Below the pieces are notes generated by a model. That model saw only the letters and a list, made by a program, of their open reading frames with translations, was not told where the DNA came from and searched no databases. Shown in pieces: positions 1-64,000 of a stretch of 64,000 nt of DNA. Position 1 is the first letter of the stretch. Each line of letters begins with the position of its first letter. The DNA is from Berberis thunbergii (Eukaryota > Streptophyta > Magnoliopsida > Ranunculales > Berberidaceae), in contig QNQO01010682.1 of assembly GCA_003290165.1 (NCBI GenBank), forward strand, positions 1 through 64,000, in the 5' to 3' direction. The position numbers and the translations under genes are program-made.

Positions 1-307
1 CATAACAATTATTCTCGATAATACCACACTTACCGAGTAATGCCACGTCTTCTGGGGATTGGATCAAATTACACATCATGAAAGTATAGGATGCCATGCA
101 AGTGGAATTTCCATCACAACATTGCTCAGAAGCAATGAAGTTTCTCAAGAGAGACTCTGTTTGGGGATGAAGCGTAAAGGAGGGATTTGCATCTCACCAA
201 CCGACATATTGAACTCTATGTCCAAGAAGCTATGAGCATTACTATGTTTCTTAAAATTAACTCCTGCTCGTCCAAGCACCATAGCACATGGTATTGGTAC
301 ATATTTC

Positions 308-623
308 AAGAAAAGTTCATTAAGATGATGCTAACTGATGGCATATTCGCTATGGAACTCTTATACAGTTATAGTTTTGGGCAGGACGATAAACAAGGAA
401 ATGATCTTGTGGTTTATAAATGGAACTTGATGAGTTTAGCTCGTGACATGATATTAATCGAAAACCAACTTCCTATGAAAATTCTTAAGCGTTGTATGCT
501 ATAATCATGCGAAACCAACAAAATTCTAAACCACTAAGTAAACTTGCTATTCGATTCTTCAGTCCTTTGATGCCGATGGATGAAAGTTGTTTTGGAAAAT
601 ACTTTAAAACTAATGACAAACAT
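308..623 (+). pseudogene. DUF247 gene fragment, left arm of hairpin
   Basis: A fragment of a DUF247 (UPF0481) gene. The + strand encodes FIKMMLTDGIFAMELL, then SLARDMILIENQLPM, then after a frame change LAIRFF, the same order as in the full DUF247 gene at 12146-14011. A base missing near position 492 (compared with the inverted copy) shifts the frame, and the reading soon ends. No 5' half, start codon or C-terminal membrane segment is present. The piece is flanked on its right by its own inverted copy. It is a relic and cannot make a DUF247 protein, but it could be transcribed as one arm of a hairpin RNA. The DUF247 assignment rests on motif order seen by eye. Confidence 0.75.
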
Positions 624-963
624 ATTGCTTAGTAAATCAAGTAAATGTTTGCCATCAGTCTTAAAATATTTTGCAAAAACATTTTTCTTCCTCGACATCA
701 AATGACTGAAGAATCGAATAGCAAGTTCACTTAGTGATTTATAATTTTGTTAGTTTCGCATGATTATAGCATACAAACGCTTAAGAACTTTCATAGAAAG
801 TTGATTTTCGATTAGTATCATGTCACGAGCCAAACTCATCAAATTCCATCTATAAACCACAGGATCATCTCCTTGTTTATCATCCTACCCAAAACTATAA
901 CTGTAGAATAGTTCAATAGCAAATATGCCATCAGCTAGCATCATCTTAATAAACTTTTCTTTA
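308..963. repeat. Near-perfect inverted repeat of DUF247 sequence
   Basis: Arms 308-623 and about 644-963 are reverse complements with scattered substitutions and single-base indels (roughly 85-90% identity by eye). Positions 311 and 960 pair at the outer end; the inner ends are separated by about 20 bp. A transcript in either direction would fold into a hairpin with a stem of about 315 bp. This is the architecture expected of a hairpin siRNA source or a young MIRNA gene made by inverted duplication of a protein-coding gene. Transcription is not shown. Confidence 0.85.
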
Positions 964-1240
964 TCCGATTCAAGGGATTCAAAGTAGCACTTACGGACTG
1001 CATATTCCACCTCCTTGATGGCTTCAACACACTCCTCCAACCTTTCTTTTCCGTCGTTCATTCGAGAAAAATGTTTGTTGAGGTACCGCAACTTATTATC
1101 TTCCATTTCTGTTAAGACTTTGTCATCATGGTGAAGGGGCCCAATTGAGATCGTCTCAGGCACATATGCATATTTATTATCGCATAAAATTTCTTGTGAA
1201 CCCTGTTAGATACAACATCTGCCAACAGGAAAAATGGTGT
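644..1240 (-). pseudogene. DUF247 gene fragment, right arm plus extension
   Basis: Minus-strand DUF247 fragment, longer at its 5' end than the + copy. It reads a CCI-like start near 1225, then KYAYVPETISIGPLHH (the family's TPxVISIGPxHHG block), then KFIKMMLADGIFAIELF, then MSLARDMILIENQL, ending at LLDLLS beside the loop. At least three in-frame stops are visible: a TAA near 1205, a TAG at about 890 just after YSYSFG, and a TAA in the MRN-stop-QN stretch. It therefore encodes no intact protein. The inner 320 bp pair with the + copy. No start codon or promoter can be assigned. Confidence 0.75.
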
Positions 1241-3029
1241 ACCGTATTAAGTTTGGCATTAATAGTATTTGCCAAATTTTTGCTCAGTCACATACTGAAA
1301 TTGTAAATGTATAGCATTGTGGGTTAAGCTACTGGCACAATCTTTTTAAGAAAGCAAAACAAAATAATTAAAAAAAAAAAAAAAAAAAAATCAGAGGAAA
1401 GAACCAGTTAAGCTACTAGCACAATCCGACACACCCATTTAAGCTACTAGCAAAAAATGAACAGAAGAAGGAAGGAAGAAGCCATTTTTGCAAATCCGAC
1501 ACAACCATTTTTGCAAAAACAAACCCATTCCAGACTTCCAGAGTTCCAGTGACAACAAATGAACAGAAGAAGGAAGGAAGAAGCTAGAAGAAGGGAGGAA
1601 GGAAAGAAGGAGGACTTACATTAGTTCGATGTCGAGAGAGACTCGAGTCTTCTTCACTGTCAAGTTGCTGCAAATCAGAGTACCACCACGGCACCACCGT
1701 CCTCCTCCTCCTTCTTCGCCTGAATCGTCCTCCACTCCTCCAACTCTTCTTGGTCTTCTTCTATTTCCGCCTCCTCTCCTCTGTCTGATTCTAAGAGAAA
1801 CAAAGAACAATACGAAATTAGGGCTTTACTCATCGCCGTTAGATTATTTTATAGATCATATAAAAAGCAGATTTAACATGGTAAAAATCGTACACCTCAA
1901 ACGAGCTGACTCGTACGAGTCAACTTAATAACTCGTGCGCGTCGTAAATATCCCTTAACTCGTCCGATCTCGGCGATTTTTTTAGCGAATTGGGCGACTC
2001 GCAAGTCAGAAACGCTTTTAAAACACTGCGTGTAACTATAATCAGTTAGGCAATTCGCATAAATCCACGACTATGCTAGGGTCCTAACATGATCAATTCA
2101 CCACAATAAATTCATTCGAGACGAACTATCATACATGCTTAAGATCGGCAATCTATGGTAAAATATAATACTATGCAAACTCGAAAATGAAGCATACAAG
2201 CCCAATGCACTATACCAAAGCCTAATCACACTCAAATTCATCTACTATTCGATTTCATTTAAGTATATCATGCTTTTAGAAAATTCAATACGTATTCATT
2301 TACAAAGAACCAACACAACCATCAAAATCTCTAAAAGTTCCGAATTTCAGACTTGCATTCAATTATACACCAATCGACGGTATAATGTAAAAATTAAATT
2401 TCAAATTTAAAATAATTATTTCTCACAATAAATATTATAGTTACACTCACCTGAGCAAATGGGTTTTCAGAACCCAAATCCTACCAGTCGAAACTCATAA
2501 CTCGCAAAACAACCCAACCCGTCAAACCCACAATCTGATCGAAACTACGAAATCTGATCAAACAACCCAACCCGTCAAACCCACAATCTGAAACTGATTT
2601 TTTTCTTCGCGAAAAACAAAAGAGAATGAAGAGGGAAAGAAGATGGGAATAAATGTTGAACAAGGAAGAGATTCCGCGAAGGAATCGCTTGAGTGAAATT
2701 CGGCGAATAGCGTCGCTGCGAGAGGGAAACTCGCTCTGAAGAAAACAGAAAATTAAAAAAAAAAAAAAAAAAAAAAAAAGGAAGAAGAAATAGAGGGGGG
2801 TTGTCTCTTAAGGGGTGGGTGGGCAATGTGCCCCCACCAAATTTTTGAGTACAACCCCTCCGAACAATTTTAAAAAAAAAAAAAAAAACAGATATTACAT
2901 ACTCATTTTCAAAGCAAAATACAGGGCCTATCACACTCGCACACACAACTCACCACTTTCGTGGTTTTTTTTTCATAGGGGCATCTAGAATAGTAAATCA
3001 TAGGACTTCACAGATGTCATGGGAAGCAA
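1241..3029. other. Intergenic, low complexity; no gene seen
   Basis: Contains A-runs at 1369-1390, 2754-2779 and 2871-2888. A GAACAGAAGAAGGAAGGAAG block occurs twice, near 1457 and 1560. A block of about 31 bp beginning AACAACCCAACCCG is repeated in tandem at about 2509 and 2562. The open frames on both strands at 1616-1928 are Pro/Arg-rich readings of CT/GA-rich DNA and have no family resemblance. No convincing gene. Confidence 0.5.
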
Positions 3030-4325
3030 ATGGGAGAAAGATTGAGGCTAAGGCTGGGTCATTATACGTAAGGCATCAATTCTATAATATCACGCGCGAA
3101 AGAATTACAAATGTCAAAATGCAAAGTTACAAACAAAATACTAACAAATATCGTAGACAACCCAATTTACGTGGTTCGAAAAAATCGCCTATATCCACGA
3201 CAAATAACAACTTTACTAGTGAGATCGAAATATTACAACTGGAGAGAGCATAATACAAGTGTCTAAACGACACCAAAAAATATACACGAGTGTGTATATC
3301 CCAAATACAAACAAAACAACAATTTCTCTCTCATCTTCTCTCACCTCCATTTCTTCTTTCTATCTCACGTACCCACAAACGGGAGTGCGTATATCCCAAA
3401 TACAAACAAAACAACAATTTCTCTCTCCTTTCACCTCCCCCGTCTTCCTTTTATCTCACGTACCCACAAAGGGGATAAACCCTAACAAGTGAAGATCTCA
3501 CAAATTCAATTTGGAGGATGGATTGTGAAGGGGAAACTCATCCTTCTTATATAGCTTGAAGAGGCGGTGGAAATCCTTCCACCATCTTCTCTCTTCTACT
3601 TCCTGTAGGTTCATTTAATCCAGCCAAAATTATTCATAATCCAGCTTGTTCCAGTTGATTTTCAGCCATAAAATCAATGATCCAGCTTGTCTTTTTCATC
3701 AATTTCGGCTGCCAACGAGTTTCATTGCCGACAAGCCCCATCGACTTTACAGGTTATTCTCTTCCACCTTGATTCAAACATGTTCTAACAATTCTCCACT
3801 TATGTGAAGATTTCACAAATCTAAGCTGACAACAACAAACACGAACAAAAACAAGCAACTGATTTCCAACGAACATAATCAACCCAATACTGATTGAAAG
3901 ACTCACCCCTCCAAACGCGCTCATGGACGCCATATACCCAAAGGTTCCATATACCAAAGCATGCTTACACTAACAAACCAATTCCACCTTGACTAGGATA
4001 GAGTCTCAAATTAGACTTTTTGGAAACACAATATGCACAAACTTTCATACTGCACATCTTCATATCTTCTACCAGTCGTTTTTTCAACAGCTCATGCAGA
4101 ACTTTCTCACATTTACTACTTGCACGCAAATGCCAAACCCTCAAGGTTTCCTTACAAACATCATTGGAGCTATCAATAACTCCACCAGAAGCAACATCTA
4201 CAGGGCATTCATCAACACAAGTTGCTCCACCATTTCATACAACTTCAACGAACCAAAAGAAACAATATTTAGCTTTGATACCAATTTATTGTGCGCGCAA
4301 CGCAGCTCTGATACACTTATTGTGC
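3030..4325 (-). mobile_element. Degenerate LTR-retrotransposon remnant
   Basis: Two LTR-like blocks, AATTTACGTGGTTCG near 3160 and AATTTAACGTGGTTCA near 4341, each followed by a CCTAxxTCCACGA block. At 4272-4283 the minus strand reads TGGTATCAAAGC, one mismatch from the usual initiator-tRNA-Met primer binding site, next to the right-hand block. A direct repeat ATACAAACAAAACAACAATTTC lies at about 3304 and 3399. No coding domain survives. The element is probably Ty1/copia-type, by the primer site only. Its limits are approximate. Confidence 0.4.
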
Positions 4326-4327
4326 GC

Positions 4328-4801
4328 ACAGATGCAACATGAATTTAACGTGGTTCAATAAACCAGCCTACGTCCACGAACACACGACCAATCATTCATT
4401 GTTTCAAATCTGGTTTGTTTCTCGAAAAAAACCAAATAGGAAATCCGAAGAATTCGGATTACAAACTTCATATGATCCTCACATCAATACAAATGCAGAA
4501 AGGATCCTCAGATGATCATGTGAAGTTTGTAATCCGAATTCTTCGGATTTTGGATTTCCTTTGAGAACCAAAATTTATAATCTATTTATCCCACTTCGAG
4601 ATCAAGGATCCTCAGCAGAAGCCTCCCTTTTTGCATTTGTATTGATGTGAGGATCATGTGAAGTTTGTAATTAGAATTCTTCAAAGTTTGTATTTGGGTT
4701 CTTTCAAAAACAAACCAAATTTGAAACAATGAAGGATTGTTTATATGTTGTAGATGTAGGTGAGTTTACCGAATCACGTTAAATTCATGTTACATCTGTT
4801 T
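4328..4801. repeat. LTR-derived inverted repeat, arms about 180 bp
   Basis: The left arm 4328-4511 (starting ACAGATGCAACATGAA) is the reverse complement of the right arm 4623-4800 (ending TTCATGTTACATCTGT), with moderate divergence. A third, shorter copy of the arm centre (GAAGTTTGTAATCCGAATTC) sits at 4524-4562 between them. The outer ends include the LTR-like block of the neighbouring remnant, so this appears to be two LTR pieces joined head to head. It codes for nothing. Confidence 0.75.
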
Positions 4802-6078
4802 TTTCTATGTTTTGTATGTAACATCATTTATTCATCCATAAGATACAAGTCGTCACTGCGCTTTTGCCATTACGCACACAACATATACCACTTTCATATG
4901 TTTCAAGGCAATTCTGTCGACCATAAAACAACTTTGTTGACCAACAACCATGGCTTTTCACATAAGTAATATTCGTTTGAGGTCGAGCACAACATGGTAG
5001 GTCGTGCATCCAGGTGTAAATCCACCAAACGAAGATAATTCAAGCCAACAACCATTATACATACAAATAGTTGAGAGAGCAACATCAACAGAGAGGAGTT
5101 GTCACTTTACTTTCTTTTATCCATCTATATTACAATTGAGAATGGTGGTTTACTATTCATTGCTGACTGAGGCAAAGTCAAATCGAAAAAATTAGAGATG
5201 AAAGATGGTTAGGATTAAAAGTTGAAAAATGTATTGAATTTGAAGGTTGAGATTCATTTCCCATGATGACATATTTGTAAATATAAAATATGTAGAAGGG
5301 CAAAAATAATGAAAAACTTTTGAAAAAATTTGGTGGAATGTACATGTGGCGGAGAGAGAAAATATTGTGCTTTCCTTTTAGCAAAATGAAAATTATCATA
5401 ACTATCTGCATCATTATCGGATTTTGGTAAAGTTAATATCGTTAAAATGCATTTTTTAAGATCTTACCAACAAAATCAATGATAAATACGAGCGCTAAAA
5501 TTTTTAAAATTTATATTCTGTAATTAAAAACATATAAAGTATTTCACGTTTTTAATAATTTTCAAAGCAATGAGACAGGCCGATCATACCAGAAAAAATG
5601 AATCGGACATCTTAATGCACATTTAAACAAAAACTCAAAACTTCATATTTTGGCGAATTCAAAGATTGGCGGAGAATTCATTATTGGCGTTTAAATTGTT
5701 TTCCCAACTGATTCAAATTTGACTGAGTCTAACTCTAAAATTTATAATATATGTTTTTATCTTAATATAAGTTTACACTTCAATACTGATTAAGAGCCAA
5801 AATGGGGATAGTAAAAGAGGTGTTCATTACAAAATATTTAGTAAAAATAAAATTATATGGAGTGCCAACGACACGGGGTATACTATAATTTTCAACAGAG
5901 AGGAGTTGTCATTTTACTTTACTTTACTTTCATATATTTTTCCTTTTTTTTACTTTTACTTTTTTGTTTCATCTATCTTACAATTCAGATAGGCATTTTT
6001 GTTTGTCCTACTTGGCAAAGTTATGAAGCGGTAGAACTTAAGTGAAATTTCAATCCCCCGATGCTTTCCTCTTACAGA
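4802..6078. other. Intergenic; no gene seen
   Basis: AT-rich spacer. The short open frames are not supported by any motif. The phrase CAACAGAGAGGAGTTGTCA occurs twice (about 5086 and 5895) with a T/C-rich stretch and a TTACAATT block after each, suggesting an old duplication. Nothing else recognised. Confidence 0.5.
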
Positions 6079-6210
6079 AATTCTAAGAGGCGAGGAAACT
6101 AGCGAGAGGATGAGTGGTAAAACCCTTTCCCCTCGCTGGTTTCCTCTCCCTTTTCCTCGACAATAAGAAATGTTCTTCCTCTTAACTCTCCCTCGAGTAA
6201 TTCTAGCTAG
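6079..6210. mobile_element. Foldback MITE, family A, copy 1
   Basis: Starts AATTCTAAGAGGCGAGGAAA and ends with the inverted form (...CTCGAGTAATTCTAG). It matches the termini of the copies at 14990-15170 and 50598-50790 (AATTCTAAATGTCGAGGAA with AGCGAGGAAA). This copy is short and diverged in the centre. No coding sequence. Confidence 0.55.
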
Positions 6211-6290
6211 CCTGGGAAAACCAGCATGATTTTCCGCTTGGGGGGGGGGGGGGGGGCGAAAATACATTTTTGACCCCCCCTCTTTATATC
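6211..6290. repeat. Half of foldback family B plus G-run
   Basis: CCTGGGAAAACCAGCATGAT, then a run of 18 G at 6240-6257, then CGAAAATACATTTTTGACCC. The same blocks are arranged as an inverted repeat at 50231-50346. Likely one arm of the same small element, with an expanded G tract. Confidence 0.45.
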
Positions 6291-6524
6291 ATTTTCTTGA
6301 TTTGCATTTATACTCGCTTCTTTTATTTCCAATAAATGAATTGGACTTAGTTTTGGAGTATTTTTAAATAAAGATTCCTTTGTGTTTTTTCTTTTACAAC
6401 ATAGTTTTTTTATTTATTTCTTTCGAAACAGGTTTAAAAAAGGAAGGTCTAAAGAGGGGGGCGCGAAAATAAAGAGTGGAAGGTTTAAAAAAGGAAGGTC
6501 TAAAGAATCCCAGGCCAACACGAA

Positions 6525-6768
6525 TTTCTGCTCTCGCTCTCCCTTTCCCTCTCATCCATCTCCCCCCAACTCTCCCTCTTCCTATCCCACCACCGAAGCA
6601 GAGAAGAAGAAGGACGAAAGAAGGAGAAGAAGAAGAAGAAGTCCACTTACATACACTCGCAGTCTTCCTCAAGCACTCTCTCTCAAGTCGCATCGCGCAT
6701 TAACACCAGGTTCCTTTCTCTCTCATAGTTCTGCTCATCGATCTCCTGGCTTCTTAATTCTGAAAATT
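6525..6768 (+). pseudogene. Orphan copy of the Rx_N-DUF247 gene leader
   Basis: About 240 bp here closely match the leader (5' UTR exon) of the gene at 12146-14011. Shared blocks include CTCCCTCTTCCTATCCCAC, the GAAGCAGAGAAGAAG and AGGAGAAGAAGAAGAAG purine tracts, and a stretch ending CTGGCTTCTTAATTCTGAAA. Similarity stops within a few bases of the predicted end of leader exon 1 (11712), and no coding exon follows. A 52-bp tandem repeat beginning AGGTTTAAAAAAGGAAGG precedes it (6429 and 6481). It may be a broken second copy of the gene, or a copied promoter/leader. The open frames across it are not coding. Confidence 0.6.
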
Positions 6769-6769
6769 G

Positions 6770-8665
6770 AAAACCCGAGAAAAGTTACGTGAAAATTGAA
6801 ATTTAAGAAAAGTTCTTACTCTCGTGACAATATTTCAAATAACATTCATATTTAAGAAAATACCATTATATCAAAATTTTAAAGAGGGTGTTCTCACACA
6901 CGTGAGCGGAAATGGATTTCCATAACCCAAATCATACCGGCCTAAGCTCCCAATTAGAAGAACATCAAATTTGTGACTCCCGAAGCTCCACAACACGTCG
7001 CAGGTTCGTACGTTGATCACTCCGACAATGCCAAATCTCCGTTGGAAACTCCTCTGAAAACCACCTTCAAAGATCTGATCCTCTTTGATCTGAGCCGCAG
7101 ACCAGAAAATGACCGACTCTATTGGGTCACCGGTGTGATCACCATCCGACGAAGCTCCCCGAACTACCAAAGTTTCACATGTTTATTCGATTCTTTGAAA
7201 CTTCCGGCCAAATCCCCCACCCACCTTTGCATGTGGGGAGTTACAGCCTCTAAACACTGCCATAAGCACCCCTGGAGGACTACTCGGAGGTTCAATTTTT
7301 GCGGCATAAATCAAACGGGAAGGAGATTTAGCAACTTTCACTCACGTATATAAGGAAATATTTAGCAAATGGAACCCTCTTATCAATAATGTGAACATTA
7401 TCCAGGAGGACTTTAAATGTAAAACCAAACCATTAATTCACTCACTCCCCTAGGTTTTTCCTTCACCAGTTACAAATATTTTGATTCTCTGTCACTCGCA
7501 GTTACAAATCTTGCTTAATGGCCAAATTAATCTTTTATTATTAAATTTAAACATGTGCATCGGAGGCCCTTAAACTCATTCCTAACCCATTAATTATCAA
7601 AATGTGGGAGCTTATTTTTGCAAGATAAGGGGGTATGCCATGATGACTTCAAAAGAACTCATTCAAAATGTGGGAGCTTATTTTCCAGAAATGTCTGCAA
7701 TTGTATAAAGAACTCTATGAACGAATCAAGTGGATTATTACAAAATTTTAGACTTCAAAAATTAAGAATAGAATTTTTATTGATGAAATGGTAAAATGGG
7801 ACAATTGGGGTCGTTGGAGAAGAAGCGCATCATTGAAATGAGACTTGAGAGGAGTTAGATTTTGAGTAAAATTCATTTTACAATTATTGGGCTCATCACT
7901 TTAAATAATAAAAATATTCTTTTAGGAGTGAGTTGTTCCTGGTCCGTTTGACGAGCGTGAGTTCGTAGCTTAGGGACTCGTTAACGCTAGCTAAGCATTA
8001 ATTACCTAGTAATGAGTTAGTTGGAGCTTCAAATTTGATTTTTCACTCGTTAATTTGTCCACGTGTGATTAACCAACCATCTACCGTGTCCATTGGAGAC
8101 GCTCTAAGGCCACTTTCTTACTGGTAAGCAAGGATTGTGTTTCATGAAATTACACGAAATTTTCGTTTTTTGTGAAGTTACGAAAAAATGTAAAAAAATG
8201 GCAAAAGAAAATTTACATTTTTAGAGGGTTTTTTTTTCAAAAAATTTCGAGATTTTTTTTCATAAATTTCACAAAAACGAGCTACTAAAAATTACATTTT
8301 TCGAGAATTTTTTCATGATTTCGAGTTTTTTTTCTTCTTCTAATTATCAATTTTCTAATTATTTATTGATTTTTAAAACTACCCCTAATTTCCTAATTAT
8401 CATTTTTCCTACTTATATATTTTTTTTTAAACTACCTCATGATTTTCTAATTATAGGTATTTTGGTTTTATTTAATGTGTTTAATAAATTTATTTACTTG
8501 CATATTATTTTTTTCACATATTTAATATATCATCGAAATTCATTATATATATATTTTATTTATCCTTGAAATTTTTACATTTTTTTTTACACATCGAAAT
8601 ATTTCTTAAAATCTGGAAACCGAAATTAACTCGCAAAACAAAATCACAATCCTCGCTGGTAAGTT
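6770..8665. other. Intergenic; no gene seen
   Basis: Contains a 126-codon + strand frame (6973-7353) and its minus-strand counterpart, neither with a recognisable domain. 8150-8600 is T-rich with many ATTTTT blocks. GTGGGAGCTTATTTT occurs twice, near 7606 and 7671. I see no supported gene. Confidence 0.45.
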
Positions 8666-9339
8666 TAGGGATGGCAGTGGGGCAGATTTTCACGAATATC
8701 CGCCCCACCCAATCCGTTTTGGGGCGGTTTTGGATATGGCTGAATGGGTTTTCGGGTGGTTTCGGGTATCCAAAAAATATCCGTTCACTATTCGGGGAGG
8801 ATACAGATTTGGCCATATCCGCCCTGCGGATATCCGTTTAACTAACAAATTTACAAAAAAACCATTCGCCTATATAAAGGATTAACCTTTTACTGTTTTT
8901 CACAAATCACACCTCACACCCTCACCAAATGCTCCCCTCGCCCTCACCCTCATCATTTTCATTTCATTCGCTCCCCTCACTCACCCTCACCAAACGCTCC
9001 TCCCTTCCCTCACCTCACCCTCACCAACTCCCTCTCACAGACACAGAGACAGAGAGCACAAGCTCTCGTCTCACTCTCAATCTCAGAGCAGCGTCGCACT
9101 CGCCCTCCCTCACACCACGTCGCCCTCCCTCACGCAGCGCGGCCGCGAATCGCGAGATCTGCCTCCATCGCTATCTGCCTGCCTCCCTCACACTACTGCG
9201 TCGACCTCGAAAGGTCCCTCACACAGCGTCGACCGCGAGATCTGCCTCCATCGCAGAGAGATCTCCCTCTCACAGAGATCGCCCCTTATCCTTCTTCAGA
9301 TCTCCTTCTCCTTCTCCTTCTGATCTCCTTCTCCTTCTC

Positions 9340-9640
9340 CTTCTGATCTGATCATAGCAATAAGATCTTAGATCCAGATCTAAGATCTGATCAAATTTGA
9401 TCTTCGATCTGATCCGAGATCAGATCATCAGATCATCAGATCCGAGATCAGATCATCACATCATCAGATCAGATCAGAGATCTGATTTCAGATATCATCA
9501 GATCTGATGAGATCTCGACCTCAGATCTGATCTCGACCTCAGATCTCGATCTCGATCTCTCAATCTCATCAGATCTCGATCTCTCAATCTCATCAGATCT
9601 CGATCTCATATCTGATCAGATCTCGATCTCGATCAGATCT
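9340..9640. repeat. GATC-rich simple array inside the hAT element
   Basis: About 300 bp made of irregular repeats of AGATCTGATC, GATCATCA and CTCGATCT. The unit drifts from block to block, as expected for slippage-grown repeats. It can pair with itself because AGATCT and GATC are palindromic. Confidence 0.85.
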
Positions 9641-9925
9641 GATTTTTTTGGTAATTTGTTGTAATTTTAGATCGAATTTGTAAATTTTAGATTTTTTTTT
9701 TTTGTAATTTGTTTATATTAGAGATTCAGAATCAGATATGTGATTTTTTTTTTTAAATTTGTTGTAATTTGTTGATATTAGAGATTCAGAATCAGATATC
9801 TGATTTTTTTTAAAAATTTGTTGTATGTTTTTTTTTTAAAATTTGTTGTATGTTTTTTTTTTTAAAATTTGTTGTATGTTTTTTTTTTTTTTTAATATTT
9901 GTTGTATGTTTTTTTTTAATGCATA
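9640..9925. repeat. T-tract tandem repeats
   Basis: Repeated units of a T-run followed by AAAATTTGTTGTATG (at least four near 9810-9915), preceded by a duplicated block TTAGAGATTCAGAATCAGATAT (about 9718 and 9778). Fills the right interior of the hAT element. Confidence 0.8.
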
Positions 9926-10123
9926 AATGATCGTAATACTGTAGAAAGAAATTTTCATGCGGATATCGGGGTGGGGCGGATATCCGCAAATCCGTCTGGG
10001 GCGGGGGCGGTTTTGAAAAATAATACCAAACGGATATGCGGGGCGGATTTTAATCCCCGCAATTTTCAGCGGGGCGGGGATGGATTTGCTTAAATCCGCC
10101 CCATTGCCATCCCTAGGTAAGTT

Positions 10124-11489
10124 TGTACCGCATTAAAAAGCTGAGGGGAAGAGGCTGGTTATGCAAATCTACCCTTAAGCCAAGGCTATGGCCCCAGCGC
10201 CCTCTCAATAGGCGTCTTGTTCTTGCATAAAATGTGAGAAGGTTTCTGAAAGAACATTTTTCTTTTGTAGACAAAAATAAGTTGTAGGTGTAGTGCACAT
10301 GAAAGTTTAAACTGGGATTAAAATCATCATAATTCACTGTTGGAAAAGTCAACAAGTTCATTCAAATAATCATGTCTAGGCAACACTTTTGAGTTCGACA
10401 TGTTCACAAATGTGAGTCATGTTATAAAAAACTCTTGAGAGTTTCTGAGTTTTGAATGGCTACACACAAGGGAAAATATGATGAACTGAACCTCCACTTT
10501 GTAGTACTATACAGTGATGGAGCATGTTTTGCAGCTAATGCTGAAACTCTCCCATCTGCAAAATAAGAAACTAACATGAAAGCAATCATTCATCACGAAA
10601 CAATAGCCTTGTTAGTTTCAAACCTGCTTCAACTTTGAAAAATATTACACAACATATGACAATTACATTTCATGAAAATATCGGTTGAATAATGTATTAC
10701 TAATTGTTCCAAAAAAACAATGAAACGAATACACACTGATATTTTGTTAAAAAGAGACGACACACTATTTTATCCAACTAATAAGGTTTTCGTATGAACA
10801 ATCAAGATTGACTCTTACCAAGAGTTCAACCACAGGACATCTCAACTGGTTGTTTATAGAAAGAAAACAAATACATCAACATCACTTCAGATCCAACCTC
10901 ACAATAAATAAGTCTCAAGTTTGACAGCACCCTTGATCTTGATTTTGAGCAAACATCTCCCCGCATGGCTCACTTGAAGGCTCTGTTTGGGGTTCTTCCT
11001 CCAATTTCACTGTTGCAGAAATACAGAGAAAAATTGGAACAGAACAAGCAAAAAACCAGGCACACAGCTGCACATACAAAGTAAGAAGTATCCGCCAGCA
11101 CAAGAAACGCATAGGTAAACAAAACTCTAACAAGTTGGTTTAAAAATGGATACCATCCAAAAACAAAAAGCTCCAAGATAGAAAACAACCAAATTACTGA
11201 AGAATGGTAAGTTATTTTAGCAAAAGGAAAGAAAAAGGGTTCAAAACCAGGTAAACACACATTTGTTTTTATTTTTAAAAAACAAAATTTTCAACAGTTT
11301 TAAATTAGGAGTTATTGTTTGATTAGAATTAGGATTGAATTCAATTAGAAAGTATTATTCTTTGCTTTTAATTATAAATACATATGATGTAATAGAGTTT
11401 AGGCAAACAATACAAGTTTTATTTAGTTTATTTGAAGGCTGAAGGTCTCTATTACGTGCACCCGCATCGTCCCCCTCTCTGTTACATTG
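10124..11489 (-). other. Intergenic with two exon-like minus-strand pieces
   Basis: Minus strand 11010-10914 starts after an acceptor-like TATTTCTGCAACAG and reads KLEEEPQTEPSSEPCGEM... to GCCQT and a stop. Minus strand about 10558-10428 follows TATTTTGCAG and reads DGRVSALAAKHAPSLYS... to a stop. Both look like terminal exons of gene fragments, but the family is not recognised and no upstream exons join them. The rest is AT-rich without supported features. Confidence 0.25.
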
Positions 11490-12145
11490 GACTCTCCTCT
11501 CAAGCCAGCAAGAATTTCTACTCTCCCTCTTCCTATCCCACTACCGAAGCAGAGAAGAAGGACAAAAGAAGGAGAAGAAGAAGAAGTCCACGTACATACA
11601 CTCGTAGTCTTCCTCAAGCACACTCTCTCAAGTCGCGTCGCACATTAACACCAGGTTCCTCTCTCTCTCATAGTTCTGCTCATCGATCTCCTGGCTTCTT
11701 AATTCTGAAATCTGTGAGTGAATTGATCTTTGATCGATTGGTTATTGGGTTTCCGCTAACTTTGCATTACTTTGTTGTCTTTGATCTGCAGGTGTTTCAA
11801 GTAACTCTCAATCTGTCCAGGTAACCTCTCTCTCCAATTTACGAACTTAGCATGTATTTTTTCGATCAAATTTATCTTACGGTCTTACCATGCCAAAAAG
11901 TTCATTTTTTTTATTGCGCTGTAAGATAGATTGGCGAGTTGAATTGGTGGGATAATTTTTTATTTGACATTCAGATTGTGTTGGGATCAAAATCAAGTTT
12001 TGGTATTTATCTAGATGTGTTTTCTCATTGCTTTTAGAGGCCCTTAGAAATGTACAATGTAATTGAGATACACTGTTTCTGTGAGTTTTTGGATTTTTGC
12101 TAATAAATTGACATTGCTAATTTGTTTTTGCAAAAGGAGGAGGAG
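11490..12145 (+). promoter_or_regulatory. Leader region of the Rx_N-DUF247 gene
   Basis: Predicted leader: an exon running to 11712 (donor GTGAGTGA), intron 11713-11791 (acceptor TTTGATCTGCAG), a small exon 11792-11820 (donor GTAACCTC), intron 11821-12136 (acceptor TTTTTGCAAAAG), then 9 bases before the ATG. The leader exon carries a GAAGAAG purine tract that is duplicated at 6525-6768. Splice sites are read by eye. The transcription start is not determined. Confidence 0.45.
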
Positions 12146-14011
12146 ATGGCAGGAGCAGATCAAGTAGTATGTCCATTCTTTGGAGTTGTGTTTGAAAGGC
12201 TCAACTCTTTAATCAACAAGGACCGGAAGGAACCTGGTCCATCGGCGGGTCTGGTGAAGGAGCTGAAAAAGCTTTACAAGACTTTCCTTAAAATCGAAGA
12301 AGTCCTTGATGATGCAGAGGAGCAGCAATTCGAAGAAAAAGCGGTTAGAGTACGGTTTTGGCTACAAGAGCTGAACGAAGCAGCATATGAGGCTGATGAT
12401 GTTTTTGATGAGTTTGAATATGAAGGTCTGCACAGTCTGGCCTCCCAAGAATCGAGCAGCAGCAGCTACAATGTTATCGACCAACTTTATTGCAAAATTC
12501 AAAAGCTCATTGAGATTTTTCATAATTTGGCCCAAGAATGTTCGGAGCTTAAACTGGAAAAGGGAAAGGAAAAAAGTGTGGTGACATCTCCGGATTGTAG
12601 AACTGATTCTCTCTTAGCTGAACCCCAAGTTTATGGGAGAGATGAAGACAGTGTGAAGTTGGTGAACCAATTCTCAGGCAGCAACCAGGAGAATATATCT
12701 GTTTTTTCAGCTGGTGGGTGCATCCGTAGAGTACCTACAAAATTCCGTGAAATCAATGAATATGCATATACACCAGAGGTTATCTCAATTGGGCCTTTCC
12801 ACCGTGATAAAATGGACTTAAAAGAAATGGAAGTGCATAAGTTGCAGTATATGAATTCACTTCTCTCTCGATATGAAGACCGGGCTACGAAATTGAAAGA
12901 GTGTGTTGAAGCCATCAGTAGGCTAGAAGACGAAGCTAGGAAGTGCTACTCAGAACCCATTGAACTTAACAAAGAAGAATTCATTGAAATGATGATAGTG
13001 GATGGTCTTTTCATTATTGAACTCTTTTGCAAGAATGCAGGGGAAGGACAAATAGATAAAGATGATCCTATATTTAATAATGTATGGGGCTTGGCAAGCT
13101 TGGTTCGGGACCTGATACTATTCGAAAACCAACTTCCAATGTTGGTTCTTGAGCGTTTGTTCAAGATCACCATGGCAAGCCAACAAGGTGTTAAACAGCT
13201 AAGTGAACTTGCTATCCGTTTCTTCAATCCGCTGATGCAAAGGGAGGAAAGTGTTCTTGCAAAATACTTCGAGACTGGAGGTGATCACTTACTTGACCTA
13301 CTAAGCAAGACCTTCTATGATTTCCCATCCCAACAATTGCCTCATGGGGTAAAGTCAGTGCAGGTTACAGTACCAACTGTTTTGATGGAAAGGGAGGAAA
13401 TTGTTGTCGAAAGAGCCCCATCTCAAGGTGAGATATCCACAAGTTCAACGGTGAAGTCGGAACCACAGCTAGAGTTTAAAGATGTACCATCTCTTACAAA
13501 GCTTCGCGACTCGGGAGTCAAGTTTAAGAAAGGTAACAATACACATAGTTTCCTAGACATAAATTTCAGTAACGGTGTGATAGAAATCCCTCCTATACTC
13601 ATTCGAGACCAGAATTTTTCTTTCATAAGAAACGTCATTGCTTACGAGCATGGTCTTGTTGGGCATCCTGCTCAAATGACATCTTATGTTGTCCTGATGA
13701 ATAACCTCATCCAGTCATCAAATGATGTGGCATTCCTCCGTGGACACGGAATAATCAGAAATTACTTGAGTGATGATGAACTTGTCTCCTCACAGTTTCA
13801 AAAGCTTTGCAATGAGATAAACCTTGCCAACTTCCATCATTCGAAGCTTTGCATTGATGTCAATGCTTTCCGTGTCACTTACATTCAGAAAGCAACTAGT
13901 GTACTGAAAAATGTATACAGGAGGTGGTGCCTACCAGGTGGGTGTTGCTTGCTGCCGGTTTACTTCTTACTTTCAATGCCTTCAAGCTCACTCTGTCAAC
14001 TACTGAGTTGA
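12146..14011 (+). CDS. Rx_N (NLR coiled-coil) - DUF247 fusion protein
   Basis: 621 aa from the ATG at 12146. Residues 10-135 are an Rx_N coiled-coil of CNL receptors, with LKIEEVLDDAEEQQF, VRFWLQELNEAAYEADDVFD and FEYEGL (the EDVID-like region). Residues 160-187 are the usual linker before NB-ARC (VYGRDED, then ISVFS). The P-loop that should follow is absent. From residue 190 the protein is DUF247: CIRRVPTKF, YTPEVISIGPFHRD, LVRDLILFENQLPMLVLE, LSELAIRFF, IPPILIRDQNFSFIRNVIAYE. There is no NB-ARC or LRR. Plant DUF247 proteins normally start near the CIYRVP block and end in a membrane helix. Here that helix is in the next frame (13930-14010). The function is unknown; Rx_N mediates oligomerisation and partner binding in NLRs, so a decoy or membrane-tethered immune role is conceivable. 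In-frame over 1.8 kb, so probably a real gene. Confidence 0.8.
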   Translation: MAGADQVVCPFFGVVFERLNSLINKDRKEPGPSAGLVKELKKLYKTFLKIEEVLDDAEEQQFEEKAVRVRFWLQELNEAAYEADDVFDEFEYEGLHSLASQESSSSSYNVIDQLYCKIQKLIEIFHNLAQECSELKLEKGKEKSVVTSPDCRTDSLLAEPQVYGRDEDSVKLVNQFSGSNQENISVFSAGGCIRRVPTKFREINEYAYTPEVISIGPFHRDKMDLKEMEVHKLQYMNSLLSRYEDRATKLKECVEAISRLEDEARKCYSEPIELNKEEFIEMMIVDGLFIIELFCKNAGEGQIDKDDPIFNNVWGLASLVRDLILFENQLPMLVLERLFKITMASQQGVKQLSELAIRFFNPLMQREESVLAKYFETGGDHLLDLLSKTFYDFPSQQLPHGVKSVQVTVPTVLMEREEIVVERAPSQGEISTSSTVKSEPQLEFKDVPSLTKLRDSGVKFKKGNNTHSFLDINFSNGVIEIPPILIRDQNFSFIRNVIAYEHGLVGHPAQMTSYVVLMNNLIQSSNDVAFLRGHGIIRNYLSDDELVSSQFQKLCNEINLANFHHSKLCIDVNAFRVTYIQKATSVLKNVYRRWCLPGGCCLLPVYFLLSMPSSSLCQLLS

Positions 14012-14112
14012 CTCTGGACCCTTATCTTTTCAATTGGCAGAGATTAGATTTTCTCAGTCATGTACTTTTAGGAATTATTCTTATTGTAATGTTTTGGTGT
14101 GGTTCTTATTAA
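13924..14112 (+). other. Out-of-frame remnant of DUF247 membrane helix
   Basis: In the +1 frame relative to the fusion gene the DNA reads PTRWVLLAAGLLLTFNAFKL, which fits the P-W-x-hydrophobic C-terminal anchor typical of DUF247. In the main frame the sequence becomes WCLPGGCCLLPVYFLLSM and stops at 14009-14011. A small indel near 13915-13930 would explain this. The altered tail is itself hydrophobic and Cys-rich, so membrane attachment may persist. Confidence 0.6.
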
Positions 14113-14790
14113 AGGGCTTGAATGTAATTTAGTCTATCTTATTATTAATTGCATGAAGTGTGACAAGTATATGGCTCTTTTTGTTTAGTGAATGTTGAAA
14201 ACCAGGTAATGTACTCTAGTTCAAACTTGACCTTCATCAAGCATATTTAGGACATTCATCAAGCATATGAAAATGGACCTTTTAAAATTGCCAAGAACTT
14301 GTCTCTTGTCTGCAATGAGTATGGTTGGGATAAGGAATTGAAACTTTTATTGAGTTCCATCCCTTAAATTTTCACCTATCTTCAGTATTTGTCTGACCAT
14401 GTCATTCTAATGCTGTCTAAAAGTCTAAATATTTATTGAGTTCCATTGAAGTTGCAATGTCGTAGAAATACATTTCTTACTGCAAGGACCTGTGTATCAC
14501 TCCATTCGCGAATGCCATTCATATTTATGCATACTTCACCAAAAAACATATCTTAATCACATGCATTGACCGATGATGATTTCTTATGTTTATGGAGTAC
14601 ATTAGGACTGAGATTGCAATATCACAAGAAGTCTGTATTTACTCAATATGAGAAGCATTACTTGGCTGCCTCAATTACCCTTTTCAAAAATTTCCATGGT
14701 TTTTATTTATTTTTATTTTTAGAGATATAACTTCAGAGAATATTACAAAATAAATGTAAGTTGTATGCAATGGCACTCTTATTGTTACCT

Positions 14791-14880
14791 TTTTTTTTTT
14801 TTTTTTTGAAAAGGTGAGTTGGGTTTTTATGAATTCCATAACCTATCAATTGGGCGATCTGTAGGTAAACACCCGAAGTC
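14791..14880 (-). mobile_element. SINE 3' tail, minus strand
   Basis: Read on the minus strand, TTGATAGGTTATGGAATTC and ATAAAAACCCAACTCACC are followed by an A-tail (T-run 14791-14807). The same blocks end the SINE at 41169-41342. The head upstream differs from that SINE and shows no clear Pol III boxes, so this is a truncated copy or a related family sharing the tail. Confidence 0.55.
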
Positions 14881-14989
14881 AATTTAGGTGAGATGTTTGG
14901 GACTGTCCATCGATACCTACCATGACCTTTTGCGGTCATCCATTACAGGACTGGTTGTGGTGACCAGAGTTGATGTTTTCTTTTTCAGT

Positions 14990-15170
14990 AATTCTAAATG
15001 TCGAGGAAGTCAGCGAGGAAATCAGCGAGGTTTGGAGAGAGGGAAGGTGGAGACCATCCATCCCTCTCGGGATGTGCGCATGAAAAATACTGACACGCAT
15101 CCCAAAAAGGATGGACGGCCCACACTCTCCCTCTCTCCTTTCGTCGCCCATTTCCTCGCTGGCTAGAATC
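14990..15170. mobile_element. Foldback MITE, family A, copy 2
   Basis: Left end AATTCTAAATGTCGAGGAAG then CAGCGAGGAAATCAGCGAGG; right end inverted (CATTTCCTCGCTGGCTAGAATC). The two halves pair along most of their length, including a central CCATCC...GGGATG motif present in both arms (15057 and 15104). No coding content; too small for a transposase. Confidence 0.75.
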
Positions 15171-15788
15171 ACTCTTTCTTTTTTCAACATATGGTTCTTG
15201 GGATGGTGGAATGTATACTATAGATGGTATTTGCATGGGCTTCACAAATGAGAGACAATCCTCTTTGAGACCGCTAAGCTATTATCATTGTTTCACTTTT
15301 AGGATTAATCAAGAGCAAAATAGTAGTACCAAACATGATGTCAATCAGTAGACCATTGTCAACAATAATACTCTAAATATACGAGTCATTATTGTCAATA
15401 AGTAGACTATTGTACTTTGAAGTTTTATTGTATTTCATTTTTGTCTTGTGTCGTGCAAAAGCGTGATATCATGTCTAGAAAGTATTACATATGCAACCAG
15501 TACAAAGTGAAGTGAGATCATTACTCATTAGGATGAGAAATATAGAGAATTACATTATAGCAAAGATGCTTAATGGCTAGAAGATCTTATAGCTTACTTG
15601 CCTCTTGATATACATGAAATGATGAAATAACTTGATTTGTTTGGAACAAAAGGAGGAGTTATATATATTTTTTACTCTTCTGCCACTTTTGCAATTGATG
15701 TTTGTGGTCGTGTTTTAAAGAGAAGGGGTAAAAATTGAAAAAAAAGTGCAAACCTACCATCAAAGTAACAATTGAACAATGACAAAGA

Positions 15789-16269
15789 CGGTGTTTGTTT
15801 TTGCTTCCGAATGGAGTCAGAAGTCTTAATAAGAAGTGAACCACATTTTTTAGTGTTTGTTTTTAGTTCTGATTGGAGTAAGCAAAAGGGACGTGTTGAT
15901 CACTTAGCACTGAGTAAAAAAATTATTCCAATAATAACCTTAACATAATTTTGTAATGACAATTGATGCACACATTCATTCTCCTCACCTTCAATAATAA
16001 TCTTCTTAAAAATAAGTAGGGCTAAATTTTGACGATACACCTTCATTCTCTTCACCAAGCATTGTGGTTCTACCTACATTGATTATTGGGTATGGTTTTC
16101 AGCATAATATTTACGTCATAAATTTTTTCAGCTCAATGGGGGGAAATTGTCAAACAGTTCTCATTCAACACTTAAAAACAAACACCTTTTAATTTTACAA
16201 CATTTAATCATTAGCTCATTCAGAAGTCTGTTCAAAACTTCTAAGCACTTAAAAAAAAACAAACGCCCT
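15789..16269. mobile_element. Candidate MITE with GTGTTTGTTTTT termini
   Basis: Left GGTGTTTGTTTTTGCTTC and right the complement of GGCGTTTGTTTTTTTTTTAAG, each followed by an AGAAGT/AGAAGTC block, form diverged terminal repeats. A further GTGTTTGTTTTTAG block lies inside at 15854. The target duplication is not clear. GGCGTTTGTTT-type ends are common in plant MITEs; the boundaries are uncertain. Confidence 0.3.
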
Positions 16270-16589
16270 CAAACTCTAACTACTAAAGACTAATTACTAA
16301 CACATACACGGGCGAGACCTACAATGTTGAGTACATTAGAGTTGAGTATATCAAAACCGTCTTAGGTCTTTATCCTCATTTCTCGAATTTACAATTCGAA
16401 CTTCAAATTCGGTTTTAACTCCATGCCTTTTTTTTTTTTAACTAAACAACCAATCAAAATTGGAATTTTTTTTACAAAACAATAATTAAGAAATATAAAA
16501 AGTGATTAGAATGACAAATAAATAAGAAAAAAAAAAGTGATTAGCAATGATAATAGATTAGGGATCTTAAGTACAAAAATGGATTCAAA

Positions 16590-16886
16590 ATGAGTGATAA
16601 GTATAGAGAGACATCAACAGCAGGACAGCAAGAGAGATAGAGAGAGAAAGAGAGGAAAGGTTCCTCCTTTTTGATTTCAGGTGCAACATTTCCTTCATCA
16701 TTCTCACCTCACCAAAAACTCTCCCATTACCATTTCGGTCTCAAAATCATCCATTGAGATCTTGCTCGCTTGTAGTAGATTCTAGGGTTTCACATAGTCG
16801 GTGATTCAATCGAATCGGTTCGATTTCAGCGACCACATCAACAACGAAAAGAGTGAGTGATTTAGATCCGGAGAGGAGGGGAAGCC
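16590..16886 (+). promoter_or_regulatory. Promoter-proximal / 5' UTR of DRP2 gene
   Basis: Leads into the DRP2 start codon at 16887. It contains a GA-rich tract (GAGAGATAGAGAGAGAAAGAG near 16632) and CT-rich leader sequence typical of broadly expressed plant genes. The ATG is preceded by GGGGAAGCC. The exact transcription start and a TATA box are not assigned. Confidence 0.4.
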
Positions 16887-34261
<17,375 letters not shown>

Positions 34262-35649
34262 AAAATCCTTATTTTTCTGTCATCGGCTGATATCTTCCAT
34301 TCTTGGTGGTTGTGTGAGGTGCTTCTCTACTCAACCCCTCATGATTTGAGCATATGTTGGATTAAGGATTCTTGTTATAATATAGAGCAGAGGAAAGGGT
34401 GGTTGTGTGTACATAATAAGATTGCATTTTCGACATCTCTTCCTCTTAGACCATTGGGTTTCAAGATTGACCATTGGGTTCCAAAATTCTGTTTTGAATC
34501 TGTGTTAACCAATACCCCCTTCCACCCTTTCCTGTTTGATTCTGTAATTCAAGGGTGTATTATTTTTTCTCCCCGCTTATAACCTATTCGGATACAAAAT
34601 ATGTTTGTTTGTTTGATCATTCCCATCTCATTTTTATTTTCATTTTTTTCCTGTTGCTTTGTTAGAAAGGGAATAGAAAAGAATAAAGACTTTCTTCATA
34701 ACCAGTTATTTGTCTGGTAGAAATAATTAAAATCCTTATAAAACGAGCTACGATTGTTTTATGAATATGCACATCTCTCGAGTTCGTTTGACTCATTTCG
34801 ATGTTTGTTTGGAAATAGAAAAAAAAAATGGTGAAAATAATCATTGTCTAATTACATTTTTTGTTACCAGTCTATGAGTTTAAAGCTCAAAATCAAGTGT
34901 AATGTATTCCATGAACATTTGTCCTATGGATGTACACAATAAGATTATCAACTGCTATGTCGATGTGAAAGGCCATGACTTTTTATACCACAACCCCTTT
35001 ATTTTTTGGATGTGTTGAAGGACACCTCAATATAAATCGTCTCTCACCCACTATTCATATTATTCTCCATTTTTCTTCCCTCTTCACAGAAAGTAGCAAC
35101 ATTATGCTGCCACCACCTTTGGTCGCACCACCACACTATGCCCGCCACGGCCGACAGTACCACCACACCACCACCTTCCTCTCTCCCTCCTTATTTGTTG
35201 TTCGTTTTTCTCCTCTTCTTTTCCATCGATGATGACTCTTCCTCGGCTCCATCTCTTCCTTTCCTTTTCTTCTCTTCTATTTTTTTTTGCCCTCGAGCAT
35301 ATTCCTGTGAATGGGGAACCATCACTCGCAAGAATCTACTCTAGGACAATAAAATAAAAATAAAAGTAAAAAATTAGAGGAGAAGAAGAAGAGGGGAATA
35401 AAGATGAAAAAAAAGTGTGACCAGCCGGCGGTGGGGTGGGCCGAGGGGTGCAATGGTGGTGTTGTTCCCTATAAGAGAAGAGAGGGAGAGGAGAGGTGGT
35501 GATGATTTTTTTTTGTTTAAATTGGTGATGTCCTTCAGTAGGTGGTGGTGTCTTTAGAAAGCCGAGAGTGGTAGTGTCCTTCAGCAAAAGTGATGGCGTA
35601 AAAAATTTGGTTCCCAAATATTGTACCATTTTGGCATCCCATGGTTGTC
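34262..35649. other. DRP2 3' end, then T/C- and G/A-rich spacer
   Basis: The 3' UTR of DRP2 probably occupies the first few hundred bases; no clear poly-A signal is assigned. From 35015 to 35585 there is a weak inverted arrangement: TTGAAGGACACC at the left and GTGTCCTTCAGC plus ATGTCCTTCAGTAGG at the right, enclosing CT-rich and then GA-rich DNA. This may be a foldback element. A segment near 35306-35332 resembles 49143-49170 in inverse orientation. No gene. Confidence 0.35.
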
Positions 35650-35669
35650 TAATTTATGAGTTTACGACA

Positions 35670-38092
35670 AGTTCACATCGACTTGCATCCATATTGTTTA
35701 TGGCGTATTGTGCCACATCGGCTTGACCAATGCTCTAGCTACGTTTTGCACCCTTATGAATGGTCTGTTCCGTCACCTTCTGGACAAGTCCGTGGTCGTC
35801 TATCTTGACGATGTTGTGGTTTATAGTGGGACTATAGAAGAACACCTACATCATTTGCGAGAAGTGTTCCAAATCCTTAGGGATAATCATCTCTTTGTCA
35901 AAAAGAAGAAGTGCTCATTCGGCCAGACCCAAATCAATTTCTTGGGTCATGTTATTGGTAGTGGCAAGATTCAGATGGACATGGAAAAAGTCAAGGCAAT
36001 CCATGATTGGAACACTCCTAAGAATGTGTCTCAACTATGTTCTTTCCTTGGACTCGCAAACTATTATCGTCGCTTCATAAGGGACTACTCTAAGAGAGCT
36101 GTTGCACTGACAAATTTGTTGAAACAAGACCGAACATGGGAATGAGATAGGCAGTGTGAAGCTTCATTCCAAGACTTGAAACTGGTCATGATGAAAGATC
36201 CAGTATTGGCCTTTCCAGACATCACCAAGCCCTTTGAAGTACAAACAGATGCATCTGATTATGCCTTAGGGGGAGTTTTGCTTCAAGATGGTCACCCGGT
36301 AGCATATGAGAGTCGAAAGTTGAATGATACAGAGTCTCGTTACTCAGTTCAAGAAAAAGAATTGTTAGCCATTGTACATTGTTTACAGGTGTGGAGACAC
36401 TATCTCTTGGGATCTCAAGTCCTTGTTAAAACAGATAATGCTGCAGCAAGCCATTTCCTTACTCAGAAGATGCTAACTTCCAAGCAATCTAGATGGCAGG
36501 AAAAATTAGCAGAATTTGACTTAGTATTGGAATACAAGCCAGGGCGCACTAACATTGTAGCTGATGCACTCAGTAGAAGGGCAGACCTTGCAGTGCTAAC
36601 CCATACCGGTCCGAGTCACACCATCTTGGAGAAGATCAAAGCAGGCTTACAGACAGACCCACAAGCGAAGGCGATTACAGAGTTGATCAAGCAGGGCAAA
36701 ACTCGACGGTTCTGGATAAAAGATGGAGCAATACTCACAACTGGTAATCGCCTCTATGTTCCAAGAACTTCTGGTTTGAGGAAAAAAACTTTTGAGAGAA
36801 TGCCACGACACCCATTGGGCGGGACATCCAGGTTGGAGACAAACACTTGCATTGCTAGAGAGGGGGTACTATTGGCCGCAGATACAGGAGGATGTAATGG
36901 CCTATGTTCAAACATGTCTTATTTGCCAGCAAGATAAGGTTGAAAGAGATCGACCAGTAGGCTTACTAGAGCCTTTGCCTGTTCCAACTCGTCTTTGGGA
37001 AAGTGTTTCCATGGACTTCATTATTGGGTTACCGAAGATGGAGGATTTCAGGTGTATCCTTGTAGTTGTTGACCGATTCTCAAAGTATATGACTTTTGTG
37101 CCGACCAGACTGACTTGCACAGCCGAAGATACGGTGCAATTGTTCCTCAAGCATGTAGTGAAGTATTGGGGACTGCCCGAAAACATTGTTAGCGACCGTG
37201 ATGCTCGCTTCACAGGAAAGTTCTGGAAGAAGTTGTTCAAGCTCCTGGGATCCAAACTTAATATGTCGACAAGCCAACATCCCCAATCTGACGGACACAC
37301 TGAGTGCTTAACTCTATGCTCGAAGAATACCTTCGTCATTTTGTAAGTGCAAATCAAAAAAATTGGGTGGGACTACTTGATGTTGCACAATTCTGTTTCA
37401 ACTTACAAAATAGCTCAACTACTCACTCCAGCCCCTTTCAGTTAGTCACTGGTCAACAACCATTGATACCACATACAGTGCTTACCGGGTACCAAGGACC
37501 CAGCCCAAGAGCTCTTGAATTTGTCAAAGCCTAGCAGAAAAACATTGAAGTTGCTCGAGCCTATTTTGAGAAAGCATCCCGTCACATGAAGAAATGGGCC
37601 GACAAGAAACGATAGATTGATCATTTTGAAGTCGGGGACTTGGTATTGGCGAAGCTAGATATGTTCAACAAGTATAAACGGACAGCTAGAGCACACAACA
37701 ATCTGTTTCGCAAGTACGAGGGACCGGTACAGATTATTGAGAAAGTGGGCAAAGTCTCATATCGCGTCAAATTACCACATTGGCTCCGTTTCACCCATCT
37801 TGTTTTCCATGCAAGTAACTTGAAGTCCTACCATGCAGATGTCACTGATCCCACAAGAAATGTATTTGCCCGAGCATTGCCTAAGCATCCTACTAAGCCA
37901 GATCGAGACGTGGAAGAAATCTTAGTTGACCGCCTCATCAACAACACAGGCCCGGATATAGAGTATTTGGTCAAGTGGCAGGATGAGCCTCCTTCAGAAA
38001 TCAGTTGGGAGCCAGTCGAACATCTGCTGCCTTACCTCTCAAAGCTGGAAGAGTACTTGGAAAAGTTCGATGTGAGGGCATCAGCGAATTGA
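35670..38092 (+). pseudogene. Chromovirus pol (RT, RNase H, integrase, chromodomain)
   Basis: Order: partial RT with GLTNA and [10 protein letters not shown] (catalytic DD, 35800s); RNase H with FEVQTDASDYALGGVLLQDG and PGRTNIVADALSRR; integrase HHCC (HDTHWAGH ... CLICQQ), MDFIIGLPK, SDRDARFTGKFWKKL and a TE glutamate near 37300; then a chromodomain (VEEILVDRLI ... EYLVKWQDEP ... SWEPVEHL, about 37910-38060). Lesions: W-to-TGA at 36143; a frameshift in an A-run near 36781-36788; a lost base near 37303; TAG at 37532; TAG at 37613. The RT also lacks its fingers region. The protein cannot be made in one piece. Confidence 0.9.
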
Positions 38093-38103
38093 ATGTGGGA
38101 GAG

Positions 38104-38490
38104 TGTCAGGACTAGTACCATTGGTCAGGGAAATCAACGCCAGAGACCTTTCAAGACTTTCCTAATGGTCTCAAAACTCGACGTTCCCTTTTGAAAAGTG
38201 CCCAAATGCTTAGCATCTATAATATAGGGGGAAGATTTGAGCTCTTGACTGTGAGGACGTGTTGCCTCCATTGCATAGTCAGGCCAGACTGTACCGCTAG
38301 CATTTTTATTGTTTTCTTTGCATTGTTTTTCAACTTTGAACTTGTATTTCCATCGATCGTTAGCATTGAACTAGTCTTGAGCAACGTCTTTTCGAACGTT
38401 CCTCCCCATTGTAATCTATTGAATGTTAATGAAAGTTTTTGCTGACTATTGTGCTTCGTTATATTATCTACAGATTGATATTGTGCATTC
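38104..38490 (+). repeat. Chromovirus 3' LTR (end approximate)
   Basis: Begins TGTCAGGACTAG right after the polypurine tract. The right end is taken as the CA in TTGTGCATTCTCA near 38490 but cannot be confirmed because the 5' LTR is missing. No target duplication can be checked. Confidence 0.5.
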
Positions 38491-38589
38491 TCAAACTAAT
38501 ATTTGTGCCCGTTGAAGTAACTACTTATAGACTTACTAGTGAATTTGATAGTTAGTGCCGCACGGATTGCTAGTCCGTGGCATAGTGCA

Positions 38590-39215
38590 TTATAGCCTTT
38601 GGAATTGTGTTTCAAAAGTCAAAACATGTCAAAATACCAAAGGTATTAATTGACTAGACTAACAAGATATGAGCGATGATATTTTTTTATTTGCATTAAT
38701 GAAAAGGGTGTGAATCATAAATTTTCTTGAAAAAGAAACAACTATCAAATTTTTTCGAAATTGTGGATTATAGCATTTGAGATTAAACCTAAAAACTGTA
38801 TTAAAAAATCTAAATAATCATAGCGCTAGACTAACAAGATATAAGCGATAATATTTGTTATGATATGAGTTAATGATAAGGGAAAAACTATTGAAATGTA
38901 CCAAAATTGTGGATTATAGGGAATTGTGTTTCAAAACTTGATTGATAATGAAAAAAAATTAATAGCAATTGACCAACAATATATAAGCGATGATATTTGT
39001 TTTTATTTGAGTTAATGAAAATTTTGTGAATCACAAATTTGAGTTCAAAAAAATATTTATCAAAACCTACCTAAATCTTGGATCATAGCCATCGAAATTG
39101 AGCTTCAAAACTGGACTAAAAAAAATCGAGATTTTCATAGCACTAGACTAACAAGATATAAGCTACGATTTTCATTTTGATGCGAGTTCATGAAAAGAAC
39201 ACTAAAAAATGCTAG
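38590..39215. repeat. Degenerate tandem repeat, about 165-bp period
   Basis: Four diverged units. The landmark CTAGACTAACAAGATATRAG occurs near 38654, 38826 and 39143, with a weaker form (TGACCAACAATATATAAGC) near 38970. Between landmarks the order repeats: GATGATATTTG, GAGTTAATGA, GTGAATCA, AACTATCAAA, AAATTGTGGATTATAG, TTCAAAACTG. Spacings are about 172, 143 and 174 bp. No coding content. Confidence 0.75.
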
Positions 39216-39756
39216 GAAACCAGGTTTTTGCAATCAGGGTGACGTGATTTTGAAAGACTAGATGAAATTCCCGAAGTGTTTATGAATATCTAGAAGTTGT
39301 AAAAAACCTCTTCTGATGATGCCACATCATCCTGATTGTAGAACCTAATTCCCTACCCTCTCTCAAATAACGCTACGGGGGAATGGAATGGGGATGAATT
39401 AAAAAAAAAAAAAAACTATCAAACCAAAATTGTGATTATAACTTTTTTGCCTTTACAGATCTCATACAGCATATCTACACAGAACTGGGTTAAATTTATT
39501 TTCGAAAAATAAAATAAAAAAAATTCCTGAAGATTTACATTATTGTCCAAACTCCTTAACTGTTGCTATAACTTCACACCCAGTGAACAATTCTTCTTAC
39601 TTTGTATGACTACTCTACTTTTCAAAGAATGCCTCTTCATAAACAACAATCTTTTTCAATACAATGGGGGTTCAGTATGTCCATGTGAGAAGCAGGGGTT
39701 GTGATCTAGTAGTTTCGATGTGCTAAAACTTGAAAGAATCAACACGCTCATTTTCA

Positions 39757-42700
39757 TTATAAAGAAAGGATTATAACTACAAGGGAAGAACTCAGTAAGA
39801 CAAGCCAGGATGAACTAATTCCACAAAATTTCCTGGACTTCTGTATTCTAAATACACTAGCTATTATTTCTATAAATAGCTTCATAATAGCGAAGCATCC
39901 AATTATGAAGCTCGCTAGGAATACGGCCAAACCCTTGTTCTCCATGTGAACTTGGTTGACTCGCACTCTCTCCACATCCGATCTGCAAAATTATGGCTAT
40001 TGTTATTAGCACTCCTAAAAAGCCAAGACTCTATATGGTCAGTTTATAATACAATTACGCAGTTTGCAAGCATGTGTATACTAGCAAGCATAAAAGCAGA
40101 AAACACTAGCAAGAACAGTAAAAACAGAATACTCCGATCCCTTAGTTCTCCTAAAGAGAGGATGGTGTGCTTCTCTAATCGTGCTTAATTTCCGTAAGCA
40201 GTCTGCATCTGCTAAAGATGTAGCCTAAATAAATGATAAAAGAAGCTCTTATCTGCATGCTTCTTTTAGTCACCCTTTTTAAATTATCATTTTCATAGGC
40301 CCGAGATTAATAATGAAGATTGTGTAATATTGCATACATCACAAACTTGAGGAAAAAACTACTATAAAGGTAAGCCAAGCACCTCCTACCAAAACTAGAT
40401 AACATTAGGAAATTCCTAATTGTACCGGTCCCTGATTTTCTGCCTGAACCCGTATCCAAGCATATAACTTTTCCAATTTACAAGTTAAGCTAACTTTTGC
40501 AGAATCTAACTTTTCCAATTTACGTGTTAAGCTGGAATAGGTCCTCAGAATCTATCAATATTATTTCTCCAAAAACACTGGTAAAAAATGGAAAAACTAG
40601 ATATAAGGAAAACCTGAAAGGAAATTGATCGTTTCTCTTCCCTAAATGAGTTAATCTGATATATCTATAAATTTTCGAAGTTATGGCACAATAACTAATT
40701 TTTGTGTACTGTGTCCATGTCTATCAATCAATACTTGACTTTTTTGTTCTGGTGGGGAAAGTGCTTGGTGCACTAACAAGATTGAAGAAATGGTTTTCCT
40801 AAGATCTAATCATCGTAGGGGCACCATGTAGATATGTGGGACTTATTGCCATGTGATTCGCATGCTCTCGACTTTTTTTTTTTCCTAGTGGGGAAAGTGC
40901 TTGGTGCATCAACAAAATTGAAGAAATGGTTTAACTAAAATCTAATCATCATAGGGACACCAAGTTCACACCATATCGATGCTTTTAATCATCTAATAGG
41001 AAAATCACATTCCAATCGGTGGATGAAGATGATGAGTAGTGCTTGTCCAAGCAAAAGAGGCAGGCATACACCAAAGACTGACCACCCACCTTTTGTAGGC
41101 CAAATACCTCAAACCCAGAGTATCATTTTTAAATGTTGCTTGTTCTCAGAAGTAACTCAAAACAGTTTTTGCCAATGGTGTTATGGTCGAGTGGTTAGGG
41201 CTGTGTGGGTTTATCCCCCACGTCCTAGGTTCGAGACCCGCCGACGGCATGGTTACTTTCTTATGGTGTTGACCTATAGGTCGCACTTTGTTGATAGGTT
41301 ATGGGATCCTATAAAAACTCAGCTCACTTTCCAAAAAAAAAAAACTCAAAACAGTTTCCAAATCAATAATCAATTCCATTTACTGTTCATCATGCAAATG
41401 ACAAAAAATTAAACACAAAATCAAAATCAAGCTAATGGGACTTTTGTTTCCCTGATTAACTCATATTATTCACGCTTTTTAATATTTTCACATCTCTAAC
41501 TAGATGAAAGAGGAAAAACAAATACCTCCCAAGTGTAACACAAATCAATCAGCTAGTTTCACTCAAGAGCTTGGTTTCACACACTATATGTATAAAGGCT
41601 AAAGATAATAAAACGTTCTTACATGAGTGAAGGATAGGTAACTTTTTTTTATTTTAAGATGTAACGCCACCAACTAGTAAACCATTTACATGTAACATCG
41701 TGTTTGTTTTTGTAAAATATTGATCACTCCATCAAATGAATGACATAAAAGACATTTAAACGTTGCAAATCCAGAATTTTCTGAGGCTAAATCTTGTGAA
41801 TTGAACAGAGGTCAAACAAGTATTTTTCTTTAGGAAGCAAAAATATGACTAACTGCCACATAACTTCATCATAAAAGAGTAATTTCTATACTGAGCATGA
41901 GCACGTGAGGAAGGGGTGTGTTGGGGGGTGGGGGCGGTTAATGCAGCATTATCCTATGATGCGCAAAGAAATGTTAGGAGGGTATGAAGTTCAAGTAATC
42001 AGTTCTCACCTGAGAATTGCATTATCTCTGGCTAGACTATCCATTTGCAAGGAAACAAGGGATTTCCATGCCACGAGATCTTCTACATCTTTGGCCTGTC
42101 AACAACAGAACAATAAAATGACTGTCCCCACAAATCTAACAATCAACTAAAAAATGAAAGAAGAAGATACGTACAATAACCTCAGTGCTTTCAGCAAAAC
42201 TCTTCATGTCGGATTTGATTTGCTCCAGAACTATTTCTGTTGCATCCATTTCATCATCGATTTCTTTGAAAATGTTTCCATATCGGGAATTGAGTTCTTC
42301 CAAATAGCGTTCCAATATAGCTAAATTTAAATCAAGGGATCGGACTTTTTGCATTAGTATCTTAAGAACAGTATCTCCAGGCATCCTTCCAAGCTGCTGA
42401 GGTCGCGTTTCTGTAACAACATTACCGAAATTGCCTTTTTGGGCCTCAGATTTCACATTAGGTTTTTCAGGTTGAGAAGCATTATCATCCACAAGATCGT
42501 CACGAGACTCATTCCCAACAATGGGCTCTAGTCGTGTGGTCTTAGGTGTCTGATTGGTTTCAGTTTCTTCAGTTTCAAGCGTGTGATCTTGAGCAGAAAT
42601 CAAATCCTCCAGCATTCTCTCAACAGCATCCACTCCATATACTTCCAAAGCACTCAGCGTGCAATAGAACTCAGACCCATAGTGACTCAACAGTTTCAGA

Positions 42701-45700
42701 TTCAAATACCTCACCCATTGTGGCTCCTGAAGAACAAACCTTTGTGCGTGCTTCACATTTCCAGCAGTAAAATTCCCAAGACTAACCCACTTGTGTGTTG
42801 GATAAACCATACTGCCTAGCAGCTCAAAATCCTTCAAGTTTGAAGAGTGATGCTCAAAGTTTCCTATTTCAATGGTATCCACTAAAGTTTCTTCCGAGAG
42901 TTCAATGACAACAAATTTTTCTTCAGCAGAACATGGGTTCCTGAGGTACTTATCCTTGTCTTTGCCTAAGATGTTAGATGCGCCCTTTGCCTCCTTGTTA
43001 AAACCCAAGACTTTTGCTCCCTTTGCAGCAGAAGCATAATTGTACTCTGCCCCACCAGTTTCTAACCTGTGTATAATGGCCTGGTCCGTTGAGGTCTTCC
43101 CTTTAGGACTGCTTGCTCTGCCTTTGAATTCGTCAAGAGCAAGTGGTACTGAACGAGATAGCCTCTCACTTTTGGAATAATCCTCAAGTTTTACTCCTAA
43201 ATCAGGGGGTTCCACCTCAACTTGCTCTTTGGTAGAAGATAAATTGTTTTCATTTTTTTCACCTATTGGTGACTCGCTACTTTCAAGCTCTGTGACAGAG
43301 CTTGAAGTAGAAGTACTCGGATCGGATTCCTCGGAACCCGCATTTATATATGAAAATTCAGCTCCACTGTTGGATAAATTACGTCTCATTTCAGTTTCAC
43401 TCCAAGTCGATTCATCTACAACAGAGGACAATTTAAATTGTTAAGCAAGCAAGGCAATATATATTTAAGGCCATCACTTCAAAACAAATAAAACTGTTAT
43501 TAAGTTCTATGAAAGAAATCAAATTGAACACTTACGAAGAAACATTCAATAGGGAATCAGCTGATATAATAATATTGCAAGAATTTGTGTCATAGCCTCA
43601 TAAGAATAATTTGAAAGGGTAGCTGAAAATCCATCAAGCCAATCATCAGTGATTAACAACTAATGTCGTTCAAGCAATAGGATTGTGCACTGGAGACACG
43701 GCATCTGACACAGCAACATGGAAGCATTCAACCGCTTAGGATGTCTTAACATGCTAATTATTTTCGGTCTCTAGAACTTTTAGTTAGTTAGTTTTTGAGT
43801 ATTTATTTATTTCCAGTGTGAGCTTTTTTATGAAAGTTTATGCTAAGGTAGAAATTTAGGATCTTTTATTTTTTCTATAAGAGCATTCACAGTCCTCTGC
43901 AATGTCAATTGCCAAACACATTTCTAAAGTCCTCTGCAACGTCAATTGCCAAACACATTTCCAAATACTGGTTTGATATAATTTTTCAAACTCTAATTTT
44001 AGCAAATGACTGTGGATGCTCTAACAGATTCATTGTAAGCAATTTCAGTTAAGGGTGCGGATGATTTTTTTTTTCCATGCAAAACCCTGAAAATAGTGAA
44101 GATGACAGAAAGAAACAAAAAATTTCATCCAATGATGATGAAGATAACCATGTTTCTTGAGTTTTCCATGGAAAATATTCTTAGTTTCCTAGAAAGTTTC
44201 TTTCCATGATATTGAAAGAACATAGATGGTGGAACGTCACATATTTCATTCTCACACCCATCCCTTCTCTCATCTCTTCCATGAACTCTTCACTAGTTTT
44301 ATGTTTTCTATGGAAAACAATGAAACACACCCCCTATGAGCTGAAACTTGAAAGTTGTGTTTTGGAAGAAAAATAATGAACTTTTCGGTTGCATTGAGAC
44401 TACACCATCAAAGTGGGTGGATCACACACACAAAGACCTGCATGCACATACGTTTTCTTGGTGACGGCTGCTCATTCGTCAATACCACCATCATCCCGAG
44501 GGGTGGAATACGTGGCGAAGGAAACCCAATTGATGGTGATGATGCTGCTGCTGATATTGAAGTCGAAGATGATTAATAAACATTAGTTGTGCATGGACTG
44601 GCTATGGAATCTTTTCTTTTGACTTCTTTGGGATGTTTTATAGTTATGTTTTTACAAATGCAGATAGTTTCTTCTTTACTACTTGTTACAATAGTATACA
44701 CATTGATATTTTGATAAGTAATATGCCTATTCTTTAATCAAATGTTACCCCGAAGGGATTATTTATGGAATCGGCAAAATAATTCTGATTATCCCCGAGT
44801 AACTCGCTACTTGATCCATAATAATTGACAAGTTGTGGAGTTTCAAACCACAATAATTTTTTTTTTGTCTCAACAGCCAAAAGATCCTGACCCAGACCAG
44901 AACCCTTGCTTCCACGTCATCCCCGTACAATCAATGTGAGCAACACCATGTTGTCTTCCATAATTAAAAAAAACCACCAAACTATTATTGAGCTAAAATA
45001 AAATAAATAAGAGTAAGACATAAGGTGGTATAGAATCAAGGATTTCTTCGCCTTAACGGATGCATTGTAAAGGAAAGAGATTTTATAAAGAGCGCTCAAC
45101 AAAAGCTGGATGTTCTCATGCTGTTGCGCCAAAGCTATGCGCCTAATTCTCCTCCACTTATCTTAAGGCACTACGAGATTCGCCGAATAGTACTCGTGAA
45201 TTTAGCATTAATGCTTAAATGCCAAATCAGACCAAAATACAAAAATCAGGAGAAGAAGATGATTCTGATCCAGAAAAAAGACAAATTGAGTTCATAAAAG
45301 ACAGAAAAACAAGGAATACCAATGGAGGTTGAAGTACCCGTCATTGAGTAAGTACCAATTCCACCACTGGTAGAATGGTCGAAATACTGAAGAAATGCAC
45401 AGGTTCTTCGTTGAGACCTTCAGCGTTGAAAGGAGAATGTGACCAGTTTGGTTCTTCAGTTTTTGTGTTTGGTTCCTTCAATGGTCCAACTGAAACAACC
45501 AATGATTTTGAAACTTTGTGGGCATTGATCCATGATACGTTTATAAATATTTGATTCAATTGGATGAATGTTTTCAATATGAGCTTTTGGAAGTGTCAAA
45601 ACATGTCGGAGTTCTGAGCTTCTTTGAGTAATCATTTTCAACTCGACGGGGCTAATCTCCTTAAAGTGGGAAACACCAATACGAAAGCATGCATGAACCT

Positions 45701-46231
45701 TTTAGAATATTTCTGTTATGCTACTCATTTTAAGTGTTCTAGAATTTATTGATTACATTATTTTAAATTAATTTCTTTACAAGCTCTTTTTAGGGTTTAG
45801 ATTTATGAAAACAAACTTTAGGAGGATAGCACGACATGGATTTGTATTCCTAAGAGAGTACTGACATCAGAAAATTGCTTACCATATATTGTATTATAGG
45901 TGCAAACCAGAATCTACTCCAACACTCAAAATCACGACTAGAGGATAGGCGTATCTTCAATTTTACAGGCTTTCTAACAAAAATGCTATAGAATTGTTAA
46001 CAAATTAGTGCACAATGAAATAAAAGAAACTTCATTGCTCTAAGTAACATTTTGCATGACATATTTACCTCTATGACCATCTCCATGACTGATCCATAGG
46101 TTGAGAAGGAAAACAAGACCCCACAATCCAACCACCACAGAAACAGAAACTTGATACAAGCGGTGTTTCCTACCACTGATGGCATTCTCTAAAGCTCTTC
46201 TTTGCAAAATCGCACGACGTGATCTCTGCAT
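39757..46231 (-). CDS. Mid-SUN domain protein (SUN3/SUN4-like)
   Basis: Membrane protein of the endoplasmic reticulum and nuclear envelope; plant mid-SUN proteins act in nuclear shape, seed development and ER function. Four exons on the minus strand in consistent phase give 571 aa: 46231-46069, 43415-42175, 42095-42010, 39982-39757. The start [20 protein letters not shown] is conserved in this family. TM1 is at about 28-46 ([17 protein letters not shown]). The SUN domain is central (about 167-324): [83 protein letters not shown] starts the coiled-coil region, and two C-terminal TMs follow (about 514-535 and 552-571). An optional exon at 45489-45388 keeps phase. Intact, so likely functional. 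Confidence 0.93.
41169..41342 (+). mobile_element. tRNA-derived SINE with 15-bp target duplication
   Basis: Flanked by identical AACTCAAAACAGTTT at 41154-41168 and 41343-41357. Pol III promoter boxes: A box TGGTCGAGTGG (41184-41194) and B box GGTTCGAGACC (41228-41238). Ends in an A-run after CAGCTCACTTTCC. The length of about 174 bp fits plant SINEs. It lies in the last intron of the SUN gene, antisense to it. The perfect duplication points to a recent insertion. Confidence 0.95.
43881..44021. mobile_element. Harbinger/Tourist-type MITE, 141 bp
   Basis: Terminal repeats GAGCATTCACAGTC and GACTGTGGATGCTC are flanked by TAA on both sides (43878-43880 and 44022-44024), the 3-bp duplication of PIF/Harbinger elements. 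Inside, a 37-bp unit (AGTCCTCTGCAAYGTCAATT...) is repeated in tandem at 43892 and 43929. In intron 1 of the SUN gene. Non-coding. Confidence 0.85.
45388..45489 (-). other. Possible extra exon of the SUN gene
   Basis: The minus strand follows an acceptor GGTTGTTTCAG and is open for 102 bases to a GTATTT donor; both phases fit exon 1 and exon 2. It would insert 34 residues (beginning [14 protein letters not shown]) just after the first membrane helix, where this family is variable. The donor is weak, so it may be an alternative exon or chance. Confidence 0.3.
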
Positions 46232-48749
46232 TGCACATCAATCCAGAGTAATCCACCTTCACAACTGCAAATCATCAGATATCCAATCTCAAAGTCAATA
46301 ACATAAACATATATTACATATAAGCTTCAAACCTCATGGTGGGAATTGCACAAAATCAAAAGAGACAGATATTCTTTAATCTACCCCACGCACGCTAATC
46401 AAAAAGTCGTCCCAAACTCAGTAAACAGGAATAAAAATGGAACTCTTATGGTGGGAAAAATTGAAGTTGATGATACACCCCCACAAGTGCAATTCCTCCT
46501 CAATTCCAGCCCAAACTTAATCACACAACAACAAAATGCAAACAAAGCTTTAAAGAGATCAAAATTCCATCTTGGGTTTCAAGCAAAACTTGAAACAAAC
46601 AATTAACTTTCACCTTTTGTTACTATGAATCCATGGGGTAAGTAAGTGAACACATCAAATAGGGTCTACAAATACTCAAATAGATTCAAAAATCTGAAAA
46701 CAACGACATCCGAATCAAACAGATCATTAGAAAATTGGAAATTTCTCCCATATTCAATCCAATCTCAATCAAATAGATCGAAATTCAACCTTGGGGTTCA
46801 AGCAAAACCCGAGAAATGTACCTTGTGTTACAAGAAACAGAGGTGGAAGGTCAAAACAACAAGTGGGGTTGAAGCAAAAGCAACAAAATACACATATTTA
46901 GATCAAAACATCTGAAAACAACATCAAATTCACTCATTCAAACTGCCTTATTTACCTGAAATTTCCTCCTCTGTTCAACAGTGAGATCTCTATATTGGGG
47001 TGTCTCGTCTCGAGATGATCAACACAAGTGGAGAAGGTAAAAGGGGTTCAAGAACACAAGAGAAACCGAAGAAAAACCTCCTTGTTCAGGCAGATGGGAA
47101 GATTAAAGAGAACAAAACAGAGAGAGAGAGAAAACAAAAAATAAAAAAAAAGGCCTTAAATTGAGGCTTAGCTGTCGCTATGAAACTCTTTTCTCTCTGA
47201 TTGATTGATTTTGTGGTTTCGATTTCGATTTGTTTATTTGCTTTGATTTCTTTAACGGCTATTGCTCTGTTTTTGGTCTCTTCTCTTCTCTCCTTTGTCT
47301 TCTACTCTCAATTTTTTTTCTCTCTCATATTTGAAATAGAAACTGTTTTGAGAAAAATTAGAGTATTGTTTTGATTTGGGTGAAAAGAAAATTAAAAGGA
47401 TAAAAGCATTACTTGTTCTGTAAGCACAAATAATGTCTACTTTCGGTAATCTTCCATCTCTTATGAGTGATTCTAGGGAGCAAAGGGTGTGCATTTCGAG
47501 GAGGGTGGGCGGTGAGGGGCCTCTCGTCTCCTTCATGAAAATCAAACCACCGCAACCTTAGCCAGCTAACTTGAACTACTTTTGACAAATATGTTATATA
47601 TTTGATTGAAAATTTGGCCACCAATATGGCTTTCCAAATATAAGTAAACAATCACTTTGCTTTTGTTTGTAATCACTTTTGTTTGTAATAGCACTCATCA
47701 ATCTGATGCATGATTTCAAATTTTGTATAAACAAGTCAATAGAATACGTGAGGGAATGAACAATGGTAGGCCATTTGCCTACTCATGGTTGATGAGCTTA
47801 TTACGGCATTTTAAATTTAAGTTGGATCTTGGATGTCATGAATTTTAGGGACCCAATATGTCCATCTCTTGGAAATATATTTGACATTGGATCTTGATGG
47901 TTATGCTGCAAATTAATTGATATCTCGAAGGTAAGAAATAAGAAGTCGGTTTATGATCTAAAAATTAGGGATATGTCAAGTTTCATATGGAAAAATTATG
48001 GAAATGGAAATCAATCTTAGTTTGGCTATTTGGCTAATTAAAACTTCCTACAATGTAAAATCAGATTGCTTATCAACTATATATCTACAAAATGAAAACG
48101 ATTACAAAATATTGACCATAATTTGTGAATTCGAAACAATTGTAAAACTTTGCTCAATTCGTTTATATATGCAATTAAAATCAACAGATAAATTGTTTTA
48201 ATGTGAATTTTAAAAAAGAATACGAATTTTCTGTAAACTTTGATGAAAAGTATATTGAATTCTTAAGAGTTACGACCTACCTTATCCAAATTCCATGGCA
48301 CTTGATTGATTTGTTGAAGAGCACGATATTGACCAACAAATTCCACTTAAATATTGAGAAGATTAATATCTTTCTTTGTTTTTGTTTTTTTTGTTTTTTT
48401 TTTTTTTGTGTTAATGACTTGATACGAGCACACAACAATTAAACTTTTGTATTTAAGAGGGAGAGAGACTAGTGTTTTCGGATTAAACAATAATTCTTAC
48501 TTCCCATCAAAACATGACAAACACATTACTCCTATCATTGATATTAACTTATGGTGGTAAACCTAGAAAGCAAGATTGAGAGCCTAGACAACGGTTTCCA
48601 TCTAGGATCAAGAGTACAATGAGGGGCGGGGATTGAGAAAGAGGGGTGTCATTAAAAGACTATTACTTAATAAAGAATGACCGTTACTCACCTCAACTCA
48701 GAGATAGACTTGTGACGGATAAAATCACTGATTAAAAAAGGCAACAATT
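46232..48749. other. SUN leader region and gene-poor spacer
   Basis: 46232-47220 probably holds the SUN leader and a leader intron (TC-rich leader-like DNA near 46960-47210 on the minus strand). Beyond that the spacer is AT-rich. 47470-47510 (GTGTGCATTTCGAGGAGGGT) resembles the central motif of foldback family A and may be a fragment. No supported gene. Confidence 0.4.
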
Positions 48750-50230
48750 ATTTAACACCACATATTTTACTGTCCCACACCACCAACCCATTTTTTTTAC
48801 CTGCTAACTTGCACCACCCATTTAAACTACTATTTATCTTTATCTTTTCTCTCTGACCCTTTCTTCTTAAGAACAACAACAATATGGAAGAGGATGGCGA
48901 GGAAAGCGATGATCGATTGCGAGGGATGGTGAGAGACAACCGACGTTAGTGAGACTACAACCACAACATACATCATCACCCCTTCTCCATCATCTTTTTT
49001 TTCCTTCCCCTCTCCATCATTTTCTTCTCCTTCCACTCTCCCAATTCTCCTACTATTTCTTCTTCTCCCACTCTATCTTCTTCTCGCACATGTTGTCGTC
49101 CCTCTCCCTTTCTGTTTTTTCTCATCCTCGCGACGACCTGTGGGATGATGGGTTCCCCACTCACAGAGGTCGTGGTGAGGGCAAAAAATTTTACCATCGC
49201 GAAGGCTCATGCGAGTGGAATACGCACAGGTTGCCATAAGGGCGAAAAAAAAAGAAATGGAGAGGGGAAGGGAAAGGAAAGGGAAAAAAAGAGAGGGAGA
49301 GGGAAAAAAATTTTGTTCCTTTTTTTGCATTCTTCTACTAGTTTTTTGCCATTTTCTGCTATATGTTTTCGAGCAGATACTGTCATGGGTCGTCTCTTAC
49401 CTCTATCACCCCCATCATCCCCATCATCATCACGACCAACAAAAAATATGATAAACCTTTAAATAAAATGAAACAAATACTTCAGGACAATTTTTTTGTA
49501 CAATAATTTCTACTAATTTTTAAGCAATAGTTTAGCAAATTTGGATATAAAACAACATTATATATCTCATTTCCCTACATTCTAATAAAAAAAATACCAA
49601 TTTGGAGCCCTAGTGACCACCAAATCAGCCTTCGCAATAACTTTCATTACCAAGAGAAGAACTAAACAATTAATGCACAAAAAAACATAAACAATTTTAT
49701 TTTAAAGATAGAAACAAATACACAAATGCACAAAAGCAAACAATGGATGACTCACTTACAATTCAAACAAAAAATCCTAAACCCAAAGATAGGATGAATG
49801 ATTCACTTACAAAAGAGTTGGAGTCTCAAGAGAGATGTATTTTGCACTTTGAGAGGTGGCGTTTTTGAGCTGTTGCGTTTTGGAGAGTTTGAGGGTTTCA
49901 ATTTTGAAAGATTTTCAAAGGAGAAGGAGAAAAATTGTAAGAGATTTGAGTGTAGGGAGATATTTGAATGTGGGAGAGGGAAAAATTTCGAATGGAGGAG
50001 GGATGAACCGTTATCGATTTGAATGGTGATGGGAAAAAATGTGGATTTTTGTTTATATAGGTGATGTGAGAAAGAAAGTAGGTGGTGTGAGAGAGTAAAA
50101 TGATGTGAAAAAGAAAAAATTTGATGTGGAGTAGTCGCTGCCTAAACTTTACTCAGTTTTTTAAGTTTCATAATTGTGGAACAAAGACTTGAAAAAGTAG
50201 GTGAAATTTATCAAACAAATATTCTTAAGA

Positions 50231-50346
50231 GCCTGGGAAACCAGTATGGGGAAAATACAATTTTTGCCCCTTAAAAGGTGTTTAAAGAAGGGAGCAAAAT
50301 TGTATTTTCACCCCTAAGCGGAGAAATTAAGCTGATTTTCCAACCC
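50231..50346. mobile_element. Foldback family B element
   Basis: Left arm CCTGGGAAACCAG ... GGAAAATACAATTTTTGCCC pairs with the right arm GAGCAAAATTGTATTTTCACC ... CTGATTTTCCAACCC. One arm of the same family is present at 6211-6290. About 116 bp, non-coding. Confidence 0.6.
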
Positions 50347-50597
50347 TATAGAAGTGCTATTTATCAAATGTTGTGGGGTCTTAACAATAAACTTTAGTTG
50401 GATTGTTAGGTCTTCATAACAAATCTTTAATTGATTTCCTTTGGAGAGGATTTAGACTAGGTAAAGATCTTAGTCAGTTGCTATTTCATTATTCTAACTT
50501 GCAAACTTTTTATATATAATCTCTAGGAATATATTACATGAGATGCACATAGGAACAAAACCCATTTCTGCATATTCATTGGTCACCGCCACTTTTG

Positions 50598-50790
50598 AGG
50601 CTAGATAGCGAGGAAACGGGAGAGGAAATGAGCGAGGAGAGTGACGTGGTAGGGTGGGAGCCGTTCACCATTCTCGAAATGCATGCCGCAATTTTTTGTG
50701 CGCGCATTCCGAGCGGAGTGGACGGCTCCCACCCCGCCACGTCACTCTCCTCGCTCATTTCCTCGCTGGTTTCCTCGACATTTAGAATTC
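50598..50790. mobile_element. Foldback MITE, family A, copy 3 (best preserved)
   Basis: The arms pair almost end to end: left AGCGAGGAAACGGGAGAGG ... GAGTGACGTGGTAGGGTGGG, right the complement (CCCACCCCGCCACGTCACTC ... TCCTCGCTGGTTTCCTCG). Termini CTAGATAGCGAGG and CCTCGACATTTAGAATTC match copies 1 and 2. The centre carries a GCATGCCGC / GCGCGCAT motif. About 193 bp and able to form a long hairpin. Confidence 0.8.
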
Positions 50791-51179
50791 CCCATTTTTG
50801 ACTTATCCATTTATGCATTTTCACAACAATTTTAGATTTTAGGGTTAAAAAATTAGACTCAATTAACCCAACATAAAGGCGAAATGGTTTTAAATTTAGT
50901 TTTGATTTGTAAATGACGTAAACTTAATTGTTTTGTCAGAAAACAAATATTAGACTCAATTAATTTTTAAAATAAAGACCAAATTCTAATAGATATTAGC
51001 CCAAACTAAAAAAACTATATATGTATATGTATGTATGTTGGTGTTGTGGGACACTAGATTATGTGGTGTTAAAAAATGACGGCCACCGACAAACAAGAAC
51101 CGGCACTATTACGGTATTACCCCGCCACCTCAAGGCCATATAGGTCTTTACACATCGTCGTCATCTTTGTTTATATCGT

Positions 51180-53122
51180 CAACCATACAAAGCCCCCTTT
51201 CGTCTTCTCTTCTCTTCTTCTTCGTCTCTGTTTCTTTTTCTTCTTCTGGTTTTCTATTTCAAGCTCTGATTTTTATCTCTGCAAGTTGATGGATTTCAGA
51301 TGCAGATGTTCTTTACCGTCGATCTCCATTCACAAGCCTTCTTCGATCTACCCAAACATCGTCTCTCAGCCATCCGATCTCGCCTTCTCCACTCGTTTAC
51401 TGCCTTGGTTTCGACACATCTGGTTTAGCGTTCTAAAGTAGTGAATGAAGTTGTTGATTGAAGATTCAGAGAAAAAAAAAGAGGTAATTTGAGCATAAAT
51501 TTTTCATCTTTTTTAGTTGTTTGGGTGCAAAGGTTGAATTTTTGTTTATTTAAGAGTACCTCATTGAAAATTGGAATTTGATGAGGGTTTATTTCTTTTA
51601 TATATATTTTTTGTTTTATGGGTTTTAGGGAGATTTTTATTATTATCAGAATTCTAGTTGATGGGGGATTAATTATCGTAACAAGTGGCTGTTTATGAAT
51701 CCGAGCGAGATGTGAAGATGCCCATTTTAACCATCTTGTATTCTAGACTTAGATACATGGAAAGCATATTAAACGATGTAAACTATAGTGAACAATTGGT
51801 ATGTGGTAAAAGCTTAGTTTTTAATGAAAAAGGAAATGCAAGAGAACTTAGGGATAGCCTAATACAACAATCAATGATTGGTATTTTCTAAAGCATAGAT
51901 TTTTTTTAATGAAAGGACATGTAAGAGAACTCGTAAATAGGCTAATACAACGAGCAAAACATTGAACCTTAGAGTTTAACTTAAGAATGCCGATTGAAGG
52001 AGGTGGTTTTTAGAATTAAAAGTAGACCTTAAGAATCAGGCTTATAGCAATAGAGCTGGAGGATGAATTTCCATTAAGAGCAAGAATTGATTCTCTTTTA
52101 AATATGATTTTGGGGTGGAACGGTTTTGAAACTGCTGGCACGGGATTTCGGAAAATGGAGGATGGTCCGTCCTAGGTGTTTTTGGTTAATAGGTTAGTAA
52201 TTGACAATATGGCGATGGTGTCTCATTGGGTGAGCTTTCATCATCTCATAATGAGTTTTAGATACTTGACCTTGGAGCCTAAATTTCATTAGCACAACTT
52301 AGACCTTGGTCTTTAGCTTCTCCTGGAGCACATACACTAAAAAAATTGGATGATGAATTGGGCATCTCTGCAATGGGTCTGAGAGAGAAATTTAGCTAGG
52401 GCGATTTTAGAGATTTGTATGTTTTCGGGTGAAGGTCACAAGTGGTCATGTTTAGGGCTTTGGGATCAGCTTTCTCAACATTTATTTGTGGAGCTGATTG
52501 TTGCTTAGGCCTAATTGTTCGCTTTGTTATTCTCGGTTTTGGGCCTTCATTGTACTTTTCATGGATTTTCAGCTAATAAGGATGTTACAGAGAGATACTG
52601 TTAATAATGAAAAGGCATCTCCTCATGTTGTCCTTAGAACCTGGTTAGTTGAGGGAGCAAGTCCACGAGAATGTGAAATGATACGAACATTGGTTCCTCT
52701 GACAAGATGTGTACATTGGAGAAGAATACTTGTGCTTATTGCTGTAGTAAAAGAATAACTCTTCTACAGGGTATATATGATTGTTTTTATTTAAAGAAAA
52801 TAACAAAAGAATGTACCTGGATATAATATAATATACTTGTTTTTATTTTCAAAGAAAATAACAAAAGAATGTACCTGTGTATAACAATTGTTTTATTTTT
52901 CAAAGAAAATAACAAAAGAATGTACCTTTTTATCTATTAAAATGGAAGGACCTGTCTTCTACTAGTGATGAATTTCATATTCACTCGGGAGATTAGTGCA
53001 GTTATGCACCATCGTACTTGTCTCCTTACATTTTAATTAAGAAGCCCTCTCAATTTTTTACTCTACAAGTTAATCTATTTTATTGTTTGGCCTGATGAGT
53101 TCTTCTTCTTTTGAATGCTACA
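51180..53122 (+). promoter_or_regulatory. Leader exon and first intron of the Smr gene
   Basis: A CT-rich leader exon (about 51180-51482) ends at a GTAATTTG donor. The intron runs to the acceptor TTTTGAATGCTACAG at 53122, and a leader exon piece follows up to the ATG at 53197. Short frames inside (51685-51891, 52498-52758) show no family motif. The exon limits are inferred by eye. Confidence 0.4.
52785..52933. repeat. Tandem repeat, three units of about 53 bp
   Basis: AAAGAAAATAACAAAAGAAT followed by GTACCT occurs near 52793, 52853 and 52902, each preceded by TTTTTATTT. Located in the leader intron of the Smr gene. Confidence 0.8.
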
Positions 53123-53196
53123 GGAAACCCGGATACCAGTGAAGGACTACTGCATCAACCTGTGGCATTAATTTAGTGGTATCTGAATACCACAAC

Positions 53197-55186
53197 ATGA
53201 CGGAAGGCATGCGAAAACAGTATCCTTCCAAGGTAACAATCTCTGCTAGTCCTTCACATTCAAAGATATGGGAAAAAGGTAGATCGTCTGGTTGGACTGC
53301 ATTTGATCTCAAGCAGCGGGGTAAACAAGGTCTTGAATCAGAACTTGAAATTGATCCTTATCCACCTATTCCAAGTGCAATCACCTCTCTGCCACCTATA
53401 AAATGCTCAACTACTAATCACAGCAGGGAAAGGTCTTTTTCATCGGTCGTAAAACCTACAAATTTTCAGACTTGTGTAGGCAATAGTAGTTATTCTAGTA
53501 GAGAAGTAATAGTTGGAAACTCTAGTGGGAAGTTTGATGGTACAGTCCAAGAGAAAAATAATGTCGATCCAGCTCTTAAGAAGCTCAAAGAACTTCACAG
53601 CTGGGCTGATGATAGCTTGATTCAGGATATCTTAGTAGCTGTGAATAACAATGTCAACCAGGCCTCTACTCTGTTAAATTCAATGGTTTCCTCTGGCAGC
53701 TCGGAAGAGTCTAGGATAATAAAGCAGGCAGAAGAGAGATCTCTTTGTGATTATTCTCTTGGTAACAATAAGATGGAACAGGCAAGCAAAGGTCTTCCTT
53801 CAGAAAATCTGGCGGATATCACAGGACCGAGGTCTGTAGTTGATGACTCTGTTTGTGACCCGAAGATGGAGGGGACAAGTGGGAAAACCCCTGTCGAAAC
53901 TGAACTATCTAATAGTTTCTCCCACGTGAGTCTTGTTTCACAGAATCTGATAGCTGCTCCTGTTGAGCCTGAGTGGGAAGATGATGATGGTGATATTTAC
54001 TTGAGGCACCGTAGAGATGCAGTAAAGGCTACAAGGTATTCCTTGATACTTGTTTCCTTTAGCATGTGATGGTAGCTTTTTACTTTCAATTTATTTTAGA
54101 GTTGTGCATTTATGTATGGGTGTTGTACCTGGTAAAGTTTTTGATAAACGAACGACTATTATTACAAACGTTATTGGCTTAGACATCTTTTGAACCAGAG
54201 CTGAAAAGAGAGACTGACTATCATCAAGCTGCCCTCTAAACAAGGAGTTAAAAAAACTGAAGTGGTTAAGTTTTTCATTTATTAGTAGCCTATATAATCT
54301 AACATATTCTATAATTGACTGAACACAATTGACTGAACAATTTATTTATTTATTGTTTACGACTAAACAATCTTATATTCATGCTTCTTATGCACCAGAT
54401 TAGCTGCTCAGCATTCTCGGGCAGCCAGCAATGCCTTTATGAGGGGTGATCACTTTTCTGCTCAAGAACTCTCATTGAAGGCACAGGAATTGTGGATGGC
54501 AGCTGAAAAACTGAATGCGAAGGCTGCGCAGGAGATTTTGAGAATTAAAAATAGTGAAAATGATATATGGAAGCTGGACTTGCATGGCCTCCATGCATCA
54601 GAAGCTGGTCACGCCTTACAGCAGCATCTTCGGAAGATCGAAACGCAGGTCAAACTATATCGCTCGGTCTCTCCTAAAAGAATAGTCCAGCCAAAAGACG
54701 AGATCATTGGGCCTGTTAAACAATCGGGCTTGGAGGCTAGTACAGGAAAAGAGCCAGCATCCTCTTCTCCAAGACCATCTATATTACAAGTCATAACAGG
54801 TAGTTAGTTCTCTCTAGTGACAAACATGTATCACTGTATGTATCTGATTGCTACCCTCTATTTAATTTTTTTCCCATCTCCTATTGATACTAATATATGC
54901 TTATTTTCCTGACAGGGACTGGTAACCATAGCCGAGGACAGGCATCACTCCCCTCTGCTGTGCGAAGTTTCCTTACAGAGAATGGGTGAGATTCATCTTC
55001 TTCATTGATTGATCTTCTTTCTTGGAATTCTGTGTGTATTTGTTCATCTCTCCCTCTTCCCTGCAAATTGTTAGAGAAGGTATTCTCCGTGTGCTAATCC
55101 ACCTAATTTCCTCTTCTTGCAGATATCGTTTTGATGAGTCAAGGCCTGGAGTGGTCGGTGTTCGTCCCAAATTTCGTCGTAGGTGA
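53197..55186 (+). CDS. CUE-like / DUF1771 / Smr domain protein
   Basis: Four exons in phase, 457 aa: 53197-54035, 54399-54799, 54916-54985, 55123-55186. I chose the ATG at 53197; upstream codons in the frame are not ATG. The N-terminus is low-complexity with a GWTAFDLKQRGKQGLESELE block. A CUE-like helix bundle lies at about 128-165 (LKELHSWADDSLIQDILVAV). DUF1771 is at about 280-334 (AFMRGDHFSAQELSLKAQEL). The Smr domain runs from about 335 to the end with LDLHGLHASEA and TGTGNHSRGQASLP, the LDxH and TGxG motifs of this nuclease-like fold. Plant DUF1771-Smr proteins include CID7-type proteins; no PAM2 motif was obvious, so the exact role is open. RNA or DNA binding/cleavage is inferred from the family. 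Confidence 0.9.
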
Positions 55187-55963
55187 ATGCTCTAGCATTT
55201 AATGCAGTTTTTAGTGTTTAGATTGGTGAAAATGTTCATATTTATTTCTTGTTTTCATTCTGTACAATGTTATTTAAAGATAGTCTCATTGGCTAGGAAA
55301 TTTGTTGAATGTGGTCTGAACAGCAAAGATCACATGGCATTGTAGATCGGAGTAATCTTGTGAACCCTTCAATGACATGTATTGTCAAAGTTGAATAATA
55401 ATTTGGAGGAGGTTGTGCAACTCTTTTGCCATGTTAATTTCCAGTCATTCACTCGCCTTAGTAAGGCCGTACAGTATGTGCAGTGCGCAACTCAGAACAA
55501 TATCAATACTAAATAGATAATCAGCCTCTTACCTCCAGGGATGTAATGTGAACAGTAGATAACCCCCAGACAGCAAGGTTGTTGAACGTCGTGTAACCAA
55601 AATGCGCCTCAAATGAGTTCGAGCACTCTACCTCTCTTCTTCGCTCTCTGGCTACATCTCCCTTCCCACATGCAAACTTTATATGTCGAAATTCAAACAA
55701 AACGTCAAAAGTGTCCAACCATGGCTTGCATCTTCATCCTCATTAAGGCTGTTTTGTACAAGTCTGCCAAAACCACAAGAAACATGAGCAAAAATGCAAA
55801 CGCTGAGTGCAATATGAACTCACAAGCCGAGTATTATTCAATATCCTGGTGTCATGTTCACACAAACAAAGTAGAAATATGAACCAGGAACAGATAAATA
55901 AATAAAATGAGCATAGGAGACATGGCGTCCAGTTCCATAGCATTGAGTCAGCTCCAGCCCTGT
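55187..55963. other. 3' end of Smr gene and spacer
   Basis: Holds the probable 3' UTR of the Smr gene. Frames of 60-90 codons on both strands (55521-55943) have no recognisable motif. No separate gene is supported. Confidence 0.45.
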
Positions 55964-56172
55964 TGATGAAATATTAGACACAAAAGAATTGATTTGTGTG
56001 TATTGTGTTGTGTTTCTTATTCCATTCTCCTGTTTATATACAAACTAATCAAGAGAATATTGTGAGAATATTCACAATATAATCTGCTAATTTCCTTAAA
56101 ATTATTATACAATCTTGACTCAATAAGCAACCTTCCTAATACAAATATTCCCAATCAATCAGGATATTCTCA
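55964..56172 (-). repeat. Ty1/copia LTR (3' LTR in element orientation)
   Basis: Starts TGATGAAATATTAGACACAA and ends GATATTCTCA. It aligns with the right LTR at about 95% identity outside the insertion, apart from some 11 extra bases near the right LTR's end. Confidence 0.88.
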
Positions 56173-56244
56173 CTAACGCCCTCAAGTTGGTGCATGGAGA
56201 TCTCGTATGCCCAACTTGCGAAGTAGATACTCATATTGTCGTTT

Positions 56245-58936
56245 GCCCAATGCTTTTGTGAAAATGTCAGCGAGTTGCTTTTGTGAAAATGTCAGCGTCA
56301 CACCACCCATGTAACTGCATGTCACATTTACTACTCAAATGTATACCTTGACCTGGATTACCTTTTAAGTACCGAACCACCCGCAAAGCAGCTTCCCATT
56401 GGTCCGCCCGAGGATGTTGCATAAATTGAGATAAAACATGAACACTATAAGATAATTCGGGTCGAGTGAAACACAAATAAATTAGCCGTCCCACCAAGCG
56501 ACGGTAAGGCTCTGGGTCAGCGAGCTCTGGACTCTTGGACATGGCGAGTCAATGATTCTGTTCCAATGGCACCGCCGCGGACCTTGCCCTTAGCAATCCG
56601 GCCTCAGAGATGATATCTAGCGCGTATTTGCGTTGACAAAGCACAAACCCATCTGGTCCGCGTGCCACTTCAACCCCCAAGAAATACTTTAAAGGACCCA
56701 GATCTTTCATATGGAAACAAACACTGAGGTAACCCTTGAATTTCTGTATATCCCCCGGATTACACCCAGAGATGATAAGGTCGTCGACATAGACAAGAAC
56801 ACTGAGCTGAACCGCACCTCTTTGTAGAGTAAACAAATAATAATCTGAATAAGATTGCCGAAAACCATAATTCTTCAAAGCAGTTGATAGTTTAGCAAAC
56901 CACCATCGGGGTGCCTGCTTCAGCCCATATAATGATTTCCTAAGCTTGCACACCTTTCCAGAAGTCCCCACCTGAAAATCGGGTGGTAATTTCATGTATA
57001 CCTCCTCCGTAAGGTCACCATGTAGAAATGCATTATGAACATCCATCTGATGGACTTCCCAATTCATGGCAGCCGCAATGACAAGAAAGACCCTTACTGT
57101 AACCATCTTAGCTACTGGAGCAAAAGTCTCTGTATATTCAACTCCTTCAATTTGATGATTTCCAAGAATAACCAGCTGAGCCTTCAATCGTTCAATGGTA
57201 CCATCAGAGTTATACTTGATCTTGTATACCCACTTGCATCTTAGAGCTTTCTTTCCTGGTGGCAAGTCTGCTACAACCCAAGTTTCATTAATCTCAAGAG
57301 CCTCAATTTCTCGTCGCATGGCATCCCTCCAGCGGCTGTCTTTCGCGGCCTCAGAATAGCACACAGGTTCCCGATTTGCTGTCAAGGCTGCAAGAAAATG
57401 TCTATGTCGCATAGAAAAATTATCACAATTCACATAATGTGCTATAGGATAGGGTGTACCTGAGGAATGTCGTGGTACGGGTGAAGCTGGTACGGATGGA
57501 CTCATTTTCCGAATGGTATGAGTAACATAATCACGGAGTCGTACCGAGGCTTGCCTCTACGTTGACCCCTGCCCAACACATCTTCCTGACTTGCGTCCAG
57601 GTTGTCCTCCTGGTTCGCACAAGCCGGTTGCCCAGCAGCCTCATCTGGTTGTACAATCACCTCAGCACCAGCATTTGCCCCATCCTCGGCACATGCCGAC
57701 TGCCCAACAGCCCCATCTGGTTGTACAAACTCCTCAGCACCCCCCCTCAAAACAGCCGTAGATGTCTCCTCAAAGTCCTCGTGAACCACATCAATATTAG
57801 GCAGACCATCATGGTCTAAATTAAAATGATCTGTAAAGGGAAAAACTCCTTCCAAGAATACAATATGACAAGAAACAAAGAAGTCTCGTTTCTCCAAGTC
57901 ATACAAACGCCATCCCTTTTTTCCATAAGGGTACCCAACAAAACACACCTTCGACTTCTACTGGCAAACTTATCCCCCGTCTGTACATGCGCATAACACA
58001 AGGACCCCAAAATGCGCAAGTGATCATAAGTAGGTGTGCTGCCATATAGAACACTATAGAGTGTTTTCCCATTCAAGACCAAGGAGGGAGTCCTATTTAT
58101 CAAGTATCCAGCCGTCAACACACATTCTCCCCAAAACTCAATAGGAAGAGAGCCTTGAAAACGCAGCGCCCGAGCTATGTTCAAAATATGTTGGTGTTTC
58201 CGTTCAACCCGCCCATTTTGTTGAGGTGTTCCCACACAAGATATTTGAAAAACAATCCCCGTGATCAAGAAAATATTGTCGCAGGTAAGTGAATTTAGTG
58301 CCGTTATCACTCCGCAAGATTTTTACCTCTTTATCAAATTGTCTCTTAACCATCGAAAAAAAACATTTGAAGAGTATGAGAGACCTCTTTCTTATCAACA
58401 AGTAAGTAAATCCATACAGCACGAGAAAAATCATCAACAATGGTTAAAAAAGGTCCCCATACATCAGTGTGAATAAGTTCAAAAATGGTCGTAGCTTTAT
58501 GTTCACTAATAGGAAACCTATTTCTACTTTGCTTTGCCCTCTGACAGACATCACAATTTTTATTCAAGCGATTTTTCGTTTCACTAAAACTTACTTCAGG
58601 AACTAACTTTGTTACTTGTAGAGATGGATGACTCAGTCGCTGGTGCCATAAATCAAGATACACCACATTATTGGACTTTATTGCGTGAACCTGTGGCAGC
58701 CCCCGGAAGAAATAGAGTTCATCCCGTTGTTCACCCGCACCAATCAGCATCCTCGAAGTACGGTCCTGTATAACACACATATCATTAGTGAATTGGACAA
58801 AACAGTTATAGTAATCAGTCAATTGCGACACAGAAATTAAATTGCAAGTTAGCCCTGGCACATAAAGAACATTTTTCAAACAGAAATTTCTTTCAAGAGT
58901 GGCGTTGAGCCACTGATCGGTATTAGTGTCTGCCAC
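56245..58936 (-). pseudogene. Ty1/copia pol: integrase, RT, truncated RNase H
   Basis: GAG-pre-integrase region (LKNVLYVPGLTCNLISVSQL); integrase zinc motif HQRLSH ... CDVCQRAK; HTDVWGPF runs straight into LTIVDDFSR, so about a dozen residues usually between them are missing; LRSDNGTKF; PQQNGRVERKHQ. RT has [27 protein letters not shown] and the catalytic YVDDLIISG (about 56780). RNase H begins YRRLVGRLIYL ... GWCDAD and then jumps to the terminal IFTKA, with the catalytic part deleted. Several frame changes separate the open stretches. The protease motif (D-S/T-G) is absent upstream. Confidence 0.9.
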
Positions 58937-59970
58937 TGATCGGTATTCAACCTAGGCAGTGGAGATGTATCTGTCTCGGTCACTCCTGCCCCAGCAGAAC
59001 CTGTTTGAGCAACGTTGGCACGATGTGTACCCTTGGTTCCTCGACCACGGCCTCGAAGACTTGACTGCCCTCTACCGCGACCAGCACCAGCACTTTTCCC
59101 ATCGCTTCGGGGTCGGTCACCCCACCATTCCGGATATCCGTGCAAGGCAAAATAATTGTTAGATTCATGCCCCGTCCTTTTACAGTGTGAACACACCGTA
59201 CTAGATTTATCCTTTTCGCCAAGACAGGTCCGTGTGGCAAGGGCCATAATTTCCCCGCATTCTTCCTTGCCGCGAGCGATTTTCTTTACTCGCTCCTCTT
59301 GAATGAGAATTGAGTATACCTTGTTCATGTTTGGCAACGGATCTTGAGCCAATATATTGGATCTCACTGTTTTGTACAAATTGTCATCCAAACCCATAAG
59401 AAACAAATGTACTTTTTCTTCCTCCTGTTTTTTCTCCAGAATCGAAGCGAGATTGCATGTACACTTCCTGCACTTGCACGTCGGTAATTGTTCGAAATTA
59501 CCTAGTTCATCCCAAAGTTGCTTGAGTCGCCCATAGTAGTCCATTATGGTCAGCCCCTTCTGTTTGCAATCTGCAAGATCTGATTTCAGTTGTTGAATCC
59601 GTGGTCCGTTAGTAATGGAGAATCGATCCTTGATATCATTCCAGAGATCCTGCACTATTTCCACATGAGAGATAGTGGAGCGTAGCGTAGGTTCGATGAT
59701 ATTTCGGATCCAGGACACCAAAAGCGAGTTGATAGTCCACCAATCTTCGAGGTCTCGTGACTGCTCGCCAGGTTGTGTGATAGTTCCGTCAATGAACCCG
59801 AATTTCTTCCGGGCCCTCAAGGCCGTTCGAAACGAACGAGCCCATTCATCATAATTGTCTCCTTTCAATTGAACCTAAGTAATTGAAAGTCCGGGATTAT
59901 CAAGGGAAGTGATGTCGTAAGGTGAAATCGTCTTCCGAGTTTCACCAGTAGAGACTTCACCGCCAGCCAT
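58876..59970 (-). pseudogene. Ty1/copia gag with zinc knuckle
   Basis: ATG at 59970 (MAGGEVSTGETRK) with a stop TAG at 59877-59875 before KGDNYDEWARSFRTALRA, the start of the UBN2-like gag domain. WDELGNFEQLPTC and NMNKVYSILIQEERV follow. The knuckle reads CSHCKRTGHESNNY where the family has a fourth metal ligand Cys, so the CCHC motif is broken. A Gly/Arg-rich stretch follows. The frame ends at the deleted protease region. Confidence 0.88.
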
Positions 59971-60139
59971 GATCGGTGTTCAAAGAGAGATTTCAAAATG
60001 CCGCAGAAAGAATTAAAGCTGCAGCTCTGACTACTCCTCACGCAGAGAAACATAGATTTTTTTTATCTTTTCGTTTCTTTTCTTTTCTTTCTTTTACTTA
60101 TTCATTTCACAAACAGAGAAATAAAGAACCAGAGAAACA

Positions 60140-60660
60140 TAAACAGAGAAAATCACAGCGAGAGGTTCTTTGGCCGATTGGTGCCCCGGCTTGATCGAAT
60201 CACAGCGAGAGGTCCCTGCTTCATCTTCTTCGATCAAAAGTTCGATCAGAAAGGTTCCTGCTTCGTCTTCTTCGATCAAAAGTTCGATCATAACTTCTTC
60301 GTTCAGTCTTGATGGTTAAGGATGTTGGTTCAATCAGGTTCAATCAGATTCGATAAGGTTCGATCAGGTTCAGTCTTCGATCAGGTTCAATCAGAGATTC
60401 GACCAGAGGTCTCGATCAGGATCGATTAAAGGTTCGATCAGGTTCGATAGTTCAGTTTTCGATCAGGTTCGATAGTCCAGTCTTCGATCAGAGGTTCGAT
60501 CAGATCTGAATCAGGCCAGATCTGAATCGCACAGGTTCTTCGATCAGGCCAGAGGTTATTCGATCAGGCCAGAGGTTCTTCTTCTTCGTTCCTTCTTATT
60601 TAAAGAGACCCTTTTTATTCAAAGAGGTTTCGATCAGGTACCTTTTCTCCCTTATGATTC
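60140..60660. repeat. GGTTCGATCA repeat array in the copia leader
   Basis: Dozens of variants of GGTTCGATCA / TTCAATCAGA fill the untranslated leader between the primer site and gag. A 45-bp block ending TCGATCAAAAGTTCGATCA is duplicated at about 60210 and 60255. Low-complexity expansion; no coding use. Confidence 0.85.
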
Positions 60661-60683
60661 TCGCATGATAGGCTCTGATACCA

Positions 60684-61052
60684 TGATGAAATATTAGACA
60701 CAAAAGAATTGATTTGTGTGTATTGTGTTATGTTTCTCATTCAATTCTCCTGTTTATATACAAACTAATCAAAAGAATATTGTGAGAATATTCACAATAT
60801 AATCTGCTAAGAGCACTGCTACAGCGCACTGGGGGTTAGCCTGGTGCTACCCCCACCATTCATTTTGCCTCGCGATAGGTGCTACACTCATCTCGAAGCA
60901 AAATGGATGGTAGGGGGTTAGCCTGCTCCCGGTGCAACAAAGAATTTTCGATCTGCTAATTTCCTTACAACTATTATACAATCTTGACTCAATAAGCAAC
61001 CTTTCTAATACAAATATTTTCAATCAATCAGAATATTTTCAATATATTCTCA
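60684..61052 (-). repeat. Ty1/copia LTR (5' LTR) carrying an insertion
   Basis: Same start and end as the left LTR but interrupted at 60811-60950. The primer site abuts its left edge. TAATCTGCTAA before the insertion and TTTCCTTAC after it reconstitute the left LTR's order. Confidence 0.9.
60811..60950. mobile_element. 140-bp foldback insertion with 9-bp duplication
   Basis: Flanked by ATCTGCTAA at 60802-60810 and 60951-60959. The inside pairs with itself: GGGGGTTAGCCTG occurs near both ends, and CTACCCCCACCATTCATTTT pairs with AAATGGATGGTAGGGGG. A 9-bp duplication is typical of Mutator-like elements, but the extreme ends are not clear inverted repeats. Absent from the other LTR, so it is younger than the copia element. 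Confidence 0.85.
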
Positions 61053-61079
61053 GTACCTGTGCAGTTTAGTAGTTTCATC

Positions 61080-61400
61080 GAATAGTAGTTTCATCGAGGA
61101 AACTCCCCTACTGACAACTCTCCTTGTTCTTTCAACCTCATTGAAAAAGGCAATAGGCCGATCTTCCTGTGATCACATAACACCAATCCCAATGCCACAA
61201 GCATCAACACTCAACAACAATAGGTCGATCTTCCTGAAAAAAAATTGGCAGCTGTAAAACAGGTAGGGGTGTGAGAGCTTGCTTGATTTTTTGAATGCAT
61301 TTTGAGATTCCGGCAATTTCACTTTGTACGGCAAGTGTTTGTTATTCCTGGACTTGTTTCTGCATTCCAAAACTCATCCAGGCAGGGGAGATTCCTTTTG
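61080..61400 (-). mobile_element. Ty3/gypsy RT-RNase H relic
   Basis: The minus strand reads, with stops, PLPVL-like then VDACGIGIGVM, stop, SQEDRPIAFFNEVE, the VETDASGxGIGAVLxQ ... RPIAFFS block at the RT/RNase H border of Ty3/gypsy. GGCCGATCTTCCTG is duplicated (about 61156 and 61210). An old fragment next to the copia element. Confidence 0.5.
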
Positions 61401-61709
61401 GAGCTAGGTATAGAATCAAAGCTTGATTCAAATGGAAAGGAGATTTAATAATCGCAGAAGACCGAAGTGATTGAATGACTAAATCCTTCAGCTCTTACGA
61501 CACCAACCATGACAGGTGGAAATCCAAATTGACTAATTAAAAAATCTTTACGTGTCTTGGTCATTGTTGACTCTAACAAGTTAATTTAAGTGCTGTAGCC
61601 AACCCTGTCCCTTATCTATCTGTACTGAGTTAAGAAGAAGTTGAACAATGAGGAAGATGGACCAAATTAGAGTCCCACATGTGCTCATCTTCCCCTACCC
61701 AGCACAGGG

Positions 61710-62936
61710 TGTAAAGAATTGTATTGAAAATATCATTTTTCTTTTTATTGAAATAGAATACAAGCTTATATAGAGCTAACTTTGACATAACCTAATAGAA
61801 ATAGAAAACCTAACAAACTTAGGAAACCAAAATACAATAGGAAATCTAACCAAAATTAGGAAACCAAAATACAATAGGAAACCATACACTAGGAAACCTC
61901 CCAATCCAAGGAAACAAATTACTAGCCATCGGAAATTTCCTAACCCCATAAAACTTCTAATCCCATAAAACTTGCAACACAATATGCTAAAATATATTTT
62001 CCTAACAATAGGATGTATTTCCTAATACTGAAAGATATTTTCCTAACAATAGGATGTATTGACTTCTATTCTCTAACACCCCCCCGCAAGCTGGACATGT
62101 AGATGCAGACAAAATGTGCAGCTTGGAGGAAACTTTGAAGTCCTATTTGGTGAAGAAATCATTATCGTCGAGTCTGGACGAGTCCTGGTATTGCTCAATT
62201 CGAGTGGTATTGCTCAAGTCGAGACAACACAGATTTTGGTATTGCTCAATTCGAGTGGTATTGCTCAAGTCGAGACAACATAGATTTTGGTATTGCTCAA
62301 TTTGAGTGGTAGAGCTCAATTCGAGACAACATAGATTTTGGTATTGCTGGCCCCCCCTCCTTGATTGAATTGCAGGTTGGCGGCGTGTTGCTGATATGCA
62401 TGAAGTTGTTGTAGAGTGCAATTTCCCTTCAATTTAGTTGAACTTTGTTGTCGAGGATGTTTCTCCTGCTGTCATCCCTCCCCCGCCTCTTGCATAGTCG
62501 TCAGAGGCGGGGAAGAGCTTGAATCTCCAGAGTCTTAGGTCACCAAAGAAAGTAGCCCTGATACCATGTAAAGAATTGTATTGAAAATATTGTTTTTCTT
62601 TTTATTGAAATAGAATACAAGCTTATATAGAGCTAACTTTGACATAACCTAATAGAAATAGAAAACCTAACAAACTTAGGAAACCAAAATACAATAGGAA
62701 ATCTAACCAAACTTAGGAAACCAAAATACAATAGGAAACCATACACTAGGAAACCTCCCAAACCAAGGAAACAAATTACTAGCCATCGGAAAGTTTCCTA
62801 ACCCCATAAAACTTCTAATCCCATAAAACTTGCAACACAATATGCTAAAATATATTTTCCTAACAATAGGATGTATTTCCTAATACTGAAAGATATTTTC
62901 CTAACAATAGGATGTATTGACTTCTATTCTCTAACA
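61710..62936 (-). mobile_element. TRIM-like LTR element inserted in the UGT
   Basis: 1227 bp: LTRs 61710-62078 and 62567-62936 (TGTAAAGAATTG ... CTCTAACA, very few differences), internal part only 488 bp, target duplication CAGGG at 61705-61709 and 62937-62941. On the minus strand the primer site TGGTATCAGGG abuts the right LTR (62556-62566), and a GCGGGGGGG polypurine tract abuts the left one. No gag or pol. It meets the definition of a terminal-repeat retrotransposon in miniature, or a strongly deleted element. The near-identity of the LTRs points to recent insertion. Confidence 0.95.
62188..62340. repeat. 51-bp tandem repeat inside the TRIM
   Basis: Three imperfect units containing GGTATTGCTCAATTCGAGTGG, each followed by TATTGCTCAAGTCGAGACAA-like sequence. 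Open on both strands; the minus strand gives a repeated QYQNLCCLDLSNTTRIE (17 residues). No known domain. Confidence 0.85.
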
Positions 62937-63393
62937 CAGGGCCATGTCAACTCCATGCTCAAGTTATCTGAGCTCCTCGCTCTCTTTGGACTACACATAA
63001 CCTTTCTCAATACTGAGTACAACCAAAAAAGCCTACTTCATTTTACCGATACTGGAACCCGATTCCAAAGCTACCCCAAGTTTCAATTTGCAACCATCAG
63101 TGATGGTCTTCCTGTGAACCACACTCGAACTTTTAGTGATCTAAAGGATATGATGCACAATAATCACACTGTTGTGCAGCCAAGTTTGCGAAAAATGTTC
63201 TTGGAATGCCTGAAATCCTCCAAAGGTCCTCCAGTGACATCTATAATAACAGATGGGACATTGACCTTTGCGATTGATGTGGCAAAAGAGCTGGGAATTC
63301 CTTCAATCAATTTTAGTACCACTAGTGCATCTCATTTCTGGGCTTGTTACTGCATTCCTAAAGTGATAGAATCTGGCGAACTTCCATTCAGAG

Positions 63394-63906
63394 GTATGTT
63401 TGCTTACTCGAATGAATATTTTTATTTATTCTTTGTTCAACTACTCTTGTAATTTGTTGAGAGTCTGAGTCAGCTTGGAATGGTGCAATTCTTTCTTTTG
63501 TTTGATCTATGATCCGTTGTCCGATCACTGCTTGTACACCCTTGTAGTGTATGCCACATAGAAGCACTGAGGGTTGTCATTTAGGCTATGGTCACTGCTT
63601 CAGCTGGGTTAGTATGACTGTTCTATAACGCGAATCGTTTGGTAATAGCTACAGTTGTGGTTGTAATAGGAAAAAAAACAAGAAAAGAAAAAAAACAGTT
63701 CATGACAGGTCACTTTCCCTTTTGTTTCATATGTTCTCCATTATTGCTCGGAGGGATCCACATCAATAAACTACAAACAACACTAGTCCACAATTGAAAC
63801 CAGTTTAATATGTTTTTAAAGTGGGTGGGCAACACTGCCTTGGTGTATAAATTCGAATCCAGTAAGACACTCCTTATATGATATATATTTAGTGGAGTAG
63901 CCATAG
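63394..63906. other. Spacer between the two UGT copies
   Basis: Begins as the intron after UGT exon 1. No PSPG box, acceptor with UGT coding sequence or other gene is visible. AT-rich. Confidence 0.5.
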
Positions 63907-64000
63907 ATGGCGCAAAATACAGTAGCACATGTAGTAATCTTCCCTTCCCCGGCACAGGGCCATGTCAACCCCATGCTCAAGTTAGCAGAGCTCCTTGCCT
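63907..64000 (+). CDS. UDP-glycosyltransferase, start only (window edge)
   Basis: ATG at 63907; MAQNTVAHVVIFPSPAQGHV then NPMLKLAELLA, cut by the window end. Same family as the copy at 61648, with the catalytic His in AQGHVN in place and no insertion. A tandem paralogue in the same orientation, so probably the surviving copy. Only 31 residues are visible, so integrity is unknown. Confidence 0.85.
   Translation, partial: MAQNTVAHVVIFPSPAQGHVNPMLKLAELLA

Follow-up and report, generated by a model that had tools for sequence, protein, structure and literature searches.

The window analysed here is a 64-kb (64,000-nucleotide) stretch of a Berberis thunbergii contig with zero N, and it carries on its forward strand an open reading frame (ORF), 12146-14011, that begins with an ATG at 12146, is already open from 12107 and closes with a stop codon ending at 14011. 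A Pfam search placed an Rx_N domain at residues 14-101 of the encoded protein (E 1.2e-15) and, in the same frame, a DUF247 domain at residues 193-591 (E 4.4e-100; profile positions 1-382 of 401), and found neither an NB-ARC with P-loop nor an LRR in the ORF. A first-pass annotation had read a full Rx_N domain and DUF247 in one open frame, with no NB-ARC between the coiled-coil (CC) and DUF247, and the domain search bore out both points, the DUF247 match being nearly full. No stop interrupts the 591 codons between the ATG and the last residue of the DUF247 match. The ATG at 12146, at the front of the CC, is the sole in-frame one before 12812 and leaves the DUF247 core with no other usable start. 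When three CNLs from the plant's own genome were compared with the whole 64-kb window, the CC was the sole match at E up to 1e-3, and a full CNL of Mercurialis annua (P0121) gave beyond the CC only chance-level pieces (best E 0.35). The features of the locus are collected in Table 1.

Table 1. Features of the chimeric locus and of the related DUF247 copy in the window
Feature	Position	Strand	Basis
Putative 5' leader of the chimeric gene	11520-11710	+	93% identical copy at 6569-6765; splice-like sites
CNL-derived segment (leader-intron 3' end, start codon, coiled-coil, linker to pre-P-loop strand)	12119-12706	+	blast against CNL-type loci
Coding portion of the CNL segment	12146-12712	+	Rx_N E 1.6e-16 for that stretch alone (Pfam)
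Rx_N domain	12185-12448	+	Pfam
EDVID-like motif DDVFDEF	12395-12415	+	motif reading
VYGRDED	12629-12649	+	motif reading
Join of CNL and DUF247 sequence	12706-12711	+	paralogue similarity from 12707; acceptor score
DUF247 domain	12722-13918	+	Pfam; 93.6% DNA identity to C3318 over 12707-14229
Out-of-frame tail in place of the hydrophobic C-terminus	13925-14011	+	paralogue comparison, hydropathy, codon-position GC
Broken DUF247 paralogue, rearranged (inverted, partly duplicated pieces)	11-1205		internal stops; no adjoining CC

Elsewhere in the window, a SUN-domain exon lies at 42139-43440 on the minus strand (Sad1_UNC E 9.9e-34). Its two top hits by E-value in the protein collection, from Aquilegia and Tetracentron, are each 64% identical, as would be expected of an early-diverging eudicot whose own proteins that collection lacks. 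Polyprotein frames at 56270-59874 and 35660-38089 were assigned by eye as Copia-type-like and Gypsy-type-like, respectively, the Copia-like stretch being flanked by repeat pairs of about 127 and 94 bases. A direct repeat of 370 bases with 98.7% identity (61710-62079 and 62567-62937) may reflect a small insertion or duplication of recent date. The broken DUF247 paralogue at the window's edge extends farther on a second contig, C1610, where it covers profile positions 1-399 with six stops inside.

Origin of the two halves and the predicted product

To trace the CNL side, the CC was searched against the plant's own genome (2.24 Gb in 11,732 contigs), which yielded at least 150 matches (150 scored of 1028 candidates), the window locus and C1610 included; outside these two, the top match by score was on C703 at 73% identity, and one partial match among the 150 scored reached 76%. 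The next 28 loci excised in this search (L036-L063), referred to below as CNL-type loci, had a P-loop motif behind the CC in 16 cases, as judged by script, and by blast all 28 matched window positions 12119-12672, or most of them, at 78-84% DNA identity. This similarity starts 27 bases 5' of the ATG, in the CNL's own 3' splice-site region, and for that reason suggests that a first coding exon of a CNL may have been taken along with its start. DUF247 was found beside none of the 28 CNL-type loci within flanks of about 1.5 kb, and none of the 30 top-ranking other DUF247 loci, out of 108 matches, had CNL sequence within similar flanks (about 1.5 kb). The block upstream of the ORF, of about 190 bases, occurs a second time ~5 kb farther upstream, with neither a CC nor DUF247 behind that copy before the gene itself, and it had no match in the 28 CNL-type loci with their flanks of about 1.5 kb; from its splice-like sites we infer that it may be the leader of the chimeric gene.

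From 12707 onward the window matches a small DUF247 clade, and the native N-terminus of that lineage is gone; the N-terminal segments of 45 DUF247 homologues pointed to no convincing native N-terminal exon in the window. A protein-collection search with the ORF protein retained 125 relatives among 7997 scored candidates. Among the 120 listed, none is a CC-DUF247 protein (no Rx_N in the Pfam column), and they cover at most 74% of the query (62-69% for the ten best). These ten best listed homologues, 46-50% identical to the query, come from Macleaya, Thalictrum, Tetracentron, Aquilegia, Coptis, Ranunculus and Papaver. Residues 1-192 searched against the same collection gave a single match, the CNL of Mercurialis annua.

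In an AlphaFold model of the ORF protein (14-row alignment, mean pLDDT 68, pTM 0.55), the CC forms four helices over residues 8-142, with 10-residue mean pLDDT values of 47-73 over residues 11-140 and a mean pLDDT of 61 when the CC was modelled alone; the linker at 137-189 falls under 50, and DUF247 lies at 73-97 apart from a low-confidence loop at 394-448. A phmmer search of the PDB with the whole protein found no chain at E up to 1, and a PDB search with the CC gave weak matches to RGA1e (E 0.4) and MLA13 (E 0.62), both ranked under unrelated chains. Sequence search of the PDB likewise found no solved DUF247 structure, the family profile giving one chance hit. Foldseek returned no match at E up to 0.001, a fold search with residues 1-147 returned unrelated helical bundles and nothing useful, and hmmscan assigned the short linker alone to no family.

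The join and its second copy

At the point where CNLs of this genome read ...NQGNISVFPI(L/Q)GMGGLGK, the window reads ...NQENISVFSAGGCIRRVP. The last CNL-side bases of the window encode NQENISVF, corresponding to NQGNISVF in the CNLs, and the exact string NQGNISVFP occurs in four own-genome loci (L044, L045, L052 and L053). The earlier identification of an ISV strand of the kind that leads to the P-loop was thus right by comparison with the plant's own CNLs, and the switch falls at 12706/12707, where ...TCTGTTTTT on the CNL side is followed directly by TCAGCTGG... on the DUF247 side. Of 237 candidate matches to a genome probe spanning 12500-12850, 40 were scored: 34 cover the CNL side alone, four the DUF247 side alone (C3318, C4245, C4720 and C907), and two bridge the join, these being the window contig and C1610.

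The join also carries a 3' splice-site-like sequence with its first exon base at 12711, whose acceptor score, calculated with approximate weights, places it 37th among the window's 7571 AG sites, both strands counted. Its T-run comes from the CNL coding strand and its TCAG from the DUF247 coding side, which opens with the same stretch that is coding in C3318, and the acceptor-like site was probably created by the join itself. Because the site is strong, splicing could differ from the continuous frame. A second acceptor-like site, at 1218 on the minus strand ahead of the broken DUF247 paralogue, prompted the idea of an ancestral intron at the join, which was dropped because the C3318 coding sequence runs straight through.

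Contig C1610 is probably the other haplotype of the window locus, since the two are collinear over 14.4 kb, and their 14,362 aligned bases differ by 65 substitutions and 58 indels. Its join and C-terminal tail are the same as in the window. Its CC is identical apart from a one-base deletion at window position 12244 that stops the frame from the ATG, and this deletion could be a real change or a sequencing error.

Related chimeras and the condition of the gene

CNL-DUF247 chimeras are present at three or more loci of this genome. On C4245 (L064), a single frame holds an ATG, an Rx_N domain (E 2.2e-14), about 110 residues with a native DUF247 N-terminus at their end (DIQSNKQDLASIKGKLDSRSPSSSSAGWC) and DUF247 profile positions 1-251, after which the frame is lost inside DUF247 through a deletion. 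On C3318 (L033), a single frame continuing past the 5' end of the contig (C3318:1-2065) holds NB-ARC profile positions 160-219 of 248 (E 9.3e-11), a linker partly common to C4245 and DUF247 profile positions 1-397. The DUF247 of C3318 is intact and keeps its hydrophobic C-terminus, and the start of the contig cuts the gene. Of the loci seen in this genome, C3318 is by its sequence the strongest candidate for a functional NLR-DUF247 gene. The DUF247 lineage retains its native N-terminus on C4720 and C907, which look like fragments and have no CNL sequence in the 1.2-1.3 kb fetched from them; further partial copies of the clade are listed on C5823, C94, C89, C5771, C8088, C485 and C1.

The DUF247 halves of the window, C1610, C4245 and C3318 form one clade (SH-aLRT 100). 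The chimeras may stem from one join followed by internal deletions or from more than one. The CCs of the window and C4245 pair in the CC tree (77/95, not firm), but their dS of 0.56 lies far above the 0.12-0.18 of the DUF247 halves (Fisher p 2e-6, with site counts rounded by hand), and this contrast points to separate captures or to later exchange.

Near 13922 the window is one base shorter than C3318 and C4245, as is C1610, and by comparison with these two paralogues the conserved hydrophobic C-terminus is missing from the ORF through a frame shift. Hydropathy over the best 19-residue stretch reaches 1.44 in the tail, whereas C3318 has 2.22 and 11 homologues range over 2.23-2.98, and the codon-position GC pattern is lost over the tail, which comprises 28 codons only. 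An alternative frame of the tail aligned to homologues at a z of 0.6-0.9, which is not significant, and the frame was settled by the paralogue comparison; a putative intron at 13938-14040 was rejected, as it would leave the hydrophobic tail unrestored. The C-terminal hydrophobic membrane segment of the DUF247 family is absent from the window ORF, so a membrane DUF247 is not what this ORF would be expected to encode.

For the DUF247 half, dN/dS was 0.42 between the window and C3318 (0.24-0.69, 95% limits) and 0.41 between the window and the broken local paralogue (0.26-0.62), and for the CC it was 0.30 between the window and C4245 (0.17-0.54). In the two youngest pairs, window/C1610 (four nonsynonymous and two synonymous differences in DUF247; 0.54, 0.09-9.00) and C3318/C4245 (0.72, 0.32-2.59), constraint was not detected, dN/dS being indistinguishable from 1. 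The measured constraint may predate the join; signs of its loosening are clear at the sequence level, and the chimera may be drifting or decaying.

Interpretation and comparison with known systems

The gene is almost certainly of chimeric CNL-DUF247 origin, as judged from the sequences on either side of the join. In it, a CNL's first coding exon, together with the start codon and the 3' splice-site region that belong to it, has been joined to the body of a DUF247 gene that had lost its native N-terminus. We propose that transcription would begin in the leader at 11.4-11.8 kb. It is reasonably probable that the transcript would be translated as a fusion of about 620 residues, and the product would then be a soluble CC-DUF247 protein with neither an ATP switch nor a membrane anchor. 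A function is plausible but putative. If the protein works, its likeliest role, which we put forward tentatively and consider doubtful, would be that of an adaptor or decoy whose CC docks onto related CNLs (at least 148 CC matches besides the window locus and C1610) and whose DUF247 part serves as bait or cargo. We read the locus as a chimera private to its lineage, which would at most serve as an adaptor or decoy without NB-ARC and may be decaying; the overall account, comprising a real chimera, a translated fusion, an adaptor or decoy role if the gene works, and perhaps drift, has in our judgment slightly better than an even chance of being correct.

There is a considerable, though clearly less than even, chance that the locus is instead a chimeric pseudogene, in which a real join yields a product without a role and the copies have been decaying after duplication among repetitive CNL/DUF247 clusters. 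The C-terminal frame shift on both contigs, the CC frame shift in C1610, the mid-domain deletion in C4245, the broken DUF247 paralogue nearby and the dN/dS of the youngest pairs all fit this reading, whereas the stop-free run extending from the ATG through the DUF247 match, the DUF247 dN/dS against C3318 with 95% limits below 1 (a constraint that may predate the join) and a window CC that has no frame-breaking change although its DNA differs by 16-22% from that of the CNL-type loci weigh against it. It is rather unlikely that the gene supplies a working part of an NLR-ID-like receptor, with DUF247 as an integrated decoy and the CC-DUF247 protein pairing with a full CNL: DUF247 is an NLR integrated domain in two plant families according to the passages cited below, and C3318 has NB-ARC sequence in frame with DUF247, but the window has neither NB-ARC nor LRR, and the order of its fusion differs from that of a complete NLR plus an extra domain.

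Two further explanations deny that the halves form one protein or one locus. Splicing from a leader exon to the acceptor at 12711, skipping the CC, would draw on the high-ranking site TATCTGTTTTTTCAG followed by CTG, yet both elements of that site are accounted for by coding sequence of the two partners, and with no in-frame ATG between 12146 and 12812 an mRNA that skips the CC would have to draw on a further coding exon upstream; we regard this separation as very improbable. An assembly artefact at about 12700, which the first-pass annotation had raised as a concern, has nothing in its favor beyond the large, repetitive nature of the CNL and DUF247 families, and its likelihood is close to negligible, because the same join stands on two contigs that are 65 substitutions apart over 14.4 kb, and C4245 and C3318 carry joins of a similar kind.

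Returning to the chimera as a translated fusion, if it is expressed, an NLR coiled-coil carrying DUF247 without an ATP switch would offer a direct test of the idea that NLR coiled-coils serve as portable docking modules. Even if it is decaying, one DUF247 lineage has been joined to CNL sequence at three loci, and the resulting natural series (CNL; NB-ARC remnant, linker and DUF247; CC, linker and DUF247; CC directly on DUF247) lies in one genome and is suited to studying how NLR chimeras form and decay. We think it distinctly unlikely, on the sequences at hand, that an early-diverging eudicot has evolved a protein class at three or more loci in which a CNL coiled-coil or front end is joined to one DUF247 lineage, with the window as its switchless cytosolic form; if true, such a class would link an intracellular immune docking module to the self-recognition receptor family of grasses.

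The CNLs of the RPP13-like 1 type (P0121 of Mercurialis annua; L043, L053 and L062) share with the window the Rx_N domain, the EDVID-like motif, the VYGRDED linker and the start of the pre-P-loop strand, and differ in having the P-loop, NB-ARC and LRR that the window lacks. With DUF247 proteins (UPF0481; At3g47200-like; S/Z-DUF247) it shares the DUF247 domain over nearly the whole profile, but its native N-terminus has been swapped for a CC and its C-terminal hydrophobic segment lost. Members of this family have been treated as self-incompatibility receptor candidates (PMC9623065, PMC13033167), those of grass self-incompatibility are described in the cited text as intronless membrane proteins (PMC13033167), and a tandem expansion of DUF247 is reported for oak in the passage cited (PMC9018854). 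NLR-derived proteins without the whole switch, such as NRG1C and TIR-only proteins, can act in immunity according to the cited passages (PMC8116057, PMC12856790); the window product resembles them in being NLR-derived with an incomplete switch, as read from its sequence, and differs in that fusion of a CC to DUF247 is not described for them in those passages.

The closest precedents are the NLRs with integrated domains. For Malus domestica and Zea mays, DUF247 figures in a published list of the domains that NB-ARC proteins carry as fusions (PMC4759884), and a second source (PMC7905219) repeats this, stating that DUF247 has been reported at the C-terminal end of certain NLRs, so the earlier statement that no system with this architecture had been described was too strong. 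A full-text search of the open-licence literature returned no paper with PF03140 and PF18052 together, CC-DUF247 without NB-ARC is not described in the passages of the open-licence literature found, and a table in PMC11275508 has the two domains in separate proteins. The Malus and Zea proteins resemble the window product in combining NLR sequence with DUF247 in a single predicted protein; the former were picked for NB-ARC, with a non-canonical domain in the same protein, whereas the window, without NB-ARC or LRR, has its CC directly on DUF247, and NB-ARC sequence is kept by the paralogue C3318. NLRs with integrated DUF247 are thus already known from the cited passages, and what is new at this locus is the direct CC-DUF247 fusion without NB-ARC.
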